DNA from: Candidatus Cryptobacteroides choladohippi
Lineage (GTDB): Bacteria; Bacteroidota; Bacteroidia; Bacteroidales; UBA932
Direction: 5' to 3'
Assembly (NCBI GenBank): GCA_018065985.1
Contig: JAGHSF010000027.1
Location: 59,422-123,421 of the forward strand
Length of the DNA: 64,000 nt
The position numbers and the translations under genes are program-made. Below are positions 1 to 64,000 of this stretch, in pieces; the first letter of the stretch is position 1; each line of letters begins with the position of its first letter. The notes below the pieces were generated by a model. The model ran no database searches and was not told where the DNA came from. It worked only from the letters and a program-made list of their open reading frames with translations.

Positions 1-1
1 C

Positions 2-766
2 ACCATCGGCGGCCTTCTGGGCATCGAGATGCCTGCCGAGTGCCGTGGCAAGTTCATGATGCAGGCATTCGAGCCCGCTGACAGCAGGAAATACACTCCC
101 ATCCCTCTCGTACATCCTTTCCGTGGTGTAGCAGAAGAGGTTTCCATCACCGTGGATGCAGAGGACGCCGAGGTTTACTATACCCTCAATGGCGGCACCC
201 CCACCTGCGAATCAATCAAGTATGACGGACCTTTCAAGATCGACGGCAACACTGCCATCAAGGCGGTTACCTACAAGAACGGTCAGTACTCCGACGTGGT
301 TGAGAACCTTCTCTATGCCCAGGCACCTGAGGGATATGCTCCCATCGCATACAAGCTCTACAGGAACTATCGTGGCGAGACCCTTCCCGACTTCTCAAAG
401 CTCGGCCGCGCCGCAGCAGAGGGATACTGCTCCAACTTCACTCTCGACGAGCTTCCCTTCGAGCCTTCAGAGGATGACTTCGCTGTTCTGTTCACATCCC
501 ACCTCATCGTGAAGGAGGCAGGAAAGTACCGCTTCCTCCTCGGTTCCGATGACGGCTCGAAGCTCATCATCGACCAGAAGGTCATCGTCGACAATGACGG
601 CTCCCACACCTATGGCGAGAAGTTCGGTGTCGCAGAGCTTGAGGCTGGCACACATATCATCCAGGTCGAGTACTTCGAGGACTGTGATGGCCAGATGCTC
701 AATCTTACCTGGGGACCCGAAGGCCAGGGATGCTTCCCCTTCAGCCTCTCTGAACTTGAAAAATAA
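2..766 (+). CDS. C-terminal part of a secreted hydrolase with CHB_HEX-like and PA14 domains (5' truncated)
   Basis: The frame is open to the left edge with no stop, so the gene begins outside the window. The first visible residues, around LLGIEMPAECRGK, resemble the end of the alkaline phosphatase/sulfatase superfamily catalytic fold, which typically closes with a LLG-x-x-x-P segment. They are followed by an Ig-like chitobiase/hexosaminidase C-terminal type domain (roughly codons 35-100, with YYTLNGGTPT) and then a PA14 carbohydrate-binding domain (from about codon 110, with FLLGSDDGSKLIID). The combination suggests a secreted enzyme acting on glycans or their sulfate or phosphate groups. It lies 11 nt before the GH97 glycosidase gene, so co-transcription is likely. 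The catalytic part is not visible, so the enzyme class is inferred. Confidence 0.6.
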   Translation, partial: TIGGLLGIEMPAECRGKFMMQAFEPADSRKYTPIPLVHPFRGVAEEVSITVDAEDAEVYYTLNGGTPTCESIKYDGPFKIDGNTAIKAVTYKNGQYSDVVENLLYAQAPEGYAPIAYKLYRNYRGETLPDFSKLGRAAAEGYCSNFTLDELPFEPSEDDFAVLFTSHLIVKEAGKYRFLLGSDDGSKLIIDQKVIVDNDGSHTYGEKFGVAELEAGTHIIQVEYFEDCDGQMLNLTWGPEGQGCFPFSLSELEK

Positions 767-777
767 TTCACTCCTGT

Positions 778-2766
778 ATGAAAAGAACAGCCACAATCAT
801 CGCGGCTCTTGCAGTCTCAGCTCTCGCATTCGCCGCTCCCAGGCAGTACAGCGTCGCTTCCCCTGACGGAAGCGTGGTTGTATCCATCGATCCTGCTGCC
901 ATCAGCTACAGCGTAAGCGTGGACGGCGACCAGGTGCTCGCACCTTCGCATCTCTCCCTTGATCTTGCTGACGGAACCGCATACAACGGAAAGGTCAAGT
1001 TCCGCAAGGCCGTCACGACCAGCGTGAACCAGACAATCGCCGCTCAGTGCTACCGAAAGGCCGAAGTCAAGGACAACTACAATCAGATCGAACTTCAGTA
1101 CGCCACTTTCAAAGTGCTCTTCAGAGCATACGACGACGGTGTCGCATACCGCTTCGTGAGCCTCAGCAAGAAACCCTTCGAGGTAAGCTCGGAGCAGGTG
1201 GAGTTCGCATTCCCCGCTGCCTGGAACGCATATGTTCCCTATGTGTGCCAGAACGATGAAGGTGAGTTTGACGAGCAGCTCCACAACTCGTTCGAGAACC
1301 AGTACAAGTATCAGGATATCGCCGCATGGGATACCAGGCACCTTGCCTTCCTCCCCCTCATGGTCGAAGCACCCAAGGGCGTGAAGCTCTGCATCAGCGA
1401 GGCTGACCTCCTTGCATATCCCGGAATGTTCCTCTACAATGGCGACTGCAACAACTCGCTCGAGGGCTATTTCCCCAAGTATCCTGTACGCAAGAGCATC
1501 GGTGACGGTGACGGACGCTCATTCTATGTTGAGGAGACGGCTGACTACATCGCAAAATGCGAGGCCGGATGCGCCTTCCCCTGGCGTTTGATAGGCATTT
1601 CACGCCACGACTGGGAAATGGCCGACAACGACATGGTATACCGCCTTGCATCACCCGCCGACCCTTCCATCGATTACAGCTGGGTCAAGCCCGGCAAGGT
1701 CGCATGGGACTGGTGGAACAACTGGAACATCTACGGTGTCGACTTCGAGTCAGGCGTCAACACTGATACATACAAGTACTACATCGACTTCGCATCAGAC
1801 AACGGCATCAGCTACATCATCATGGACGAAGGATGGTCTGTCGGCTTCGAGGACCTCTTCCATGTGGTTCCCGAGATCGATCTCCAGGGCATCATCGACT
1901 ATGGCAAGTCAAAGAATGTGGGTGTGATCCTCTGGGCCGGATACGGTCCTTTCCAGAAGGATATCGAAGGTGCCTGCAAGAAGTACTCTGCGATGGGCGT
2001 GAAAGGTTTCAAGGTCGATTTCATGGACGCCTGCGACCAGCCTGTGGTCGAGTTCCACCGCGAGACCGCCGAGATCGCCGCGAAGTACGGCCTCATGGTC
2101 GATTTCCACGGCACATACAAGCCTACTGGCCTTCACAGGACATATCCCAACGTCATCAACTATGAGGGCATCTACGGTCAGGAGAATATGAAGTGGAATG
2201 CTGAATGCGACCAGGTCACCTACGACGTCACCCTTCCTTACATCCGCTTCTTCGCCGGCCCCGCCGATTATACCCAGGGCGCCATGCGCAATGCCAACAG
2301 GGACAACTACCGCGCCGTATGGGATGAGGCAATGAGCCAGGGTACACGCTGCCACCAGCTTGCGATGTACGTCGTGTTCTCGTCACCTCTCAACATGCTC
2401 TGCGACGCTCCCACCAACTACCTCAATGAGAAGGAGTGCACTCAGTTCATCGCCGAGGTTCCCGAGGTATGGGACGAGACCATCTCCCTTGACGGCAAGG
2501 TTGCCGAGTATTCTGTCATCGCCCGCCGCAGCGGCGATACATGGTACATCGGTGCCCTCGGAAACTGGGATGAGCGCGACATCGATATCAAGTGCGACTT
2601 CCTTCCTGACGGAGACTACAGCGTTACCGTCTTCCAGGATGGCGTGAACGCCAACAAGGTCGCAAGGGATTACAAGAAGCTCACAAAGGACCTCTGCAAG
2701 TGCAAGAAGCTTCACGCCCACCTTGCATCAGGCGGCGGTTATGTGGCTGTAATCACAAAGAAATAA
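778..2766 (+). CDS. Glycoside hydrolase family 97, retaining alpha-galactosidase-like
   Basis: The 662-residue protein starts with a signal peptide (MKRTATIIAALAVSALAFA) and is probably periplasmic. It has the GH97 order: an N-terminal beta-sandwich (about 25-270), a catalytic barrel (about 275-560, with KVAWDWWNNW, YIIMDEGWS and GFKVDFMD) and a C-terminal beta domain. Asp414 in KVDF and Glu469 in IYGQE are 55 residues apart. From memory this equals the nucleophile/acid-base spacing of the retaining GH97 alpha-galactosidase of B. thetaiotaomicron. Inverting SusB-type enzymes lack the Asp. An alpha-galactosidase, or a relative with another axial-sugar specificity, is therefore more likely than alpha-glucosidase. 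The upstream PA14 enzyme gene ends 11 nt before the start codon. Confidence 0.88.
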   Translation: MKRTATIIAALAVSALAFAAPRQYSVASPDGSVVVSIDPAAISYSVSVDGDQVLAPSHLSLDLADGTAYNGKVKFRKAVTTSVNQTIAAQCYRKAEVKDNYNQIELQYATFKVLFRAYDDGVAYRFVSLSKKPFEVSSEQVEFAFPAAWNAYVPYVCQNDEGEFDEQLHNSFENQYKYQDIAAWDTRHLAFLPLMVEAPKGVKLCISEADLLAYPGMFLYNGDCNNSLEGYFPKYPVRKSIGDGDGRSFYVEETADYIAKCEAGCAFPWRLIGISRHDWEMADNDMVYRLASPADPSIDYSWVKPGKVAWDWWNNWNIYGVDFESGVNTDTYKYYIDFASDNGISYIIMDEGWSVGFEDLFHVVPEIDLQGIIDYGKSKNVGVILWAGYGPFQKDIEGACKKYSAMGVKGFKVDFMDACDQPVVEFHRETAEIAAKYGLMVDFHGTYKPTGLHRTYPNVINYEGIYGQENMKWNAECDQVTYDVTLPYIRFFAGPADYTQGAMRNANRDNYRAVWDEAMSQGTRCHQLAMYVVFSSPLNMLCDAPTNYLNEKECTQFIAEVPEVWDETISLDGKVAEYSVIARRSGDTWYIGALGNWDERDIDIKCDFLPDGDYSVTVFQDGVNANKVARDYKKLTKDLCKCKKLHAHLASGGGYVAVITKK

Positions 2767-2784
2767 GGCCCTACTGAAGGGCCT
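2766..2784. terminator. Hairpin between convergent GH97 and LytTR genes
   Basis: A perfect 7-bp stem AGGCCCT/AGGGCCT with a 5-nt loop overlaps the last base of the GH97 stop codon and the end of the leftward regulator gene. On the minus strand it is followed by a U-rich stretch (TTATTTCTTTG), so it works best as a terminator for the regulator. It may also block read-through from the GH97 side. Confidence 0.6.
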
Positions 2785-3586
2785 GCGCTACCTTTTCGTA
2801 GCACTTTTTGGACACGGGGATTTCTCTTTCCGAACCACTGTCAAGTTCGGCGAAGTAGAAACCCCCGCGGTCTTTTCTGATCACGGTGATGTGCCTGGGG
2901 TTCACGAGATACGAGCGGTGAGCCCTGACGAATCCTGCGTTCTCGCATGTCTGCTCCATGTTTTTCATGGAGTTGCGGAGCTCGAACTTCCTTGCGGTCC
3001 CGTTCTCGAGGTAGTGTATCACGATGTAGTTCTCGCTGGCCTGGATATAGAGTATGGAGTCGGCGGTGGTTGCGAATTTGAGCAGATGCCGGCTGTCGTA
3101 GAACCTTATCCTGTGGTTGTCCTCGGAAATGTCCGGATCCTTCGCGTCATGCAGCCAGTAGGCCAGGGCCAGGATGATGTATGGGAACGTCATAGCCTCC
3201 AGCAGGCACTGGACGCTGTCGCCAAGGAAGTGGAAGTAGCTCTCCTCTCCCGGGTTCATGAGGGTCAGGAACAGCGCCACGAAGGCGGCCATTGCCACGA
3301 CTTCGGCAAGGCACCATGCCACATATCGTGCGACGCTCATTTCCATGTGTGAGCGAAGCAGGTACATCGCGATCATTCTTGTCAGGCAAAGCTGGACCGT
3401 GATTATGGCTATGCATATCGAGAGGTTGAACGAGAAGACGTTGAACCTGTAGGCCCCCTCTGCCGTGTGGAGCAGGGCTTCCAGCCCCTGAGGCTTGTAC
3501 AGAAGCGCAAAGAGCATGAAGAATGCGGGCATGCAGAGCACATGCACCAGCTGGGCGGGGAATCGAAGCAGAGATTTCGTTATCAT
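2771..3586 (-). CDS. Membrane-bound LytTR-family transcriptional regulator
   Basis: The 271-residue product has about four predicted membrane helices in its N-terminal half (segments rich in LVHVLCMPAFFMLFALL, ICIAIITVQLCL, AEVVAMAAFVALFL and TFPYIILALAYWL). A C-terminal LytTR DNA-binding domain follows (about 165-270, with ILYIQASENYIVIHY, FVRAHRSYLVN and REIPVSKK). Such one-component membrane LytTR proteins are common in Bacteroidota and are thought to sense envelope or small-molecule signals. An earlier in-frame ATG at 3637 is disfavoured because a TAnnTTTG -7 box lies at 3609-3616, downstream of it. The ATG at 3586 fits a leader of about 15 nt. An 11-nt inverted repeat spans the promoter (3603-3613 / 3651-3661). 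The target genes are unknown. Confidence 0.85.
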   Translation of the reverse strand: MITKSLLRFPAQLVHVLCMPAFFMLFALLYKPQGLEALLHTAEGAYRFNVFSFNLSICIAIITVQLCLTRMIAMYLLRSHMEMSVARYVAWCLAEVVAMAAFVALFLTLMNPGEESYFHFLGDSVQCLLEAMTFPYIILALAYWLHDAKDPDISEDNHRIRFYDSRHLLKFATTADSILYIQASENYIVIHYLENGTARKFELRNSMKNMEQTCENAGFVRAHRSYLVNPRHITVIRKDRGGFYFAELDSGSEREIPVSKKCYEKVAQALQ

Positions 3587-3602
3587 TGTGACTGAAATTG
3601 AC

Positions 3603-3661
3603 TTGTGACAAAAATACAATAAATTTTCATTCGTCACACAAAATGCGGTATTTTGTCACAA
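3603..3661 (-). promoter_or_regulatory. LytTR gene promoter with flanking inverted repeat
   Basis: The minus strand carries TATTTTTG at 3616-3609, matching the Bacteroidota -7 consensus, with a TTTG at 3642-3639 as a possible -33 element (22-nt spacer). The 11-nt sequence TTGTGACAAAA at 3603-3613 recurs as its exact reverse complement at 3651-3661, so the two arms bracket both promoter elements. This placement suggests an operator, perhaps for autoregulation. The regulator identity is inferred. Confidence 0.5.
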
Positions 3662-3753
3662 TTTCCTGACTCATATCACAAATACCAGGCATTAATGGCA
3701 TTTGTTTCCAGGTGAGAATCCCTCATTCTAACTTTGCATCGCTGAACGGAAAA

Positions 3754-4473
3754 ATGATGAAAATGAAAATGGAAACAAAGCCTTCTGCATTCAGAAACTG
3801 TATCAATCCTACCTATCAGATAGAACTCGTATTAGACGAGGAACCGGGCGCTGAGCTTGCCATGCGCGCCATGCGATCTGTGGCCAACCGATTCCCCGGT
3901 ATGAAGATCAGGCTCTCGGAAGGATGGGCCTCGTCCATGCGCACCAACGTCCGCATGGCCATCCCCCGATGCCAGTTGGCCGCTCTGGCTGTAGCCCGTG
4001 GTTGCTCCACAACCGAACTTCTCGCTTCCATGATTGATTCCGCGCAGAATGCAGCATTCGATGCCGCTCTCCTCAGGAACGGCCGCCGTCCACGGCTGTA
4101 CGTCTCCGAGAGCCCTGTCCGCCTTTCATCATACAGGCTTTATGGCACGGAGCGTCAGTCCATACTCCCCGCATTCGGAAGAAACTCCAGGACCTTCTGC
4201 GACCTTGGCGAGATATATCTCCCCGGCGAGCTTGCCGAGAAAGTGCGCGCCATGGATTTCCGCATTGTCCGCCAGGCAGGATTTGGAAGCGCCTGTACCG
4301 CCTTCAATTTCGGGGACAGCACCATAATAAATTGCTCCCGCAGGATACGGGAGCATGATTTCGAATATTATTTTCTTGAGGAGCTGCGATCTGCCGGCCT
4401 TGACGTCAACGTCGAGCCGCTTGGCTCGCGTCAGCAGGCTGGCGTTGTCACGATCGCCTACAGTGCGCTGTAG
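3754..4473 (+). CDS. Hypothetical protein, unrecognised
   Basis: About 239 residues from the ATG at 3754 (MMKMKMETKPS). An upstream in-frame ATG at 3712 would add 14 residues. I recognise no family. No signal peptide or membrane helix is apparent, and the protein is rich in Arg and Ala, with a segment PRCQLAALAVARGCSTTEL that could form helices. Codon use matches the GC-rich neighbours, which supports a real gene. It is transcribed towards the M49 peptidase gene and overlaps its end by 16 nt within a palindrome. Both proteins end in Tyr-Ser-Ala-Leu because the overlap reads the same on both strands. Confidence 0.6.
   Translation: MMKMKMETKPSAFRNCINPTYQIELVLDEEPGAELAMRAMRSVANRFPGMKIRLSEGWASSMRTNVRMAIPRCQLAALAVARGCSTTELLASMIDSAQNAAFDAALLRNGRRPRLYVSESPVRLSSYRLYGTERQSILPAFGRNSRTFCDLGEIYLPGELAEKVRAMDFRIVRQAGFGSACTAFNFGDSTIINCSRRIREHDFEYYFLEELRSAGLDVNVEPLGSRQQAGVVTIAYSAL
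4458..4473. repeat. Palindromic convergent gene overlap
   Basis: CTACAG-TGCG-CTGTAG is a 6-bp inverted repeat with a 4-nt loop. It is exactly the overlap between the two convergent genes, and both stop codons are part of it. It may form a short hairpin but has no T-tract, so a terminator role is weak. Confidence 0.7.
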
Positions 4474-6488
4474 TTTGCGCCGTACTTGAGCATCTGTCCG
4501 AGGAAACTGTCGGGATATTCAAGGACATAATCCACAACAGCACCATCTTTGATTACCGGCACGATGTCGGGGTTGAGGAAGCCGCCGTAGGGCTTGAGGT
4601 CGAGTGAAGCATAGCGCTCGAGCACCTCTTTGTGGATTTCGGGATCGATGTTGACCGCATAGGTCTCGACGAGTGCCTTTCCTGCCTCGTAGTCGCCCTC
4701 GCTCTTGATTCGCTGGATCTCGGCGAGCAGGTCTGCGAAGAGTTCGCGCAGAGCCTCGTAGTTGGTGATTGTGAAGTAGGTCTTGCCGTCCTTCTCCACC
4801 TTCTCTATGACATTGATGAATCGGCATCCTTCGTCGTCGCACCAGTGAATGTCCTGACCGTTCTCGTAGCACCATTCTGCAATGAGCTTGCGGTTCTGCA
4901 TGTGGGCCTCGGTATTCTGGCGGCCGAGTTCGATGCGGTTGAACTGAACCATCAGACCGTTGCGTATGTAGCTGTCGTATTCTGCCTTGTATGCCTCGGG
5001 GTCAGGCATGATTCCAAGCTCGACCATCTTGGGGTCAGCACTGAAATACAGGCCGAAAAGGTCTGCCCTGGCTTCCTCGAGGGTTGAGCTGAACTCGCCC
5101 ATGGCAGTGCTTGAAACGCCGGGGAGAAGCTGTCCCGAGCCATGGCCGAGGCACTCGTGAAGGTCGGTATGGATCTCGCTGGCATACGAGCCGTACTGCT
5201 TTGCGCGGGCGATCTCCTCCTCGCTGTATGCAAATTCCTTGAGCACGCTCTTGGGCTGTTCCTCGGCGCTGTAGTCGTATGCGTGGGTGATGTTGGCGAT
5301 GGTCACGCTCTTGGAACCGTGGTCGCGCCTGATCCAGTCTGCATTGGGGAGATTGATGCCGATGGGGGTTGCAGGGTAGGCGTCGCCGCTGAGGCAGACA
5401 GCATCTATGACCTTTGCGGTCACACCCTTGACCTCGCTCTTCTTGAAGCGCTCGTCGATGGGGGCGTTGTCCTCGAACCACTGTGCGTTCTTGCTGAGGA
5501 TCTCGGTGCGCTCAGATGCCTTCTCGTCCTTGATGTTGACGTGGCCTTCCCATGCGCCCTTGCGGCCGAGAGGATCGTTGTAGTCCTCGATGAAGCCGTT
5601 CACGAAGTCGATCTTGCTGACGGTGTCCTTCACCCACTCGACGTTGAACTCGTCCCATGTGCGGAGGTCGCCTGTGGTGTAGTAGTCGATGAGCAGGGCA
5701 AGCTGGCGCTTCTGCGACTCGTTGTCAGCGAACTCGGATGCGGCAGCGAGCTCTTCGCATATCTTCTCGATGGCCTTGCCGCAGAGTCCGTCCTTCTTCC
5801 AGGGCTTCTCCACAACCTTGCCGTTCTCCTTGACGAGTTTCGTGTTCAGACCGTATGCGATGGGGGTGGGGTCGTTTTTGTCCTCGATGGATGCATAGTA
5901 TGCCTCCACTTCCTCGCGGGTGACACCCTCGTAGTAGTTCACGCCAGACTGGGCAACGATGTCACCTTCTGATGAGGTGCATCTGCGCTGGGGATAGAGA
6001 TTGGGGTCGAATGCGTAGGGCAGGAGGACCTCGGCCTCGTCAGAACGTCCCACGGCGTCCAGAAGGCTCTTGAAATAGTCTTCTGAGCAGGTGGGGAAGA
6101 TCTTGTCCTCAGCATAATGGTGATGGATGCCGTTGGCAAAGAAGACTCTCTTGGCATAGAGCTCGAACGCCTGCCAGTCCTCTCCCTTGCGGTCGCCCTT
6201 GTAGTTGTTCAGAATATCCTCGAGCGCGTGGCGCAGCTGCATGTTGTGGCAGCAGTTCTGCTCCCAGAGTATGTCGCGTCCCCATTTTGCGGCCTCGGAA
6301 AGATGGTAGGCATAGGCCTTCTGGTTGAGCGTGAGCTCGTCCCAGCCGGGGATGGTGTAGCGGATGATCTTGACATCGGCGAACTGGTCGACGGTGTACT
6401 TGAAGTCGGCCTGCTTCTGGGCGCAGCCGGCTGCTGCTGTTGCGACTGTGGCAATCAAAGTCATTTTTAAAAATCGGTTCATATTCAT
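4458..6488 (-). CDS. Dipeptidyl-peptidase III (family M49), lipoprotein
   Basis: A 676-residue zinc exopeptidase that removes dipeptides from the N terminus of oligopeptides. The family signature is present: HECLGH at about 444-449 gives the two zinc histidines and catalytic Glu, and a downstream EEARADL gives the third zinc ligand. The N terminus is a lipoprotein signal (TAAAGC lipobox near residue 22), placing the enzyme in the envelope, as is common for Bacteroidales M49 enzymes. The start could be the first or third codon (MNMN). A TATATTTG -7 box at 6528-6521 lies about 33 nt upstream. The gene is divergent from the WG-repeat gene. Confidence 0.93.
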   Translation of the reverse strand: MNMNRFLKMTLIATVATAAAGCAQKQADFKYTVDQFADVKIIRYTIPGWDELTLNQKAYAYHLSEAAKWGRDILWEQNCCHNMQLRHALEDILNNYKGDRKGEDWQAFELYAKRVFFANGIHHHYAEDKIFPTCSEDYFKSLLDAVGRSDEAEVLLPYAFDPNLYPQRRCTSSEGDIVAQSGVNYYEGVTREEVEAYYASIEDKNDPTPIAYGLNTKLVKENGKVVEKPWKKDGLCGKAIEKICEELAAASEFADNESQKRQLALLIDYYTTGDLRTWDEFNVEWVKDTVSKIDFVNGFIEDYNDPLGRKGAWEGHVNIKDEKASERTEILSKNAQWFEDNAPIDERFKKSEVKGVTAKVIDAVCLSGDAYPATPIGINLPNADWIRRDHGSKSVTIANITHAYDYSAEEQPKSVLKEFAYSEEEIARAKQYGSYASEIHTDLHECLGHGSGQLLPGVSSTAMGEFSSTLEEARADLFGLYFSADPKMVELGIMPDPEAYKAEYDSYIRNGLMVQFNRIELGRQNTEAHMQNRKLIAEWCYENGQDIHWCDDEGCRFINVIEKVEKDGKTYFTITNYEALRELFADLLAEIQRIKSEGDYEAGKALVETYAVNIDPEIHKEVLERYASLDLKPYGGFLNPDIVPVIKDGAVVDYVLEYPDSFLGQMLKYGANYSAL

Positions 6489-6520
6489 TGTATTTTTTTG
6501 CTTTGCAATGATTGAGGCGC

Positions 6521-6528
6521 CAAATATA
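6521..6528 (-). promoter_or_regulatory. -7 box of M49 peptidase promoter
   Basis: The minus strand reads TATATTTG, a full match to TAnnTTTG, giving a leader of about 25-30 nt. It sits back to back with the promoter of the divergent gene at 6550-6557, so the two promoters are packed within about 40 bp. Confidence 0.6.
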
Positions 6529-6549
6529 CGAATTATTGGTCACTTTGAT

Positions 6550-6557
6550 TATATTTG
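6550..6557 (+). promoter_or_regulatory. -7 box, probably leaderless transcript
   Basis: TATATTTG matches TAnnTTTG and is followed by only five bases (CGGGT) before the ATG at 6563. With the usual start point a few bases after the box, the mRNA would begin at or next to the start codon. Confidence 0.55.
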
Positions 6558-6562
6558 CGGGT

Positions 6563-8362
6563 ATGAGAAGATTTTTGTTTGTCATTTTGCTTGCAGCGTC
6601 ACTGTGTCCGACTGCTGCCGCGCAGATATTGAAGCCTGTAAAGGACAAGGATTCCAAACTTTTCGGTTATCAGGACGAAACGAAGAACTGGGTGATCGCT
6701 CCCAGGTTCAACAATGCCAAAAAGTTCCACGGCTCCCTGGCCGAGGTCATGGTCAAGCAGGACGGGAACAAGATCTGGGGCGTCATCAATACCGAGGGCG
6801 AGGACGTGGTACCCCTTGAGTGCGAGGATGTGTCTGTCAACGACAGGCAGGGCATAATCCTGGCAAACAGGTACTTCACTCTCAACGACCCCGGCCGCTA
6901 TACCAATACCGATCTCTATGCCTGGGGCGTCTATGACCTGGAAGGCAATGAGATATGGGCCCCGCAGTTCGACAGCAAGCCATCGTTCAACAGCGACGGG
7001 AATGCCATTGTCAAGGACAAGGCCACCCGCAAGGTGGGTGTGATCTCCATCGACGGACACTTCGTGATCGACATGGTGAACTTCGGAATCTCCTCCAGCC
7101 TCAAGGGTTATACCGTTCTTGACTCCAATCTCAATGTGTACACCACCGGCAATGCCTCTGCTCCTGCCAAGGGAGGCAGAACCCTTTTCCTTGGGGTAGT
7201 GCCTTGCACTATACCCTACAATACTGACGGCGATGACATGAAGGCTGCAGCCTATGGTCACCGCAGGATAGGAGAGAGGCTTACATGCAACACCGTTTTC
7301 TGTCTGGACACGGAGCCTTCCGGCCGCACGAACGTCACTCTCGGCAACATACGCACCATTGATGGGCAGAACATCGACTGGGGCCGCTACAACGACCGTT
7401 TCGTGCGTCTTGAACTGGCCTATGCCCCCGAGGGCTCCCAGTTCGCCGTGCCCGACTCCAAGACGGGCGTCCTGTATACCGTCGCCGCGAACATCTACGA
7501 GCCGGGCGGCGAGTTCATAGAGAGCCTGAGTCCGGAAGGCCTGCTTTACGCCGACCTTGCCCAGGGCTTGGCATACAAGACATCATCGGGGCAGTACTGG
7601 TTCATTGCAGGCGATCCCAACTGGCCTGGCAACGTCCGCCGCACCACTCTCAATGTCAACAGGATGATCGACTGCAACTGTGTCGAGGACATGGTTGGCC
7701 TGAGCACTTCCGAAAAGAACGACCTCTGCAATTTCTGGCGTTCAGGCCGCCGCCATCAGGAGGTTGAGCTTGCCGACATCGGCGCCCTGTTGTCTTACGA
7801 CCTGCCCGCCGAGCTTGAGAACAGGGATGCCGTCAGGTATCAGGACCGTCTGATAAGCAGCTACGGAATGTTTTTCCGCAGATACCGCAAGGGACAGATA
7901 TACCAGATTTCCAGCTTCCGCTCCGGCAAGGATGAGGGCACCGTCAAGGTTTCGGACGAGCAGCCCCGTGCGAACATGAGGCTGGAATATCCCACCGGAT
8001 TCACTTATGAACTCAGAGATCCCATATTCTGGGGAGCCAGGGGTGACAGGTATGTAAGGATAGTGCCTGTCCCGAAGCGCTACCGTGTGACTCCGGTAGC
8101 GTCAAACGGTCTGATCGACGACCGTCCGGACAGCAAATACGTGATTACCTTCGAATTCCGCCTTTACGAGGAGGACGGCACTTTCGTGCAGACGCTCGGC
8201 ACTTCGCGCAGCATCTGGTTCGGCGATGAGGAGATAGTGGGATTCAAGGATATAGAGTGGGTGTTCACCAACAGGGAACCCAAGAACGGCAGCATCCGCT
8301 TCCTTTCAAGGCACGAGCCTCTTACCGGTCGCATCCAGGATCTGGACTGGATGCAATTCTGA
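6563..8362 (+). CDS. Secreted WG-repeat (KWG-like) protein
   Basis: A 599-residue protein with a cleavable signal peptide (MRRFLFVILLAASLCPTAAA). The N-terminal third carries WG-type repeats, for example KNWVIAPRFNNAKKF, IWGVINTEGEDVVPLE, AWGVYDLEGNEIWAPQFD and VGVISIDGHFVI, a beta-rich repeat common in Bacteroidota envelope proteins. The remaining two thirds match nothing I recognise. The ATG at 6563 is chosen over an upstream TTG because it directly follows the -7 box and starts the signal peptide. The gene overlaps the convergent tilS gene by 41 nt. Function unknown. Confidence 0.75.
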   Translation: MRRFLFVILLAASLCPTAAAQILKPVKDKDSKLFGYQDETKNWVIAPRFNNAKKFHGSLAEVMVKQDGNKIWGVINTEGEDVVPLECEDVSVNDRQGIILANRYFTLNDPGRYTNTDLYAWGVYDLEGNEIWAPQFDSKPSFNSDGNAIVKDKATRKVGVISIDGHFVIDMVNFGISSSLKGYTVLDSNLNVYTTGNASAPAKGGRTLFLGVVPCTIPYNTDGDDMKAAAYGHRRIGERLTCNTVFCLDTEPSGRTNVTLGNIRTIDGQNIDWGRYNDRFVRLELAYAPEGSQFAVPDSKTGVLYTVAANIYEPGGEFIESLSPEGLLYADLAQGLAYKTSSGQYWFIAGDPNWPGNVRRTTLNVNRMIDCNCVEDMVGLSTSEKNDLCNFWRSGRRHQEVELADIGALLSYDLPAELENRDAVRYQDRLISSYGMFFRRYRKGQIYQISSFRSGKDEGTVKVSDEQPRANMRLEYPTGFTYELRDPIFWGARGDRYVRIVPVPKRYRVTPVASNGLIDDRPDSKYVITFEFRLYEEDGTFVQTLGTSRSIWFGDEEIVGFKDIEWVFTNREPKNGSIRFLSRHEPLTGRIQDLDWMQF

Positions 8363-9533
8363 GTTTTTTACCTTCGGCCACAAGAATGTGGGTGGGGGAC
8401 TGGAACCGCTTGCCGCTCAAGGTTACGGTGCCCATGGGGCCGTCTTTGTAGCGTTGCAGGAGTTCCACAAGTTTCTCGAAAGTCTGCTGGCTGAATCCGC
8501 AGCCTTCCAGCATGCGCCACAGAACATAGCGCCAGTGCTTGAGTTCCAGCAGCCTGAGCACCTGGATTGTGCCTTCGGCGGCATCCAATATGCCTTTGCC
8601 GAGGGCTTCCTGATAGTAGTCTTCGGCAATGTCGTCCACCTGGGCAAAGCGCTGCATGTCGGCGCCGATTGTCTGGATGAAGCTCGGATTTATCTCCTTG
8701 AAAAGGGGAAACACGCAGTTGCGTATCCTGTTCCGCTTGTATTCGTTTTCTGCGTTGGTCCTGTCTTCATGCCACTGCAGTCCATGCGCCGTCATCCACC
8801 GGAATATCTCCGCCCTGCTGGTGCCCAGCAGGGGTCGTAAGAGCTTGATATTGTGTCCGGTAGCGGCTTGCCCGCCAAAACTTCCGCTTCGCTCCATCCC
8901 TCCCACTGACTCCGTCAGCGGGCCCCTCCCCCTGACGCGTCCGGGGGTGGACACGGTTTTGCCTGGGCAAGCGCTGCCGGATCCCTCCAAACCTCCCTGC
9001 CCTTCGGAACCCTGCTCGCTAGCGGTCTGCGACCGAAGGGAGCCGGGGGGCGTTATGGGGGCAGAGCCCCCATCAAAAAGTGCCAACGGTTTTGGCGGGC
9101 AAGCCGCTGCCGGCAAAGGCAAAACCGATTCACGCGCCATGCCCCGCGCGCCTTTGGTGCCGGTTCCCCGGAGCAGATTCAGCATCAGGGTCTCGGCATT
9201 GTCGTTGGCATTATGCGCCGTTGCCAGGGCATCGAAGCCGTGAGCCGTGCAGAGTTCTGCGAACCATGCGTAGCGGAGCTCCCGGGCCGCCATTTCGATG
9301 GAGACGCCGTTGCGCGCGGCGTATTCCTTTGTGTCAAAGCGTTTTACGAAGCAGGCTAGGCCTCGCTCGCCGCACCATTCCCGCACCAGTTTCTCGTCGG
9401 AATCCGACTCGTCTCCACGCAGCCCGAAATTGCAGTGGGCAACAGCAAACGAGGCCCCGGGGAATAGTTCCGGAGCCTTGTTCGCGAGATACATAGAGTC
9501 GATCCCGCCGCTGACTGCGAGCAGGATGCGCAT
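8322..9533 (-). CDS. tilS: tRNA(Ile)-lysidine synthase with an in-frame repeat insertion
   Basis: TilS uses ATP and lysine to make lysidine at C34 of tRNA-Ile(CAU), an essential step. The PP-loop SGGIDS is at residues 8-13, followed by HCNFGLRGDES, ELRYAWF and TAHNANDNAETLMLNLLRGTG. The conserved LLRPLLGTSRAEI resumes only after an extra low-complexity stretch of about 86 residues (about 141-226; Pro/Gly/Ser-rich). Related enzymes have a short loop there. The extra DNA is a 257-bp element with 25-bp terminal inverted repeats (8857-8881 and 9089-9113), read through in frame. The start abuts the DUF3078 stop codon, so this is the last gene of a proS-DUF3078-tilS operon. The insertion probably forms a flexible surface loop. 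Confidence 0.9.
   Translation of the reverse strand: MRILLAVSGGIDSMYLANKAPELFPGASFAVAHCNFGLRGDESDSDEKLVREWCGERGLACFVKRFDTKEYAARNGVSIEMAARELRYAWFAELCTAHGFDALATAHNANDNAETLMLNLLRGTGTKGARGMARESVLPLPAAACPPKPLALFDGGSAPITPPGSLRSQTASEQGSEGQGGLEGSGSACPGKTVSTPGRVRGRGPLTESVGGMERSGSFGGQAATGHNIKLLRPLLGTSRAEIFRWMTAHGLQWHEDRTNAENEYKRNRIRNCVFPLFKEINPSFIQTIGADMQRFAQVDDIAEDYYQEALGKGILDAAEGTIQVLRLLELKHWRYVLWRMLEGCGFSQQTFEKLVELLQRYKDGPMGTVTLSGKRFQSPTHILVAEGKKLRIASSPDPGCDR
8857..9113. mobile_element. MITE-like element with 25-bp terminal inverted repeats, inserted in tilS
   Basis: Positions 8857-8881 and 9089-9113 are reverse complements at 24 of 25 bases (CCGGyAGCGGCTTGCCCGCC then AAAAC). A degenerate third copy is internal at 8955-8980. 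Inside lie further palindromes: GACTCCGTCAGCGGG near 8908-8922, CTTCGG...CCGAAGG around 9002-9039, and a perfect 8-bp hairpin ATGGGGGC-AGA-GCCCCCAT around 9055-9073. The 21-nt block at 8983-9003 recurs exactly at 18411-18431, and the block at 9043-9082 recurs near 38183-38223. There is no transposase gene, and no target duplication is obvious. It is translated in frame on the minus strand without a stop. Confidence 0.75.
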
Positions 9534-10538
9534 TTATTTCTTGTTTTGGATGGTATATGTGAAGCTCATTGCAAAGAACTCCTTGAACTGGACCTTGCTG
9601 AGAACTCCGTTGATGCTCACGATAGGATCGTAGATGAGCCAGGTGTTGATCGAGACCTTGAAGAACTTGGTAACCAGCCATGCAAAGTTGTTATCCCAGT
9701 TCACACGGTTGTATACGAAGGGCTTGTTGAGGTAGTCGGTGAAGAGGACGAGCTGGGTGTCATATGTGAACTTGTCGTTCAGCGATGCCTTCGCGTTGAT
9801 TTTCACCTGGGCACCGAACTGGAACAGGGCGGGGTTGTAACCCTGGGTCAGGTCTGCGGGATTGCGGGGTTTCATACCGTAGTTGGGACGCAGTGACTCG
9901 TTCAGAACGAAGATGATACCTCCTGATACAGGTGCAATGTTGACGTTGAACCATGCCGTAGGCTTCCACTCGATACCGAGTGCGACATTGGTATAGGCAG
10001 GGGAGAAGAGGCCAGACCTGAGCGTTCCCGTCCAGGGAGACTTGGGGTCCTCGGGATTCTTCTGCACGTATGTGTCGTAGCTGTCGGTGAACTGGCTGCG
10101 GAAGTCGAATGAAGCTGTGTAGTTCCACTTGCTGGTCGCACTGGTCCTGTAGGCATACTTGCTTTCCAGGTAGATGCGGTCAGTGCTCTTCTGCAGAAGG
10201 TTGGCCTTGTCGGCAGACCAGAGGAAGCCGTAGTTCAGCTGAAGACGGTTTGTCCACGCCATGAGGTTCTTGGCATAGTTGGCGTTGGCGTCGATTCCCG
10301 CGTTGAGCGTGAGGGTGTTGTAGCCACCGGCCGCCCAGTTCCAGAGACCGGTCTGGTTGAAGCCGAGGTCACACTTTATGAACGATGTCCAGTAATTCGG
10401 CTTTGTGGGAGCCGGAGCCTGCTCCGCGGGGGCTCCCAGGAGAGCCTTGGCAGCTTCTGCCGCTGCGCTCTGGGCATCCTGCGCGTATCCTGCACAGGCG
10501 ATGCCGAGCATTATCAGTATAATTGCTGACTTTTTCAT
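9534..10538 (-). CDS. DUF3078 outer-membrane beta-barrel-like protein
   Basis: A 334-residue secreted protein: signal peptide MKKSAIILIMLGIACAGYA, then an Ala/Pro-rich linker, then a beta-strand-rich body with alternating aromatic strands (NYWTSFIKCDLGFNQTGLW, YGFLWSADKANLL) typical of the Bacteroidota DUF3078 family, whose role is unknown. The ATG at 10538 begins the signal peptide. The start lies 14 nt after proS, and the stop immediately precedes the tilS start, so the three genes form one leftward operon. Location in the outer membrane is inferred from strand pattern and family. Confidence 0.82.
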   Translation of the reverse strand: MKKSAIILIMLGIACAGYAQDAQSAAAEAAKALLGAPAEQAPAPTKPNYWTSFIKCDLGFNQTGLWNWAAGGYNTLTLNAGIDANANYAKNLMAWTNRLQLNYGFLWSADKANLLQKSTDRIYLESKYAYRTSATSKWNYTASFDFRSQFTDSYDTYVQKNPEDPKSPWTGTLRSGLFSPAYTNVALGIEWKPTAWFNVNIAPVSGGIIFVLNESLRPNYGMKPRNPADLTQGYNPALFQFGAQVKINAKASLNDKFTYDTQLVLFTDYLNKPFVYNRVNWDNNFAWLVTKFFKVSINTWLIYDPIVSINGVLSKVQFKEFFAMSFTYTIQNKK

Positions 10539-10552
10539 TGTCTGTCGGTTGG

Positions 10553-12031
10553 TTAGTATGAGATTGCGAATACCACTCTCTGCTTGCTGGGCTTGCCTGA
10601 GTAGATGCACTTGCCCTCTTCCTCGCAGACGCAGCTGTCGATAGGGATGCAGCGGATAGTGGCCTTTGTGGCGTCCTTTATTGCCTGCTCTGTCTCGACT
10701 GTGCCGTCCCAGTGGCAGAGAAGGAACTTGCCTGTCTGGATCTTTGTCTTGAACTCCTCCCAGTCGTCGCACTTCTCGATGTTGGAGTCGCGGAACCTGA
10801 GGGCTTTGTTGTAGATGTTCTGCTGGATGTCGCCAAGAAGGGTGTCGATGTGCTGTGCGATGCCTTCCAGAGGCATGGTCTCCTTGGTGAGCTCGTCGCG
10901 GCGTGCAACCTCCACGGTGCCTGCTGCGAGGTCGCGTGCGCCCATCGCGAGGCGTACGGGCACTCCCTTGAGCTCCCACTCGGCGAACTTGAATCCGGGA
11001 CGCAGGGTGTCGCGTGTGTCGATCTTGACGCTGTGGCCGAGGGCCTCGAGCTGGGTCTTGATCTCGTTCATCTTCTCGAGGACTGCATTGAGTTCCTCGT
11101 CAGAGCGGTAGATGGGAACCATGACAACCTGGATGGGGGCGAGCTTCGGAGGGAGGACAAGTCCGTTGTCGTCGCCGTGAGCCATGATGAGAGCACCCAT
11201 AAGACGTGTCGATACGCCCCATGAGGTTGCCCAGACATATTCCTGCTTGCCCTCCTTGTTGGTGAACTGCACATCGAATGACTTCGCGAAGTTCTGGCCG
11301 AGGAAGTGCGATGTGCCTGCCTGCAGTGCCTTTCCGTCCTGCATCATTGCCTCTATGGTGAGGGTGTCAAGCGCACCGGCAAAACGCTCGTTGGGGCTCT
11401 TGTGGCCCACGATGACGGGCAGTGCCATGTACTCGCGTGCGAACTTGGCATATACCTGAACCATTGTCATGGCCTCCTGCTGTGCCTCTTCGGCGGTTGC
11501 ATGTGCGGTATGGCCTTCCTGCCAGAGGAACTCGGCAGTTCTGAGGAACAGACGGGTGCGCATCTCCCAGCGTACCACGTTGGCCCACTGGTTGCAGAGG
11601 ATGGGGAGGTCACGCCATGATGTGATCCAGTTCTTGTATGTGCTCCAGATGATGGTCTCGGAGGTAGGACGCACGATGAGCTCTTCCTCGAGCTTTGCAT
11701 CGGGGTCGACTATCACGCCCTTGCCGTCAGGGTCGTTCATCAGACGGTGATGGGTGACGACTGCGCACTCCTTTGCGAAGCCTGCAACGTGCTCTGCCTC
11801 CCTGCTGAAGAAGCTCTTGGGGATGAAGAGCGGGAAATATGCGTTCTGGTGTCCTGTCTGTTTGAACATCTTGTCGAGAGTCTCGTGCATCGACTCCCAA
11901 ATTGCATAGCCGTAGGGCTTTATGACCATGCAGCCGCGAACCGCCGACTGCTCTGCAAGATCTGCCTTGAGTGCAAGGTCATTGTACCACTGAGAATAGT
12001 TCTCGGAACGTTTGGTAACCTCTTTTGCCAT
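10553..12031 (-). CDS. proS: Prolyl-tRNA synthetase, archaeal/eukaryotic-type short form
   Basis: A 492-residue class II aminoacyl-tRNA synthetase that charges tRNA-Pro. Motif 2 and 3 regions are visible in [38 protein letters not shown] and [24 protein letters not shown]. An anticodon-binding domain follows, then a C-terminal domain ending in FAISY with Cys residues. The length and the lack of an editing insertion match the archaeal-type enzyme usual in Bacteroidota. The ATG at 12031 ([15 protein letters not shown]) is the conserved start; a TTG further upstream is not used. A TATCTTTG -7 box at 12138-12131 gives a leader of about 95 nt. It is first in the proS-DUF3078-tilS operon. Confidence 0.96.
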
Positions 12032-12130
12032 ATTCTTCTTGAAATTCTGCGGATTTTTACGAAATTTGCATCTATTACTATAAGTAGGCCCACATCCGTA
12101 GGATGAGCTTTGGTATAATAATTGTGTTTG

Positions 12131-12138
12131 CAAAGATA
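12131..12138 (-). promoter_or_regulatory. -7 box of proS operon
   Basis: The minus strand reads TATCTTTG, a full TAnnTTTG match, about 100 nt upstream of the proS start. The intervening leader is long for this genome and could hold a regulatory structure, but I see no strong stem in it. Confidence 0.5.
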
Positions 12139-12165
12139 CAAACTTTTTTAAATAGGAGATTCAAT

Positions 12166-13431
12166 ATGAAACGGAGCATCGCATATTTACTGCCCTTACT
12201 TTTCGTATTGGGGTCATGCGGAACCACAGCCGACTTTTCGTCGCAGAGATTCCAGGACGGCATATATCGTTCATCACAGCCCGAGCCGGCTGTGCTGCTT
12301 TCAATGGACCAGATAGACGAGATGGCTCGTCAGAACATAGAACGTGAGCGCACTGCCAAGAAACTTGACACACTCGTCCTGATCTATGATCCTGACGATG
12401 TCAGATACCTCGACAGCTGGAACTGCCGCTGGGGATTCGACCCCTGGCTCTTCGGCTTTGGTGTAGGCTGCGCATGGCACACATGGTGGTGGGACGGTTT
12501 CTTCAGCCCGTTCTGGTCATTCCGGTGGGGCTGGGACTGGTGCGGTCCCTGGTATCCCGGCGGATGGTACGATCCTTTCTGGGGTCCCGGCTGGTATGAC
12601 CCGTTCTGGGGACCCGGCTGGTACGGTCCTTATGGACCAGGTCCCTGGGGACCCTGGCATCATTGGTACGGACCTGTCTACCCCGTCCATCCGGTGGTAT
12701 GGCGTGACACGTATTACGGCCCTCGCGGAACTACCAACTCAATGACCTCGCGTGGAGGTTATGCAGGAACCAATGGCGGTGTCCGCACAGCTCCCGGAGC
12801 CAATACCCGCGGAGGCGTGAGCAGGTCCCGCATCCCTTCGAACAATACATACGGTTCGGCCGGCAGCAGCACTATGGGCACACGCTCAGGCGGTGTCAGC
12901 CGTGGAAGCAGCACCGGTTCCAACGTACGCACCAACAGCTCCGTTTCGGGCAGCCGCAGCAGCTACGGCACCTCAGGTACCGGCAGCCGCAGTTCATACG
13001 GCACCGGCAGCCCGTCACGCAGCAGCTATGGCACCGGCTCAAGCCGCAGCTCATACGGTTCGTCAAGTACCGGCAGCCGCAGCAGTTACGGCACTTCAGG
13101 CTCAGGCAGCCGCAGTTCTTACGGCAGTGGCAGCACGTCCCGCAGCAGCTATGGTTCCGGCTCAAGCCGCAGCTCCAGCTCATACGGTTCAAGCAGCCGC
13201 AGTTCGTCCGGCAGCTCAAGCAGCCGCAGCTACGGTTCGTCCAGCGGTTCAAGCAGCCGCAGCTATGGCTCGTCCAGCAGCTCAGGCAGCCGCAGTTATG
13301 GTGGCGGAAGCTCATCAAGCGGCAGCCGCAGCTACAGCGGAGGCGGTGGATTCAGTGGCGGTGGATACAGTGGAGGCGGTCACAGTGGCGGCGGTGGCTA
13401 CAGTGGAGGCCACGGCGGCGGCAGAAGGTAA
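12166..13431 (+). CDS. Low-complexity lipoprotein with Trp/Pro/Gly and Ser-Arg-Ser-Ser-Tyr-Gly repeats
   Basis: About 421 residues beginning with a lipoprotein signal (LLFVLGSCGTT, lipobox Cys). A short ordered part follows (QRFQDGIYRSSQP, LDTLVLIYDPDDVRYL). Next comes a Trp/Gly/Pro-rich block (about 90-185, with repeated YDPFWGPGW). Residues about 250-400 are a repeat region based on GSRSSYGT/GSRSSYGS, and the tail is Gly-rich (SGGGYSGGG). The DNA behind the repeats is itself tandemly repetitive (GGCAGCCGCAGCAGCTACGG variants), so copy number can change by slippage. The gene is divergent from proS and 20 nt before the porin gene. Function unknown; a surface or matrix role is only a guess. 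Confidence 0.7.
   Translation: MKRSIAYLLPLLFVLGSCGTTADFSSQRFQDGIYRSSQPEPAVLLSMDQIDEMARQNIERERTAKKLDTLVLIYDPDDVRYLDSWNCRWGFDPWLFGFGVGCAWHTWWWDGFFSPFWSFRWGWDWCGPWYPGGWYDPFWGPGWYDPFWGPGWYGPYGPGPWGPWHHWYGPVYPVHPVVWRDTYYGPRGTTNSMTSRGGYAGTNGGVRTAPGANTRGGVSRSRIPSNNTYGSAGSSTMGTRSGGVSRGSSTGSNVRTNSSVSGSRSSYGTSGTGSRSSYGTGSPSRSSYGTGSSRSSYGSSSTGSRSSYGTSGSGSRSSYGSGSTSRSSYGSGSSRSSSSYGSSSRSSSGSSSSRSYGSSSGSSSRSYGSSSSSGSRSYGGGSSSSGSRSYSGGGGFSGGGYSGGGHSGGGGYSGGHGGGRR
12945..13330 (+). repeat. Degenerate coding tandem repeats (Ser-Arg-Ser-Ser-Tyr-Gly)
   Basis: Units of roughly 30-60 bp built on GGCAGCCGCAGCAGCTACGG recur about ten times with small changes, keeping the reading frame. The repeats are extremely rich in Ser, Gly, Arg and Tyr codons. 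Some neighbouring copies are nearly identical, as expected for recent slippage or unequal exchange. Confidence 0.75.
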
Positions 13432-13451
13432 ATGTGTAATTTGAAAAACAG

Positions 13452-15161
13452 ATGATTATGAAAAGAATACTTGTTGCATTGGCAATTCTCGGCGTTGCGG
13501 TTCCTGCATCGGCCCAGAACATGTATGACGCAATGATGTTCAGCGAGAACAATTATTACGGCACGGCCCGCTCGATGTCCCTTGGCAATGCGGTGACTGC
13601 GGTAGGCGGCGATCTGGGATCCATCGGCATCAATCCCGCCGGTTCTGCAGTGGCCGGCTACAGCCAGTTCACCGTCACTCCCGGAGTCTCGCTTTCAAGG
13701 ATGACATCCACATACGCCCAGTTCGGCACAGACCCCGCGAGTCGTACCGATACCCGCAAGGCCCGTTTCGGCCTGCCCAACATCGGCTATGTCCAGAACT
13801 TTGAGACCGGCCGCTCATATGGCGTCAAGTCATTCAGCTTCGGCATTGTAGGCAACCGTACGGCCAACTACAACCAGAGGTTCATGGGATACGGCAACAA
13901 CCAGTACACAACCCGTTTTGGCGAGATTGCCGTGAATGCCACCGGATATGCTCCCGCCGACCTCGGCCTCGGCAATACCGACGCATACTACAAGAGTTCA
14001 GCTCCCTGGGATGTGATTGCGGCCTATCGTGCAAATCTCATCAGCGGTTACGACAGCGTCAACCGCTTCTACGCCGGTAGCAGCGAGTTCGTCCACAGAG
14101 GCAGCCTGCCCTATGTTCCCGGCGAGCTCAGGCAGCATGCCGACGTCATCTCCAGCGGCACCAAGCAGGATGTTATCTTCAACTTCGGCATGAACATGGA
14201 GGACAAGATCTTCCTCGGACTCAATGTCGGCATCCCCACCGCTACCTACAGATACGACGAGTTCTACACCGAGACTCCTTCCAATCCCGACCTCTTCCCC
14301 ATAACCTTCGCCACCGAGGCAGGTGATGTGAACACCCATTTCAACGGGGGCACCATGGAATACGAGAGGTCAAACAGGATTGACGGAATCTACGCCAAGT
14401 TCGGCGTCATCTACCTCCCCACCAGGAACCTCAGGATCGCTGCAGCCATCCAGACTCCCACCGCATATACCATCAGGGAAAGGTGGCAGTGGAGCGCTGC
14501 CTCAACATTCGGCGACAGCCGCTTCAACTCTTCCGAGCTCTCGCCTCTCGGCGATTATACCTATTGCCTGCGCTCACCCTACATCGCGAACTTCGGTGTT
14601 GCATTCACATTCGGCGGCCATGGCTTCATCAGTGCCGACTATGAGCTCACCGACTACAGCATAATGCGCTTCAGCGAGCTTCACGAGGACTTCGGCGACA
14701 GCTATTTCTACCGTACCAACGAGTGCAACAGACTCTTTGCGGGCATCTCGCATGCTCTGCGCGTGGGTCTTGAATACAGGCTCACCCCTGAATTCGCTCT
14801 CCGTGCGGGCTACAGCGTTCTCACCACCCCCGAGAAGCACTATCAGGATGCAGCGGGCAATGATGTGACAGCCAGCACTTTCGTCGACCGTTTCGACGAG
14901 CTCCGCGGCAGCATCAGGAATGCAAAATACTATGATGACCGCACCGATGCGGTATCATTCGGCGTGGGCTACTCCTCTCCCGGTTCATTCTTCATGGACC
15001 TCGCAGCCAGAAGAACCCGCTATCCCGATTCACAGTACGCACTTTATTACGATTACGAGAACTTCGATTCAAAGGGCGTGGCGCAGAACTACGCATCACC
15101 CCGCCTGTGGAACACCAGGGCCCTTTGGGACGTAGTGATGACATTCGGTTTCAGATTTTAA
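13452..15161 (+). CDS. FadL/TodX-like outer-membrane transport protein
   Basis: A 569-residue protein with a signal peptide ending VPASAQ. The N-terminal stretch NNYYGTARSMSLGNAVTAVGGDLGSIGINPAG is typical of the OMPP1/FadL family hatch region. A long beta-rich body follows, and the C-terminal strand ends in Phe (VVMTFGFRF), as outer-membrane barrels do. Relatives import hydrophobic compounds; the substrate is not predictable here. The start may be the first ATG or the third codon (MKRILVALAILG). It ends at 15161 and lpxD begins 3 nt later, so it heads or joins the lipid A operon. Confidence 0.85.
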   Translation: MIMKRILVALAILGVAVPASAQNMYDAMMFSENNYYGTARSMSLGNAVTAVGGDLGSIGINPAGSAVAGYSQFTVTPGVSLSRMTSTYAQFGTDPASRTDTRKARFGLPNIGYVQNFETGRSYGVKSFSFGIVGNRTANYNQRFMGYGNNQYTTRFGEIAVNATGYAPADLGLGNTDAYYKSSAPWDVIAAYRANLISGYDSVNRFYAGSSEFVHRGSLPYVPGELRQHADVISSGTKQDVIFNFGMNMEDKIFLGLNVGIPTATYRYDEFYTETPSNPDLFPITFATEAGDVNTHFNGGTMEYERSNRIDGIYAKFGVIYLPTRNLRIAAAIQTPTAYTIRERWQWSAASTFGDSRFNSSELSPLGDYTYCLRSPYIANFGVAFTFGGHGFISADYELTDYSIMRFSELHEDFGDSYFYRTNECNRLFAGISHALRVGLEYRLTPEFALRAGYSVLTTPEKHYQDAAGNDVTASTFVDRFDELRGSIRNAKYYDDRTDAVSFGVGYSSPGSFFMDLAARRTRYPDSQYALYYDYENFDSKGVAQNYASPRLWNTRALWDVVMTFGFRF

Positions 15162-15164
15162 TTG

Positions 15165-16151
15165 ATGGAATTATCAGCAAAAGAACTGGCGGATGTGCTC
15201 CACGGCACAGTTGAGGGCGATCCCGGCATAAAGGTCTCCGGTTTTGCGAAGATCGAGCACGGAAAGCCCGGAACCCTGAGCTTCTTCGCCAACCCCAAAT
15301 ACGAACAATATGTCTATACCAGCAAGGCTTCTGTCTTGCTGGTAAATTCTGATTTTGAGCCAAAGGGCCCCGTGGCACCTACCATGGTGCGCGTGCCCAA
15401 TGCATATGATGCCCTGGCAGAGCTTCTCAAGTACATGCACGACAAGAAAAAGAAGCATCGCCGTCACCGCGGATTCTGCCGCGTGGCTCCCAGTGCAAGG
15501 CTTGGAAAGAAAGTCTGGGTGGGTGATTTCGTCACCATAGGGCGCAAGTGCAGAATAGGCAGCTATACAAAGATTTACGACAATGTGACGATAGGTGAGG
15601 GCACTGTCATAGGCAGTGACTGCATCATCTATCCCGGTGTACACATATTCCCCGGCATGGTCATAGGAGACCGCGTCATACTGCATGCGGGCTGCATCAT
15701 AGGCGACGACGGCTTCGGCAATGCCCCGCAGCCCGACGGCACCTGGAAGAAGATCGAGCATGTCGGAAACGTGATAATCGGCAATGACGTGGAGATCGGT
15801 TCCAACACCACGGTGGACAGGGCTCCGATGGAGTCGACCATCATCGAGGACGGCGCGCGTATCGACAACCTTTGCCAGATAGCCCACAATGTTGTCGTGG
15901 GCAAGAACACTGCAATTGCCGCCCAGACCGGAATTGCCGGCTCGTCAAAGATAGGGGAGTCCTGCATCCTTGCCGGCCAGGTGGGTGTGGTCGGGCATAT
16001 CAGCATTGCCGACCATACAACCGTTGCGGCAAAGTCCGGTATCATAGGCAACATACGCAAGTCCGGCGACACGTGGTTCGGAATCCCGGCCATACAGCAC
16101 AAGACCTTCCTCCGCGCATACGCCAAATTCAAGCAGTCGGGCCAGGAATAA
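15165..16151 (+). CDS. lpxD: UDP-3-O-(3-hydroxyacyl)glucosamine N-acyltransferase
   Basis: The third enzyme of lipid A synthesis, adding the N-linked hydroxyacyl chain. The 328-residue protein has the N-terminal uridine-binding domain (about 1-100, with [20 protein letters not shown]) and a left-handed beta-helix of hexapeptide repeats. The active-site His lies in [15 protein letters not shown], followed by a C-terminal helix. The ATG at 15165 is preferred to the adjoining TTG at 15162. It is immediately followed by lpxC and lpxA. Confidence 0.96.
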
Positions 16152-16162
16152 ATTTTTATTCT

Positions 16163-16170
16163 TATCTTTG
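16163..16170 (+). promoter_or_regulatory. -7 box before lpxC, probably leaderless transcript
   Basis: TATCTTTG matches TAnnTTTG and is followed by six bases (CGGGCT) before the lpxC ATG at 16177. It lies in the 25-nt gap after lpxD, so lpxC can be transcribed separately from lpxD as an almost leaderless mRNA. The layout copies that at 6550-6563, including the CGGG after the box. Confidence 0.55.
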
Positions 16171-16176
16171 CGGGCT

Positions 16177-17076
16177 ATGAAGCAGAAGACACTGGGCAGC
16201 GGATTCGATTTTGAAGGCAAAGGCCTGCATACCGGGTGCTATTCGCATATGCGTCTTAAACCGGCTCCGGCCGATACCGGAATCGTTTTCGTGCGCACCG
16301 ATCTCGGCATTGAGATCCCCGCTCTTGCGGAGAATGTTTCATCCACGGCCCGCAGTACGGCTCTCTCTGCCGGAAAGGCTACGGTTGGAACGGTCGAGCA
16401 TGTGCTCTCCGCACTTACCGGTCTTGGAGTGGACAACGCCTACATCGAGATCGACAACAAGGAGGTCCCCATACTTGACGGCAGTGCCCGCCCGTACATC
16501 GAGGCCATCACTCCCGACTCTCTCGTTGAGCAGGACGCCGAGCGCAGGTTCCTGGAACTTCCTCACGAGGTGTTTGTGGAGAACAGAAAGACCGGTGCAT
16601 ACATCAGGGTCACACCCGCCGAATCTCCGTCCATAGACCTTACCATCGACTTCAACTCGCATGTGCTCGGAATCCAGAAGGTCCACTGGGACCTTTCCGT
16701 CGACTATGCGAAGGAAATCGGCCGGTGCCGCACCTTCTGTTTCCTTCATGAGATATTGCTCCTTCACTCCCTCGGTCTGGTCAAGGGCGGCGACGTGGGT
16801 AACGCCATCGTCGTCTGTGAAAAGCCCATCTCTGACTGGAAGATCCGGAGACTTGCCAGAATGTTCGGACAGCCCGACATCAAGATAACCTCTGACGGTT
16901 ATCTGTCCAATGTGGACCTGCGCTTCCCTGACGAGTGCGGCCGCCACAAACTGCTCGACATCATCGGCGACCTGCGCCTTGCCGGCGGCTTCGTCAATGC
17001 CCATGTGGAGGCATACAAACCCGGACATGCCCTGAATACCAGCGTGTCCGCAGAAATCAGAAAAACACTTGAATAG
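16177..17076 (+). CDS. lpxC: UDP-3-O-acyl-N-acetylglucosamine deacetylase, standalone (no FabZ fusion)
   Basis: LpxC is a zinc deacetylase catalysing the committed step of lipid A synthesis. Here it has 299 residues. The zinc and catalytic motifs are visible: TVEHVLSAL (His75), RHKLLDIIGDL (His and Asp of the second site) and the C-terminal KPGHALN (catalytic His). The protein stops shortly after that motif (IRKTLE). In most Bacteroidota LpxC continues into a fused FabZ dehydratase domain of about 150 residues, and there is none here. The next gene, lpxA, starts 2 nt later, so there is no room for a separated fabZ. The lpxD-lpxC-lpxA order is the normal one. Confidence 0.95.
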   Translation: MKQKTLGSGFDFEGKGLHTGCYSHMRLKPAPADTGIVFVRTDLGIEIPALAENVSSTARSTALSAGKATVGTVEHVLSALTGLGVDNAYIEIDNKEVPILDGSARPYIEAITPDSLVEQDAERRFLELPHEVFVENRKTGAYIRVTPAESPSIDLTIDFNSHVLGIQKVHWDLSVDYAKEIGRCRTFCFLHEILLLHSLGLVKGGDVGNAIVVCEKPISDWKIRRLARMFGQPDIKITSDGYLSNVDLRFPDECGRHKLLDIIGDLRLAGGFVNAHVEAYKPGHALNTSVSAEIRKTLE

Positions 17077-17078
17077 AT

Positions 17079-17891
17079 ATGGCAAAAATTCATCCTCTTG
17101 CTACTGTACATCCCGGTGCCAAACTCGCAGACTCGGTTGAGGTTGGACCTTACGCATACATCGACGACAATGTCGAGATAGGCGAGAATACCAAGATTCT
17201 GCCTCATGCAACCGTTTTCTCCTATGTCAAGATAGGCTGTGACTGCAACGTGTTCCCCGGTGCGGTTGTCGGTGCTGTTCCCCAGGACCTGAAGTTCGAC
17301 GGTGAAATCACCTACGTCGAGATTGGAGACCGCGTGAACATCCGCGAATGTGCAACCATCAATCGCGGCACGAAGGCCAGCGGCAAGGGCGTGACCAGAA
17401 TCGGAAACGACACCCTGATCATGTCTTATGTGCATGTTGCACACGACTGCTGTGTGGGCAATCACTGCATTCTCGTGAGCTATGTCGGAATTGCCGGCGA
17501 GACTGACGTTGCAGACTGGGCCATCATCGGCGGCGGCACAAAGGTGCACCAGTTCTCGAAGATCGGTACCCATGCGATGATTGGCGGCGGCACCGGTGTC
17601 AACAAGGATATCCCGCCATATTCCATCTGCGGCCGCAATCCCATCTGTTTTGCAGGTGTGAACCTTGTCGGCCTGCGCAGGCGCGGCTTCGACTCTGACG
17701 TCATCCGCAACATCAAGGACATCTATGACGTTCTTTATTATCAGGGCTATAACGTGTCCGATGCCATCGCAAAGATCGAGGGCGGTTTCCCTCAGAGCGT
17801 GGAACGTGACACCATCATAGAGTTTGTCCGCAATTCCAAGCGCGGTATAGTACGTGCCGGCGACGCCCATGAGAAGGGCGGCATAGAGTAG
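17079..17891 (+). CDS. lpxA: UDP-N-acetylglucosamine O-acyltransferase
   Basis: The first acyltransferase of lipid A synthesis, 270 residues. It is a left-handed beta-helix of hexapeptide repeats (VEVGPYAYIDDNVEIGENTKI and onward). NIRECATINRGTKASG and the catalytic His in YVHVAHDCCVGNHC are followed by a helical C-terminal domain (NPICFAGVNLVGLRRRGF). Length and motif spacing are normal. The start is 2 nt after lpxC and the stop is 3 nt before the wbqC-like gene, so the three are co-transcribed. Confidence 0.96.
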   Translation: MAKIHPLATVHPGAKLADSVEVGPYAYIDDNVEIGENTKILPHATVFSYVKIGCDCNVFPGAVVGAVPQDLKFDGEITYVEIGDRVNIRECATINRGTKASGKGVTRIGNDTLIMSYVHVAHDCCVGNHCILVSYVGIAGETDVADWAIIGGGTKVHQFSKIGTHAMIGGGTGVNKDIPPYSICGRNPICFAGVNLVGLRRRGFDSDVIRNIKDIYDVLYYQGYNVSDAIAKIEGGFPQSVERDTIIEFVRNSKRGIVRAGDAHEKGGIE

Positions 17892-17894
17892 CAG

Positions 17895-18590
17895 ATGCTG
17901 CTCACGACGGCATATTTCCCACCAATAGAGTACTTCTCCATCCTGGCGAGGTACTCTGTCGTTTATCTTGAGGCGCACGAGAAGTACCGCAAGCAGAGCT
18001 GGCGCAACCGCTGCCGCATCCTGACGGCAAACGGGCCTATGGACCTGAACTTCCCCATTGTGCACGATGGTGCCGGCATGATCAAGGATATCAGGGTCGA
18101 CTGGAGCACGCCGTGGCTGCACAAGACGGAGTACGCCATCGACTCGGCGTATTACAGCTCTCCCTTCTTCGAATACTACCGCGACGAGCTTTTCGGCATT
18201 CTGGATTCCCATCCAGAGACGCTCTGGGAGCTGAACCTAGGAATCATAGATTTCTTCTGCCGCAAGATCGGCATCTGCCCGCAGATCCGCGAGACTGCCG
18301 AGTACGTTGCCCCCAGGGGGACAGTGACCGTGGCTGGCAGCCCGGCAGGTCTGGCTCCGGGTCAACTTCGCACTTCGTGCTCATCCCACCGCTGCGCTCC
18401 GCTTGCGGTCCCCTCCAAACCTCCCTGCCCTGCGGACTTCCGCTATTCCATACATCCCAAGATTCCTAGCACCTATCAAGCCGAGCCGTACTGGCAGGTA
18501 TTCAGGGAAAAGTTCGGCTTCGTGGATGGCCTGAGCATCATGGATCTTCTTTTCAATGAAGGCCCCGAGAGTCTTTGCTATCTGAAATAG
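17895..18590 (+). CDS. WbqC-like family protein with an in-frame repeat insertion
   Basis: A 231-residue member of the WbqC-like family, often found near surface polysaccharide or lipid genes; its biochemical role is not settled. Conserved parts are LLTTAYFPPIEYFSIL at the N terminus, then DLNFPIVH and WLHKTEYAIDSAYYSSPFFEYY, and the C-terminal block YSIHPKIPS, YWQVFREKFGFVDGLSIMDL and LFNEGPESL. Between them, residues about 149-181 are Pro/Cys/Ser-rich (HRCAPLAVPSKPPCPA) and encoded by a sequence related to the element in tilS. Relatives lack such a loop. It is last in the lipid A operon. Confidence 0.8.
   Translation: MLLTTAYFPPIEYFSILARYSVVYLEAHEKYRKQSWRNRCRILTANGPMDLNFPIVHDGAGMIKDIRVDWSTPWLHKTEYAIDSAYYSSPFFEYYRDELFGILDSHPETLWELNLGIIDFFCRKIGICPQIRETAEYVAPRGTVTVAGSPAGLAPGQLRTSCSSHRCAPLAVPSKPPCPADFRYSIHPKIPSTYQAEPYWQVFREKFGFVDGLSIMDLLFNEGPESLCYLK
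18341..18437. mobile_element. Partial copy of the tilS-type palindromic element, inside the wbqC-like gene
   Basis: The 21 bases at 18411-18431 are identical to 8983-9003. The preceding stretch (AACTTCGCACTTCGTGC, ATCCCACC) aligns loosely with 8878-8906, and CCCGGCAG at 18341 resembles the terminal repeat. The host gene reads this strand, whereas tilS reads the opposite one, yet both remain open. A GCTGCGCTCCGCTTGCGGT palindromic part is present. Confidence 0.6.
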
Positions 18591-18612
18591 CAGATATGTT
18601 TCAGATAATGTG

Positions 18613-18620
18613 TATATTTG
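18613..18620 (+). promoter_or_regulatory. -7 box of ribokinase operon
   Basis: TATATTTG is a full TAnnTTTG match, giving a leader of roughly 23 nt before the ATG at 18648. It marks the start of the three-gene ribose/nucleoside unit. Confidence 0.55.
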
Positions 18621-18647
18621 TAGGAATCGCATACTAATATACATTTC

Positions 18648-19568
18648 ATGAGCAAGATAATCGTAGTTGGCAGTTCCAACATCGACATGACGGCCATTGT
18701 CGATGCATTGCCCAAACCGGGCGAAACTATAGGCCGAGCTGAATTCATACAGGCAAACGGAGGGAAGGGGGCAAACCAGGCAGTTGCCGCTGCACGTCTC
18801 GGAGGCGACGTCATGTTCGCCACCTGCGTGGGCAACGACCTTAACGGTAGGGCCCTCAAGGACATCTTCGCTGCTGACGGAATCAATACCAAGAACCATA
18901 AGATGACCGATGAGGCGCCCACTGGGACCGCCCTCATCATGGTCGACAAATATGCCGAGAACTGCATAGCGGTTGCCCCTGGTGCCAACGGCTGTCTCAA
19001 GCCTGAGGACATGGATGCCATGGAGGGAGACATCGCCGAGGCGGAGATTCTCCTCGTGCAGCTCGAGGTACCCATGCCCACGGTATGCAGGGCTGTCGAA
19101 CTGGCCGCAAAGCATGGCCTGAAGGTCATACTCAATCCGGCACCGGTCGCACCCATTCCCGAGAGCGTTTTCCCCATGCTTTATCTGATCACCCCCAACG
19201 AGACGGAAGCGGAGAAACTGACCGGCGTGAAGGTCCGCACCTCCGACGATGCGGTCAAGGCGGCGCAGGTCCTCTTCGACAAGGGCGTGAAGAACGTGAT
19301 CATCACCATGGGTGGCTCCGGGTCCATCATCTGCAAGGCCGACGGCAGCGTTACTTATGTCCCTGCCCGCAAGGTGAACGCTGTGGACACGACGGCCGCC
19401 GGTGACGTTTACAACGGTGGCATCGCGACTGCTCTCTCGGAAGGGAAGAAGCTCGAGGAGGCGGCAAGGTTCGCATCCGTGGCAGCGTCGATTTCGGTGA
19501 CCCGTCTGGGCGCGCAGAATTCCGTCCCCCAGAGGGAGGAAGTGGACAAGATAAGCAATAACCAATAA
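18648..19568 (+). CDS. rbsK: Ribokinase (PfkB family)
   Basis: Phosphorylates ribose to ribose-5-phosphate. The 306-residue protein has the PfkB N-terminal signature (GSSNIDMTAIV, ANGGKGANQAVAAARLGG) and the C-terminal anion-hole motif VDTTAAGDVYNGGIA, where the Asp is catalytic. The variant TTAAGD is normal for ribokinases. The stop codon lies inside a run of four identical heptamers, CAATAAC. It is followed 24 nt later by a GRP-family sugar transporter and then a nucleoside hydrolase lipoprotein, which fits ribose release, uptake and phosphorylation. Confidence 0.93.
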   Translation: MSKIIVVGSSNIDMTAIVDALPKPGETIGRAEFIQANGGKGANQAVAAARLGGDVMFATCVGNDLNGRALKDIFAADGINTKNHKMTDEAPTGTALIMVDKYAENCIAVAPGANGCLKPEDMDAMEGDIAEAEILLVQLEVPMPTVCRAVELAAKHGLKVILNPAPVAPIPESVFPMLYLITPNETEAEKLTGVKVRTSDDAVKAAQVLFDKGVKNVIITMGGSGSIICKADGSVTYVPARKVNAVDTTAAGDVYNGGIATALSEGKKLEEAARFASVAASISVTRLGAQNSVPQREEVDKISNNQ

Positions 19569-19583
19569 CCAATAACCAATAAC
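19556..19583 (+). repeat. Four exact CAATAAC heptamers across the rbsK stop codon
   Basis: Four perfect copies of the 7-mer run from the last rbsK codons through the stop into the spacer before the transporter ATG at 19593. Loss or gain of a unit would change the rbsK-transporter spacing and the last residues of ribokinase. Confidence 0.85.
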
Positions 19584-19592
19584 TCAACCGAT

Positions 19593-20609
19593 ATGTACAT
19601 CGTAGGAAGTTACGCACTGGCAGTGATATTCTGCTTCGTGACAATGCTGTGCTGGGGTTCATGGGGCAATACCCAGAAGCTCGCAGCCAAGAGCTGGCGC
19701 TATGAGCTCTTCTATTGGGACTATGTGATAGGCATGGTCATCTTCTCTCTCATCGTGGCCTTCACGGCCGGCAGCATGGGTGCCGAGGGCCGTCCGTTCA
19801 TTCAAGACCTCTGCCAGGCAGGCTGGGGAAGCATAGGCTGGGTCCTCCTTGGCTCGGTCGTGTTCAACATCTCCAACATCCTTCTGTCTGCATCCACGTC
19901 GATTGCCGGAATGTCTGTGGCCTTCCCTCTGGGTGTGGGCCTTGCACTGGTGATGGGTGTGCTGAACAACATCTTCTTCCATCCCACGGCAGGCGTGAAG
20001 ACCGGCCTTCTCTGGCTTGGCGTCGCCCTCATCGTCGCAGCGATCGTATGCAACGGCATTGCATCCGGCAAGGTGTCCAATGAGCAGCGCGACCCCGCTC
20101 AGAACCGCAAGGGCATCATCCTGGCAGTGCTCGCCGGCATCATCATGTCATTCTTCTCCGCCCTCGTATACAACGGAGTCGACATCAACAACTTCAGGAG
20201 CCCCGCGGCCGGAATGCTCACCCCGTATACCGGAATGGTGATATTCACCGTCGGCGTGTTCCTCAGCAACTTCATAATCAATACGATAGTGATGAAGAAA
20301 CCCTTCGTGGGCGAGCCCGTAAGCTACAGCGAGTACTTCAAGGGCAACGGCAAGACCCACCTCGTGGGCATGCTCGGCGGCGCGATCTGGTGCCTCGGCA
20401 CAGTGCTGAACTACATCTGCGCCGGCACTGCGGGTGCAGCGGTCAGCTACGCGCTCGGCCAGGGCGCACCCATGGTGGCAGCCATCTGGGGCGTGTTCAT
20501 CTGGAAGGAGTTCAAGGGTGCGAAGAAGGGCGTGTACGGCCTTCTCGCCGCAATGTTCTGCCTCTTCGTGGCAGGCCTTGCGCTCATCATCATCTCAGGA
20601 GGAAATTAA
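19593..20609 (+). CDS. GRP-family (DMT superfamily) sugar permease, likely ribose
   Basis: A 338-residue membrane protein with about ten hydrophobic helices. It starts with a helix containing FCFVTMLCWGSWGNTQKL, typical of the glucose/ribose porter family (with RhaT-like proteins in the DMT superfamily). Other marks are FNISNILLSASTSIAGMSVAFPLGVG and the C-terminal GAAVSYALGQGAPMVAAIWGVF. The location between ribokinase and a nucleoside hydrolase points to ribose or nucleoside uptake across the inner membrane. The substrate is inferred from context only. Confidence 0.85.
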   Translation: MYIVGSYALAVIFCFVTMLCWGSWGNTQKLAAKSWRYELFYWDYVIGMVIFSLIVAFTAGSMGAEGRPFIQDLCQAGWGSIGWVLLGSVVFNISNILLSASTSIAGMSVAFPLGVGLALVMGVLNNIFFHPTAGVKTGLLWLGVALIVAAIVCNGIASGKVSNEQRDPAQNRKGIILAVLAGIIMSFFSALVYNGVDINNFRSPAAGMLTPYTGMVIFTVGVFLSNFIINTIVMKKPFVGEPVSYSEYFKGNGKTHLVGMLGGAIWCLGTVLNYICAGTAGAAVSYALGQGAPMVAAIWGVFIWKEFKGAKKGVYGLLAAMFCLFVAGLALIIISGGN

Positions 20610-20619
20610 TCAACAAAAC

Positions 20620-21654
20620 ATGAAAAAGACCTTATTCTTTCTTTGTGCAACCGCACTCTGCCTGGTTGCATGCAAGCCCCAGGAAGTGACTGCGGAACAG
20701 CGCATCAACATCATCTTCGATACCGATATCGGCAATGATATCGACGATACCGAGGCTCTTTGCCTTCTCAACCGCTATATCGATCAGGACAGGATCAACC
20801 TCCTCGGCATCTGCCTCAACAAGGAAGGCGAGAATACCGCTAAGTTTGTCGACATAGTGAACACTTTCTATGGTCATGCCGACATGATCCCCGTCGGACG
20901 CTCGCGCAACAACGGCGCAGACGGTTCTGACCCCGAGACCAACTATGCAGCCCAGGTGTCAAGGCTCACTGCCGAGGATGGCAGCCCTCTTTTCAAGACC
21001 ACAGGAATCGGATACGAGGACCTTCCCGATTCTCACATCCTTTACAGGAAGCTTCTTGCCGAGGCCGAGGACAATTCGGTCGTTGTTATTTCAGTAGGCT
21101 TCCTGACCAACCTTGCCCGTCTTCTCGACACCCCTGCCGATGAGATCTCTCCGCTTACCGGAAAGGAGCTCATCGAGAAGAAGGTGAAGATGCTCAGCAT
21201 CATGGCCGGCCGTTTCAAGGATTCCGAGCCTGAGTACAACGTGGTGATCAACATCCCCTCTGCAAAGAAGCTCTTCAGCGAGTGGCCCGGCGAGATCGTC
21301 TGCAGCCCCTGGGAGATTGGCGAGATTGTGAGATACCCTGCCGAGAGCATCGAGAACGACTATGAGTGGGCAGGCGCACATCCCCTCAAGGAGGCATATA
21401 TCCGTTACGGTGAGATGCCCTACGACAACTGGATGTTCGATCCCACCTCCGTACTCTTTGCCGTCGAGGGCGACTCCATGTGTACCCTTACAGAGCCCGG
21501 CACCATCTCCGTCGATGACGAGGGCGTCACCACCTTCACCGCCGACCCCGCCGGAAAGCACCGCTACTTCACGGTGGATGCCGAACAGGCCAAGGCAATG
21601 ATAGCCTGCTTCAAGGAGAACCTTACCGCGAAGCCTGCCTGCTGGGAGGAATGA
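20620..21654 (+). CDS. Nucleoside hydrolase, lipoprotein
   Basis: A 344-residue inosine/uridine-preferring nucleoside hydrolase family member that splits ribonucleosides into base and ribose. The calcium-binding motif DTDIGNDIDD follows the N terminus at about residues 34-43, and later VVVISVGFLTNLARLL and MAGRF match the family. The lipoprotein signal (ATALCLVACK) puts it in the envelope, so ribose would be released outside the inner membrane and taken up by the adjacent permease. The ATG at 20620 is 10 nt after the permease stop. Chain length is normal. Confidence 0.9.
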   Translation: MKKTLFFLCATALCLVACKPQEVTAEQRINIIFDTDIGNDIDDTEALCLLNRYIDQDRINLLGICLNKEGENTAKFVDIVNTFYGHADMIPVGRSRNNGADGSDPETNYAAQVSRLTAEDGSPLFKTTGIGYEDLPDSHILYRKLLAEAEDNSVVVISVGFLTNLARLLDTPADEISPLTGKELIEKKVKMLSIMAGRFKDSEPEYNVVINIPSAKKLFSEWPGEIVCSPWEIGEIVRYPAESIENDYEWAGAHPLKEAYIRYGEMPYDNWMFDPTSVLFAVEGDSMCTLTEPGTISVDDEGVTTFTADPAGKHRYFTVDAEQAKAMIACFKENLTAKPACWEE

Positions 21655-21707
21655 CGGGATGGCGCTCCAGTGTGCGTGAATTGTCAAGCAAAGTTAAATA
21701 ATTGAAT

Positions 21708-24701
21708 ATGCATTTATTGACCATCCTTTTCAGCCTTCTTGTGGCTGCCGCCACCCCCTGGAAGGACGCAAATGTGAATGAGATCAACCGTCTGCCCATG
21801 CATGCGGACTATGATGTGGACTCTCCCGTCATGTCTGTGAACGGAGACTGGAAGTTCCAGTGGTTCGAGTCGATAGGTGAGCAGCAGAAGAATTTCTGGC
21901 GCACCGATATCGATGATTCGTCTTGGGATACGATGCCTGTTCCCGGCATGTGGGAGCTCAACGGCTACGGTGACCCTCAGTACGTCAACATAGGCTACTG
22001 CTGGCGCGGCCATGCGCAGAACACTCCCGGCAAGGCCCCCGACTACCGCAATCATGTTGGCCAGTACAGGCGCAGCTTCGCCATCCCTGCCGAGTGGAAG
22101 GGCCGCGAACTCATACTGACCCTTGGCTCCGTGACATCCAACGTGCAGGTCTGGGTGAACGGCAAGTTCGTGGGCTACAGCGAGGACAGCAAGCTTCAGG
22201 CTGACTTCGACATCACCCGCTTCGTGAAGCCCGGCCAGGATAACCTCATCGCTCTCGAGGTGCACCGCTGGTGCGACGGCAGCTATATGGAAGACCAGGA
22301 TTTCTGGCGCTTCTGCGGCATCGCACGCGAGAGCTACATCACCGCCCGCCCCAAGGTGCGCGTGCAGGATATCGCCGTTGATGCCGACATGGACGGAAAT
22401 CTCAGCATCAGCGCCCGGCTCACCAAGGGCGTCAAGGCTGTTGAATATACCATCACCGACGAGGACGGCAAGGTCCTCAGCTTCAGCACCAAAGACGGCA
22501 AGCTGAACACGACCGTTCAGAATCCGAAACTCTGGAGCGCCGAGAAGCCCTGCCTTTATCATCTTGCCGCAGCCTGCTCTGACGGCAAGGCTGTGACCGA
22601 GACCGTCAGCCTCGACTTCGGATTCAGGACCAGCGTAATAAAGGACGGCCAGCTTCTTGTGAACGGCCAGCCCATCCTCATCAAGGGCGCAGACCGCCAC
22701 GAGCTTAATGCATACCGTGGCTATGTGGTGGACGAGGAGGATATGATAAAGGATATCCTTATCATGAAGCAGCTGAATATCAATGCTGTACGTACATCCC
22801 ACTATCCCAATGACCCTCGCTGGCTCAGGCTCTGCAGCAAGTACGGAATCTACCTTGTGGACGAGGCCAACAACGAGAGCCACGGTATGGGCTACGGCGA
22901 GCAGACCCTCGCGAAGAACCCCATGTACGAGCTCACCACGATGCAGCGCGTGCAGCGCATGGTTGCCCGCGACAGGAACCAGGCCTGCGTCATCATCTGG
23001 AGCCTCGGAAACGAGGCCGGCAACGGCCCCAACTTCGTGAAGGCTTACGAATGGATCAAGTCCACCGGCGACAGGCGTCCCGTCCAGTACGAGCGCGCAA
23101 TTGACGATTATTTCAAAGGAATCAGCAAGAATACCGACATCTTCTGCCCCATGTACGAAAGCCCCGAGGGCTGCGAGGATTATCTCAACTCCAATCCTGC
23201 CATGCCCCTCATCCAGTGCGAGTACGCCCATGCGATGGGCAACTCGATGGGCAACTTCAAGGAGTACTGGGAGCTCATCCGCAAGTATCCCCAGTACCAG
23301 GGCGGATTCATATGGGACTTCGTTGACCAGGCGATTGTCTGGCCTTCAAAGGCAGCGGGAACCGACCACATCTTCGCCTTCGGAGGCGACTTCAACGACT
23401 ATGACGCATCCGACAACTCGTTCAACTGCAACGGTGTGATCGCTGCCGACCGCAGCCTTCATCCCCACGCATACGAGGTGCGCTACCAGTACCAGAACAT
23501 CTGGACAAAGCCGGCAGGCGACGGCAAGGTCGAGGTCTATAACGAGAACTTCTTCCGCTGCCTGAAGAACTTCCGCCTCTGCTGGGAGCTCGTTGCAGGT
23601 GAGCGTGTGATCCTTACCGGTGTGTTCGACGGACTGAACGCCAAGCCTCAGAAGAACCAGGTCGTGGATCTCGGCTTTACCGGGAAAGACCTGAACGTCT
23701 GCAAGGGCAAGCCCGTGTACCTGAATATCCGCTATGAACTCAAGAAGGCCGAGGGCCTGCTCCAGGCAGGCGAGCAGGTGGCATACCAGCAGATCTGCCT
23801 CCAGCAGGGCAAGCGCTCCCTCCCCAAGGCGCCCAGGTGCCGCTACAGCTGGGACGTCAAGTTCGATGAGGCTACAGGTGCCCTTGCGTCATACAAGCTG
23901 AACGGCCGCGAACTCATGAAGGAGCCCCTGATGCCGTGCTTTGGCCGTGCAATGACCGAGAATGACCTCGGTGCGCACTTCCAGGACAAGTTCAAGAACT
24001 GCCTCCATCCCGAGTTCAAGCTCACCGCCTTCTCAGCCGAAGGCGACGTGACCACCGCAAGATACGACGCCGGCTGCTTCAAGGTTGACATGTGCTATAC
24101 CGTTGCCGCTGACGGCGTGATCAGCGTCACCGAACGCGTATATGACGTGGATGCAGAGGCAGTGCCCTTCTTCTGCCGCGTAGGCGTGGAGATGGCGATG
24201 CCCGGCCAGTACTCGAATCTCGATTTCTGGGGCGCCGGCCCTTGGGAGACATACTGCGACCGCGAGTCCGCAGCGATCCGCGGCCAGTATATACAGAGAG
24301 TCGAGGATCAGTACCACTACGGATATGCCCGCCCTCAGGAAAGCGGCAACCACGTTGACCTGCAGTGGCTCAGGCTCACCAATGATGCCGGTGAGGGACT
24401 TGTATTCGGCAGCCCCAAGGCATTCAGCGGCAGTGCACTTCCTCTCAGCCGCAAGCAGATAGACATGGCCCTCTCCGGCGGCAGCCGCTGGAATCAGGAT
24501 GGCGACCAGCGCCACTCCCTCGAGCTCAAGGGCCTTGCCTGCGAGGGTGAGAGAAGCCTCGGCGGCACCTATGTGAACGTCGACCTCATGCAGATGGGTG
24601 TGGGCGGAATAAATTCCTGGGGTACCTGGCCTCTTGACGAGTACATGATTCCCGCAGGTGAGTACACATTCGACTTTGTAATCGCTCCCGTGGCGAAGTA
24701 A
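21708..24701 (+). CDS. Beta-galactosidase, glycoside hydrolase family 2
   Basis: A 997-residue secreted GH2 enzyme with a signal peptide (LLTILFSLLVAAATP). It has the five-domain LacZ layout: sugar-binding domain (MPVPGMWELNGYGDPQYVN, VQVWVNGKFVGYSEDS), Ig-like domains, the catalytic barrel and a C-terminal small-chain domain (LDFWGAGPWETYCDR). The acid/base is Glu436 in SLGNEAGNG and the nucleophile Glu505 in QCEYAHAMGNS. In the loop before them RTSHYPNDPRW is conserved. The first ATG after a TTG is taken as the start. The lplA start follows 2 nt after the stop. Confidence 0.95.
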   Translation: MHLLTILFSLLVAAATPWKDANVNEINRLPMHADYDVDSPVMSVNGDWKFQWFESIGEQQKNFWRTDIDDSSWDTMPVPGMWELNGYGDPQYVNIGYCWRGHAQNTPGKAPDYRNHVGQYRRSFAIPAEWKGRELILTLGSVTSNVQVWVNGKFVGYSEDSKLQADFDITRFVKPGQDNLIALEVHRWCDGSYMEDQDFWRFCGIARESYITARPKVRVQDIAVDADMDGNLSISARLTKGVKAVEYTITDEDGKVLSFSTKDGKLNTTVQNPKLWSAEKPCLYHLAAACSDGKAVTETVSLDFGFRTSVIKDGQLLVNGQPILIKGADRHELNAYRGYVVDEEDMIKDILIMKQLNINAVRTSHYPNDPRWLRLCSKYGIYLVDEANNESHGMGYGEQTLAKNPMYELTTMQRVQRMVARDRNQACVIIWSLGNEAGNGPNFVKAYEWIKSTGDRRPVQYERAIDDYFKGISKNTDIFCPMYESPEGCEDYLNSNPAMPLIQCEYAHAMGNSMGNFKEYWELIRKYPQYQGGFIWDFVDQAIVWPSKAAGTDHIFAFGGDFNDYDASDNSFNCNGVIAADRSLHPHAYEVRYQYQNIWTKPAGDGKVEVYNENFFRCLKNFRLCWELVAGERVILTGVFDGLNAKPQKNQVVDLGFTGKDLNVCKGKPVYLNIRYELKKAEGLLQAGEQVAYQQICLQQGKRSLPKAPRCRYSWDVKFDEATGALASYKLNGRELMKEPLMPCFGRAMTENDLGAHFQDKFKNCLHPEFKLTAFSAEGDVTTARYDAGCFKVDMCYTVAADGVISVTERVYDVDAEAVPFFCRVGVEMAMPGQYSNLDFWGAGPWETYCDRESAAIRGQYIQRVEDQYHYGYARPQESGNHVDLQWLRLTNDAGEGLVFGSPKAFSGSALPLSRKQIDMALSGGSRWNQDGDQRHSLELKGLACEGERSLGGTYVNVDLMQMGVGGINSWGTWPLDEYMIPAGEYTFDFVIAPVAK

Positions 24702-24703
24702 CG

Positions 24704-25672
24704 ATGAGATACATTCAGAACTGCTGCACGCGTGCAAACTGGAACATGGCGTTCGACGAGCACTGCCTGCAGCAGTTTTCATTTCCTGTGTTCTATCTCT
24801 GGAGGAACGCCCCTTCGGTGATCATAGGACTCAACCAGAACCCGTATGCGGAGGTGAACCTCCCGTATCTCGACCGGCACGGCATCCTTCTGGCACGCCG
24901 CGTGACTGGCGGCGGTGCGGTGTATCATGACCTCCAGAACCTGAATTACAGCATCATACGTCCGGTGACGGGGAACTCCGACTCTTCAGACGTGGTTCAG
25001 ATGGTGGCTGAGGCCCTGAGGCACCTGGGTGTGCCGGCGGAACTCAGCGGCCGCAACGACATACTGGTCGAGGGCCGCAAGGTCTCGGGCTACGCACGCC
25101 GCGTGTGGTGTGACCGCGAGATGATTCACGGCACCCTGATGTTCGACGTCGATATCGACACCCTGACCCAGGCCCTGAATGTCCCCGGATCCAAACTGGA
25201 GGCCAAGGGAGTGGCATCGGTGCGCAGCCGTGTGGCCAATCTGAAGGACTACCTGCCCCAGTGCCGGGATGTCCTGGACCTGCAGCGGCTTCTGCAGGCC
25301 GAACTGGCGGGCTCCGATGGCGAGATCCCTCTCCCGCCCGGATTCCTTGAAGAGGTCACCCGCAGCGAGACGCGAAAGTTCGGAACCTGGGAATGGAATT
25401 TCGGCCACAGCGCCGAGGCCGGGTTCAGGCGCAGCGCAAAGCTGGGATGCGGTGAGGTCACGGCACTTCTCACTCTTGACCGCGGGTGCATCAGGTCGCT
25501 TGATTTCACGGGCGATTTCATTGGCGCCCTACCTGCCGCAGACCTTGCCCGGAGGCTCACCGGGCTTCGCTACGAGCGCAAAACAATAGCCGAGGCACTC
25601 GCCCCGGCTGAAGTATCGAAGTATTTCGACGGAGCCCGCGAGGCGGACATCCTCGAACTGCTTATAGGGTGA
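24704..25672 (+). CDS. lplA: Lipoate-protein ligase A
   Basis: A 322-residue enzyme that attaches lipoate to lipoyl domains through a lipoyl-AMP intermediate. The hallmark LLARRVTGGGAVYHDLQNLN is at about residues 62-81, with the lysine in EGRKVSGYARR and the C-terminal accessory domain after about residue 240. The gene overlaps the convergent lpd gene by 11 bp. That neighbour is dihydrolipoyl dehydrogenase, which uses the lipoyl group that LplA installs. Although it follows the beta-galactosidase by 2 nt, the functional partner is lpd. Confidence 0.95.
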   Translation: MRYIQNCCTRANWNMAFDEHCLQQFSFPVFYLWRNAPSVIIGLNQNPYAEVNLPYLDRHGILLARRVTGGGAVYHDLQNLNYSIIRPVTGNSDSSDVVQMVAEALRHLGVPAELSGRNDILVEGRKVSGYARRVWCDREMIHGTLMFDVDIDTLTQALNVPGSKLEAKGVASVRSRVANLKDYLPQCRDVLDLQRLLQAELAGSDGEIPLPPGFLEEVTRSETRKFGTWEWNFGHSAEAGFRRSAKLGCGEVTALLTLDRGCIRSLDFTGDFIGALPAADLARRLTGLRYERKTIAEALAPAEVSKYFDGAREADILELLIG

Positions 25673-27020
25673 ACAGCACTTCCCTGACGATTTCGCTGAC
25701 CGTGGGGTGGGGGAATATGATTCCCTTCAGTTCCTCTGCGGTCATTTCCTTTTCCACTGCCATGCAGGCGCTGTGTATCATCTCAGAGCAGGGGTTGCCG
25801 AGCATGTGGACGCCGAGCACCTTGCCTGAGGCCGCGTCGACCACTATCCTGCAGAGGCCCTCGCCTCCTTCGTTCTCTGCAACGAACCTTCCCGAATATG
25901 CCATAGGGAGCTCGAGTATCCTGACTTCCAGGCCCTGCTTCTCCGCCTCCTCCTGGGTCAGGCCCACTCCGGCCACCTCGGGGTTGGTGTATACCACTCC
26001 GGGCACTGCACGGTAGCTCATCTGCACGTCGTGGCCGAGCATGTCCCCGACTGCCACCTCAGCTTCGCGGGAGGCGGTGTGGGCGAGCATCGAGAATCCG
26101 GTCACGTCGCCGGCAGCCCATACGCCGGGAACTCCGGTGCGCATGCGGGAGTCGACCTTTATGCCTCTGCCGGTCTCCAGCCCTATGTTTTCGAGTCCGA
26201 GGCCTGCAACGTTCGCGCGCCTTCCCACGCTGACGAGGATCCTGTCGGCGCAAACCCGGCATTCCTGACCCTCGGGGTCGGTGAAGACAACGGTGCTGCC
26301 CTCTATGGCCGTGACTCTGCAGCCCAGGTGGAACTCCACGCCTTTTTTCGTGTAGATCCTCTGAAGCATTGCGGAGATGGCGCCGTCCATCGGCCCGAGG
26401 ATCTTCGGGAGCATCTCGATAACGGTGACCTTGCAGCCAAGCGAGTTGTACAGCGAGGCGAACTCCATTCCGATCACGCCGCCGCCTATGACCACCAGCT
26501 CTCCGGGAGGCTCCGGAAGCGACAGGATCTCGCGGTTGGTGACCACCACGTCACCGGCCTCCCTGAGGCCCGGGATGGGCGGCACAACAGCCTCGGAACC
26601 GCTGCATATCAGCAGTCTGGCAGCGCTGTAGCTCTGCTCTGCCGTGTTCAGGACGAAGCTGCCGTCCACGGCCCTGGGGGCGATTGTCACCTCCTGCTTC
26701 ACGACCTCCACGCCGGCGTTCTTCATCTTGAGCCTGACGCCTCCTGTGAGCTTCCGCACCGTCTTCTCCTTGCGCTTCAGCATCTTTGCGTAGTCGAATG
26801 CGGCCTCGGGCACGGTGATGCCGTATTTGTCGGCATGCAGGGCGTATTCGTACATCTTGGCGCTGTAGAGCAGGGTTTTTGTGGGAATGCAGCCTTCGTT
26901 GAGGCACACTCCGCCCAGTTCCCTGCGCTCGAAGAGCACCACGCTCATGCCGGCTGCTCCGGCTCTTTCAGCGGCGACGTATCCTCCGGGACCGCCGCCT
27001 ATGATTGCGAGATCGTACAT
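25662..27020 (-). CDS. lpdA: Dihydrolipoyl dehydrogenase
   Basis: A 452-residue FAD flavoenzyme, the E3 subunit of 2-oxoacid dehydrogenase and glycine-cleavage complexes. The FAD-binding GGGPGG is near residue 8. The redox disulfide is Cys39-Cys44 in GGVCLNEGCIPTK, and the NAD-binding VVIGGGVIGMEFASLY and C-terminal HPTVSEIVREV with the active-site His are present. An upstream in-frame ATG (27044) lies inside or before the -7 box at 27042-27049, so the ATG at 27020 is the start. Convergent with lplA, overlapping it by 11 bp. Confidence 0.95.
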   Translation of the reverse strand: MYDLAIIGGGPGGYVAAERAGAAGMSVVLFERRELGGVCLNEGCIPTKTLLYSAKMYEYALHADKYGITVPEAAFDYAKMLKRKEKTVRKLTGGVRLKMKNAGVEVVKQEVTIAPRAVDGSFVLNTAEQSYSAARLLICSGSEAVVPPIPGLREAGDVVVTNREILSLPEPPGELVVIGGGVIGMEFASLYNSLGCKVTVIEMLPKILGPMDGAISAMLQRIYTKKGVEFHLGCRVTAIEGSTVVFTDPEGQECRVCADRILVSVGRRANVAGLGLENIGLETGRGIKVDSRMRTGVPGVWAAGDVTGFSMLAHTASREAEVAVGDMLGHDVQMSYRAVPGVVYTNPEVAGVGLTQEEAEKQGLEVRILELPMAYSGRFVAENEGGEGLCRIVVDAASGKVLGVHMLGNPCSEMIHSACMAVEKEMTAEELKGIIFPHPTVSEIVREVLFTL

Positions 27021-27041
27021 GTCTGGAATGGTTTTGTCAGT

Positions 27042-27049
27042 CAAAGATA
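27042..27049 (-). promoter_or_regulatory. -7 box of lpdA
   Basis: The minus strand reads TATCTTTG, about 22 nt upstream of the ATG at 27020. It excludes the longer reading of the gene. Confidence 0.55.
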
Positions 27050-27081
27050 GCCATAATTTTGCATTTCTTGAGGAAATGACT

Positions 27082-27089
27082 TATCTTTG
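27082..27089 (+). promoter_or_regulatory. -7 box of rimP-nusA-infB operon
   Basis: TATCTTTG is a full TAnnTTTG match about 62 nt upstream of the rimP-like start. It is followed by a leader with a GC-rich stem and a T-run. Confidence 0.55.
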
Positions 27090-27104
27090 CATCCGTGAAT
27101 GAGA

Positions 27105-27137
27105 TGGGAGGCCCGAGCGGGGCTTCTCTTTTTGTTT
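27105..27137 (+). terminator. Terminator-like leader structure before rimP-nusA-infB
   Basis: GAGGCCC (27108-27114) can pair with GGGCTTCTC (27120-27128, two-base bulge), and the stem is followed by TTTTTGTTTT. It stands between the promoter and the first gene, so it would act as an attenuator. nusA operons of other bacteria are autoregulated through leader terminators, which makes this plausible, but the stem is short. Confidence 0.4.
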
Positions 27138-27150
27138 TACGGGACAGATT

Positions 27151-27429
27151 ATGATACAGGACGAATTCATCAGGATAGTTGAGAAGGCAGCCGCAGAGCG
27201 TGCCTGCAAGGTGTTCGACATCATGTACAATGATGACGACAACGTATTCGAAGTCACAATTGAAAAACTCGATGCCTCTGCTGTCGACCTTGCCGACTGC
27301 GAGTTCGTGCACAGGGCGGTCCTGGCCGCATTCGACCGCAATATCGAGGACTATGCCCTCACCGTGGGCTCCCGCGGAATAGATGCCGCAGAAGCTGACG
27401 AGATGCTGAAAACAATAAATGAAGAATAG
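27151..27429 (+). CDS. rimP: RimP-like protein, N-terminal domain only
   Basis: RimP assists 30S ribosome maturation and usually has about 150 residues: an N-terminal alpha/beta domain and a C-terminal SH3-like domain. This gene encodes 92 residues. It retains the N-domain pattern (IVEKAAAERACKVFDIMY, FEVTIEK, DLADCEFVHRAVLAAFD, YALTVGSRGID) and stops just after the SRGID stretch, which corresponds to the usual SSPGLD motif, so the C-terminal domain is absent. There is no frameshifted remainder in the 10 nt before nusA. Identity rests on weak similarity plus the rimP-nusA-infB context. Confidence 0.7.
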   Translation: MIQDEFIRIVEKAAAERACKVFDIMYNDDDNVFEVTIEKLDASAVDLADCEFVHRAVLAAFDRNIEDYALTVGSRGIDAAEADEMLKTINEE

Positions 27430-27439
27430 ATAAACCACA

Positions 27440-28705
27440 ATGGAAAAAGAAAAAGCAATCACTCTCATTGATGCCTTCAAGGACTTCAAGGAAGAGAAAA
27501 ACATTGACCGCCCCGTGATGATGGGTGTGCTCAAGGACGTGTTCCTCACACAGATCACCAAGACCTATGGCTCAGCCGACAACTTCGACGTCATCGTGAA
27601 CGTCGACAAGGGTACCTGCGAAATCTACCAGAACTTCGAGATTGTCGAGGAAGTGGAGGATCCCAATTCCGAGATGACCCTTGATCAGGTAGTTGCCGAC
27701 AGCGGTGACGACGATTACGAGATCGGCGACACCTATTCCAAGGTTCTCCCTCTTGCAGCATTCGGACGTCGCGGCATTCTCAACATCCGCCAGAACCTCC
27801 AGGGCCGCATCATGGACATCGAGAAGGCCAATGTCTTCAAGAAGTACAGCGAGAAGGTGGGCGAACTTTTCTCCGGAGAGGTATACCAGACATGGAGCAA
27901 GGAAGTCCTCATTCTCGACGAGGACGGCAACGAGCTCCACATACCCAAGAACGAGCAGATTCCCGGTGAGCGCTTCAAGAAGAGCGACAGCGTCCGCGCC
28001 ATCATCAAGAGCGTGGAGATGAAGAACAACACCACTCCCTATATCACCCTCAGCCGCACCAGCGACGAGTTCCTCGAGCGTCTCTTCGAGCAGGAGGTTC
28101 CCGAGATCGCAGACGGTCTGATCACCGTCAAGAAGGTGGTACGCGTTCCCGGCGAGCGTGCAAAGGTTGCCGTAGAGAGCTACGACGACCGCATCGACCC
28201 GATCGGAGCATGTATCGGTGTCAAGGGCAGCCGCATCCTCGGTATCGTCCGTGAGCTCCGCAACGAGAACATCGACGTCATCCAGTGGACCCAGAACCCT
28301 GTTCTGCTCATCCAGCGCGCACTCGCACCCGCACACATCTCTTCCATCGACATGGGACAGAGCGACGAGGACAAGGTAAAGGTATTCATGCAGCCTGACG
28401 AGGTCCGCAAGGGTATCGGCCGCGGCGGTGTCAACATCCAGCTCGCAGGCAAGCTCGTGAACCGCGAGCTCGAGGTATGGCGCGAGATTCCCAAGGACGA
28501 GATCGACAACGAGGAAGACGTGCTTCTCGACGATTTCGCAAACGAGATCGACCAGTGGGTCATCGACAAGCTCAAGGGCATCGGTTGCGACACAGCCAAG
28601 AGCGTGCTCGCAATATCAGAGGCTGACGTTGCAAAGCGTGCAGACCTTGAGGATGAGACCGTAGCTGAGGTATTCGCAATCCTCCGCGCAGAATTTGAGG
28701 ACTAA
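27440..28705 (+). CDS. nusA: Transcription termination/antitermination factor NusA
   Basis: A 421-residue RNA polymerase-binding factor: N-terminal polymerase-binding domain (about 1-130), S1 domain (about 135-200, [15 protein letters not shown]), then two KH domains ([41 protein letters not shown] as GIGRGG) and a C-terminal helical region ([20 protein letters not shown]). Typical for Bacteroidota. It is 10 nt after the rimP-like gene and 14 nt before infB. Confidence 0.96.
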
Positions 28706-28719
28706 TCATAGGAAAAAGA

Positions 28720-31563
28720 ATGGCAGAAATCAGAATAAGCAAACTTATCAAGCAGTTCAACATCGGTCTTTCAGACCTTGTTGACTTCCTGCGCAAGCAA
28801 GGCGCAGACATTGAGGAAAACCCCAATGTAAAGGTTTCAGACGAGTATCTCCCTGCTCTTAACAAGCAGTTCGGCAAGGACCTCGAGGCCAAGCAGGCCG
28901 CCGAGAAGGTGGATATCCACCTCAGCGAGATCCTTGACAAGGCTGGCCGTACCAAGCCCGCCAAGGCCGAGGAGGAAGAGGAGCCCGAGCAGGAAATCAC
29001 AATCAAGAGCAACACTTTCATCACAAAGAAGGAAGAGCAGGCTCCCTCAGCAGTCGAGGAAACGGAACCTGTAGTTGCTCCCGAGCCGGAACCGGAACCT
29101 GCACCCGAACCGGAGCCTGTTCCCGAACCGGAACCAGAGCCCGAACCAGAGCCCGAACCCGAACCCGAACCGGAACCCGAGCCTGTGGCTGCACCGGAAC
29201 CGGTAGCAGAGCCCGAACCGGAACCCGAGCCCGAACCCCAGGCAGTTGTTGAGGAGTCGCCTTCTGCCAGCGACGCAGAACCTCAGCCTGCCGAGGAGGC
29301 ACCCGCTGCCGTTCCTTCCGAGCCGGAGCCGGCCAGGGAGGAACCCGCCGCAGAAGAGCCCGCTCCCGCAGAGCCCCAGAAGAAGGAAGAGCCCGTCAAC
29401 CAGCTCAAGGTGGTCGGAAAGATCGATCTTTCCCAGTTCGACCGCAAGCCCAAGAAGCGTGAGCGCATCGACAAGTCAAGCCAGAAGGTCGACGTGGCAA
29501 AGGCCGGTGCAAACATCGACCGCAATGCCGCCAAGAAGGACCGCCAGAAGGCCCAGCAGCAGGCACATCAGGCCGCAGCACAGGGCAAGCGCAAGCGTGG
29601 CGACAAGAACGACCGCTTCAAGCCCGCAATGACCGAGGCCGAGCAGGAGGAGATGCAGAAGGAGATCCAGAAGCAGGTAAAGGAGACATACGCAAAGATG
29701 AACGAGGGCAAGAAGAACAACTTCGGCGCAAAGTACCGCAAGGAGAAGCGCGAAGCTGCCGCCCAGCGTACCCAGGAGGAGATGGAGCAGATGGCTGCCG
29801 ACAAGAAGATCCTCAAGGTTACCGAGTTCGTTACCGTGAACGACCTTGCCACCCTCATGAACAACACGCCGGTAGTCAAGGTCATCGGAGCATGCATGAG
29901 CCTTGGTCTGATGGTTTCCATCAACCAGCGTCTTGACGCCGAGACCCTTGTGCTCGTCGCCGAGGAGTTCGGATATCAGGTAGAGTTCGTCACCGCCGAG
30001 ATCTCCGAGGAGATCAACGCCAACGAACAGGCCGACCGTCCCGAGGACCTCGTACCCCGTCCGCCCATCATCACCGTCATGGGTCATGTCGACCATGGCA
30101 AGACATCGCTTCTCGACTATATCCGCAAGTCCAATGTGATTGCAGGCGAGGCCGGCGGTATCACCCAGCATATCGGTGCGTACAGCGTCACGCTGGAGGA
30201 CGGCCGTCACATCACCTTCCTCGACACCCCCGGACATGAGGCCTTCACAGCCATGCGTGCCCGCGGTGCCCAGCTCACCGACCTTGCGATCATCATCGTC
30301 GCAGCCGATGACTCCGTGATGCCCCAGACAATCGAGGCTATCAACCACGCGCAGGCTGCAAACGTACCTATGGTATTCGCCATTAACAAGATAGATAAAC
30401 CGGGCGCATTCCCTGACACCATACGCCGCCAGCTCTCCGAGATGAATATCCTCGTCGAGGACTGGGGAGGAAAGTACCAGTGCCAGGAGATCTCCGCAAA
30501 GAAGGGAGTCAACGTCGAGAAGCTTCTTGAGAAGGTCCTTCTCGAGACTGATCTCCTCGACCTCAAGGCCAATCCGAACAAGAATGCCATCGGTGCCGTG
30601 ATCGAGTCCTCTCTCGACAAGGGCCGCGGATATCTTGCAACCGTGCTCGTCCAGGAGGGTACCCTCCGTCAGGGAGACGTCATCCTCTGCGGCAGCCATT
30701 ACGGCCGCGTAAAGAGCATGTTCAACGAGCGTGGTCAGAAGGTCAAGGAGGCCGGCCCGTCCACTCCTGTGAGCGTGCTCGGTCTCAACGGTGCACCTGC
30801 AGCAGGTGAGAAGTTCAATGTCATGGACGACGAGCGCGAGGCCAAGAACATAGCCGGCAAGCGCGAGCAGCTCATCCGCATCCAGGGTATCAAGACCCAG
30901 AAGCATATGACACTCGAGGAGATCGGACGCCGTATCGCCATCGGCAACTTCAAGGAACTCAACATCATCGTCAAGGGCGATGTGGACGGTTCAGTCGAGG
31001 CACTTTCCGACTCTCTCATCAAGCTCAGCACCGAGGAGGTTCGCGTGAATGTCATCCACAAGGCTGTGGGTGCCATCTCCGAGTCCGACGTCCTCCTTGC
31101 AGAGGCTTCCGATGCGGTTATCGTCGGCTTCCAGGTACGTCCTTCAGTCGAGGCCCGCAAGGCCGCTGACCGCGAGGGTATCGAGATCCGCCTCTACTCA
31201 GTCATCTACGACTGTATCAACGAGGTCAAGGACGGTATCGAGGGTATGCTCGAGCCTGAGAAGAAGGAAGAGGTCATCGCAACTGCCGAAATCAAGCAGA
31301 CCTTCAGAATCAGCAAGGTGGGTACCATCGCCGGCTGTATCATGAGGGACGGCAAGATGGTCCAGAAGTCGAAGGTGCGCCTCATCCGCGACGGTATCGT
31401 CATCTACACCGGAGAGCTTGGCTCGCTCCAGATTGGCAAGGACGCCGTGAAGGAAGTCCCTGCAGGCAAGGAGTGCGGTATGAGCATCAACGGATACAAC
31501 GACATCAAGGAAGGTGACATTATCGAGGCCTTCCAGATTGTTGAAATCAAGCGCACCCTGTAG
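28720..31563 (+). CDS. infB: Translation initiation factor IF-2
   Basis: A 947-residue GTPase that brings initiator tRNA to the ribosome. The G domain shows G1 [13 protein letters not shown]3 DTPGHEAF and G4 NKIDKPG. Domains II-IV follow, ending in [10 protein letters not shown]. The long N-terminal extension contains about 60 residues of alternating Pro-Glu (PEPEPEPEP), then a Lys/Glu-rich helix. The underlying DNA (GAACCGGAACCCGAGCC variants, 29080-29240) is a microsatellite-like run. Such variable N-terminal extensions occur in other IF-2 proteins and do not affect the core. Confidence 0.96.
29085..29245 (+). repeat. Pro-Glu coding microsatellite in infB
   Basis: A run of GAG/GAA CCC/CCG codons gives an almost uninterrupted Pro-Glu dipeptide tract of about 50 residues. 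Synonymous codons alternate, so the repeat is kept at protein level more than at DNA level. Confidence 0.75.
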
Positions 31564-31565
31564 GA

Positions 31566-32855
31566 ATGCCGCTGATAGGGGAGTTGCTGTCCGATGCGCT
31601 TAGAGGCGCGGTCTTCGTCACCGGCCTGGTGGTCGTGATGATGATGATGATCGAATCGTTCAACATCTCCACCAGCGGCAAGGTTTTCGGGGGCCTGCGC
31701 GGCAGCAGGGCAGGACAGGTGCTGCTTTCTGCCTTCCTGGGAAGCATCCCGGGATGCATGGGCGGATTCGCATCAGTCTCCCTTTATACACATGGAATGA
31801 TCAGCTTCGGCGCACTGGTAGCAATGATGATTGCTTCCAGCGGCGACGAAGCTTTTGTCATGCTCGCCATGATTCCCGATAAGGCATGGTGGATTTTCCT
31901 TCTGCTGTTTGTCGTGGCGGTCTGCACCGGTTTTCTGGTGGACGCCCTTCGCGTGCGCAGCGGACATCAGCTTGACGCAGCTACCTGCGCCGACGGTCTC
32001 GAGATCCACTCCGAGGACGAGCATCATCACGCTCACAGGCATGAGAGCAAGCAGCCTGACGGGCCTCGCCCGGACATGGAATCTGTCTCTTGCAATGCAG
32101 CCGATGCTCCCAGGCCGGCCCGTCACTTCAGCTGGAAGCGCCTTGTCATGTTCCTCGGCGTCGCAGCTTTCATAGCCGCCCTTGCCTCCGGCCTTCTGGA
32201 ACATGAGCACGAGCACGGAGATGCTGAAGCTGCGGAACTCGTCATCTGCGATGACCATGATTCTGAGGCCCATGAATGCAGGGCTGCAGCTCACGGTTCC
32301 GGGACTCACGAATGCGGGACTGGAAGCCATTGGGGCCATGAATGTGAGGTGGAATCTCACGGCGCGGCGCACCACGGTGGAATCAATCTTCTCAGCGAGG
32401 ACTGGATGAATATCATGTTCGCCGTGTTGAGCCTGGTTGTACTGTGTGTGATTGTCTGGGGTTCTGACCACTTTGTGAACGAGCACCTCTGGCATCACGT
32501 GGTATGCCGGCATCTCCCCAGGATATTCGCCTGGACTTTCGGGGTGCTGATCGTCATCGGGCTTCTTACCGAGGTCTTTGATGTTGCCGGCTGGATCAGC
32601 AGCAACACCCTGCTGATGATTCTCCTCGCAACTGCCATCGGAATCATCCCGGAGTCCGGCCCGCATCTTATCTTTGTCACGCTGTATGCGACGGGTGTCG
32701 TGCCGCTGCCGGTCATCCTGGCCTCCTGCATCAGTCAGGACGGACACGCCTCACTTCCCCTCCTGGCCGAGAGCAAGCGTGACTTCCTGAAGGCCAAGGC
32801 CATCAACTGCGCAGTCGCCCTTCTGGTCGGCCTCGCCGCCTGGCTGCTGATGTAG
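31566..32855 (+). CDS. Putative ten-TM manganese/heavy-metal exporter with His-rich loop (ArsP_2-like)
   Basis: A 429-residue membrane protein resembling the putative 10TM heavy-metal exporter / manganese transporter family. Two related halves carry EGLLSAFLGSIPGCMGGFASVSLY-like and AIGIIPESGPHLIFVTLYATG motifs (start of each: IPGCMGGF; IPESGPH). Between them lies an unusually long His/Cys/Asp/Glu-rich loop (about 145-280, with EDEHHHAHRHE, EHEHEHGDAE, HECRAAAHGSGTHECG) that could bind metal ions. It starts 2 nt after infB and is probably co-transcribed. A tandem array derived from its last codons follows the stop. The metal is inferred from family only. Confidence 0.75.
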   Translation: MPLIGELLSDALRGAVFVTGLVVVMMMMIESFNISTSGKVFGGLRGSRAGQVLLSAFLGSIPGCMGGFASVSLYTHGMISFGALVAMMIASSGDEAFVMLAMIPDKAWWIFLLLFVVAVCTGFLVDALRVRSGHQLDAATCADGLEIHSEDEHHHAHRHESKQPDGPRPDMESVSCNAADAPRPARHFSWKRLVMFLGVAAFIAALASGLLEHEHEHGDAEAAELVICDDHDSEAHECRAAAHGSGTHECGTGSHWGHECEVESHGAAHHGGINLLSEDWMNIMFAVLSLVVLCVIVWGSDHFVNEHLWHHVVCRHLPRIFAWTFGVLIVIGLLTEVFDVAGWISSNTLLMILLATAIGIIPESGPHLIFVTLYATGVVPLPVILASCISQDGHASLPLLAESKRDFLKAKAINCAVALLVGLAAWLLM

Positions 32856-33035
32856 GTTCGCCTCCTGGCTGCTTGTTTAGGTTCGCTTCCTGGCTGCTTG
32901 TTTAGGTTCGCCTCCTGGCTGCAGGTTTAGGTTCACCGCCTGGCTGCTGATGTAGTCCGCTCTTTTTTTGTGGGTTGCTGATGTAGCCCGCTCTTCTTTG
33001 GGGGGCTGCTGATGTAGTCCGCTCTTCATTTATAG
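32831..33035 (+). repeat. Tandem array seeded by the transporter gene's 3' end
   Basis: The last 25 bases of the coding sequence (ending GCTGCTGATGTAG) are followed by four degenerate 25-bp copies (32856-32880, 32881-32905, 32906-32930, 32931-32955), each ending in TTTAG or TGTAG. Two 31-bp copies come next (32956-32986, 32987-33017; TCCGCTCTT...GCTGCTGATGTAG) and then a partial copy (33018-33035). Every copy repeats the stop-codon region. No gene is present; the remaining bases to 33098 show nothing I recognise. Confidence 0.85.
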
Positions 33036-33098
33036 CCACAGCCGCGCCAGGTTTATCAGCACGTGTCTCGCTCATCACATCGCTCATTCATCTCTTCC

Positions 33099-33207
33099 GT
33101 GCCCAATCCCTTTTTCTTGGGGGGCTTGGGCATGATCCCATTTGAATGAGGCGTGCCAGTTAATGAGTGCCGTTCCCAATCCCCAAATTAATTCTGGATT
33201 GGGCATG
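33099..33207 (+). repeat. REP-like hairpin pair, unit A (upstream of RAYT)
   Basis: Two hairpins, 33099-33134 and 33172-33207, each 36 nt, separated by a 37-nt spacer. Arms of hairpin 1: GTGCCCAATCCC and GGGCTTGGGCAT. Arms of hairpin 2: GTTCCCAATCC and GGATTGGGCAT. Loops and spacer have no similarity to the other units. The unit ends directly before the transposase gene region. Confidence 0.85.
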
Positions 33208-33230
33208 AAGGATGGTAAAATTTCATATCT

Positions 33231-33238
33231 TTACCGAA
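33231..33238 (+). promoter_or_regulatory. Possible -7 box of the RAYT gene
   Basis: The sequence here, TATCTTTA in CATATCTTTACCG, matches TAnnTTTG in all but the last base. A transcript starting just after it would exclude the ATG at 33212 and leave a short leader with GAGGGGAAG before the ATG at 33263. The exact position may be off by a base or two. Confidence 0.35.
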
Positions 33239-33262
33239 GAATTATCGAGGGGAAGATTGACT

Positions 33263-34162
33263 ATGAATTACTTTGATGACGATTCAGAACCGATAAGGTT
33301 CTTTCACTTGTGTACAGACGGGGGCTCCAATGGAATAGTCCATACCTGTGACGAAGACTATAGGATGGCTATACGGATCAGTGCGATCCGTTCTTACTTC
33401 CATGGCGTGACGATTCTATGTTACTGTCACATGTCTACACATTCGCATTTTGTGGTCTGCTGCAGAAGCAGAGAGATTGCAAAGACTTTTATCAACGGTT
33501 TCAAACAGGATTATGGAAGGTATTCCTATAATGCGCACCGGACGCTTCAGACCTACCTTGGTATAGAATCGGACCCGATAGAAATATACGATTCATTCCA
33601 GTTGAAACGATGCATATCGTATGTTCTGTTGAACCCGGTCGTGCCCAAAATAGTGATACACCCGGAAGAATATCGATGGTCGTCCTTTAACGCGTATTTC
33701 AATGCAGACAGGTCAACTGAAGGATTCCGTTCTGTAAAGTCGATGACGTTCAGGGAAATCAGAGAGATATTTCGTACTCATAAGGACATCAGGAACTCGG
33801 GTATTATCGTTGATTGTAACCGGGACATCGTCATGAAGTCCATTGTGAGCTATAAACTGGTTGAGGACTTATTCGGCAGCAGGACAGAATTTTACAAATC
33901 ATTAGCTATTACCGACAGCATAAAGGAGGAGTGTAAATATCATCCTCAGATTGTGAAGTTCAATGACAACGAACTGTTGGCCGAGGCAATTCAGCTTGCG
34001 CAGAAGAAATATGGTATCAAGGATATACAGTTCCTTACCCATGAGCAGAAACTGTCTTTATTGCTGCCTTTGAAGCGCAAAACTTCGTCAACATCACTTA
34101 GAATATCAAAAGTCCTTAGACTTGCCCCGTCTGAAGTTGGTGCATATCTGTTGAAGAAGTGA
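33263..34162 (+). CDS. REP-associated tyrosine transposase (RAYT, Y1/HUH family)
   Basis: About 299 residues. RFFHLCTDGG matches the family's N-terminal strand. The HUH metal motif is His60-Ser-His62 in CHMSTHSHFVV. The helix with the catalytic tyrosine is SYVLLNPV (Tyr120, 58 residues after the HUH). EYRWSSFNAY is the usual W-S-S block. RAYTs nick and join single-stranded REP hairpins. The C-terminal third (LTHEQKLSLLLPL and LRISKVLRLAPSEVGAYL) looks like a helix-turn-helix. Starting at 33263 fits the family length better than 33212. The gene is AT-richer than its neighbours and sits exactly between two hairpin units, as expected of an autonomous REP-RAYT locus. A central Ser in HUH is unusual. 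Confidence 0.85.
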   Translation: MNYFDDDSEPIRFFHLCTDGGSNGIVHTCDEDYRMAIRISAIRSYFHGVTILCYCHMSTHSHFVVCCRSREIAKTFINGFKQDYGRYSYNAHRTLQTYLGIESDPIEIYDSFQLKRCISYVLLNPVVPKIVIHPEEYRWSSFNAYFNADRSTEGFRSVKSMTFREIREIFRTHKDIRNSGIIVDCNRDIVMKSIVSYKLVEDLFGSRTEFYKSLAITDSIKEECKYHPQIVKFNDNELLAEAIQLAQKKYGIKDIQFLTHEQKLSLLLPLKRKTSSTSLRISKVLRLAPSEVGAYLLKK

Positions 34163-34181
34163 CTTGCAGAGAGATACCTCC

Positions 34182-34290
34182 GTGCCTAATCCTGAATAGC
34201 CATAGGGGGTGGGCATGTTACACGGCATCGTGATGCTGCCTGTTGATAACAGTTGTGCCCAAGCCCTATCAGAATAGGGGCCTGGGCACA
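34182..34290 (+). repeat. REP-like hairpin pair, unit B (downstream of RAYT)
   Basis: Hairpins at 34182-34217 and 34255-34290, each 36 nt, with a 37-nt spacer. Hairpin 1 is degenerate (GTGCCTAATCC / GGGGTGGGCAT). Hairpin 2 is strong (TGTGCCCA...TGGGCACA, plus CCCTAT/ATAGGGG). The spacer contains a small extra stem CTGTT-GAT-AACAG. It starts 19 nt after the transposase stop and precedes the 3' end of the M28 gene. Confidence 0.85.
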
Positions 34291-34317
34291 AAGACTGGTA
34301 TGTGACCCTTGTCGGGG

Positions 34318-35799
34318 CTAGAAGTTGTATCCCAGTTTGAAGAGCGAGTAGCGCATCTGGGCTCTGGGGACGTCGGTACCCTTGAAGAGGTTGCCGAGCT
34401 GGTTGCGGCACTCGAGCCCGATCGTGAATGCGCCCAGCGAGAAGCCGATCTCGGCCACAATGCCGAACTGGTTCTTCCTGATGTCTCCGGGCAGAACGGC
34501 CTTCTGTGCCATTTCGCTGTTTCCGATGATCCCGCCGTTCAGAGCATGGCTGTAATAGGCTCCGAGTCCGGCATACACGTTTGCGACATTGTCTCCGAGG
34601 AATGCCATGGCCTCAAGGGGCACGGTGAACTGCGACTGGCCGTATCTGGCCGACTGGTAGTACAGATTCTCGGCAATGGGGAATGAGGTGGTGGCCCTTT
34701 CGAAGTATGCACCGGTCTTGAAGCCGAACGCATCGTGCAGGCGGAACTTGGCTGAAACGCCGGCGCTGAATGCAAATCCGCCGTAAGTCTGGAACCCGCC
34801 GTCCTTGAACATCATGTTCGCGCTTCCTATGCCGAGGTCGACACCCAGCATGAACGGGTCGCGCTTGTCGATGTGCTTGGGCGCAACCTTGCCTGAAGGC
34901 TGGAGGTACGGGTCGCAGGCCACGACCGTGAATTCGCTGATATATCCTGTGACTTTGTCCAGACCCGCATAGTCCACTGAATCGGCCACATCCTCCGGCT
35001 TGTGGTAGGGTGACTTGAGGCCGGTGGTGACAGCCAGGGTGGCTATGCCCTTGCGAGCAAAGCCATCGGTGTCGGTTGCCGTGAAGATGGAGTTCTCGAA
35101 AGGCTTTGTCTTCACGTTGATGTCCATGCGGTTGGCCTCTTCCTCGATAAGGATCTTGCCATCCTTGATGGTCGAAGAGCCCTGGAGGATTAGCTTTCCG
35201 CTCTGGCGGTAGTATCCCACCATGTCGAGGCTCATCATGAGCTTGATGCTGCTGACGCCGACGCTGTCAGCAAGTGCTTTTGCAAGGAAGTTGGAACCGT
35301 ACAGGCCGATCTCCTCGGCGTCGAATCCGGCGAATATGACGCTGCGCTTGAGCATGTCCCTCTTTTCGCTGAGGATCTTTGCAATCTCGATGAGGGCAGC
35401 CGAGCCGGAGGCGTTGTCGTCAGCTCCGGGGTATATCTTTCCGCCCCTCTCGCCGAGGTGGTCGAAGTGGGCGCCAAGTACCACGTACTCGTTCTTCAGC
35501 TCGGGATCGGACCCTTCTATCATGCCCACGGCGTTGCAGAAGCCCTTGCCGTCAACCTGGAAGTGCTCCCGGAATCCATCCTTGAAGAAGGGGACCAGGC
35601 CCGCCTTGTCGAACTCGCCGATTATATATTCACGGGCCATCTGGGCTTCCTCGGAACCGGCCCTGCGGCCACGGAGCTCGTCGGATGCCAGATAATGGAC
35701 GTGATCGGAAAGGGCCTCAGCCCTGGTCTGCGCCAAGGCGGCACCTTCGAAGTAAAGCGCTCCCACAAGCGCGAGCGCGCATGCAAATATCTTTTTCAT
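34318..35799 (-). CDS. M28-family zinc aminopeptidase fused to a C-terminal outer-membrane beta-barrel
   Basis: 493 residues. A signal peptide (MKKIFACALALVGALYFEGAALA) precedes an M28 domain (about 25-305). Metal and catalytic motifs are GAHFDHLG, PGADDNASG, AGFDAEEIGLYGS, SLDMVGY and TGLKSPYHKPEDVADSVDY. From about 320 the protein changes to beta-strands with alternating aromatics (FMLGVDLGIGSANMMF, FGIVAEIGFSLGAF) and ends in Phe (FKLGYNF), as for a porin-like barrel of about eight strands. The enzyme would thus be held at the outer membrane by its own barrel. Its start codon is 5 nt from a -7 box (35805-35812), implying a leaderless mRNA. Confidence 0.85.
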   Translation of the reverse strand: MKKIFACALALVGALYFEGAALAQTRAEALSDHVHYLASDELRGRRAGSEEAQMAREYIIGEFDKAGLVPFFKDGFREHFQVDGKGFCNAVGMIEGSDPELKNEYVVLGAHFDHLGERGGKIYPGADDNASGSAALIEIAKILSEKRDMLKRSVIFAGFDAEEIGLYGSNFLAKALADSVGVSSIKLMMSLDMVGYYRQSGKLILQGSSTIKDGKILIEEEANRMDINVKTKPFENSIFTATDTDGFARKGIATLAVTTGLKSPYHKPEDVADSVDYAGLDKVTGYISEFTVVACDPYLQPSGKVAPKHIDKRDPFMLGVDLGIGSANMMFKDGGFQTYGGFAFSAGVSAKFRLHDAFGFKTGAYFERATTSFPIAENLYYQSARYGQSQFTVPLEAMAFLGDNVANVYAGLGAYYSHALNGGIIGNSEMAQKAVLPGDIRKNQFGIVAEIGFSLGAFTIGLECRNQLGNLFKGTDVPRAQMRYSLFKLGYNF

Positions 35800-35804
35800 A
35801 TCAA

Positions 35805-35812
35805 CAAAAATA
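35805..35812 (-). promoter_or_regulatory. -7 box of M28 gene, probably leaderless
   Basis: The minus strand reads TATTTTTG followed by TTGAT and the ATG at 35799. The box-to-start distance of five bases leaves no room for a ribosome-binding site. Confidence 0.55.
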
Positions 35813-35835
35813 GCACTTATTATCCAAAGAATATT

Positions 35836-35843
35836 TATCTTTG
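35836..35843 (+). promoter_or_regulatory. -7 box of the EF-hand membrane protein gene
   Basis: TATCTTTG, a full TAnnTTTG match, about 41 nt before the ATG at 35885. It is back to back with the M28 promoter. Confidence 0.55.
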
Positions 35844-35884
35844 AAAGATATCATTAGCAATATTACAATAAAAACTATACCAAA

Positions 35885-37996
35885 ATGAACGACAACAATT
35901 ACAAATGGGAATATTCCCGGATTGGAGGAGTGACAAGAGTGAATCTCCGCAGCGGCGAGGATATAGCTCATCTTGGCGAACTGGATCAGAAGCTCTGGAC
36001 AGTGCTCAGTTGCCCCACAAAGGGACTCGAGTTCGATGCCAGGACGCTGGAGCTTCTCGATACCGATGGGGACGGCAAGATCCGCGTTCCCGAAATCGTA
36101 GCTGCCGCGCAGTGGCTGACATCTGTAGTCAAGGACAAGGACCTCATCCTCAAGGGAGAAACGGTCTTCCCTCTGGCCCAGTTCAACACAGAGAACGAGG
36201 AGGGTGCAAAGCTTCTTGACTCGGCACGGCAGATTCTTGCGAACCTTGGCCTCGAGAAGGATGAAATCGCCCTCGAGGACACCCTGGACAGCTGCAAGAT
36301 CTTCGAGAAGTCGGCATTCAACGGCGACGGCATCATCACTGCCGCATCCACCGGGGACGAAGAACTCGGGAAGCTCATCGGCATCATCATCGAAAAAGCC
36401 GGCAAGGCTGCTGACCGCAGCGGTGCCGACGGAGTCACTGCCGACAACATAAACAAGTTCTACGATGACCTTGCGGCGTACAGCGCATGGCAGGCCGCTG
36501 CCGAAAGCAACGAGGCCGTGCATCCCTACGGCGCCGACACAGCAGCCGCACTTGCCGCCTGCGAGGCCGTCAAGGACAAGGTTGCCGACTACTTCATGCG
36601 CTGCAAGCTCATCGCGTTCAATGCTGACGCGGCTTCGGTCGTCGACATAGACCTCGCCAAGATCGGCGCAGTCTCAGACCAGAACCTCGCAGGCCAGGCC
36701 GAGGAGATCAGCAAAGCTCCCATCGCCCGCCCCTGCGCCAGCGGCATCCTTCCCTTCGCAGGCATCAACCCCGCATGGAAGGCAGCCTTCGATGCTGTGA
36801 AGGCCCTCGTTCTGGACAAGGACTTCGCCGGCAAGGACGGAATCACCGAGGAGGAGTGGAACGCAACTCTCGCGAAGTTCGGCCCGTACACGGAGTGGGC
36901 TGCCGCCAAGGCCGGTGCCGACGTGGAATCCCTCAGCCTTGAGGAGATACGCGCCATCCTCTCCGCCGACAGGAAAGCCGAGCTCCTTGCCCTGGTGGAT
37001 GCCGACAAGGCTCTTGAGGCAGAAGCGAACGGCATAGATGCTGTAGGCAAGTTCATGCTCCTGATGCGCGACTTCTTCAAGTTGCTCAACAACTACGTGA
37101 CCTTCAGCCAGTTCTACAACCGCGACCCTGAAAACCGAGCCATCTTCGAGGCCGGAAAGCTCTATATCGACCAGCGCTGCTGCGACCTCTGCATCCGTGT
37201 GGAGAACATGGGCGCGCACGCCGGAATGGCAGGCCTCAGCGGCATGTTCCTCATCTACTGTACCTGCACATCGAAGGCAAAGGCTGAGAAGATGAACATC
37301 GTTGCGGTGATGACGGACGGCCCCGTGAACAACCTTCGCCCCGGCCTGAACGGAGTGTTCTATGACTGCGAGGGCAATGACTGGGATGCCGTGGTCACCA
37401 GCATCGTCGACAACCCCATCAGTGTGAAGCAGGCATTCTGGGGCCCTTACCGCAAGTTCGCCAACATGATCTCCGACAAGATCACCAAGAAGGCCGAGGA
37501 GAAGGACGCCAGCGGCAATGCCCTCCTTGCGGCAAAAGCCGAGGACGGCGCAGCGAAGCAGCCGATGGATCCCTTGAAGTACGCGAGCACCTTCGCAATC
37601 GTTGGAGTTGCAATCGGCACAGTCGCTGGCGGCCTTGCAGCTGTTGTCGCCGCAGTCAAGGGACTGGTCTGGTGGAAGTGGTTCGTGATCATCGCGGCAA
37701 TCCTGCTCGTCATCTCCGGCCCCGCATGCTTCATCGCATGGCGCAAGCTCCGCAAGCGCAACCTCGGTCCCGTTCTCAATGCAAACGGATGGGCGGTCAA
37801 CTCATCGGTCCTTGTGAACATTCTCTTCGGCGGCACACTTACAACCGTTGCCAAGTATCCCAAGGTCAAGATGACGGATCCCTTCAAGAAGGAATGCCAC
37901 GCAGGACGCTGGATTCTCGGAATCCTCATCGCCCTGATTGCCGCTGCGGCAGTGCTGTTCCTTACCGGAACCATCTCCTGCCCGTTCTGCAAGTAA
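35885..37996 (+). CDS. Large EF-hand protein with C-terminal membrane segments, function unknown
   Basis: 703 residues without a signal peptide. A canonical 12-residue EF-hand loop is at 59-70 (DTDGDGKIRVPE), and weaker loops are near FNGDGIITA and DFAGKDGITEEEW. The middle is helical and Ala-rich, followed by a conserved-looking Cys-rich stretch (YIDQRCCDLCIRVENMG, MFLIYCTCTSKAK). The C terminus has three hydrophobic helices (FAIVGVAIGTVAGGLAAVVA, FVIIAAILLVISGPACFIAW, WILGILIALIAAAAVLFLTG) and ends CPFCK. A calcium-responsive membrane protein with a cytoplasmic body is a reasonable inference. I know of no assigned function. Confidence 0.65.
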   Translation: MNDNNYKWEYSRIGGVTRVNLRSGEDIAHLGELDQKLWTVLSCPTKGLEFDARTLELLDTDGDGKIRVPEIVAAAQWLTSVVKDKDLILKGETVFPLAQFNTENEEGAKLLDSARQILANLGLEKDEIALEDTLDSCKIFEKSAFNGDGIITAASTGDEELGKLIGIIIEKAGKAADRSGADGVTADNINKFYDDLAAYSAWQAAAESNEAVHPYGADTAAALAACEAVKDKVADYFMRCKLIAFNADAASVVDIDLAKIGAVSDQNLAGQAEEISKAPIARPCASGILPFAGINPAWKAAFDAVKALVLDKDFAGKDGITEEEWNATLAKFGPYTEWAAAKAGADVESLSLEEIRAILSADRKAELLALVDADKALEAEANGIDAVGKFMLLMRDFFKLLNNYVTFSQFYNRDPENRAIFEAGKLYIDQRCCDLCIRVENMGAHAGMAGLSGMFLIYCTCTSKAKAEKMNIVAVMTDGPVNNLRPGLNGVFYDCEGNDWDAVVTSIVDNPISVKQAFWGPYRKFANMISDKITKKAEEKDASGNALLAAKAEDGAAKQPMDPLKYASTFAIVGVAIGTVAGGLAAVVAAVKGLVWWKWFVIIAAILLVISGPACFIAWRKLRKRNLGPVLNANGWAVNSSVLVNILFGGTLTTVAKYPKVKMTDPFKKECHAGRWILGILIALIAAAAVLFLTGTISCPFCK

Positions 37997-38054
37997 TCGC
38001 CTTCTTCAGGAGGCTTACGTGGGCCAGCGACCCCTGCCCTGTAAAATAAAATCC

Positions 38055-38163
38055 GTGCCCAGTCCTAAGATTCATGCGGGATTGGGCACGGGTTTCGTTA
38101 ACTGACGTGCCATATTTCAATATGGTTGTGCCCAGTCCCCCTCGGAATTCGGGATTGGGCACA
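38055..38163 (+). repeat. REP-like hairpin pair, unit C
   Basis: Hairpins at 38055-38090 and 38128-38163, each 36 nt with a 37-nt spacer. This is the best-preserved copy: arms CCGTGCCCAGTCC / GGGATTGGGCACGG and TTGTGCCCAGTCCC / GGGATTGGGCACAA, with G-T wobbles only. The spacer carries a 6-7 bp hairpin CCATATT-TC-AATATGG. The unit lies between the convergent EF-hand and araD genes. Confidence 0.9.
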
Positions 38164-38182
38164 AATGTCTCTGAATACTGGC

Positions 38183-38225
38183 CGGAGGGGGCGTTACGGG
38201 GACAGAGCCCCCGTCAAAAGTGCTG
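38183..38225. mobile_element. Fragment of the tilS-type palindromic element
   Basis: CCGGAGGGGGCGTTACGGGG and the following ACAGAGCCCCCGTCAAAAGTGC align with 9043-9082 inside tilS at most positions. The inner hairpin keeps pairing where the base changes (ACGGGG/CCCCGT here, ATGGGG/CCCCAT in tilS). It starts 20 nt after REP-like unit C. Confidence 0.65.
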
Positions 38226-38228
38226 CAG

Positions 38229-38264
38229 ACAAAAAGAAGAAATAGCCGCCGCTATTTCTTCTTT
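38229..38264 (-). terminator. Terminator of araD
   Basis: AAAAGAAGAAATAGC and GCTATTTCTTCTTTT are perfect reverse complements with a 4-nt loop (CGCC). The araD stop codon and its three final Lys codons are part of the stem. The long A/T-rich arms give a U-run in either direction, so it can terminate both strands. Confidence 0.65.
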
Positions 38265-38980
38265 TGCCCGTAGTAGGCATTGGGGCCGTGCTTGCGGCTG
38301 AAGTGCTTCTCGATGAGGGCCTTCCTGATGGATGGCCCGGAGCTGGCGGCCACGCATCTGGAGACTTTCCTGATTTCGTAGATGGTCTCGGCGAGGTAGT
38401 TCATCTTTGCGACCTCCTCCAGGACCTTTGCATGGTAGACGGCCTCTGCGGCATCCTTTCCCCAGGCGAAGGGCCCGTGGTTCTTCACCAGGACGGCGGG
38501 GGTATGCACGGGATTGAGCTTCCTGAAGGTCTTGACGATCACATTGCCGGTCTCCTCCTCGTACTTCCCGTTGATCTGGGAGACGCTCATGTCGGGCGTG
38601 CAGGGCACGGGACCGTGGAAGTAGTCGGCGTGGGTGGTGCCGAGCGGCTCGATGTCCAGTCCGGCCTGCGCCCAGGCTGTTGCATAGGTGGAGTGGGTAT
38701 GGACGATGCCGCCGATTTCGGGGAAGGCCTTGTAGAGTACCAGGTGGGTAGGGGTGTCGGAAGATGGCCTCAGCCCGCCTTCGACAACATTTCCGTCAAG
38801 GTCGACCACGACCATGTCGGATGCTTTCATGTCGTCGTAGCTGACTCCGCTGGGCTTTATGACCACGAGTCCGCTCTCGCGGTCGATGGCTGAAACATTG
38901 CCCCAGGTGAATATGACAAGGCCGTGCTTTACGAGGTCCAGATTGGCACGGAGGACCTTTTCTTTCAAATCTTCTAACAT
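38252..38980 (-). CDS. araD: L-ribulose-5-phosphate 4-epimerase
   Basis: A 242-residue class II aldolase-fold enzyme that interconverts L-ribulose-5-phosphate and D-xylulose-5-phosphate. The zinc ligands are His94 and His96 in [10 protein letters not shown] and a later His in the [12 protein letters not shown] region. [20 protein letters not shown] and [12 protein letters not shown] are typical, as is the C-terminal [15 protein letters not shown]. No other arabinose genes are nearby. The start codon is 7 nt after a TAATTTTG -7 box (38988-38995), so the mRNA may be leaderless. The terminator overlaps the stop codon. Confidence 0.94.
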
Positions 38981-38987
38981 AGTGATA

Positions 38988-38995
38988 CAAAATTA
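38988..38995 (-). promoter_or_regulatory. -7 box of araD
   Basis: The minus strand reads TAATTTTG (TAnnTTTG match), seven bases before the ATG at 38980. Confidence 0.5.
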
Positions 38996-39007
38996 AATAA
39001 TTTTGAT

Positions 39008-39015
39008 TAAATTTG
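39008..39015 (+). promoter_or_regulatory. -7 box of rpsO
   Basis: TAAATTTG matches TAnnTTTG and gives a leader of about 55 nt before rpsO. It is divergent from the araD promoter 12 bp away. Confidence 0.55.
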
Positions 39016-39073
39016 CACGATTTTCCGTGTTGGAAGGTCAGTGTTTTATTAATTAACTTAAATTCTTTGCAAA

Positions 39074-39349
39074 ATGGCTGAATATTTGATGCCTGAAAAA
39101 AAGCAAGAGATTTTCGCGAAGTACGGGAAGTCCAATAAGGACACTGGTTCTCCTGAGAGTCAGGTTGCTTTATTCTCCTACCGTATCGCTCACCTTACCG
39201 AGCATGTGAAGAAGAACAAGAAGGACGTTGTTACACGCCGTTCTCTTCTCCGCCTTGTCGGCAAGCGTCGTCAGGTTCTGGATTATCTCCAGAAGATTGA
39301 CATCGAGAGATACAGAAAGATCATCAAGGAGCTCGGTCTCCGTCGATAA
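39074..39349 (+). CDS. rpsO: 30S ribosomal protein S15
   Basis: A 91-residue primary-binding 30S protein. The S15 signature is clear: [20 protein letters not shown] (about 27-46), then [24 protein letters not shown] and [13 protein letters not shown] terminator-like hairpin follows and then pnp, the conserved rpsO-pnp order. Confidence 0.98.
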
Positions 39350-39363
39350 GCATTAGGAGTATC

Positions 39364-39400
39364 AGGGGGTGGTGTCTGTGTGGCATCATCCCCTTTTTTT
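39364..39400 (+). terminator. Hairpin with T-tract between rpsO and pnp
   Basis: AGGGGGTGGTG pairs with CATCATCCCC (G-T wobbles), and the stem is followed by seven T residues. It would end most rpsO transcripts and leave partial read-through into pnp, whose start is 28 nt further on. In other bacteria this interval also holds the RNase III site that controls pnp. Confidence 0.7.
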
Positions 39401-39428
39401 GAAGAAAAGACGTAATAGAGAAACAATA

Positions 39429-41816
39429 ATGAACATTATCAACAAAACTATCACTCTCGCGGATGGCCGCGTGATTGAGATTGAAACCGGAAAGCTGGCA
39501 AAGCAGGCCGCCGGTTCAGCCGTAGTGAAGATGGGTGGCACCATGCTCCTCGCCACCGTAACGGCAGCAACAGAAGTCAAGGAAGGTACCGACTTCATGC
39601 CCCTTACCGTAGATTACAAAGAGAAATATTATTCAGCAGGCCGCTTCCCCGGCGGCTTCCTCAAGAGAGAGGGCAAGTCATCAGACTATGAGATTCTCAT
39701 CTCACGTCTCATCGACCGCCCCATCCGTCCTCTCTGGCCGGATGACTTCCACCTTGAGGTATTCGTGAACGTGACCCTCATCAGCGCCGAGAAGGACATC
39801 CAGCCCGACGCACTCGCAGGTCTCGCAGCATCTTGCGCACTCGCAACCTCAGACCTTCCCTTCGGAGGCCCTATCTCAGAGGTTCGCGTATGCCGCATCA
39901 ACGGCGAGTTCGTCATCAACCCTACATTCTCGGAGATGAAGAACTCAGACCTCGAGCTCATGGTCGCAGCAACTGAGGAGAACATCATGATGGTCGAGGG
40001 TGAGATGAGCGAGGTCAGCGAGCACGACATGCTCGAGGCCATCAAGTTCGCCCACGAGGAGATCAAGAAGCACTGCCGCGTTCAGAAGGAACTCATGCAC
40101 GAGCTCGGAACCGACGTCAACAAGCGTGACTATCCTCACGACGTCGAGGACGAGGAACTCAAGAAGGCAGTCGAGGATTTCTGCTACAGCAAGTGCTACG
40201 CTCTCGCAAAGGCCTCAAAGCCCAAGCATGAGCGCGAGGACGGCTTCGCAGCCATCAAGGACGAGTTCATCGCAACTCTTCCCGAGCCTGCAACTCCCGA
40301 GGAGAAGGAAGAATACGAGAAGAAGGTGGCTCTTGTAGGCCGCTACTATCATAATGTAGAGAAGGAGGCAATGCGCAACATGATCCTCGACGAGGGTCAG
40401 CGTCTCGACGGCCGCGTATGCAACGAGGTGCGTCCCATCTGGTGCGAGGTAGGCTATCTGCCCTGCGCACACGGTAGCGCAATCTTCACACGTGGTGAGA
40501 CCCAGTCACTTGCTACCGTCACCCTCGGTACCAAGATGGACATGAAGGAGATGGACGAGGTCCTCATCCAGAAAGACCAGCAGTTCGTGCTCCACTACAA
40601 CTTCCCTCCTTTCGCTACAGGTGAGGCAAAGAGCCAGCGCGGTGTGGGCCGTCGTGAGATCGGTCACGGAAACCTCGCAATGCGCGCCCTCAAGCCCGTC
40701 ATCCCCATGGCACCCGAGAATCCCTACGCAGTTCGCGTAGTATCTGATATCCTTGAGTCAAACGGCTCATCATCAATGGCTTCAGTCTGCGGCGGCTGCC
40801 TCGCACTCATGGATGCCGGCGTCAAGATCACCAAGCCCGTCGCAGGTGTTGCAATGGGACTCATCACCGACGCCGAGCGCCCCAACGACCGCTATGCCAT
40901 CCTTACCGATATCCTCGGTGACGAGGACCACCTCGGAGACATGGACTTCAAGGTTACCGGTACCAAGGACGGTATCACCGCAACCCAGATGGATATCAAG
41001 GTTGACGGACTCAGCTACGATGTACTCGAGAAGGCTCTCGAGCAGGCTCGCCAGGGCCGTATGCACATCATGGGCGAGATGATGAAGACCATCAGCGAGC
41101 CTCGTGAGGACTACAAGCCCTTCGTTCCCCGCATCCAGCAGCTCGTTGTCGCATCCGAGTTCATCGGTGCCATCATCGGCAAGGGCGGCGAGACCATCCA
41201 GAGAATCCAGAAGGAGACCGGTACCGTCATCGCCATCGACGAGAAACCCAATCCCAACGGAGAGGGCACAGTGGGTGTTGTCGACATCGCATCAGACAAC
41301 AAGGACAACATGCAGAAGGCAATTGACTGGATCAACGGCATCACCGCTGTTCCCGAGGTCGGCACGGTATATCACGGAAAGGTAGTCAGCATCCTCGAGT
41401 TCGGTGCTTTCGTCGAGATTCTCCCCGGCAAGGAAGGACTCCTCCACGTCAGCGAGATCGCATGGACCAAGACCGAGAAGGTCGAGGACGTGCTCAAGGT
41501 CGGCGACGAGATCGATGTCAAGCTTCTTGAGGTAGATGCCAAGACCGGCAAGATGCGCCTCTCGATGCGCGCTCTCACCGAGAAGCCCGAAGGCTATGTT
41601 GAGCCCGAGCGTCGTGGTGGCAACCGTGGCGGCAATGACCGCCGTGGCGACCGTCGCGATGACCGCCGTGAGGGTGGCCGCCGCGAGCATGGTGACCGTC
41701 GCGAAGGCGGACGCAGGGATGACCATCGCGGTCCCCGCCGTCCTGCAGGTCCCCGCACCGAGGCACCCGCTCCCACAGCGGATGACTTCCGCGAGCCCGC
41801 TGAGGAAGTATTCTAG
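39429..41816 (+). CDS. pnp: Polyribonucleotide nucleotidyltransferase with Arg/Gly/Asp-rich tail
   Basis: PNPase degrades RNA 3' to 5' by phosphorolysis. 795 residues: two RNase PH domains ([13 protein letters not shown]; the second, around [23 protein letters not shown], with the catalytic [18 protein letters not shown]), a KH domain ([13 protein letters not shown]), an S1 domain ([27 protein letters not shown]) and an unusual tail of about 70 residues made of [16 protein letters not shown] and REGGRREHG repeats. The ATG at 39429 begins the conserved N terminus. The tail resembles RNA-binding RGG boxes. Confidence 0.96.
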
Positions 41817-41839
41817 TAAATGGTATACATAAATGAGAT

Positions 41840-41875
41840 TCAGGCAGCCTGCGAGGGTTGCCTGGATTTTTTTTG
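41840..41875 (+). terminator. Terminator of pnp
   Basis: CAGGCAGCC and GGTTGCCTG form a 9-bp stem with one G-T pair and a 6-nt loop, followed by eight T residues. It lies just after the pnp stop. Confidence 0.8.
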
Positions 41876-41885
41876 TAAAGGAGGC

Positions 41886-41916
41886 TTGCATTTAAATAAA
41901 ATATTCCTTAACTTTG
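41886..41916 (+). promoter_or_regulatory. Promoter of the fimbrial operon
   Basis: TAACTTTG at 41909-41916 matches TAnnTTTG. TTG at 41886-41888 gives a -33 element with a 20-nt spacer, the most complete promoter in the window. The leader before the ATG at 41940 is about 18 nt. Confidence 0.6.
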
Positions 41917-41939
41917 TAAACTATTTTTAAGATGAAAGA

Positions 41940-42542
41940 ATGGAAGTAAAACGACTTTTTCTGAGGCCGCTTATTTTTTTGTCGCTCTTTACAGCATGGG
42001 ATGCTGGTGCACAGAACTTTGCTCTGAAAAACAATCTTTTCTACGACGCGACAGCTACGGCCAATCTTGGTGCTGAGGTAGGACTCGCTCCTCACTGGAC
42101 TTTTGATCTCTCTGGAAACCTGAATGCATGGAGCACGACCTCCCAAGGGCGCGTGTGGAAGCACTGGCTGGTACAGCCGGAATTGAGATACTGGTTCTGT
42201 GAGAGATTCGGTGGTCATTTCCTCGGCGCGCATCTTCTCGGAGGACAGTACAATCTCGGCAGACTCTCCAATGGAATCACCTCATGGCCGATAGGGCTTG
42301 ACATGTCGCGCCTTTCGGACAACAGATTCCAGGGCTGGGGAATCGGTGCGGGCATTGCCTACGGCTATGCCTTCATGCTTGGTGAGCATTGGAATCTCGA
42401 GCTTGAACTTGGACTGGGATACATTTATTCCAGATATGATGTCTATCAGTGCACCGATTGCGGCAAGAAAGTCGAATCGGATCAGCCGGCAAATTATGTA
42501 GGACCTACTAAAGCAGCAGTCAATATAGTATATGTATTCTAG
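41940..42542 (+). CDS. DUF3575 protein, first gene of fimbrial operon
   Basis: A 200-residue secreted protein with a signal peptide (LIFLSLFTAWDAGAQ). The DUF3575 pattern NFALKNNLFYDATATANLGAEVGLAPHW is followed by beta-strand-rich sequence ending VNIVYVF, consistent with a small outer-membrane barrel. DUF3575 genes commonly head Bacteroidales fimbrial loci next to DUF3868. The exact role, probably outer-membrane assembly or anchoring, is not established. Its 3' end overlaps the next gene by 11 nt. Confidence 0.85.
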   Translation: MEVKRLFLRPLIFLSLFTAWDAGAQNFALKNNLFYDATATANLGAEVGLAPHWTFDLSGNLNAWSTTSQGRVWKHWLVQPELRYWFCERFGGHFLGAHLLGGQYNLGRLSNGITSWPIGLDMSRLSDNRFQGWGIGAGIAYGYAFMLGEHWNLELELGLGYIYSRYDVYQCTDCGKKVESDQPANYVGPTKAAVNIVYVF

Positions 42543-44001
42543 GTTCATTATGATCGCCGCCGTTCTGGCAGGCATGTTTACAGCGGTCGAGTCCGCTGCA
42601 CAGCAGACATATACTCTCGACAACGGAGCAGTCATTTCAAATGTTTCGGTAGATCGTCAGGGCAGGGAATTGGAAGTTTCCATGGACGTTGACCTGAGTG
42701 ATGTCAGAGTTGCATCCAATTCATCCGTCAGCATAGTCCCCGTCATCGTGGCAGGTTCAGATACCCTGAAGCTGAATGCGTTGACGATATATGGAAGGCA
42801 GAACCGCCTGTACAATATCCGCAATGACAGGCCCCTTGTCAGCCGTCCCGAGGATCGTGCATGGCTCAAGTCCAAGGCACCGTCTGAATACAAGTATCAG
42901 GCAACGGCACAGTACAGCAGCTGGATGGACGGAGCAGTGCTTAAGGTTAATGACTGCACTCTTGGTTGCTGCAACAAGGTACTTGCTGACAACTGGACGG
43001 ATACTGGTGCGGGATACAGCCTTCCCAGGATTCCCGAGTATGTTCCGGAATTCGTGTACATGCGCCCCGGTGCAGTTGTAAACAAACTGCGCAGTCTCGA
43101 GGCCACTTCATACGTGGATTTCCCTGTCAACAAGACCGGTATCTACCCTCAGTACAGAAACAACCCCAAGGAGCTTGCACGCATTGTTGCAACCATAGAC
43201 TCTGTCAAGAATGACAGCGATGTCACAATCAGGAAGATAACCCTGAAAGGTTTCGCCTCTCCCGAGTCGCCCTATTCCAACAACAAGAGGCTCGCTGAAG
43301 GACGAACCGAGTCTGTGAAGCATTATGTGGCGGCTCTCAGCAATATCCCTGAAAGGGTCTTCGCTACCGATTTCGAGCCCGAAAACTGGGAGGGACTCAG
43401 AGCGTATGTTCAGAATTCCCGCATAGACAACAAAAGCGGAATCCTTTCGATCATCGACGAGACCGCTACCGAGCCTGATGCCAGGGAGAAGAAACTCAAG
43501 ACTACATATCCTGACGAGTATGCCTATCTGTATGAGAATTGCTATCCTGCCTTGAGAAAGGTAGATTACAGAATCGATTATGAGGTACGCAGCTTCAAGG
43601 GTGTGGAAGAGATCAGGGCTGCTTACAGGAAAAACCCTCAGAATCTCAGCCTCGAGGAATTCTATGTGCTGGCACAGAGCTATGATGAGTCAGACAGCGA
43701 GTATCATGAGATCCTGAAGCAGGCTGTAAGGTGCTATCCTTCAGACAAGGTCGCCAACCTCAATGCAGCGCTTGTGTCCATGTCAGAGGGCAGAATCCAG
43801 GATGCCGGTGATTTCCTCGACAAGGCCGGAGACGGAGCTGAGGCGATTTACGCACGTGGCGTATACAATGCCTTGATCAAGAATTATGATACGGCCCTCA
43901 AGATGTTCAATCTGGTTGAAAATCGTATTCCTCAGGCCGCTGCCGCTGCAGAATCCGTAAGGAACATAATCACCATCACTGAACTTGTAGAAAACAGATA
44001 A
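42532..44001 (+). CDS. DUF3868 protein with OmpA-like and TPR-like parts, fimbrial operon
   Basis: 489 residues. An N-terminal signal (MIAAVLAGMFTAVESAAQ, possibly starting at 42550) precedes a DUF3868 beta domain (about 25-150). An OmpA-like region follows (ITLKGFASPESPYSNNKRLAEGRTESVKHYV), then helical repeats at the C terminus (YPSDKVANLNAALVSMSEGRIQDAGDFLDKAG). The OmpA-like part suggests peptidoglycan attachment. DUF3868 proteins accompany DUF3575 in fimbrial clusters. Translational coupling to the upstream gene is suggested by the 11-nt overlap. Confidence 0.85.
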   Translation: MYSRFIMIAAVLAGMFTAVESAAQQTYTLDNGAVISNVSVDRQGRELEVSMDVDLSDVRVASNSSVSIVPVIVAGSDTLKLNALTIYGRQNRLYNIRNDRPLVSRPEDRAWLKSKAPSEYKYQATAQYSSWMDGAVLKVNDCTLGCCNKVLADNWTDTGAGYSLPRIPEYVPEFVYMRPGAVVNKLRSLEATSYVDFPVNKTGIYPQYRNNPKELARIVATIDSVKNDSDVTIRKITLKGFASPESPYSNNKRLAEGRTESVKHYVAALSNIPERVFATDFEPENWEGLRAYVQNSRIDNKSGILSIIDETATEPDAREKKLKTTYPDEYAYLYENCYPALRKVDYRIDYEVRSFKGVEEIRAAYRKNPQNLSLEEFYVLAQSYDESDSEYHEILKQAVRCYPSDKVANLNAALVSMSEGRIQDAGDFLDKAGDGAEAIYARGVYNALIKNYDTALKMFNLVENRIPQAAAAAESVRNIITITELVENR

Positions 44002-44031
44002 TTATAACGAATTATACTTTTTTAAAAATTT

Positions 44032-45867
44032 ATGAAGAAAACTTTTATTTCAGCCCTTGCTGCAGTTGCAGTGATTGCAGCGGGATGTCAGAAGGCTCAG
44101 GGGCCTGAGACTGGTCGCATCCCTTCAAATCCTGACGGAACAGCGTTCATGAGCGTTGCTGTCAATTTCCCTTCATTACCTGCTACCAAAGCAAATGATG
44201 TGTTTGATGACGGTTCTGAGAACGAGTACGCTGTTGAGGACGCATACCTCCTCGTATTCGCCGGCCTTTCTGAGCGTGGTGAGGCAGCTATGACCCTCCG
44301 TTCAGCATACGACCTTAACGCTGTGAACTTCCAGATGGAGCAGAATCAGCAGATCACAAGCAGCAAGGTTGTGACCGCACAGATCGTTACCAATAACATC
44401 CAGGATGCTGAGGATGCTTATGCATTCGTGATCCTCAACAACCACGGCCTCTTCTCAATCGAGGACACAGACCTTTACAAGGGTGACACCAAGATCACCG
44501 AGATGGCTTTCGGTGAATTCAGCAAGATCGCTCTCGACCTCGAGGACAACGACTACAGCAACAAGACCTTCACCATGACAAACATGCCCAGCATCAACAC
44601 CATGGGTATGACAGTCAATCCTCTTGACGGTGAAGCCAATCCTTCAACTCTCGTGAAGATCGAGAAGAGCAACATCAAGGGCACCGCTGAAGAGGCAAGG
44701 CTTGCACCTGCTGCAATCATCGACGTTGAGCGCGTAGTTGCAAAGGTTACCGTTTCCACTTCACTTACCGGCGCTGAGAACAAGCTCGCAGCTTCAGAAC
44801 TCTTCACCTTCGGTACTTCAGATGATGTAACCTTCGAGATTCTCGGATGGGTTCTTGACAACACCAACAAGACAGGTTTCATCACCCGCAACATTGCAGA
44901 TCCCACTGCAACCGATCCCTATTCATATCTTGGTTACAAGGCTGAGAAGTCTGCATACTACCGTATGGCTTCTGCTTCTCCTGTACACGCTGAGATCGGC
45001 ACCCAGAATCCTGTTGTCCGCACATACTGGGGTATCGATGCAAACTATAACACCCCCGCTGAGGACATGATGGTTCTTGATGGCAAGATCGCTTCTGAGG
45101 ACCTCCTTCCTCTCAAGTCAAACGCATACTGCGCTGAGAATACCTTCGATGTTGAGCACCAGACCGAGGTGAACACCACCCGTGTCATCGTAGCAGCTGC
45201 ATTCAACGGTGGCGAGTCATTCTACACCTTCGCACCTGCTTCCGGATACATCTTCTCTCAGGACAACCTCCAGGATCAGATCAAGACAGTCCTTCTTGCC
45301 CGCAACGAAGTGAGCAGCTGGGTCAAGGAGTATGCAAAGGCTGATGCTGACCTCATGTCAATCCTTGATGTGACTGTTGAAGGCCAGGAAGATGGTACTG
45401 CAACCGTTGCTCTCGCCATTGCTTCTGACGACGTTCTCGCTGAGGTTGTAAAGGCTGAGAAGAGCGTTGAAGAGATGAAGGATGCATTTATCTATATCAA
45501 GCGCGACGAGGATGCTTTCATCGCAAAGAGCATCACCAAGGAGATCGCTTACTATGCTGACGGTATCGCTTACTATCCTGCCCTTATCCGTCACTTCAAT
45601 GAGGATGAGACTCCCTGGACTGCCAATACCAGCATGCAGAACACCACTGAGAGCATCTACAACCTGAACAACGCCAACGATTACCTCGGACGTTACAGCG
45701 TACTCCGCAACAACTGGTATGACATCAATGTCACAGCAGTCAAGGCTCTTGGTACTCCTGTCATCCCTGAACTTACAGACGATCCTGATGACACAGTAGA
45801 GACCTATCTCGCTGTCAAGATCAATATCATGCCTTGGGCAAGACGTACCTACGACGTACAGCTCTAA
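44032..45867 (+). CDS. Major fimbrillin-like subunit (Mfa1/FimA type lipoprotein)
   Basis: 611 residues with a lipoprotein signal (AVAVIAAGCQ). The N-terminal beta domain starts after a linker (MSVAVNFPSLPATKAND), and the end, NIMPWARRTYDVQL, carries the W-x-R-x-x-x-x-x-L type C-terminal strand of Mfa1-like fimbrillins that takes part in subunit joining after proteolytic maturation. Its place between DUF3868 and the anchor-like gene, and codon use suggesting high expression, favour the shaft subunit. The next gene is separated by a strong stem-loop. Confidence 0.82.
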   Translation: MKKTFISALAAVAVIAAGCQKAQGPETGRIPSNPDGTAFMSVAVNFPSLPATKANDVFDDGSENEYAVEDAYLLVFAGLSERGEAAMTLRSAYDLNAVNFQMEQNQQITSSKVVTAQIVTNNIQDAEDAYAFVILNNHGLFSIEDTDLYKGDTKITEMAFGEFSKIALDLEDNDYSNKTFTMTNMPSINTMGMTVNPLDGEANPSTLVKIEKSNIKGTAEEARLAPAAIIDVERVVAKVTVSTSLTGAENKLAASELFTFGTSDDVTFEILGWVLDNTNKTGFITRNIADPTATDPYSYLGYKAEKSAYYRMASASPVHAEIGTQNPVVRTYWGIDANYNTPAEDMMVLDGKIASEDLLPLKSNAYCAENTFDVEHQTEVNTTRVIVAAAFNGGESFYTFAPASGYIFSQDNLQDQIKTVLLARNEVSSWVKEYAKADADLMSILDVTVEGQEDGTATVALAIASDDVLAEVVKAEKSVEEMKDAFIYIKRDEDAFIAKSITKEIAYYADGIAYYPALIRHFNEDETPWTANTSMQNTTESIYNLNNANDYLGRYSVLRNNWYDINVTAVKALGTPVIPELTDDPDDTVETYLAVKINIMPWARRTYDVQL

Positions 45868-45885
45868 TCCCATAGCAATCTTTTG

Positions 45886-45913
45886 CCTATGCGGGGGTGA
45901 TACCCCGCATGGG
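45886..45913 (+). promoter_or_regulatory. Intercistronic stem-loop in the fimbrial operon
   Basis: CCTATGCGGGG and CCCCGCATGGG form an 11-bp stem (one G-T pair) with a 6-nt loop. No T-tract follows. Placed between the major subunit and the anchor gene, it could stabilise the upstream mRNA or limit downstream expression, giving excess shaft subunit over anchor. Confidence 0.7.
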
Positions 45914-45939
45914 TGCCAATGAACAATTATAGTAAACAC

Positions 45940-47085
45940 ATGAACTTCAAGGCTGGAATAATATCAATTTTCACATTGCTGCTCTCAGCAGCTGCAGCGC
46001 TCTCTTCGTGTTCGCGTCTCATCTATGATTACGAAGGGAATTGCGATGACTACGTAGAGATATATCTCAAGTACGATTATAATATCGAGCGTGCAGACAT
46101 GCGCCCCGACCATGCAGGATATGCTATGGTGTATGCTGTGGACGAGTATGGAAACATTGCCGCACGTACCGAGGTGTCTGGAGCAGAAATCCACGACAAG
46201 AACTCTGTTGTAAGGTTTAACGGTCTCCAGCCTGGCCGCTATACTTTCACGGCTGTTGCAATGCAGAAGCCGTATGAGGTCTGTGCTGCCGGCAATGGAG
46301 CCCGCTTCCGTGCAAAGTTCCCCGAAGTAGGCAATGTGATTTCTGACCTCAACGTAAAGCTTGACAGGAATTCAGCTGCCGATGAGCATGGCTGCCATGC
46401 CGTCGAAGCTCCTGCCCAGGGCCTTGATACCCTTTGGATCGGCCAGAGCATCACCGAAGGCGGTATTGTTGTGCCCAAACACGAAGACCAGCGCGGCAAT
46501 GCCATCAAAGATACCGTAAGTCTTGTGCGAGATACCAAATATCTCAACCTTACGCTTCATCAGATCGACAAGCCCGCTGAAATCTATGACACAGATTTCA
46601 TTGTCACGATTGTAGACAACAATGGCCATCTCGCCTGGGACAATGCACTGCTTCCGGATGATGACCTGCTCTATTCTCCCCATGCAAGCTGGACTACTTC
46701 CATGAGCGAGAAGGGTGTGGTTTACATGTCTGAAGAAGAGGCGCAGAAGGCACCTCAGGACGACCCTATCAAGGAGCGTGCTGCCCATTTTGAGCTCAGC
46801 TTCAGCCGTCTAATGTATTATGCAAGCGCCAGCGAAGGCAACAATGCCACACTTTGCATAAAGACAAAAGAAAAAGGCGATGTGGTTGTCGAGATCAACC
46901 TCGCATACTTCCTCGCTATCGGAAGGGATGCCTATTCAGTACACAATTATTCTGCTCAGGAATATCTTGACCGCGAATATCATTACTCCCTTGATTTCTT
47001 CCTTGATAAGGTCGGCTGGAAGTTCGTGAACATCAAGGTCAATACAACACCCTGGTCCAGAAGAATTTATAATCAGACATTGTAA
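45940..47085 (+). CDS. FimB/Mfa2-family fimbrial anchor/assembly lipoprotein
   Basis: 381 residues from the ATG at 45940, which starts the lipoprotein signal (FTLLLSAAAALSSCS). After the Cys comes RLIYDYEGNCDDYVEIYLKYDYN, the typical start of FimB/Mfa2 proteins, with two transthyretin-like domains and the final strand TTPWSRRIYNQTL. Such proteins cap the base of the fimbria and control its length. An upstream ATG (45919) is possible. Confidence 0.85.
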   Translation: MNFKAGIISIFTLLLSAAAALSSCSRLIYDYEGNCDDYVEIYLKYDYNIERADMRPDHAGYAMVYAVDEYGNIAARTEVSGAEIHDKNSVVRFNGLQPGRYTFTAVAMQKPYEVCAAGNGARFRAKFPEVGNVISDLNVKLDRNSAADEHGCHAVEAPAQGLDTLWIGQSITEGGIVVPKHEDQRGNAIKDTVSLVRDTKYLNLTLHQIDKPAEIYDTDFIVTIVDNNGHLAWDNALLPDDDLLYSPHASWTTSMSEKGVVYMSEEEAQKAPQDDPIKERAAHFELSFSRLMYYASASEGNNATLCIKTKEKGDVVVEINLAYFLAIGRDAYSVHNYSAQEYLDREYHYSLDFFLDKVGWKFVNIKVNTTPWSRRIYNQTL

Positions 47086-47090
47086 ATCGG

Positions 47091-48410
47091 ATGAGAAGAA
47101 TACAGCGTGCCATATACATTTTAATGCTTTCAACGCTCTTTGCAGGAGCGTTGGGTGGTGCGGTGTCATGCAGCAAAGTGCAGTCTGACACGACCTCCGA
47201 CACTTTCCGTCCGAATTTCCGCCTTACTTTCAGCGTCCCTGTCGACACCAAGTCGACCACAGCTGCAGGTTACGGTGACCCTGACAACAACGAGGGTACC
47301 GACAACAGCCTCAGCGTACGTGATCTTGAAGTTTACTTCTTCGATACTGAAGGCCGCCTTGTAAGCTCTGTTACGGATTTCAGCGATATCCGTCTGACCC
47401 CGGTGTCATCGGATGGCTATGATCCGCACAGTCATCTCTACGATGTCCAGATGAGGGTATCCGGTATCATGAAGGGACTCCAGTACCGTGTTGTGATTCT
47501 TGCCAACAAGCGCAGCACCCTTGGATCCTCACTCCCGTTCTCGGTAGCCTCTTCCGATGACTGGATGAATACTGGCGTTGGCAATACAGACGAGGAAAGG
47601 CTGTACAATTCCCTGGAATTCAACTACAGCAACACCGGAATAAAGGGCATCCGTGATTATCTGTCACTGAATTTCGGAATGAACGAGAATGCATATGTCC
47701 CGATGTGGGGTTTTGCAAAGCTTACTGCAGATGCCGAACTTGGAGAAAACGGCAGAGCACCCGAGTTCCTGCCGTCATCCGGCATAGTGGAACTTCTCCG
47801 TGCGCTTGCGAAAGTAAGAATCGACTTTGCTCCTGAGCTTCTTGAAACTGTGGAACCCACAGCATTCAACGAAGAGACTCTCCTTGGCGGAATCAAACTC
47901 TGCAACCCGGTGAACACCGGCTTCATGACTCCGGCATACAGCAAGGTAAGCAGCCTTCAGGCAACCCCGAACATCATCAACCGTGACCGTCAGGGCGGAA
48001 GCCCGACAGGGCTCTACACAAATGAGTGGATCAACCGTGGCCAGAGCTCAGGCGAGTCTTCAGTGGGTGTATATCCCATGTACAGAAAGGGCAATTCTTT
48101 CTATACCTACATGCCTGAAGCATATATGGGACAGGCGTGGATGGAACTTGAATTCGCCTGGAAGCAGAATGGCGTTCCTACATCCACAAAACAGAACTAC
48201 AAAATCCATTTCTCCGACTATGATGATGCCCGTGAATACTACGGTGTAGAGCCCGGCATAGCCCTTACCGAGGAACAGCTTGAGAAATTCGAGTTCCCGG
48301 TTATGAGAAACCACTATTATATCTATACCATCGTACGCCTTAATCCAATGATCCTCAGATATGAGGTATGTGAATGGCATCATAGAAACACGGAAATCGA
48401 ATTTAATTAG
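47091..48410 (+). CDS. Fimbrial accessory/tip lipoprotein (fimbrillin-like)
   Basis: 439 residues with a lipoprotein signal (ALGGAVSCS). The sequence FRLTFSVPVDTKSTT then SVRDLEVYFFDTEGRLV is the fimbrillin/Mfa-like N-domain pattern, and the C terminus reads HYYIYTIVRLNPMILRYEV, a strand often found in Mfa-like tip or accessory subunits. The stop is 2 nt before the giant adhesin gene, so the genes are co-translated. Likely a minor subunit near the tip. Confidence 0.75.
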   Translation: MRRIQRAIYILMLSTLFAGALGGAVSCSKVQSDTTSDTFRPNFRLTFSVPVDTKSTTAAGYGDPDNNEGTDNSLSVRDLEVYFFDTEGRLVSSVTDFSDIRLTPVSSDGYDPHSHLYDVQMRVSGIMKGLQYRVVILANKRSTLGSSLPFSVASSDDWMNTGVGNTDEERLYNSLEFNYSNTGIKGIRDYLSLNFGMNENAYVPMWGFAKLTADAELGENGRAPEFLPSSGIVELLRALAKVRIDFAPELLETVEPTAFNEETLLGGIKLCNPVNTGFMTPAYSKVSSLQATPNIINRDRQGGSPTGLYTNEWINRGQSSGESSVGVYPMYRKGNSFYTYMPEAYMGQAWMELEFAWKQNGVPTSTKQNYKIHFSDYDDAREYYGVEPGIALTEEQLEKFEFPVMRNHYYIYTIVRLNPMILRYEVCEWHHRNTEIEFN

Positions 48411-48412
48411 GA

Positions 48413-51400
48413 ATGACAAGAAGAATATATACACTTTTATCAATTTTTGTTTCGATATTTCTTTTGAACTCATGCTTCAGAGATAATCTGATTGAGCCTC
48501 AAGAGTTTTTTGCCGGTGATGGCAAGACGGTGACTGTGTCTTTGGGAATCAATTCTCAGGAAATGTCAATCCTTACCAAGGCCGCCATGTCGGAAGAAAG
48601 AGAGAGGTACATAGAAGATATTTATGTGCTTGCTTTCAGATTGGATAGTGATTCTGACAGCAATCCTAAAGTTGCAAATAGGGACGATAACCGTTATTTT
48701 TCCAGAGAGGACATCAGTAGGGTAGATCCTGAGAATGATATACACTACAACGCCGGTTCGGTTTGTCTGTATGATATCCCTACAGGAACGTACTATATTG
48801 CCGCCGTTGCAAATGTGATGTATGGAGATATCGATTCACAGAGTCTCAAGGATCAGTTGGATTCCGTTACCGATTTTGAAAGTTTCCAGGCAGTTACAGT
48901 CAACCTGAAGGATAAGGCCAACCTGAACCGTACGTATCTGAGTATGTCCGGGTATTATCTTGAGGAAGGTACTTCAGAGGAAGAGACTCATTATGACCCG
49001 GAGATCGCCCATGGTGGTATCGGACCTCAAAAGGTCAGAATAAATCGTGGGGGGTATCTCGGAGGTTATGTGCATCTGCGTCGTTTGGACGCTCAGATCC
49101 ATTTCACGATATTAAATAACATGCAGAATGCTACAAAGTTCCGTATTAAAAGTTGGAAGTTTGTAAATATCCCGGATCAGGCTGCGGTTATCGAGGATGC
49201 GGAAGACAGGTGTTCAGAATACTCTGAAACTGAACAGATAATCAGTGGTTGGACAAAAGTTGAGGGCTTTGGTGAGTTGATGACCAAATATGACTTGGAC
49301 GTCTACATGATGGAGAACAGGGGACTCAGCAAGAACGCCATCTCAAGTTATAAGCTCAGAGAATTGGAGGAAAAGCAGGCCCCTCTTCCTGACGGATCCA
49401 CCCCGAACTACGAGGTGCCCCGATATATCAATGCCCCCTCTAATTCAACTTATCTTCTTTTCGATGCTGAATTCCAGCAGACCATGACCGAAGATGGTCA
49501 GGAGTACATGAGAGATGTGACTTCACAATACATTGTACATCTTGGCTATTGTGAAGAAGCCACAGTAGATGGCGTGACAAGCAAGGCAAATGATTTCAAC
49601 AACAGGAGGAACACCAAATATTTCTATACTGTAAAAATCAATGGTGCAGACGAAATAGTTGTTGAAGCTCAGAAGCAGCCCGTGGAATATAATCACGGTG
49701 TAGAGGGAACAGTCGTTGATGTCAAAGGCGGTCAGGTCATAGATCTTGATGCACATTACAATGTGTTCAATGTGATGCTTTCCCGCAAAGATATCAGGGA
49801 TATGCATCTTTACATAAAGTCCCCTCTTGGTGAATGGTCTACAGTTGGAACAGATCCCTCAGACCCCAGTTATCCACACTATCTCACCGAGGATTACCAG
49901 CATATCAGAATCGCCTATAATGAATCCGGAACACAGCAGTTCAATGCTGCCTCTGGAACATACACACAGAAATGTGATGCGGTTACAAAGCTTGTAAGCT
50001 ATTCTGATACATATGATTACGATTGCCCGCTGGGTACGGATATTTCAGCAATCGTTGATCAAACCCTGATTCCGGGACACAACGAGAAGAAACAGATACA
50101 GGATGCGACCCATATTTGTCCTGTATATGATATTCATTCTTTCAAAAAGGAATATGGAAGGGAATATGACCCTTCAACCAATCCTAATGGATACACGGAC
50201 GCCAATCTTGATGATATTCTCGTGTTTACTGTTTATGCGAACGAGTTCTATTATTACCATACAAATGGAAAGATAAGCGATAGGGAGAGATTTGATTCAG
50301 ATGGCTTTGTAATCAGTGGTACCGAAACTCCCCTTGATCTCAAGATGTGGAGTCATTTCGTCAACCGTTTGGATGGCCGTACCTTCATGTTCCTGACAAC
50401 ATCGGGAGAGGGTGGTGTCAGCCAGGATTTGGACAGCAAGTACATTACCTGCAAAGTTAAAATCTTCCAGAGATCCATTGAGACTTATTTTGGCGACCAT
50501 ATTCTGGACGGCCATAATCAGTCTGATCCTGATTTTCCTTCCGCTCTGGGAATCGAGCAGATCAATGAGCATCATTACAAAAACCTTGCTCTGAATATTC
50601 CGACTGCATATAAATCCAAGTTTGTATCCCCCAGGAGTGATGGATGGAAAAATACTTCCAATGTAGTTAAAGGTGACAGGTGGGATCAGCATGTGGATCA
50701 GAACCATATAATGGGAGCATTCTATCGCGGAGGAACCGGTTCTTCCGATCCGGATGGTTTTGACTACAGGTATAATGTCTTCAGGTCAAAATCAAGCAAG
50801 GAGATAGATCCTTCTGCAGCCAACATCAATTACAAGTATTTCAATTCTCCGATGCAGGATGCATATAACTATAATCTTGTTGATGCAGCCATGTCACGAA
50901 ACAGAGATTTGAACCGCGATGGCATCATTACAATAGACGAAGTCAGGTGGTTTGCCCCCAGTTCTGACCAGTATGTTACTTTTGCTGTAGGTGCAGGTGC
51001 TCTTCAGACCAAGCTCTTTGAGAGAACTGATTTCCAGGATGGCACTGCTTACTGGAACTACACAAACAGGAACAGTCACATTTCCCAGGTATACAGCAAC
51101 GGTGCGTTCTACTATGCCGGAATTGATGGCAAGTATCTGGTTTCAGGTGAAGGTACGTCTACAGGTAATTCGGAAACCGGAGGTGAGAATTTCAACATCT
51201 TCGGAACTCAGGCTGCAGGAGAAATCAGATGTTGCAGATATCTTGGAGTTCCAGGAGGTGACAGTGGGTATGATCATATAACATTGCCTCAGCCTGCTTC
51301 ATTCGATCCTGCCACCAGAGTCATCAATACGACAAATTACGACCTTAAGATGCATAGGGCAAATGTTGCCGGAGCTTTGCCTGTGCATGATAATTTCAGT

Positions 51401-53458
51401 GGTGGTTCTACCGGTTATAACTCATTGCCTCATTATTTCCAGATGGCCAAGAGGAATGGTTTTCACACTGTTCATAACTACGTTGAAGCTATCAAACCTG
51501 AGAATGGCGGCACCAATGATCCGGAAGCCAATTTCCTTAATATGATTGACAAGAATTACTTCTGTCATGACTATTATGAGAATGAAGATGGATCAGACAG
51601 AGGAACCTGGCGTATGCCCAATATGGTAGAGGTTGCCCTGATGTGTACATATGGTGGTCTCTCGGCTGGTACGATGGACCCTACCGACCAAGCAAATCCG
51701 GGAATTCTGTCCTGTACATATTGGTATCGCAATCAAGATGTTGCGAATATGGGTTCAACCTCATTTGAAGGTGAAACTCAATCAAGATCTGGTCGAATGC
51801 TTTGGCGTCATTTCCTCGGTGCCAAGAAGGAAGGCTCCTACGTGCTTTTGACAATGATTCATACCAGGCGCTTGTTTAATGACTCATATTGGTACAATAC
51901 CCGATGTGTTCGAGATACCGATAAGGATGGTAATTATACAGCATCTCCGGAGTATGAGAACCCTCTTGACTTTGAGAGTTTGGATTTGCAATGCACCTAT
52001 AACGAAGATGGAACTGCTAACTTGTCTGTAGATTGGGGAATGAATTCATTCGGTTCCGTTCAAAGTGTTACCATTGATGGCAATCCTGCTACGACAAGCA
52101 GTTCATATACATCCACTGTCAACCATGCTGAGGTAAGAAGCAGTGAAGTGTCTGTAGTATGGAATCTGATGTATAACGGTAAGCTCCTGAATTACAGGCG
52201 TACATATTCATTGCCTGCCCGTTACTGGATGATTTCCCGTTATGGTGTGGCAAACCGCTATGCGGCCGTCAACCCTGACAACAATCGTACGTATGTCGGT
52301 GCTGCCGACACCCGTGACGTGAACTCTATCGAGGCCATCTACAAGTGGATCCTTACAAAGAGCAACGGAACACCGGTCAACGAGTCAGAGCTCAATACCT
52401 CTGATACCTATTATCTGTACAACGCCGGAGTCGAAGCCTATATCAGTGATGTTGCGACAAGCCGCAGCTATATGGGAGCAGGTGGAAATGCCGTACCCGT
52501 AAGACTGCTCACCCGTGCCGGCTATGACGGTTACTATGTGCTCCGCCTGAACAACAATACCCATGCGAACTCGAATGGTGGTGTAGACTGCTTCGGTACA
52601 TGGAACGGCGGTCCGGACGACGGCTGTACCTACAAGCTCACTCCTGCTGTGCTTAGAGGTGAACTTCCCTTCAGGTTCACTCCCGGTGAGTTCTCGACCG
52701 AGTATGACACTGAGGACGGCACCAGGGCCACATTCACATTCGATGCAAGCTTTGAGTCCGCGACTTCGGAACTGGTTTCCGTAAGCATCAATGGAGTGGC
52801 CGTACAGGATCCTGCCGTTACAGGGGACGACATACATTGCGAAGTCGGCAACTCCCTGATCCCTGAGAACGGACTTGCAGAAGTCCGCTGGACATTCACC
52901 AAGCACGGAGAGACCATCGTCAAGAGCAAGACATACGAGCTGCCTGTCAAGTTCTATCTCATCAAGAGCATACTCAGCAGCGATTCATGGGGCTATCCTT
53001 ACGTGTATGTGGATACAGACGGAAACACAAGGGCCAACCCTTATGCGGTCGATGTCGACAAGTCCCGCATCCCTATGAAGTACAGATGGGTGCTGTCAGG
53101 AGATACCGCATCTCCCACAGGCAACATCCCCGCTTCCGAGCTGGTTGTGAACGCCAACAGGAGCCTGTATCTGTATAACCTCGAGGCTCAGGGCTATATC
53201 GCCAAACCCGACCCTGTCAACAACAATGCCGACTATCTGCCCACGGGTCCTGTGCCTCACAGATTCTGCTTCGATGCAAGCAAGAACGGCGGATTCAGGC
53301 CTTATTTCAAATGGGATGGAACAAACACCTACGGGTCATGTGCCAACGCGAGCCGTAATCATGTAAAGGAAAAGTTCGGTTTCAGCCCAGCCGGTGTCGA
53401 CGGTGCATACTGGATATTCGTTCCGGTATATCTTGACCACGGTGCGGCGCACGAATGA
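48413..53458 (+). CDS. Giant fimbrial tip/adhesin lipoprotein (DUF4906-like), 1681 residues
   Basis: A lipoprotein signal (FLLNSCF) and fimbrillin-like N terminus (VTVSLGINSQEMSILTKAAM) lead into a very long extracellular protein like the DUF4906 proteins that close Bacteroides fimbrial operons. An EF-hand-like loop DLNRDGIITIDEV is near 832. A C-type-lectin/FISUMP-like segment lies around 1065-1168 (WRMPNMVEVALMCTYGG to YWYNTRCVRD). The C terminus has two related beta modules (about 1190-1290 and 1430-1530), each with a VSINGVAV/VTIDGN strand and a YxLPxxxxLI/MI turn. The DNA up to about 52200 is AT-richer than the rest. Probable ligand-binding tip; the ligand is unknown. Confidence 0.78.
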   Translation: MTRRIYTLLSIFVSIFLLNSCFRDNLIEPQEFFAGDGKTVTVSLGINSQEMSILTKAAMSEERERYIEDIYVLAFRLDSDSDSNPKVANRDDNRYFSREDISRVDPENDIHYNAGSVCLYDIPTGTYYIAAVANVMYGDIDSQSLKDQLDSVTDFESFQAVTVNLKDKANLNRTYLSMSGYYLEEGTSEEETHYDPEIAHGGIGPQKVRINRGGYLGGYVHLRRLDAQIHFTILNNMQNATKFRIKSWKFVNIPDQAAVIEDAEDRCSEYSETEQIISGWTKVEGFGELMTKYDLDVYMMENRGLSKNAISSYKLRELEEKQAPLPDGSTPNYEVPRYINAPSNSTYLLFDAEFQQTMTEDGQEYMRDVTSQYIVHLGYCEEATVDGVTSKANDFNNRRNTKYFYTVKINGADEIVVEAQKQPVEYNHGVEGTVVDVKGGQVIDLDAHYNVFNVMLSRKDIRDMHLYIKSPLGEWSTVGTDPSDPSYPHYLTEDYQHIRIAYNESGTQQFNAASGTYTQKCDAVTKLVSYSDTYDYDCPLGTDISAIVDQTLIPGHNEKKQIQDATHICPVYDIHSFKKEYGREYDPSTNPNGYTDANLDDILVFTVYANEFYYYHTNGKISDRERFDSDGFVISGTETPLDLKMWSHFVNRLDGRTFMFLTTSGEGGVSQDLDSKYITCKVKIFQRSIETYFGDHILDGHNQSDPDFPSALGIEQINEHHYKNLALNIPTAYKSKFVSPRSDGWKNTSNVVKGDRWDQHVDQNHIMGAFYRGGTGSSDPDGFDYRYNVFRSKSSKEIDPSAANINYKYFNSPMQDAYNYNLVDAAMSRNRDLNRDGIITIDEVRWFAPSSDQYVTFAVGAGALQTKLFERTDFQDGTAYWNYTNRNSHISQVYSNGAFYYAGIDGKYLVSGEGTSTGNSETGGENFNIFGTQAAGEIRCCRYLGVPGGDSGYDHITLPQPASFDPATRVINTTNYDLKMHRANVAGALPVHDNFSGGSTGYNSLPHYFQMAKRNGFHTVHNYVEAIKPENGGTNDPEANFLNMIDKNYFCHDYYENEDGSDRGTWRMPNMVEVALMCTYGGLSAGTMDPTDQANPGILSCTYWYRNQDVANMGSTSFEGETQSRSGRMLWRHFLGAKKEGSYVLLTMIHTRRLFNDSYWYNTRCVRDTDKDGNYTASPEYENPLDFESLDLQCTYNEDGTANLSVDWGMNSFGSVQSVTIDGNPATTSSSYTSTVNHAEVRSSEVSVVWNLMYNGKLLNYRRTYSLPARYWMISRYGVANRYAAVNPDNNRTYVGAADTRDVNSIEAIYKWILTKSNGTPVNESELNTSDTYYLYNAGVEAYISDVATSRSYMGAGGNAVPVRLLTRAGYDGYYVLRLNNNTHANSNGGVDCFGTWNGGPDDGCTYKLTPAVLRGELPFRFTPGEFSTEYDTEDGTRATFTFDASFESATSELVSVSINGVAVQDPAVTGDDIHCEVGNSLIPENGLAEVRWTFTKHGETIVKSKTYELPVKFYLIKSILSSDSWGYPYVYVDTDGNTRANPYAVDVDKSRIPMKYRWVLSGDTASPTGNIPASELVVNANRSLYLYNLEAQGYIAKPDPVNNNADYLPTGPVPHRFCFDASKNGGFRPYFKWDGTNTYGSCANASRNHVKEKFGFSPAGVDGAYWIFVPVYLDHGAAHE

Positions 53459-54303
53459 TGGGATATTTGAAAAGATCAATACTTGCTGTAATTCTGGGCC
53501 TTGGCATCTGTTTTCAGATGCAGGCTCAGAATTTTGCATTGCCACGGCCCCCGCAGGACATGAAAAGCATTCCAGCGAGAGCCGGCTACGTTGTCGAGCA
53601 CTACTGGGATAATGCCGACCTGGCGTCCATCTCCGAGCGCGATATGGAGCAGGCCTTTGTCAATTATCTGTCAGTCTTCCCTCTGACGGAATCAGATTCC
53701 CTGTGCCACGCGAGCGCCGGGCATCTCATGAGCAGGGCCGATTCTGCCGGGGTGGCCGGGCGAGTTCTTGTGCTGGCCGAGAAATATCTCTTCAATGCAG
53801 ACTCGCCGATGCTGGAAGAGGAGTATTTCCTGGGCTTCGTCAGCGGGGCGGGCGAGTGCAGCTCAATAAGCGAAGAGCAGCGGATACGCATCCCTTACTG
53901 GCAAAACATAATTTCCTGCAACAGACGCGGATTGCCTGTCGAGGACTTTTGCTTCGAGACTGCCGGCGGCACTCTCAGATATTTTTCATCTGTCCCGGGG
54001 CCTAAGCTTCTGCTGCTGTTTGATACAGACTGCAGCGATTGCCGCGAGATGATAGAGTCCTTGAGCAGCGAATCCCTCGACTTTACTGTTGTGGCGGTAG
54101 CCGTCAACTGCACAAGGAAGAGATTCAGGAGCTTCCTGCCTTCTCTGCCCTCTGACTGGGTTGCAGGCTGGGACAGTACCGGACGGATAAATGGGGATGT
54201 CTTTGCGATACGGCATCTTCCTGATGTGTTCCTGGTCGATTCGGACGGAATCGTGCTGCAAAAACACAGAATAGACGCCTTGCAGGGCCAATCCGAGCCT
54301 TGA
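53455..54303 (+). CDS. Secreted DUF5106/thioredoxin-like protein
   Basis: 282 residues with a signal peptide (ILAVILGLGICFQMQAQ). The N-terminal half is helical and resembles DUF5106. The C-terminal half is a thioredoxin-like fold with the active-site pair Cys-Ser-Asp-Cys in LLLLFDTDCSDCREMIE and LPDVFLVDSDGIVLQKH. It starts inside the stop codon of the adhesin gene (4-nt overlap), so it belongs to the fimbrial operon. A periplasmic thiol or redox-folding role for Cys-containing adhesins is a reasonable inference. Confidence 0.78.
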   Translation: MMGYLKRSILAVILGLGICFQMQAQNFALPRPPQDMKSIPARAGYVVEHYWDNADLASISERDMEQAFVNYLSVFPLTESDSLCHASAGHLMSRADSAGVAGRVLVLAEKYLFNADSPMLEEEYFLGFVSGAGECSSISEEQRIRIPYWQNIISCNRRGLPVEDFCFETAGGTLRYFSSVPGPKLLLLFDTDCSDCREMIESLSSESLDFTVVAVAVNCTRKRFRSFLPSLPSDWVAGWDSTGRINGDVFAIRHLPDVFLVDSDGIVLQKHRIDALQGQSEP

Positions 54304-54373
54304 CGGTTCAGGGCTTTCCCATCAGTGATGCCCGCGCCTGGGCCCGGCATAGTTTTTGTTTTTGATTTCAATC

Positions 54374-54820
54374 ATGAAAAAGAGTATCACAATTATTGCC
54401 ATTATTATGGCTGTCATGGTTTGTGCTGCATCCTATTACTGCAGTGCACGGAATGTTATTGTCACACTTCAGGATCTGCCTCAGCAGGCTCAGTCCTTCC
54501 TCGCCGCCCATTTCGATACTTCAGATATCTCTTCGATCGTGAAGGACGGAAACGAGTATGAGGTCCGTTTCGAAAACGGCACGGAGGTGGAGTTCAACCA
54601 TAAAGGACAATGGGAAAATATCGATTGCAAGCGTGAGCCCGTGCCTGCAAGCATAATCGCCCTCCTTCCGGAGCAGATTCCTTCGTATCTGAAGACAAAT
54701 TTCAAGAAAGCGTTCATCACCAAGCTTGGCAAGGAGCATTTCGGATATGACCTCGAACTGAGCAACGGCCTTGACCTCGAGTTCTCCTCAAATGGACGCC
54801 TGAAGAAGGTGGACGACTAA
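54374..54820 (+). CDS. PepSY-like (DUF2874) periplasmic protein
   Basis: About 148 residues with an N-terminal signal (ITIIAIIMAVMVCAA). Two tandem PepSY-like units are visible, each with helix-then-strand and the pattern LPQQAQSFLAAHFD ... YEVRFENGTEVEFNHKGQW, then LPEQIPSYLKTNFK ... YDLELSNGLDLEFSSNGRL. Such proteins are thought to inhibit proteases or sense the envelope. It is 70 nt after the fimbrial operon. Its last 50 coding bases recur 522 bp downstream as a remnant. Confidence 0.8.
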   Translation: MKKSITIIAIIMAVMVCAASYYCSARNVIVTLQDLPQQAQSFLAAHFDTSDISSIVKDGNEYEVRFENGTEVEFNHKGQWENIDCKREPVPASIIALLPEQIPSYLKTNFKKAFITKLGKEHFGYDLELSNGLDLEFSSNGRLKKVDD

Positions 54821-54932
54821 GACTTTCGCGAGCCCCACTATTCGTCTTGACCATCATCTCCTCCTTCAGTGCCTGAAGGGGGTGGATATGGCGCACACAG
54901 AATCTCCGGCGGTGGTATTGACCGGCTTGTTT

Positions 54933-55041
54933 GTGCCCAATCCCCAATTCTCTTGAGGATTGGGAATGGCATAGTACCCTGGAAGGCGTTTTGCAGTGTG
55001 GTTGTATGCCTAATCCCCTCGCAAATCCGGGATTGGGCACG
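54933..55041 (+). repeat. REP-like hairpin pair, unit D
   Basis: Hairpins at 54933-54968 and 55006-55041, again 36 nt each with a 37-nt spacer. Arms: GTGCCCAATCC / GGATTGGGAA and ATGCCTAATCCC / GGGATTGGGCAC. It is inside the intergenic patch between the PepSY-like gene and its duplicated 3' end. No transposase is near. Confidence 0.87.
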
Positions 55042-55155
55042 AAGTCACCTGCACCGAATGTTGTAAGGGAGCTGCTTGAAAGCGAAGAAATCAGATCGGA
55101 GATCCTTAAATTGGTTGAGCGTTTTCCCGTGGTTTGGACTTGATTGATGTAACAA

Positions 55156-55290
55156 TTAAAGTTGGTAGGAGAGATCGAATCTTCTGAAGGAGCTTTGCAG
55201 GGGAAGGGAATTGTTCGTTCCCTTTTGCACCTCAATATTCTGAAGAACCTTGAAGTTGTACTCGTAGTTGCTGGATAACGCCAGCCATGG
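55156..55290 (-). pseudogene. Possible gene remnant, unrecognised
   Basis: On the minus strand a stretch with natural-looking protein sequence (SSNYEYNFKVLQNIEVQK then TNNSLPLQSSFRRFDLSYQL) ends in TAA at 55156. It has no start and runs into the duplicated PepSY end. I do not recognise it. It may be the C terminus of a displaced gene. Confidence 0.3.
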
Positions 55291-55338
55291 CCTTCATCTC
55301 GAGTTCTTCTCAAATGGACGCCTGAAGAAGGTGGACGA
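55289..55338 (+). pseudogene. Remnant duplicate of the PepSY-like gene 3' end
   Basis: These 50 bases match 54767-54816 at 47 positions and encode the same ending, LEFFSNGRLKKVDD, but only this fragment exists. It is a direct repeat with the intact gene, separated by 472 bp that contains REP-like unit D. This suggests a former tandem PepSY-like gene that was deleted, or a local duplication. Confidence 0.7.
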
Positions 55339-55475
55339 TAGATCGCTTACGACTTTTTTGCAACGTACAGTTCGTTGAAATTCCCGGGTGACTCTATTCA
55401 AACACCATCATGTCTGCCAACTGCAGGAAGTATTCGGACATACTATTTGCAGTAATCCACGAAAATAATAGTCAT

Positions 55476-55520
55476 AATCCGTACACCAAACAAATAATTG
55501 CGTTGTTATCTGTACGGATT
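55476..55520. repeat. 10-bp inverted repeat in intergenic DNA
   Basis: AATCCGTACA (55476-55485) and TGTACGGATT (55511-55520) are exact reverse complements 25 nt apart. The DNA from 55340 to 55551 holds nothing else I recognise. An operator or the relic of an insertion is possible. Confidence 0.4.
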
Positions 55521-55551
55521 GCTACTGTTTAACTGAAATTCTACCTGTGGA

Positions 55552-55803
55552 CTATGCCTCTCGGATACGCTGATCTTTAAGACCGGACAGCATTGCTACC
55601 ATTTCACAAATTATGGATTTGCGTTCTTTGAACATCTTGGCGTAACAACCTGCTGAACAATGTTCACCCCAAAGCCGAGGGTCCTTCGGCACAAGTGGAT
55701 AATCATGTCCCTGCAGCATTGCGGGGATATTTTTGTTGTATTCTGTGGTTAAAACAGGGCTAAGTAATACTACTTGATTTTTCGGATTATCAATATATAT
55801 CAT
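55552..55803 (-). CDS. Small hypothetical protein
   Basis: About 83 residues from the ATG at 55803 (MIYIDNPKNQVVLLSPVL). I recognise no family and there is no signal peptide. Two Cys residues (HCSAGCYAKMF) and a basic C terminus are present. It is AT-rich and isolated in a repeat-laden patch, so it may be a small accessory gene or a chance reading frame. Confidence 0.35.
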   Translation of the reverse strand: MIYIDNPKNQVVLLSPVLTTEYNKNIPAMLQGHDYPLVPKDPRLWGEHCSAGCYAKMFKERKSIICEMVAMLSGLKDQRIREA

Positions 55804-55832
55804 TGACAATTAAAGAGATTTTATTAATTTTG
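55803..55832 (+). promoter_or_regulatory. Promoter of the second fimbrillin locus
   Basis: TAATTTTG at 55825-55832 matches TAnnTTTG, with TTGAC at 55803-55807 as a -33 element (about 17-nt spacer). The leader to the ATG at 55903/55909 is about 70 nt. Confidence 0.5.
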
Positions 55833-55902
55833 CAAATTAAATCCTATATTGGGAGTAAAAACTTTTAAGGCATTTATCTGATAATAATGAAAAAATGGTA
55901 AT

Positions 55903-57789
55903 ATGATTATGAGAAAGCTTTTGTACACACTTCCGGCAATCGCTCTGATACTTGGCGTATCAGCGTGTCGCGAAGAAATCGAGCCCGGTCCTGTGCCAGG
56001 CCCAGTTGACGGGAACATGGTGATCAAGTTCTCCGTCGGCAATGGAGGAGATCCGGAAACAAAGACATCAGCGTCCGGAAAAGCAAAGCAGACAGACAAG
56101 ATTCTGATTACAGATCAGAATGATGCAAACCAGCTGTTCCTTGTCGAGACCGTGCAGAGCCTCGACGGTGCATACACAGCCAAGACCGGAGTAGATACCA
56201 AGGGTGTACCCGTGTACACAGAGAACTTTGTACAGATACACTCGGCTATCAACGGTATCCCTTACGAGTATGCTGCAGGGACTATGGGTATGCGCGGCCC
56301 GATAGACGGATCAAAGCAGATGAACTGCATAGACCAGGAAAAACGCACATATGCGTACGACTTCGAAGCCAAGGATTGGCCTGAGGGCAAGAACCTCCTG
56401 TTCTTCCTCAACGCACCTGCTAATATGGCCGCTGCCGGCGTTTCAGGCTTGACCTACACTCAGGACACGAATGACCCTAACAACGGTATCACAAGTTTCC
56501 ACTACGTTTCTCCGGATGCAGATGAAATGAGTGTTACTGAAATCCCCTCCGAAATAGAGGGCGGCGACCCCACCATACTTGAAGAACTCAAGACAGCAGT
56601 TGACGCGACCAAGCTGAAGGACATTCTCTTCACCAGCAAGGGAATCAACAAGAACGACTACTGGAAGAACTCCGACGAAAATTCGAAGGTCCTCTTCTAT
56701 CATGCACTCGCAGGAGTGAAGTTCAAGTCAGACAATGCCCGCAAGGAGGACCATACCGGCAACAAGGTAACCACTACCATCCTGAGCGTCACCCTTACAA
56801 ACATCATCTCGGAAGGTGACTGCGTGGTAACGCCTGATCAGTCCTACAATGCCAGCGACAGCAATGCAAACCCGGGTAGCGTGCGCAAGTCATCAAAAGC
56901 TTCAAAGTGGTCGAACAAGAAAAATCTCAAGAGCTACACTCTCGCCGATAAAGGTGTTGTTGGCCGCAAAGATGCAACATATAACTTTGACGAATCATTC
57001 TATGGTTCAGAAACCGCACAGTACGGAGAATATAACATCAACAGCGCAAATTACGAGGATACATTCTTCTTCGTACCTCAGCAGAATGGCGAGTGCGGCA
57101 AGGATGTCACCGTGGTTATCACATACACCCTCAGCACCGAACACGACAAATTAGGCAACCCCATCGTTCACACACGTGCCGTCAAGCTCAGCAACTTCAA
57201 CTGGGAGGCAGGCAACCTGTACACTTATACACTCTCGGCTAACCACGTAAACGTCGCAGTCCACGACCAGCTTGACGCAGACCAAAAAAAGAAGAGTAAT
57301 CTCATGATTACCAATACCGGAAATACCGATTGCTACATTCGTGCGGCTATTATCGCCAACTGGTTTGACATACATGATGATGTAAAGACCCAGGGAGAAG
57401 AAGCAACCTTGATTGGAGACCACCAGATTGTTGCCAACTGGAGCGGATTCAAGGTCGTAGATGGAAAATTAACGGTAGTCAACGAAGAGGAAGGCACCTT
57501 CGAGGGCATTGATACCCAGAACTGGATATACAGTGACCCTGCCACAGGAGGCGACGGATTCTTCTACTACAAATACAAGGTAAAACCTGGTAACACGACA
57601 AAATTCCCTCTTTTTGTGTCGTTTAAAGTAGGCGAATGCCAGAACCCATTGTACTCGAAAACAGCGCATCTTGAAATGGACATCCTGGCTCAGAACTTTG
57701 ATGCAAGCAAGCTTGAAAAGATGAAGGCCGGCAAATGGTGGTCTAAAGGTGATGTCACCTTCGACTCAAGGTATGACGACGAACTTTAA
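55903..57789 (+). CDS. Fimbrillin-family lipoprotein (second locus)
   Basis: 628 residues, starting at 55903 or at the third codon, with a lipoprotein signal (IALILGVSACRE). It has the fimbrillin linker and N-domain start (MVIKFSVGNGGDPETKTSASGK). Long beta-rich domains follow, with LLFFLNAPANMAA, SKVLFYHALAGVKFKSDN and RAVKLSNFNWEAGNLYTYTL, the last typical of Mfa-like proteins. It is followed 15 nt later by a VWA adhesin gene. Probably a shaft or adaptor subunit for that adhesin. Confidence 0.72.
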   Translation: MIMRKLLYTLPAIALILGVSACREEIEPGPVPGPVDGNMVIKFSVGNGGDPETKTSASGKAKQTDKILITDQNDANQLFLVETVQSLDGAYTAKTGVDTKGVPVYTENFVQIHSAINGIPYEYAAGTMGMRGPIDGSKQMNCIDQEKRTYAYDFEAKDWPEGKNLLFFLNAPANMAAAGVSGLTYTQDTNDPNNGITSFHYVSPDADEMSVTEIPSEIEGGDPTILEELKTAVDATKLKDILFTSKGINKNDYWKNSDENSKVLFYHALAGVKFKSDNARKEDHTGNKVTTTILSVTLTNIISEGDCVVTPDQSYNASDSNANPGSVRKSSKASKWSNKKNLKSYTLADKGVVGRKDATYNFDESFYGSETAQYGEYNINSANYEDTFFFVPQQNGECGKDVTVVITYTLSTEHDKLGNPIVHTRAVKLSNFNWEAGNLYTYTLSANHVNVAVHDQLDADQKKKSNLMITNTGNTDCYIRAAIIANWFDIHDDVKTQGEEATLIGDHQIVANWSGFKVVDGKLTVVNEEEGTFEGIDTQNWIYSDPATGGDGFFYYKYKVKPGNTTKFPLFVSFKVGECQNPLYSKTAHLEMDILAQNFDASKLEKMKAGKWWSKGDVTFDSRYDDEL

Positions 57790-57804
57790 TGAACTGAACG
57801 GAAA

Positions 57805-60156
57805 ATGAAAAATATATTCAAATATTTCTTGGTAGGAGGTCTGGGACTTTTCATGTTTCAGACAGCCGCTACAGCAGGTAACCCCATAAAGCTGAACAAG
57901 ACAATTACTAAAATTGACGAAGGCAACTACACCATCAGGCTCGAATCTTACGTCACCGGTGAGTCCATGACGGACATCACAACAACAAGCAAGCCTGTTG
58001 ATCTGGTTCTGGTCCTCGATGTGTCCGGTTCAATGAGCGACAGCGCAGGTCAAACATCCACAACATATACGGCTCTGCCATCGCAAAGTTATTCATACAA
58101 TGGATACGGCCAGAGTTCATATTACTTCCTGTATGAAGGACAGTACTATCAAGTTTATAGGGGTAATACTGGTAATGGAAGTAATAAGCGCTATTATATG
58201 TATTTTGAGGTAAACCGACAAACACAATATTACCTAAAGATTGATGGGACGTTTACAACAGATCGACAGAAAGCTCAAGTATCTAGTAACAAAGACACTA
58301 TTTATACAGGAGTCCTGTATGAGAGTAAGACGCTATCCAAAAAGATTGATTTTCTTAAAGAGGCTTGTAAAGCTTTCGTAGAAGAAATCTACAAAAATTC
58401 ACTTGGTCCCGACGGGATTGCTGGCACATCGGACGATATTGACAACCAAATTTCAATAGTCAAGTTTGCCAAGGCTGCCTATTATGGCTCTGAGGATAGT
58501 TTAGCAGAGGGCAATCATTATGATGACTCTTGGTATAATTACAATATGACAGAGGTCGTCAAAATGTTAAAAAGTGTAAAAGACAATAAAAGTGACCTTA
58601 TCGATGGTATTAACAGCCTCACCGCATCAGGTGCAACAGCAGCTGACTATGGTATGACTAAGGCTAGTTATGTCCTTAAGTCCATACCTGCTAAAAGAGA
58701 AAGCAACAAAGTGGTCCTGCTCTTTACAGACGGAGAGCCTAACCATGGTAGCGGTTTCAGCACAACAGTTGCAAATGCTTGCATAAATGAGGCCAATACT
58801 ATCAAGAATACTTACGGAGCAAAAGTATATACAGTCGGTGTATTCACTGGATTGTCCACAAGTGAACAGCGTAATGTAAACGCCTACATGAGTTGCGTAT
58901 CCTCAAGATACGAAAATGTTACAAGCATGCCTAAAGACGCCCAAGATGCTCCTACTAAGTATGCAGCACAGAACGGTACTGTCGGAGGTGGAGTAGCATA
59001 CTACCAAACATCGAACGGGTCTGACTTGAAATCCATCTTCGAGTCAATCGCTCACGGCTCCACAAGTGGTGGTAGCACGATTAAAGTAGATGCAACATCT
59101 TCAACAATTATCGACGTTGTTTCCGCCAATTTCACTATCCCTAAAGAAGCCGCAGCACAGGGTATCAAGGTCTGGACCGAAACCTGTACGGCATATGACG
59201 AAGAAAAAGGCATCGGGACAAATTGGAGTTACGACAATAATCTCAATAATGTAGAAGGTCTGACACCGGTAATTGTAGGTAATGAATTGCAGCTGACTGG
59301 ATTCAATTACACAAAGGATGATGTTTGGGACGATGCACACACACACATTACTTATCCTGGCAACTGGGTGGGTATTAGAACAATTAACAGCGTCAAAACC
59401 ACCAGTGGAAAACGGCTTGTCGTTGAGTTCAACGTAGAGCTTAACCCTGAATATACTGGTGGTCAGGACATGCCAAGTAATGATCTTAATTCAGGATTGT
59501 ACTACAAGGATAAGGATGGGAATGATAAATACGAGCCATATCCCGTGCCTCATGTAGAGTTCCCTTCAATATGTATCATGAAGGATGGACTTAAAGTTGG
59601 TGACAGCGCCATATTCGAGGTTAAGGATGGCGACAGCAACCTCATCAATACAGTAGTTCTGACACAAAAGGAATCCGGCGGCGTTCTCGAGCCCTGCTAC
59701 GTTGTTATCAAGAAACTTTCGGCTGGCGAATATACGGTGACTGAAACAGACTGGAGTTGGGCATATACTCCGTCAACTAAAAGCATGACAAAGAAGCTTG
59801 ATAATCTCGTGATTCCTGAGACATGGGCTGGAACATATAGCAGTGCTAAAGAGTACTTGTTGAGCCAAGGAGAGGATTTGAACAACAATAACAACATTGT
59901 TGGTGTTCAGATTAAAGATGACAAGGATGATAACCAGGTATACTGTGTCCTCAAGGAAAAGTACAACGGTTCATATATCAGCGAATACAGCAACAGTGCA
60001 ATATCTGTTCTGTTCCACTTCACGAATACTCATGATATCAACGGAAAGCCCGCACGCGGAGAGGCTTGGGTTCATAACAGGTTCAAGGGCGGTACCGCTA
60101 CATCTGGTGGAACTGAGGAAGGCACAGAAGAGGAAGAGGAAGGAATCGACGATTAA
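57805..60156 (+). CDS. Von Willebrand factor A-domain adhesin (Mfa5-like)
   Basis: 783 residues with an N-terminal signal (LVGGLGLFMFQTAATAG). The VWA domain begins at VDLVLVLDVSGSMSD, giving a MIDAS metal site Asp72-x-Ser74-x-Ser76, and continues with VVLLFTDGEPNHG and VYTVGVFTGL. A Tyr-rich insertion of about 90 residues (80-170) interrupts the start of the domain. Beta modules follow, including a Cna-B/SpaA-like unit (IKKLSAGEYTVTETDWSWAYTP). The tail is Glu-rich (GTEEGTEEEEEGIDD). In P. gingivalis the Mfa5 tip protein also combines VWA and such domains, so this is a probable tip adhesin. Parts of the gene are AT-rich. Confidence 0.8.
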   Translation: MKNIFKYFLVGGLGLFMFQTAATAGNPIKLNKTITKIDEGNYTIRLESYVTGESMTDITTTSKPVDLVLVLDVSGSMSDSAGQTSTTYTALPSQSYSYNGYGQSSYYFLYEGQYYQVYRGNTGNGSNKRYYMYFEVNRQTQYYLKIDGTFTTDRQKAQVSSNKDTIYTGVLYESKTLSKKIDFLKEACKAFVEEIYKNSLGPDGIAGTSDDIDNQISIVKFAKAAYYGSEDSLAEGNHYDDSWYNYNMTEVVKMLKSVKDNKSDLIDGINSLTASGATAADYGMTKASYVLKSIPAKRESNKVVLLFTDGEPNHGSGFSTTVANACINEANTIKNTYGAKVYTVGVFTGLSTSEQRNVNAYMSCVSSRYENVTSMPKDAQDAPTKYAAQNGTVGGGVAYYQTSNGSDLKSIFESIAHGSTSGGSTIKVDATSSTIIDVVSANFTIPKEAAAQGIKVWTETCTAYDEEKGIGTNWSYDNNLNNVEGLTPVIVGNELQLTGFNYTKDDVWDDAHTHITYPGNWVGIRTINSVKTTSGKRLVVEFNVELNPEYTGGQDMPSNDLNSGLYYKDKDGNDKYEPYPVPHVEFPSICIMKDGLKVGDSAIFEVKDGDSNLINTVVLTQKESGGVLEPCYVVIKKLSAGEYTVTETDWSWAYTPSTKSMTKKLDNLVIPETWAGTYSSAKEYLLSQGEDLNNNNNIVGVQIKDDKDDNQVYCVLKEKYNGSYISEYSNSAISVLFHFTNTHDINGKPARGEAWVHNRFKGGTATSGGTEEGTEEEEEGIDD

Positions 60157-60171
60157 TTTAGGAAACAGAGT

Positions 60172-60339
60172 ATGATGAAAAAATATGAAGCGCCAGAGCT
60201 GCGCTATTGCAACCTTGATATCGAGAGCGCATTCATGACCCTCTCAGGTTTGCAGATTCAGGTTGATGAACACATCAGCAACGGATATGATTCAGTCACT
60301 CTGACAGGATCTGAATACATGCTGGATTTCGATGACTAG
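60172..60339 (+). CDS. 55-residue peptide downstream of the VWA adhesin
   Basis: ATG at 60172 (or 60175) to TAG at 60337. The peptide starts MMKKYEAPELRYCNLDIE, continues with SAFMTLSGLQIQV and ends in an acidic tail (EYMLDFDD). It is 15 nt after the adhesin stop, preceded by GGAAACAGAG, and ends just before a strong terminator, so it is the last gene of that transcript. The MKKYEAPE start is a recurring beginning of small peptides of unknown role, some of which are peptide precursors. A leader peptide or subunit is possible. Confidence 0.65.
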   Translation: MMKKYEAPELRYCNLDIESAFMTLSGLQIQVDEHISNGYDSVTLTGSEYMLDFDD

Positions 60340-60360
60340 GAATAGTACAATACTACAATC

Positions 60361-60398
60361 ATAAAAGGATGCAAGCTGCAAAGCAAGCATCCTTTTAT
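60361..60398 (+). terminator. Terminator of the second fimbrillin locus
   Basis: ATAAAAGGATGC and GCATCCTTTTAT are perfect 12-bp reverse complements with a 14-nt loop, and the descending arm supplies the U-rich tail. Confidence 0.8.
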
Positions 60399-60412
60399 GC
60401 ATATATATGGAA

Positions 60413-60420
60413 TATGTTTG
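60413..60420 (+). promoter_or_regulatory. -7 box before the 60539 lipoprotein gene
   Basis: TATGTTTG matches TAnnTTTG. The leader would be about 115 nt, long for this genome and AT-rich. The 60340-60538 gap otherwise contains only the terminator. Confidence 0.45.
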
Positions 60421-60538
60421 CATCAAATTTGGATTTTCAGAATATAATACATAAATTGGCATCGAAAAATACGAAACAATAGAACTGATTATTCATTTTA
60501 CTAGATAATTTTTTCCCACACCATTAAATTATTCTAAT

Positions 60539-62050
60539 ATGAAAAAATCACTTTTCTTCATTGCGGCAATGGTCGCAATGGTTGCTTGTGCAAAGGTTGG
60601 GACGGAGGAATGTGCCCAAATGCAAACAGCAAAGACCATCTCCATTCCTATGGAAATGGAAACTGTATCAATTGAATCGGACACCAAGGCTTACTTGAAT
60701 CAGGAGACCTCCGGTTGGAACTACGTCTGGGAGGATCAGGATCAGATGGGCTACTTCCAGTTCCGTAACGGAAGGCTCTACAATCAGAGCAAAGCCGAGG
60801 TTGACAAACGCCCCAGTTCCGTCAGCGTAATTTACGACGCAACCGATTTCATGCCTGGCGACGCTATTTTCTCATATCTGTATCAGGAGGAGGCAGAAGC
60901 GGACCTGAGCTCTCTCGGAATTGTAAATAACGATCCTTATGAATTGTATGTTCAGATTCCTACCATTCAGATAACAAGCACAGAGCCTGAGACATATCAG
61001 TACGTCGAGGAGATGTCTTTCACTGTGGCTGGATTCAACTATTCACGTCTGAAGGACTACAGCGTTTCTAAGGTTTCAAGCGCAGTCGGAGTTAAACCCA
61101 AATCAGGAAAACTTGGATTCAAGATTGGTGGCTATGACTCTGATCTTAAATATGGATGCAGCGGCGCATCAAACCTCAAGATCGACTGGTATGGCAATGC
61201 AACAGTAGATGTTGATTTCAGGGCTTTGGCATCTTCAGACCTGGCGAGCACATCATCTAACGGCAATACCAAAACCTATACCCAGGTATACCCTATTCAG
61301 ATTTACGTCGAGGGACACGAGGAGTATCCTGCACAGATTAATCTGACAGTCACTGCCACATATAAGAAGGAAATACTCTTTGGACTCCTCGGCAGCTCGA
61401 AAGTTACCGTTTCATATGCCGCAGCAACAAGCAACAATGCCTCTGTTGTGATTGATCACTTCCTTGAAGGACCTGTGAAGCCTTACCCTGTACGTGACTG
61501 CATGCCTTGCGTATCAAAACAGCTTACTTTGACCAACTATATGGTAGCAGATCCTGAGGGTATCCAGAACAACATGACAATGTATATGCTCGGAAGTGCA
61601 GTGGAGTTCCGTGTATACTCACTCGATAGCTCAGTTGCAGTAGGCGAAACGCTTCAGGGTGTCATATTCAGTTCTAATGATGATCCTTGCGCCGGTGTAG
61701 GCCTTTATGACCTCGTTGGCAGTGATCTGATGCTCGGCACAATGTCAGACAATACTGTAATCTCTTATGATTCAGATGGCAAGACAATAGCCAATGGAAA
61801 AGAGAATTATGTTTCATTATACATGATCCTTGCACCTGGTTCTTATGCGGCTGATGTGAACTTCATAACAGACCAGAACGTCTACACATTCCACATGGGA
61901 TCCAAGGAGTTCTCAAGGGCTACAAAGAAGGCAATCACCTGCAATCTTGCAAGCGCATCCTGCACAGTCACACCCTTCGACGAGTTCTTCGGACTGGGAG
62001 ATGGTGATGATTACGGCACCTCAGAAGGAGAAGACAGTGAAAACGAATAG
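60539..62050 (+). CDS. Surface lipoprotein, fimbrillin-like, function unknown
   Basis: 503 residues with a lipoprotein signal (IAAMVAMVACAK). Residues after the linker (ESDTKAYLNQETSGWNYVWEDQDQMGYFQF) match the start of many Bacteroidales fimbrillin-like lipoproteins (TKAYL... W..GD/DQ). The middle is beta-rich, with a Cys-containing segment (YPVRDCMPCVSKQLTLTNYM), and the C terminus is acidic (GDGDDYGTSEGEDSENE). It has its own promoter and terminator but lies next to the VWA locus, so it may supply a further surface subunit. Confidence 0.65.
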   Translation: MKKSLFFIAAMVAMVACAKVGTEECAQMQTAKTISIPMEMETVSIESDTKAYLNQETSGWNYVWEDQDQMGYFQFRNGRLYNQSKAEVDKRPSSVSVIYDATDFMPGDAIFSYLYQEEAEADLSSLGIVNNDPYELYVQIPTIQITSTEPETYQYVEEMSFTVAGFNYSRLKDYSVSKVSSAVGVKPKSGKLGFKIGGYDSDLKYGCSGASNLKIDWYGNATVDVDFRALASSDLASTSSNGNTKTYTQVYPIQIYVEGHEEYPAQINLTVTATYKKEILFGLLGSSKVTVSYAAATSNNASVVIDHFLEGPVKPYPVRDCMPCVSKQLTLTNYMVADPEGIQNNMTMYMLGSAVEFRVYSLDSSVAVGETLQGVIFSSNDDPCAGVGLYDLVGSDLMLGTMSDNTVISYDSDGKTIANGKENYVSLYMILAPGSYAADVNFITDQNVYTFHMGSKEFSRATKKAITCNLASASCTVTPFDEFFGLGDGDDYGTSEGEDSENE

Positions 62051-62087
62051 ACACTGTAGTGCCTGCAAAAATAGAGCATAATAATAG

Positions 62088-62125
62088 ACTGAATGAGAGC
62101 CGCTTGCGAGCGGCTCTCATTCAGT
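62088..62125. terminator. Bidirectional terminator between lipoprotein gene and higA
   Basis: ACTGAATGAGAGCCGCT and AGCGGCTCTCATTCAGT form a perfect 17-bp stem with a 4-nt loop (TGCG), placed exactly between two convergent genes. A short T-run follows on the plus strand. Confidence 0.8.
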
Positions 62126-62131
62126 TTGATA

Positions 62132-63244
62132 TCACTTGATCTTTGGACTTTGATATCCTCTCAGGTTGTATACATTCGTTTGATGTTTATATCGCCAAGA
62201 GGCTATCGAGGGACTGATTCCGTATTTGATTGCTTCATCTGCAACTGCATTATAAACGCTATAGGGACTAATCGATCTGCTTTGGACCTTTAATATCTTT
62301 TCCCATGTTGCCTTAGGGATAAGCATGTCTTCGGCATACTTGTTCGCTGCCATTTCCCGCTCGTCATTATCATCGCCCGCATCCCTGTTAAATGATACAT
62401 TGGAAGCACCTTCAACCAAGTCCACATCTATGTGATGAAGTTCGTGGAGCACGTCAAAGACCAGCATGTCCATGTTGTTATGCCTGTGGCTGACAACGAT
62501 ATAAGGAGTGCCATTGATAATTGAGGAATACGCATCGACAGGGGCTTTATCAAGCTTCTCGATGTAGGTGTAACCAATTCCATAACTTGAGAGCCGGCGC
62601 TCGATATACTCTTCGGTTATTGTCCCTTTGTTTGCCTCTCCAGCTATGTCCGTAGCGACCTCGTCCACGCATCCCTTTCTGTAGCTATGTTCAACGATTT
62701 TGTTAACACTGGCAGAATAGGCCAACAATACCCACGTTTTCAGGTTTTTGTCATCTACAGCGAGTTTATCACTTTTCTTGAAGCATCCCAAAGGTTGAGC
62801 AATTGACAGAACAGCCTCGGCGGAATCCACTCCCAGCTTTTCATATATGTATGAAATACGATCTTTTGCGAAGGCATAACTATCAACTCCTAGATGCTTG
62901 AATAGAAGAGCAATATTAATCATTCCGGACAGCATCTTTTCTACCACGGCCCACTCTTGTTCATCACGATTTCGCTGGGAAATCGCAACGACATCCCTGT
63001 CATACTCTGCTTGGAGGTTCAGCCACATCGAAGCGGGTATTCCAAGTGCCTCTTCGAGCTTGTTTGCCATCTGAGGAGTAATCGTCTCTTTTTGCTTCAG
63101 CATGCGACTGAAGTTTGAAGGCTGCATACCAAGACGGATAGCCATATCTTTTCTTCTGATCCCGCGTTCCTTTATCTCGTCGATAATCAGTTCTGTTGGA
63201 TGAACTGCCTCTACTGGAATTATTCTTTCATCAATGGTCGCCAT
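62132..63244 (-). CDS. HigA-type antitoxin with HTH and ImmA/IrrE metallopeptidase domain
   Basis: 370 residues. The N terminus is a HigA-like Xre helix-turn-helix (about 12-75: HPTELIIDEIKERGIRRKDMAIRLGMQPSNFSRMLK). The C-terminal half carries the IrrE/ImmA zinc peptidase signature HELHH (267-271) and EREMAANKYAEDMLIP. The fusion is known in HigA-like regulators and may control the toxin by binding or cleavage. It overlaps the upstream toxin gene by 14 nt and is AT-richer than the backbone, suggesting transfer. Confidence 0.85.
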   Translation of the reverse strand: MATIDERIIPVEAVHPTELIIDEIKERGIRRKDMAIRLGMQPSNFSRMLKQKETITPQMANKLEEALGIPASMWLNLQAEYDRDVVAISQRNRDEQEWAVVEKMLSGMINIALLFKHLGVDSYAFAKDRISYIYEKLGVDSAEAVLSIAQPLGCFKKSDKLAVDDKNLKTWVLLAYSASVNKIVEHSYRKGCVDEVATDIAGEANKGTITEEYIERRLSSYGIGYTYIEKLDKAPVDAYSSIINGTPYIVVSHRHNNMDMLVFDVLHELHHIDVDLVEGASNVSFNRDAGDDNDEREMAANKYAEDMLIPKATWEKILKVQSRSISPYSVYNAVADEAIKYGISPSIASWRYKHQTNVYNLRGYQSPKIK

Positions 63245-63542
63245 AGTGTTCGTTCAATTCAATTAACAACAACGTAAGCTTATCTTCTTTCTCGTTAAAT
63301 ATCAGGCGATACTTTGTATCAAAGCCAACTCGAACAGCTGAATACGGGCTTCCCGTCAGTGGCTCATAATGCAGGGAAGCAATCTTGCCAACGGCGATAA
63401 TATCCTCGGCCGATTCAAGATACTTGATTACTTTATCAAGATTTCGGATAAGTTTCGCGTTGCTTCTATACTTCTTGTATTCTCCTGTATATTTGTGATT
63501 TACGAGATCTTTTATTTCATCGTTTTCATAGTCAATATCCAT
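63231..63542 (-). CDS. HigB/RelE-type toxin
   Basis: 103 residues. The C-terminal half matches HigB-like killer proteins (IASLHYEPLTGSPYSAVRVGFDTKYRLIFNE split over two strands, then LLIELNEHYGDH), which are ribosome-dependent mRNA endonucleases with few conserved catalytic residues. It is first in a toxin-antitoxin operon with the overlapping HigA-like gene. A good Shine-Dalgarno-like GAGGAG lies 6 nt before the ATG, unusual for this genome. Confidence 0.8.
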   Translation of the reverse strand: MDIDYENDEIKDLVNHKYTGEYKKYRSNAKLIRNLDKVIKYLESAEDIIAVGKIASLHYEPLTGSPYSAVRVGFDTKYRLIFNEKEDKLTLLLIELNEHYGDH

Positions 63543-63565
63543 ATCTCCTCGAAGTTTTTCATTTG

Positions 63566-63598
63566 CAAATATAGTGAAAAATTATCAAAAACGATAAT
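63566..63598 (-). promoter_or_regulatory. Toxin-antitoxin promoter and palindromic operator
   Basis: The minus strand reads TATATTTG at 63573-63566, a full TAnnTTTG match. Just upstream ATTATC-AAAAAC-GATAAT (63581-63598) is a 6-bp palindrome with a 6-nt centre, a likely operator for the HTH antitoxin. Confidence 0.55.
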
Positions 63599-63620
63599 TG
63601 TTAAGCTGTTTTATTCCATC

Positions 63621-63654
63621 CTCAATAAAAATGCCCCCGCAATGCTGCAGGGGC
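63621..63654 (-). terminator. Terminator of the phosphatase gene
   Basis: On the minus strand GCCCCTGCA and TGCGGGGGC form a stem with one mismatch and a 4-nt loop, followed by ATTTTTATT. Confidence 0.75.
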
Positions 63655-63677
63655 TCTATCATGTGCTTTCTAAAAAA

Positions 63678-64000
63678 TTACTTCTGAATCATTGCATCCT
63701 GAAGGGCCTTGATCTGTGCGTCGGTGATGCCGCCGTCGGTCTTCAGGGTGTTGATCGCCTTCTGCTGGAAGGTGCTTCCCTCGGCTGCAAGGACGTGCTT
63801 CAGGGCCTCCTGGAACAGGTAGGCGTTCTTCTGACCGCACCTGTCTCTGGAGCCGGCCTTCGAGAACGAAGTTATCTCGTAGTCCTTGGTGCAGTCTGCC
63901 AGCGATACGCCGCATACTGCCTCGATGAGCATGCACACATATCCTGTGCGGTCGGCGCCGGACTTGCAGTGGATGTAGACCGCCTTGCCCTGGCTGACGT
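63678..64000 (-). CDS. Tyrosine-protein phosphatase, C-terminal part (5' truncated)
   Basis: The frame stays open to the right edge. Just inside it is YIHCKSGADRTGYV, the C-x5-R active-site loop of the tyrosine phosphatase family that uses HCxxGxDRTG (catalytic Cys, then Arg). The rest is helical: an ICMLIEAVCG-like helix, LADCTKDYEITSF and KHVLAAEGSTFQQKAI, ending in DAMIQK. About 107 residues are visible. It is unrelated to the toxin-antitoxin pair, whose transcript begins further left. Confidence 0.82.
   Translation of the reverse strand, partial: VSQGKAVYIHCKSGADRTGYVCMLIEAVCGVSLADCTKDYEITSFSKAGSRDRCGQKNAYLFQEALKHVLAAEGSTFQQKAINTLKTDGGITDAQIKALQDAMIQK

What the first reader, a model, noticed from the sequence alone, without database searches (positions are those of the whole stretch)
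33099..34290. REP/REPIN-RAYT system: tyrosine transposase bracketed by two hairpin pairs
The RAYT gene (HSH motif, YVLLNP tyrosine helix) lies exactly between two copies of a paired-hairpin unit (33099-33207 and 34182-34290), with 55 nt before its likely start and 19 nt after its stop. RAYTs are known to act on REP palindromes in other phyla. The arrangement suggests an autonomous element of about 1.2 kb in Bacteroidales that also supplied the extra units elsewhere in the window.
Basis: partly seen in the sequence, partly recalled or inferred. Interest (0 to 1): 0.88.

Follow-up and report, generated by a model that had tools for sequence, protein, structure and literature searches.

The report
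Transposases with private twin-hairpin DNA repeats
A transposase-like gene of an uncultured Bacteroidales bacterium sits between two copies of a short twin-hairpin DNA repeat that recurs in its own genome but not convincingly in 60 related genomes, and several of its relatives sit beside twin hairpins of quite different sequence, so each enzyme probably recognises, and likely moves, only its own repeat family.

Summary
A RAYT-like HUH/Y1 gene (33263-34162) lies between two twin-hairpin units: two 33-nt hairpins, arms near TGCCCAATCC/GGATTGGGCA, 73 nt start to start. Two more units lie in the window and three elsewhere in the genome; 60 other genomes of the genus gave one weak partial match. 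The arrangement recurs: 17 of 81 homologous loci share hairpin arms between 5' and 3' flanks (mismatched pairings: mean 0.15, maximum 1). Thirteen units tested in 14 genomes give a nearly diagonal copy-number table, though for three units only the brackets were seen. Stems of related units covary, homology largely ends at the hairpin feet, and one unit is present or absent between orthologous loci. The predicted fold is closest to the E. coli RAYT solved with its REP hairpin. The 'autonomous 1.2-kb element' is not supported. Best reading: a REPIN-RAYT-like system of a C-terminally extended RAYT clade, multiplied within one Bacteroidales family, each gene likely with its own twin hairpin, GTAG-less here. 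Cleavage and movement by the protein are inferred. New variant of a known kind.

The parts
33099..33207 (+). 5' twin-hairpin unit: hairpins 33100-33132 and 33173-33205
   Evidence: sequence, alignment, model R1
33263..34162 (+). RAYT-like HUH/Y1 transposase gene, 299 aa (in-frame alternative start at 33212)
   Evidence: ORF; NCBIfam REP_Tyr_transpos below cut-off; predicted fold closest to 4er8
33440..33448 (+). codons of the H-S-H motif (both H invariant in 83 of 83 aligned homologues)
33620..33622 (+). codon of the predicted catalytic tyrosine in YVLLNP (Y invariant in 83 of 83)
34182..34290 (+). 3' twin-hairpin unit: hairpins 34183-34215 and 34256-34288
38055..38163 (+). dispersed twin-hairpin unit: hairpins 38056-38088 and 38129-38161
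54933..55041 (+). dispersed twin-hairpin unit: hairpins 54934-54966 and 55007-55039

Best explanation
A RAYT-like (HUH/Y1) transposase gene lies between two copies of a twin-hairpin unit, five further copies of which are scattered in the same genome, and the enzyme likely recognises the hairpin arms of this unit as single-stranded DNA and would move the unit in trans as a REPIN-like non-autonomous element. Shown: bracketing, dispersal, near restriction to the genome with the matching transposase, covariation and largely sharp ends in related units, gain or loss of one unit between orthologous loci of relatives, invariant HUH histidines and tyrosine, and a predicted fold closest to the hairpin-bound E. 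coli RAYT. Inferred: binding, cleavage and strand transfer by the protein; arm sequence (rather than a GTAG head) as the specificity determinant; single-stranded DNA, for example at the replication fork, as the substrate. The gene itself appears mostly inherited in place, and paralogues in the same genome carry different arm sequences, so each gene and its repeats likely coevolve as a separate line.
Against: No biochemistry. 64 of 81 loci did not show shared arms in both flanks by this strict test, and the window's own brackets are not similar in direct alignment. Copy numbers are low (2-16 places, brackets counted; three of 13 units gave only the two brackets). L093 units occur in G031, where a matching RAYT was not checked. 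Unit and RAYT could be linked without catalysis, for example through regulation. Covariation and presence/absence were tested on related units, not on the window family. In its seven copies the second hairpin is partly decayed. The 5' unit folds only weakly (z -1.4). One of five covariation measures, further pair types, does not exceed shuffles (230 of 500 reach it). Which state is ancestral in the presence/absence case is unknown.
Confidence: 0.8

Rival explanations
1. The bracketed gene is an autonomous IS200/IS605-like insertion sequence of about 1.2 kb that transposes whole, and solo units are its remnants.
For: Gene between repeated ends; 41 of 81 loci have directly similar 5' and 3' flanks; IS608-type transposases are the second-best structural matches.
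Against: No close second copy in the genome; six of seven close pairs share both outer neighbourhoods; units occur alone, with homology largely ending at the hairpin feet; the brackets of the window gene are diverged.
Confidence: 0.08
2. The units are host regulatory or RNA elements (terminators, attenuators, mRNA stabilisers) that merely lie near RAYT genes.
For: 25 of 35 units overlap predicted ORFs by less than 40 nt (random mean 6.6, maximum 13); hairpins would form in RNA too.
Against: Units lie between genes of several orientations, including three divergent pairs in G134; one genome holds several unrelated units, each beside another RAYT; no Rfam match in the window.
Confidence: 0.07
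3. The RAYT is domesticated and uses the units for a host task, for example at the replication fork or in repair, with little ongoing transposition.
For: Close orthologues mostly keep their place; low copy numbers; loops diverged while arms are nearly kept.
Against: Units 97.5% identical at two places of one genome (L080 and L191) and unit gain or loss between related species suggest turnover.
Confidence: 0.2

Closest known systems
REPIN-RAYT systems of Pseudomonas (PMC3116915, passages read)
   Same: Two conserved hairpin-forming ends with a variable middle at fixed spacing (71 bp for GI REPINs, 73 nt here), mostly extragenic, compensatory changes, linked to specific RAYTs.
   Different: No GTAG/GTGG head at the window units; 2-16 places rather than hundreds of copies; relative orientation of the two hairpins unclear; RAYT with a C-terminal extension.
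REPtrons and TnpAREP of E. coli, S. maltophilia and Marinomonas (PMC8266576: abstract, outline and sections 28-29 read)
   Same: HUH/Y1 enzyme bordered by palindromes, cognate pairs of enzyme and repeat, predicted fold closest to 4er8.
   Different: 11% identity in the structural alignment; arms differ completely between lineages, and the window family has no GTAG guide.
TnpAY1 subclass 2.6 / RAYT group 5 (PMC6006769: sections 13, 23, 25 and passages read)
   Same: Mostly Bacteroidetes genes flanked by 'atypical secondary structures' with copies elsewhere in the genome.
   Different: Table motifs NH[LIV]H and YIH[QN]NP and length 179 are not those of the window protein (THSH, YVLLNP, 299 aa).
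TIRYT / TIRtrons, mostly subclass 2.1 (PMC3733652: section 16 and passages; PMC6006769: passages)
   Same: RAYT-like enzymes with HTH-type C-terminal extensions and gene-specific, sometimes self-complementary flanking repeats of moderate abundance; different genes of one genome decorated by different repeats.
   Different: The GGGGWSAS motif shared by some of them is not in the window units; the repeats here are twin hairpins with two like stems.
IS200/IS605 insertion sequences (general knowledge; structures)
   Same: HUH/Y1 chemistry and subterminal hairpins.
   Different: The enzyme here is about twice as long, the gene mostly stays in place, and units turn over alone.

Membership tests
RAYT / TnpAREP | HUH pair and catalytic tyrosine, Y---N | tested here: met
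   H, H, Y and N in 83 of 83 aligned homologues; the U is S in the window protein and in 4 of 83, outside the list L,V,I,F,Y,M of PMC6006769
RAYT / TnpAREP | score above curated family cut-offs | tested here: not met
   window protein: Pfam Y1_Tnp 14.6 bits against 23, NCBIfam NF047646 20.5 against 80; of 45 aligned members 40 hit NF047646 at E<=0.001 and 32 hit Y1_Tnp at E<=0.01, their cut-offs not looked at one by one
RAYT / TnpAREP | fold of the E. coli RAYT | tested here: met
RAYT / TnpAREP | gene flanked by cognate palindromes | tested here: met
   window; 17 of 81 loci by strict arm sharing
RAYT / TnpAREP | vertical inheritance in place (PMC8049555, passages) | tested here: inconclusive
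   12 of 13 relative pairs share DNA beyond the gene on at least one side, seven on both (pairs taken from those with similar flanks); the window gene had no orthologous locus to compare
REP | 5' GTAG or GTGG head at the hairpin foot | tested here: not met
   none within 6 nt 5' of the eight feet of the four window units; no conserved tetranucleotide outside the feet in three of four unit families; in G015 the conserved outer bases extend the stem. G134 arms contain GTAG inside the stem
REP | high abundance (usually over 100 copies per genome) | tested here: not met
   7 copies of the window unit; 2-16 places of each unit in its own genome
REPIN | two REPs as inverted pair at fixed spacing | tested here: inconclusive
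   spacing fixed in the window units, but arm decay does not settle whether the hairpins are inverted or direct
REPIN | mobilised by the RAYT | not testable with these tools
   needs an assay
TnpAY1 subclass 2.6 | NH[LIV]H and YIH[QN]NP motifs, length near 179 aa | tested here: not met
   THSH, YVLLNP, 299 aa against the table in PMC6006769
TIRYT / subclass 2.1 | DnaA-like or HTH C-terminal domain | tested here: inconclusive
   helical C-terminus in the model; HTH hits in single members and CENP-B HTH at E 0.62
TIRYT / subclass 2.1 | GGGGWSAS in the flanking repeats | tested here: not met
   absent from both strands of the four window units; not every TIRYT has it
IS200/IS605 | mobile, multicopy element with about 150-aa transposase (recalled) | tested here: not met
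   299 aa, no close second copy in the genome

The most novel reading that the evidence does not exclude
One Bacteroidales family carries a radiation of C-terminally extended RAYTs that read the stem sequence of a twin hairpin instead of a fixed GTAG head, so that several non-cross-reacting enzyme-hairpin pairs (four RAYTs with four different hairpins in this genome) propagate side by side: a natural set of orthogonal single-strand DNA-hairpin transposition codes.
Probability: 0.4. Interest if true: 0.78.

Novelty: new variant of a known kind. Interest (0 to 1): 0.6.

Why it matters
How RAYTs recognise and spread their repeats is an open question; the papers read here work on GTAG-headed systems. 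A clade in which many related enzymes sit with their own twin hairpins gives ready-made enzyme-substrate pairs for testing which residues read which bases. Related species that differ by one unit give natural excision or insertion joints, and genomes with several paralogues allow cross-reactivity tests in one background. It also shows REPIN-like sequence populations in uncultured Bacteroidales, where the paper searches made here found only a brief note of 'atypical' structures beside Bacteroidetes RAYTs.

Full report
Observation. The sequence is as described. The gene 33263-34162 lies 55 nt after a unit ending at 33207 and 19 nt before one starting at 34182. Each unit has two 33-nt hairpins, first arms 73 nt apart; four such units lie in the window at 33100, 34183, 38056 and 54934. 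Folded as DNA their z-scores are -1.4, -3.2, -5.7 and -4.8. A covariance model of the four found three further units in the own genome (C30, C45, C65; E 3e-11, 1e-10, 3e-9), besides reverse-strand echoes, a weak hit that is another RAYT's unit (C12) and a half unit at a contig end (C34); the C30 copy has a truncated second hairpin. In 61 genomes of the genus, searched with stricter filters, only the own genome gave good matches; one other had a weak partial match, E 6.5e-4.

Distribution. Homologues at E<=1e-10 occur in 60 of 149 genomes of the family and 48 of 61 of the genus, own genome included, often several per genome. In 149 genomes drawn from the order, 30 matched the profile; the two with matches over its whole length (G000, G022) belong to the window's genus, and the other 28 matched no further than position 175 of 290. 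So in this draw the extended form is seen only in this family; the draw holds few genomes of each family. Members of the clade found by name are Candidatus Merdivivens pullistercoris and pullicola and Muribaculum sp. An289, with four more distant Bacteroidales MAGs (26-33%); NCBI places Merdivivens in Muribaculaceae. That the window's host is Cryptobacteroides-like is a guess from recall.

Each RAYT has its own unit. The own genome has further RAYTs: L002 (45% identity) with a different twin hairpin on its 3' side, 82 nt start to start; L003 (24%) with TGCACATATAC hairpins on both sides; and C48 with TGACGCACG hairpins upstream only. L248 of another species, 31% identical, is bracketed by CGTGTTTAGTGGT twin hairpins 72 nt apart on both sides, and L247 (45%) has a pair 82 nt apart on its 3' side; three other loci looked at (L249, L250, L251) show hairpins without a clear matching pair on both sides, and L254 a shared arm core but no clean pair. 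Over 81 loci with both flanks of at least 250 nt (of 83), 41 have 5'-3' direct flank similarity above the 99th percentile of 1500 mismatched pairs, and 43 in either orientation; the window locus passes only in inverted comparison (28 against 26). 17 of 81, the window among them, share a 10-nt hairpin arm between flanks with at most one mismatch; 40 mismatched pairings gave mean 0.15, maximum 1. Hairpins occur in 37 of 81 upstream and 58 of 81 downstream flanks, against 7-16 and 6-15 in five shuffles; downstream ones may include terminators. Loci whose proteins are at least 80% identical always share flank sequence (15 of 15), those under 40% almost never (1 of 2890); part of the first figure is plain common descent.

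Copy number. Thirteen units were searched in 14 genomes. After merging overlaps, each was found at 2-16 places in its own genome, brackets counted. For L101, L120 and L122 the two places are the brackets themselves; many of the 16 places of L050 are arrays beside its gene; for L059 mostly the inner hairpin matched. Elsewhere there were hits for units with related arms (L074 type in G015 and G134, L080 type in G134) and between the sister genomes G031 and G049; the G049 hits of the L120 unit are the brackets of the orthologous L124, while for the two L093-type places in G031 a matching RAYT was not checked. G072 and G107, which had no RAYT at E<=1e-10, had none. With BLAST only two copies of the window unit were seen, against seven with the model, so these are lower bounds.

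Unit anatomy. In G134 twelve copies (one of them a bracket, two sharing an outer flank) keep the arms nearly unchanged while loops vary. In 15 non-overlapping copies of the L074/L080 type 12 of 29 stem pairs show changes on both sides (shuffles 6.8), 89.4% of cells pair against 37-49% with slid partners, and there are 19 double changes against 8.3 in shuffles; the count of further pair types does not exceed shuffles (230 of 500 reach it) (first count). In four families pairwise identity drops to about 0.2-0.5 just outside the hairpin feet, except in G015, where the stem runs on outwards (0.74 left, 0.54 right). 25 of 35 units lie outside predicted ORFs (overlap under 40 nt); random mean 6.6, maximum 13; ORF calling was crude.

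Turnover. Orthologous loci L059, L060 and L057 (proteins 92% and 80% identical to L059) differ: L060 and L057 have a long palindromic unit 5' of the gene, L059 has none. At that place L059 reads TTCAGGCCTGAA, which looks like the two tips of the outer palindrome joined. Whether this is an empty site or an excision scar is not known; it is one case, and this unit type (long outer palindrome with an inner hairpin) is not the window type. L080 and L191 carry units 97.5% identical at two places of one genome. Against movement of the gene itself: of 13 relative pairs, 12 share DNA beyond the gene on at least one side and seven on both; one pair (L128, L099) shows none. These pairs were taken from those with similar near flanks. 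Among the seven with proteins at least 80% identical (of 15 such pairs), six share both sides.

Mechanism. RAYT chemistry on single-stranded hairpins is reported for E. coli and two other systems (PMC8266576, abstract, outline and sections 28-29 read). By fold, active-site residues and cognate repeats, the same is inferred here: the protein would bind the hairpin arms, nick near the foot and transfer the unit. Without a GTAG head, arm sequence is the likely determinant. None of this was assayed.

Known. RAYTs flanked by inverted REPs (PMC2817692, passages), REPINs (PMC3116915, passages), RAYTs as vertically inherited single-copy genes (PMC8049555, passages), gene-specific REPtrons and TIRtrons (PMC3733652, section 16 and passages) and Bacteroidetes genes with atypical structures (PMC6006769, sections 13, 23, 25 and passages) are described. 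The searches listed no paper whose title or abstract start speaks of twin-hairpin RAYT repeats in Bacteroidales; most subscription papers, and supplementary files, were not searchable here. Hence a new variant of a known kind.

Noticed in passing
window 32833-32957: Tandem copies of a 25-nt repeat (TCGCCTCCTGGCTGCTTGTTTAGGT-like) run from the 3' end of the permease gene towards the RAYT unit.
   Followed up: no
window 54761-54816 and 55283-55338: A 56-nt repeat (91%) lies on either side of the fourth twin-hairpin unit, as if a small gene end had been duplicated around it.
   Followed up: partly
window 55709-55738 and 63623-63652: Another 30-nt inverted repeat pair (90%) that may belong to a different small repeat family.
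   Followed up: no
window 8972-9008 and 18400-18436: Two 37-nt direct repeats, 86% identical, 9.4 kb apart.
   Followed up: no
L203 (own genome C19) 536-1413 and L202 (C14) 1001-1544: Units of the L003 type stand in arrays, about 330-410 nt start to start, near contig ends.
   Followed up: partly
L252 (own genome C48), upstream flank of the RAYT: A fourth RAYT with an array of TGACGCACG hairpins upstream; a RAYT C-terminal fragment also lies at C70:11272-11466, outside the window.
   Followed up: partly
L101 and L105, 5' side of the RAYT: Orthologous loci differ by about 420 nt; homology resumes at the outer foot of the 5' unit.
   Followed up: no
L186 (G134:C38): The L074-type hairpin runs as a tandem array with 52-nt period, so single hairpins can chain.
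   Followed up: no
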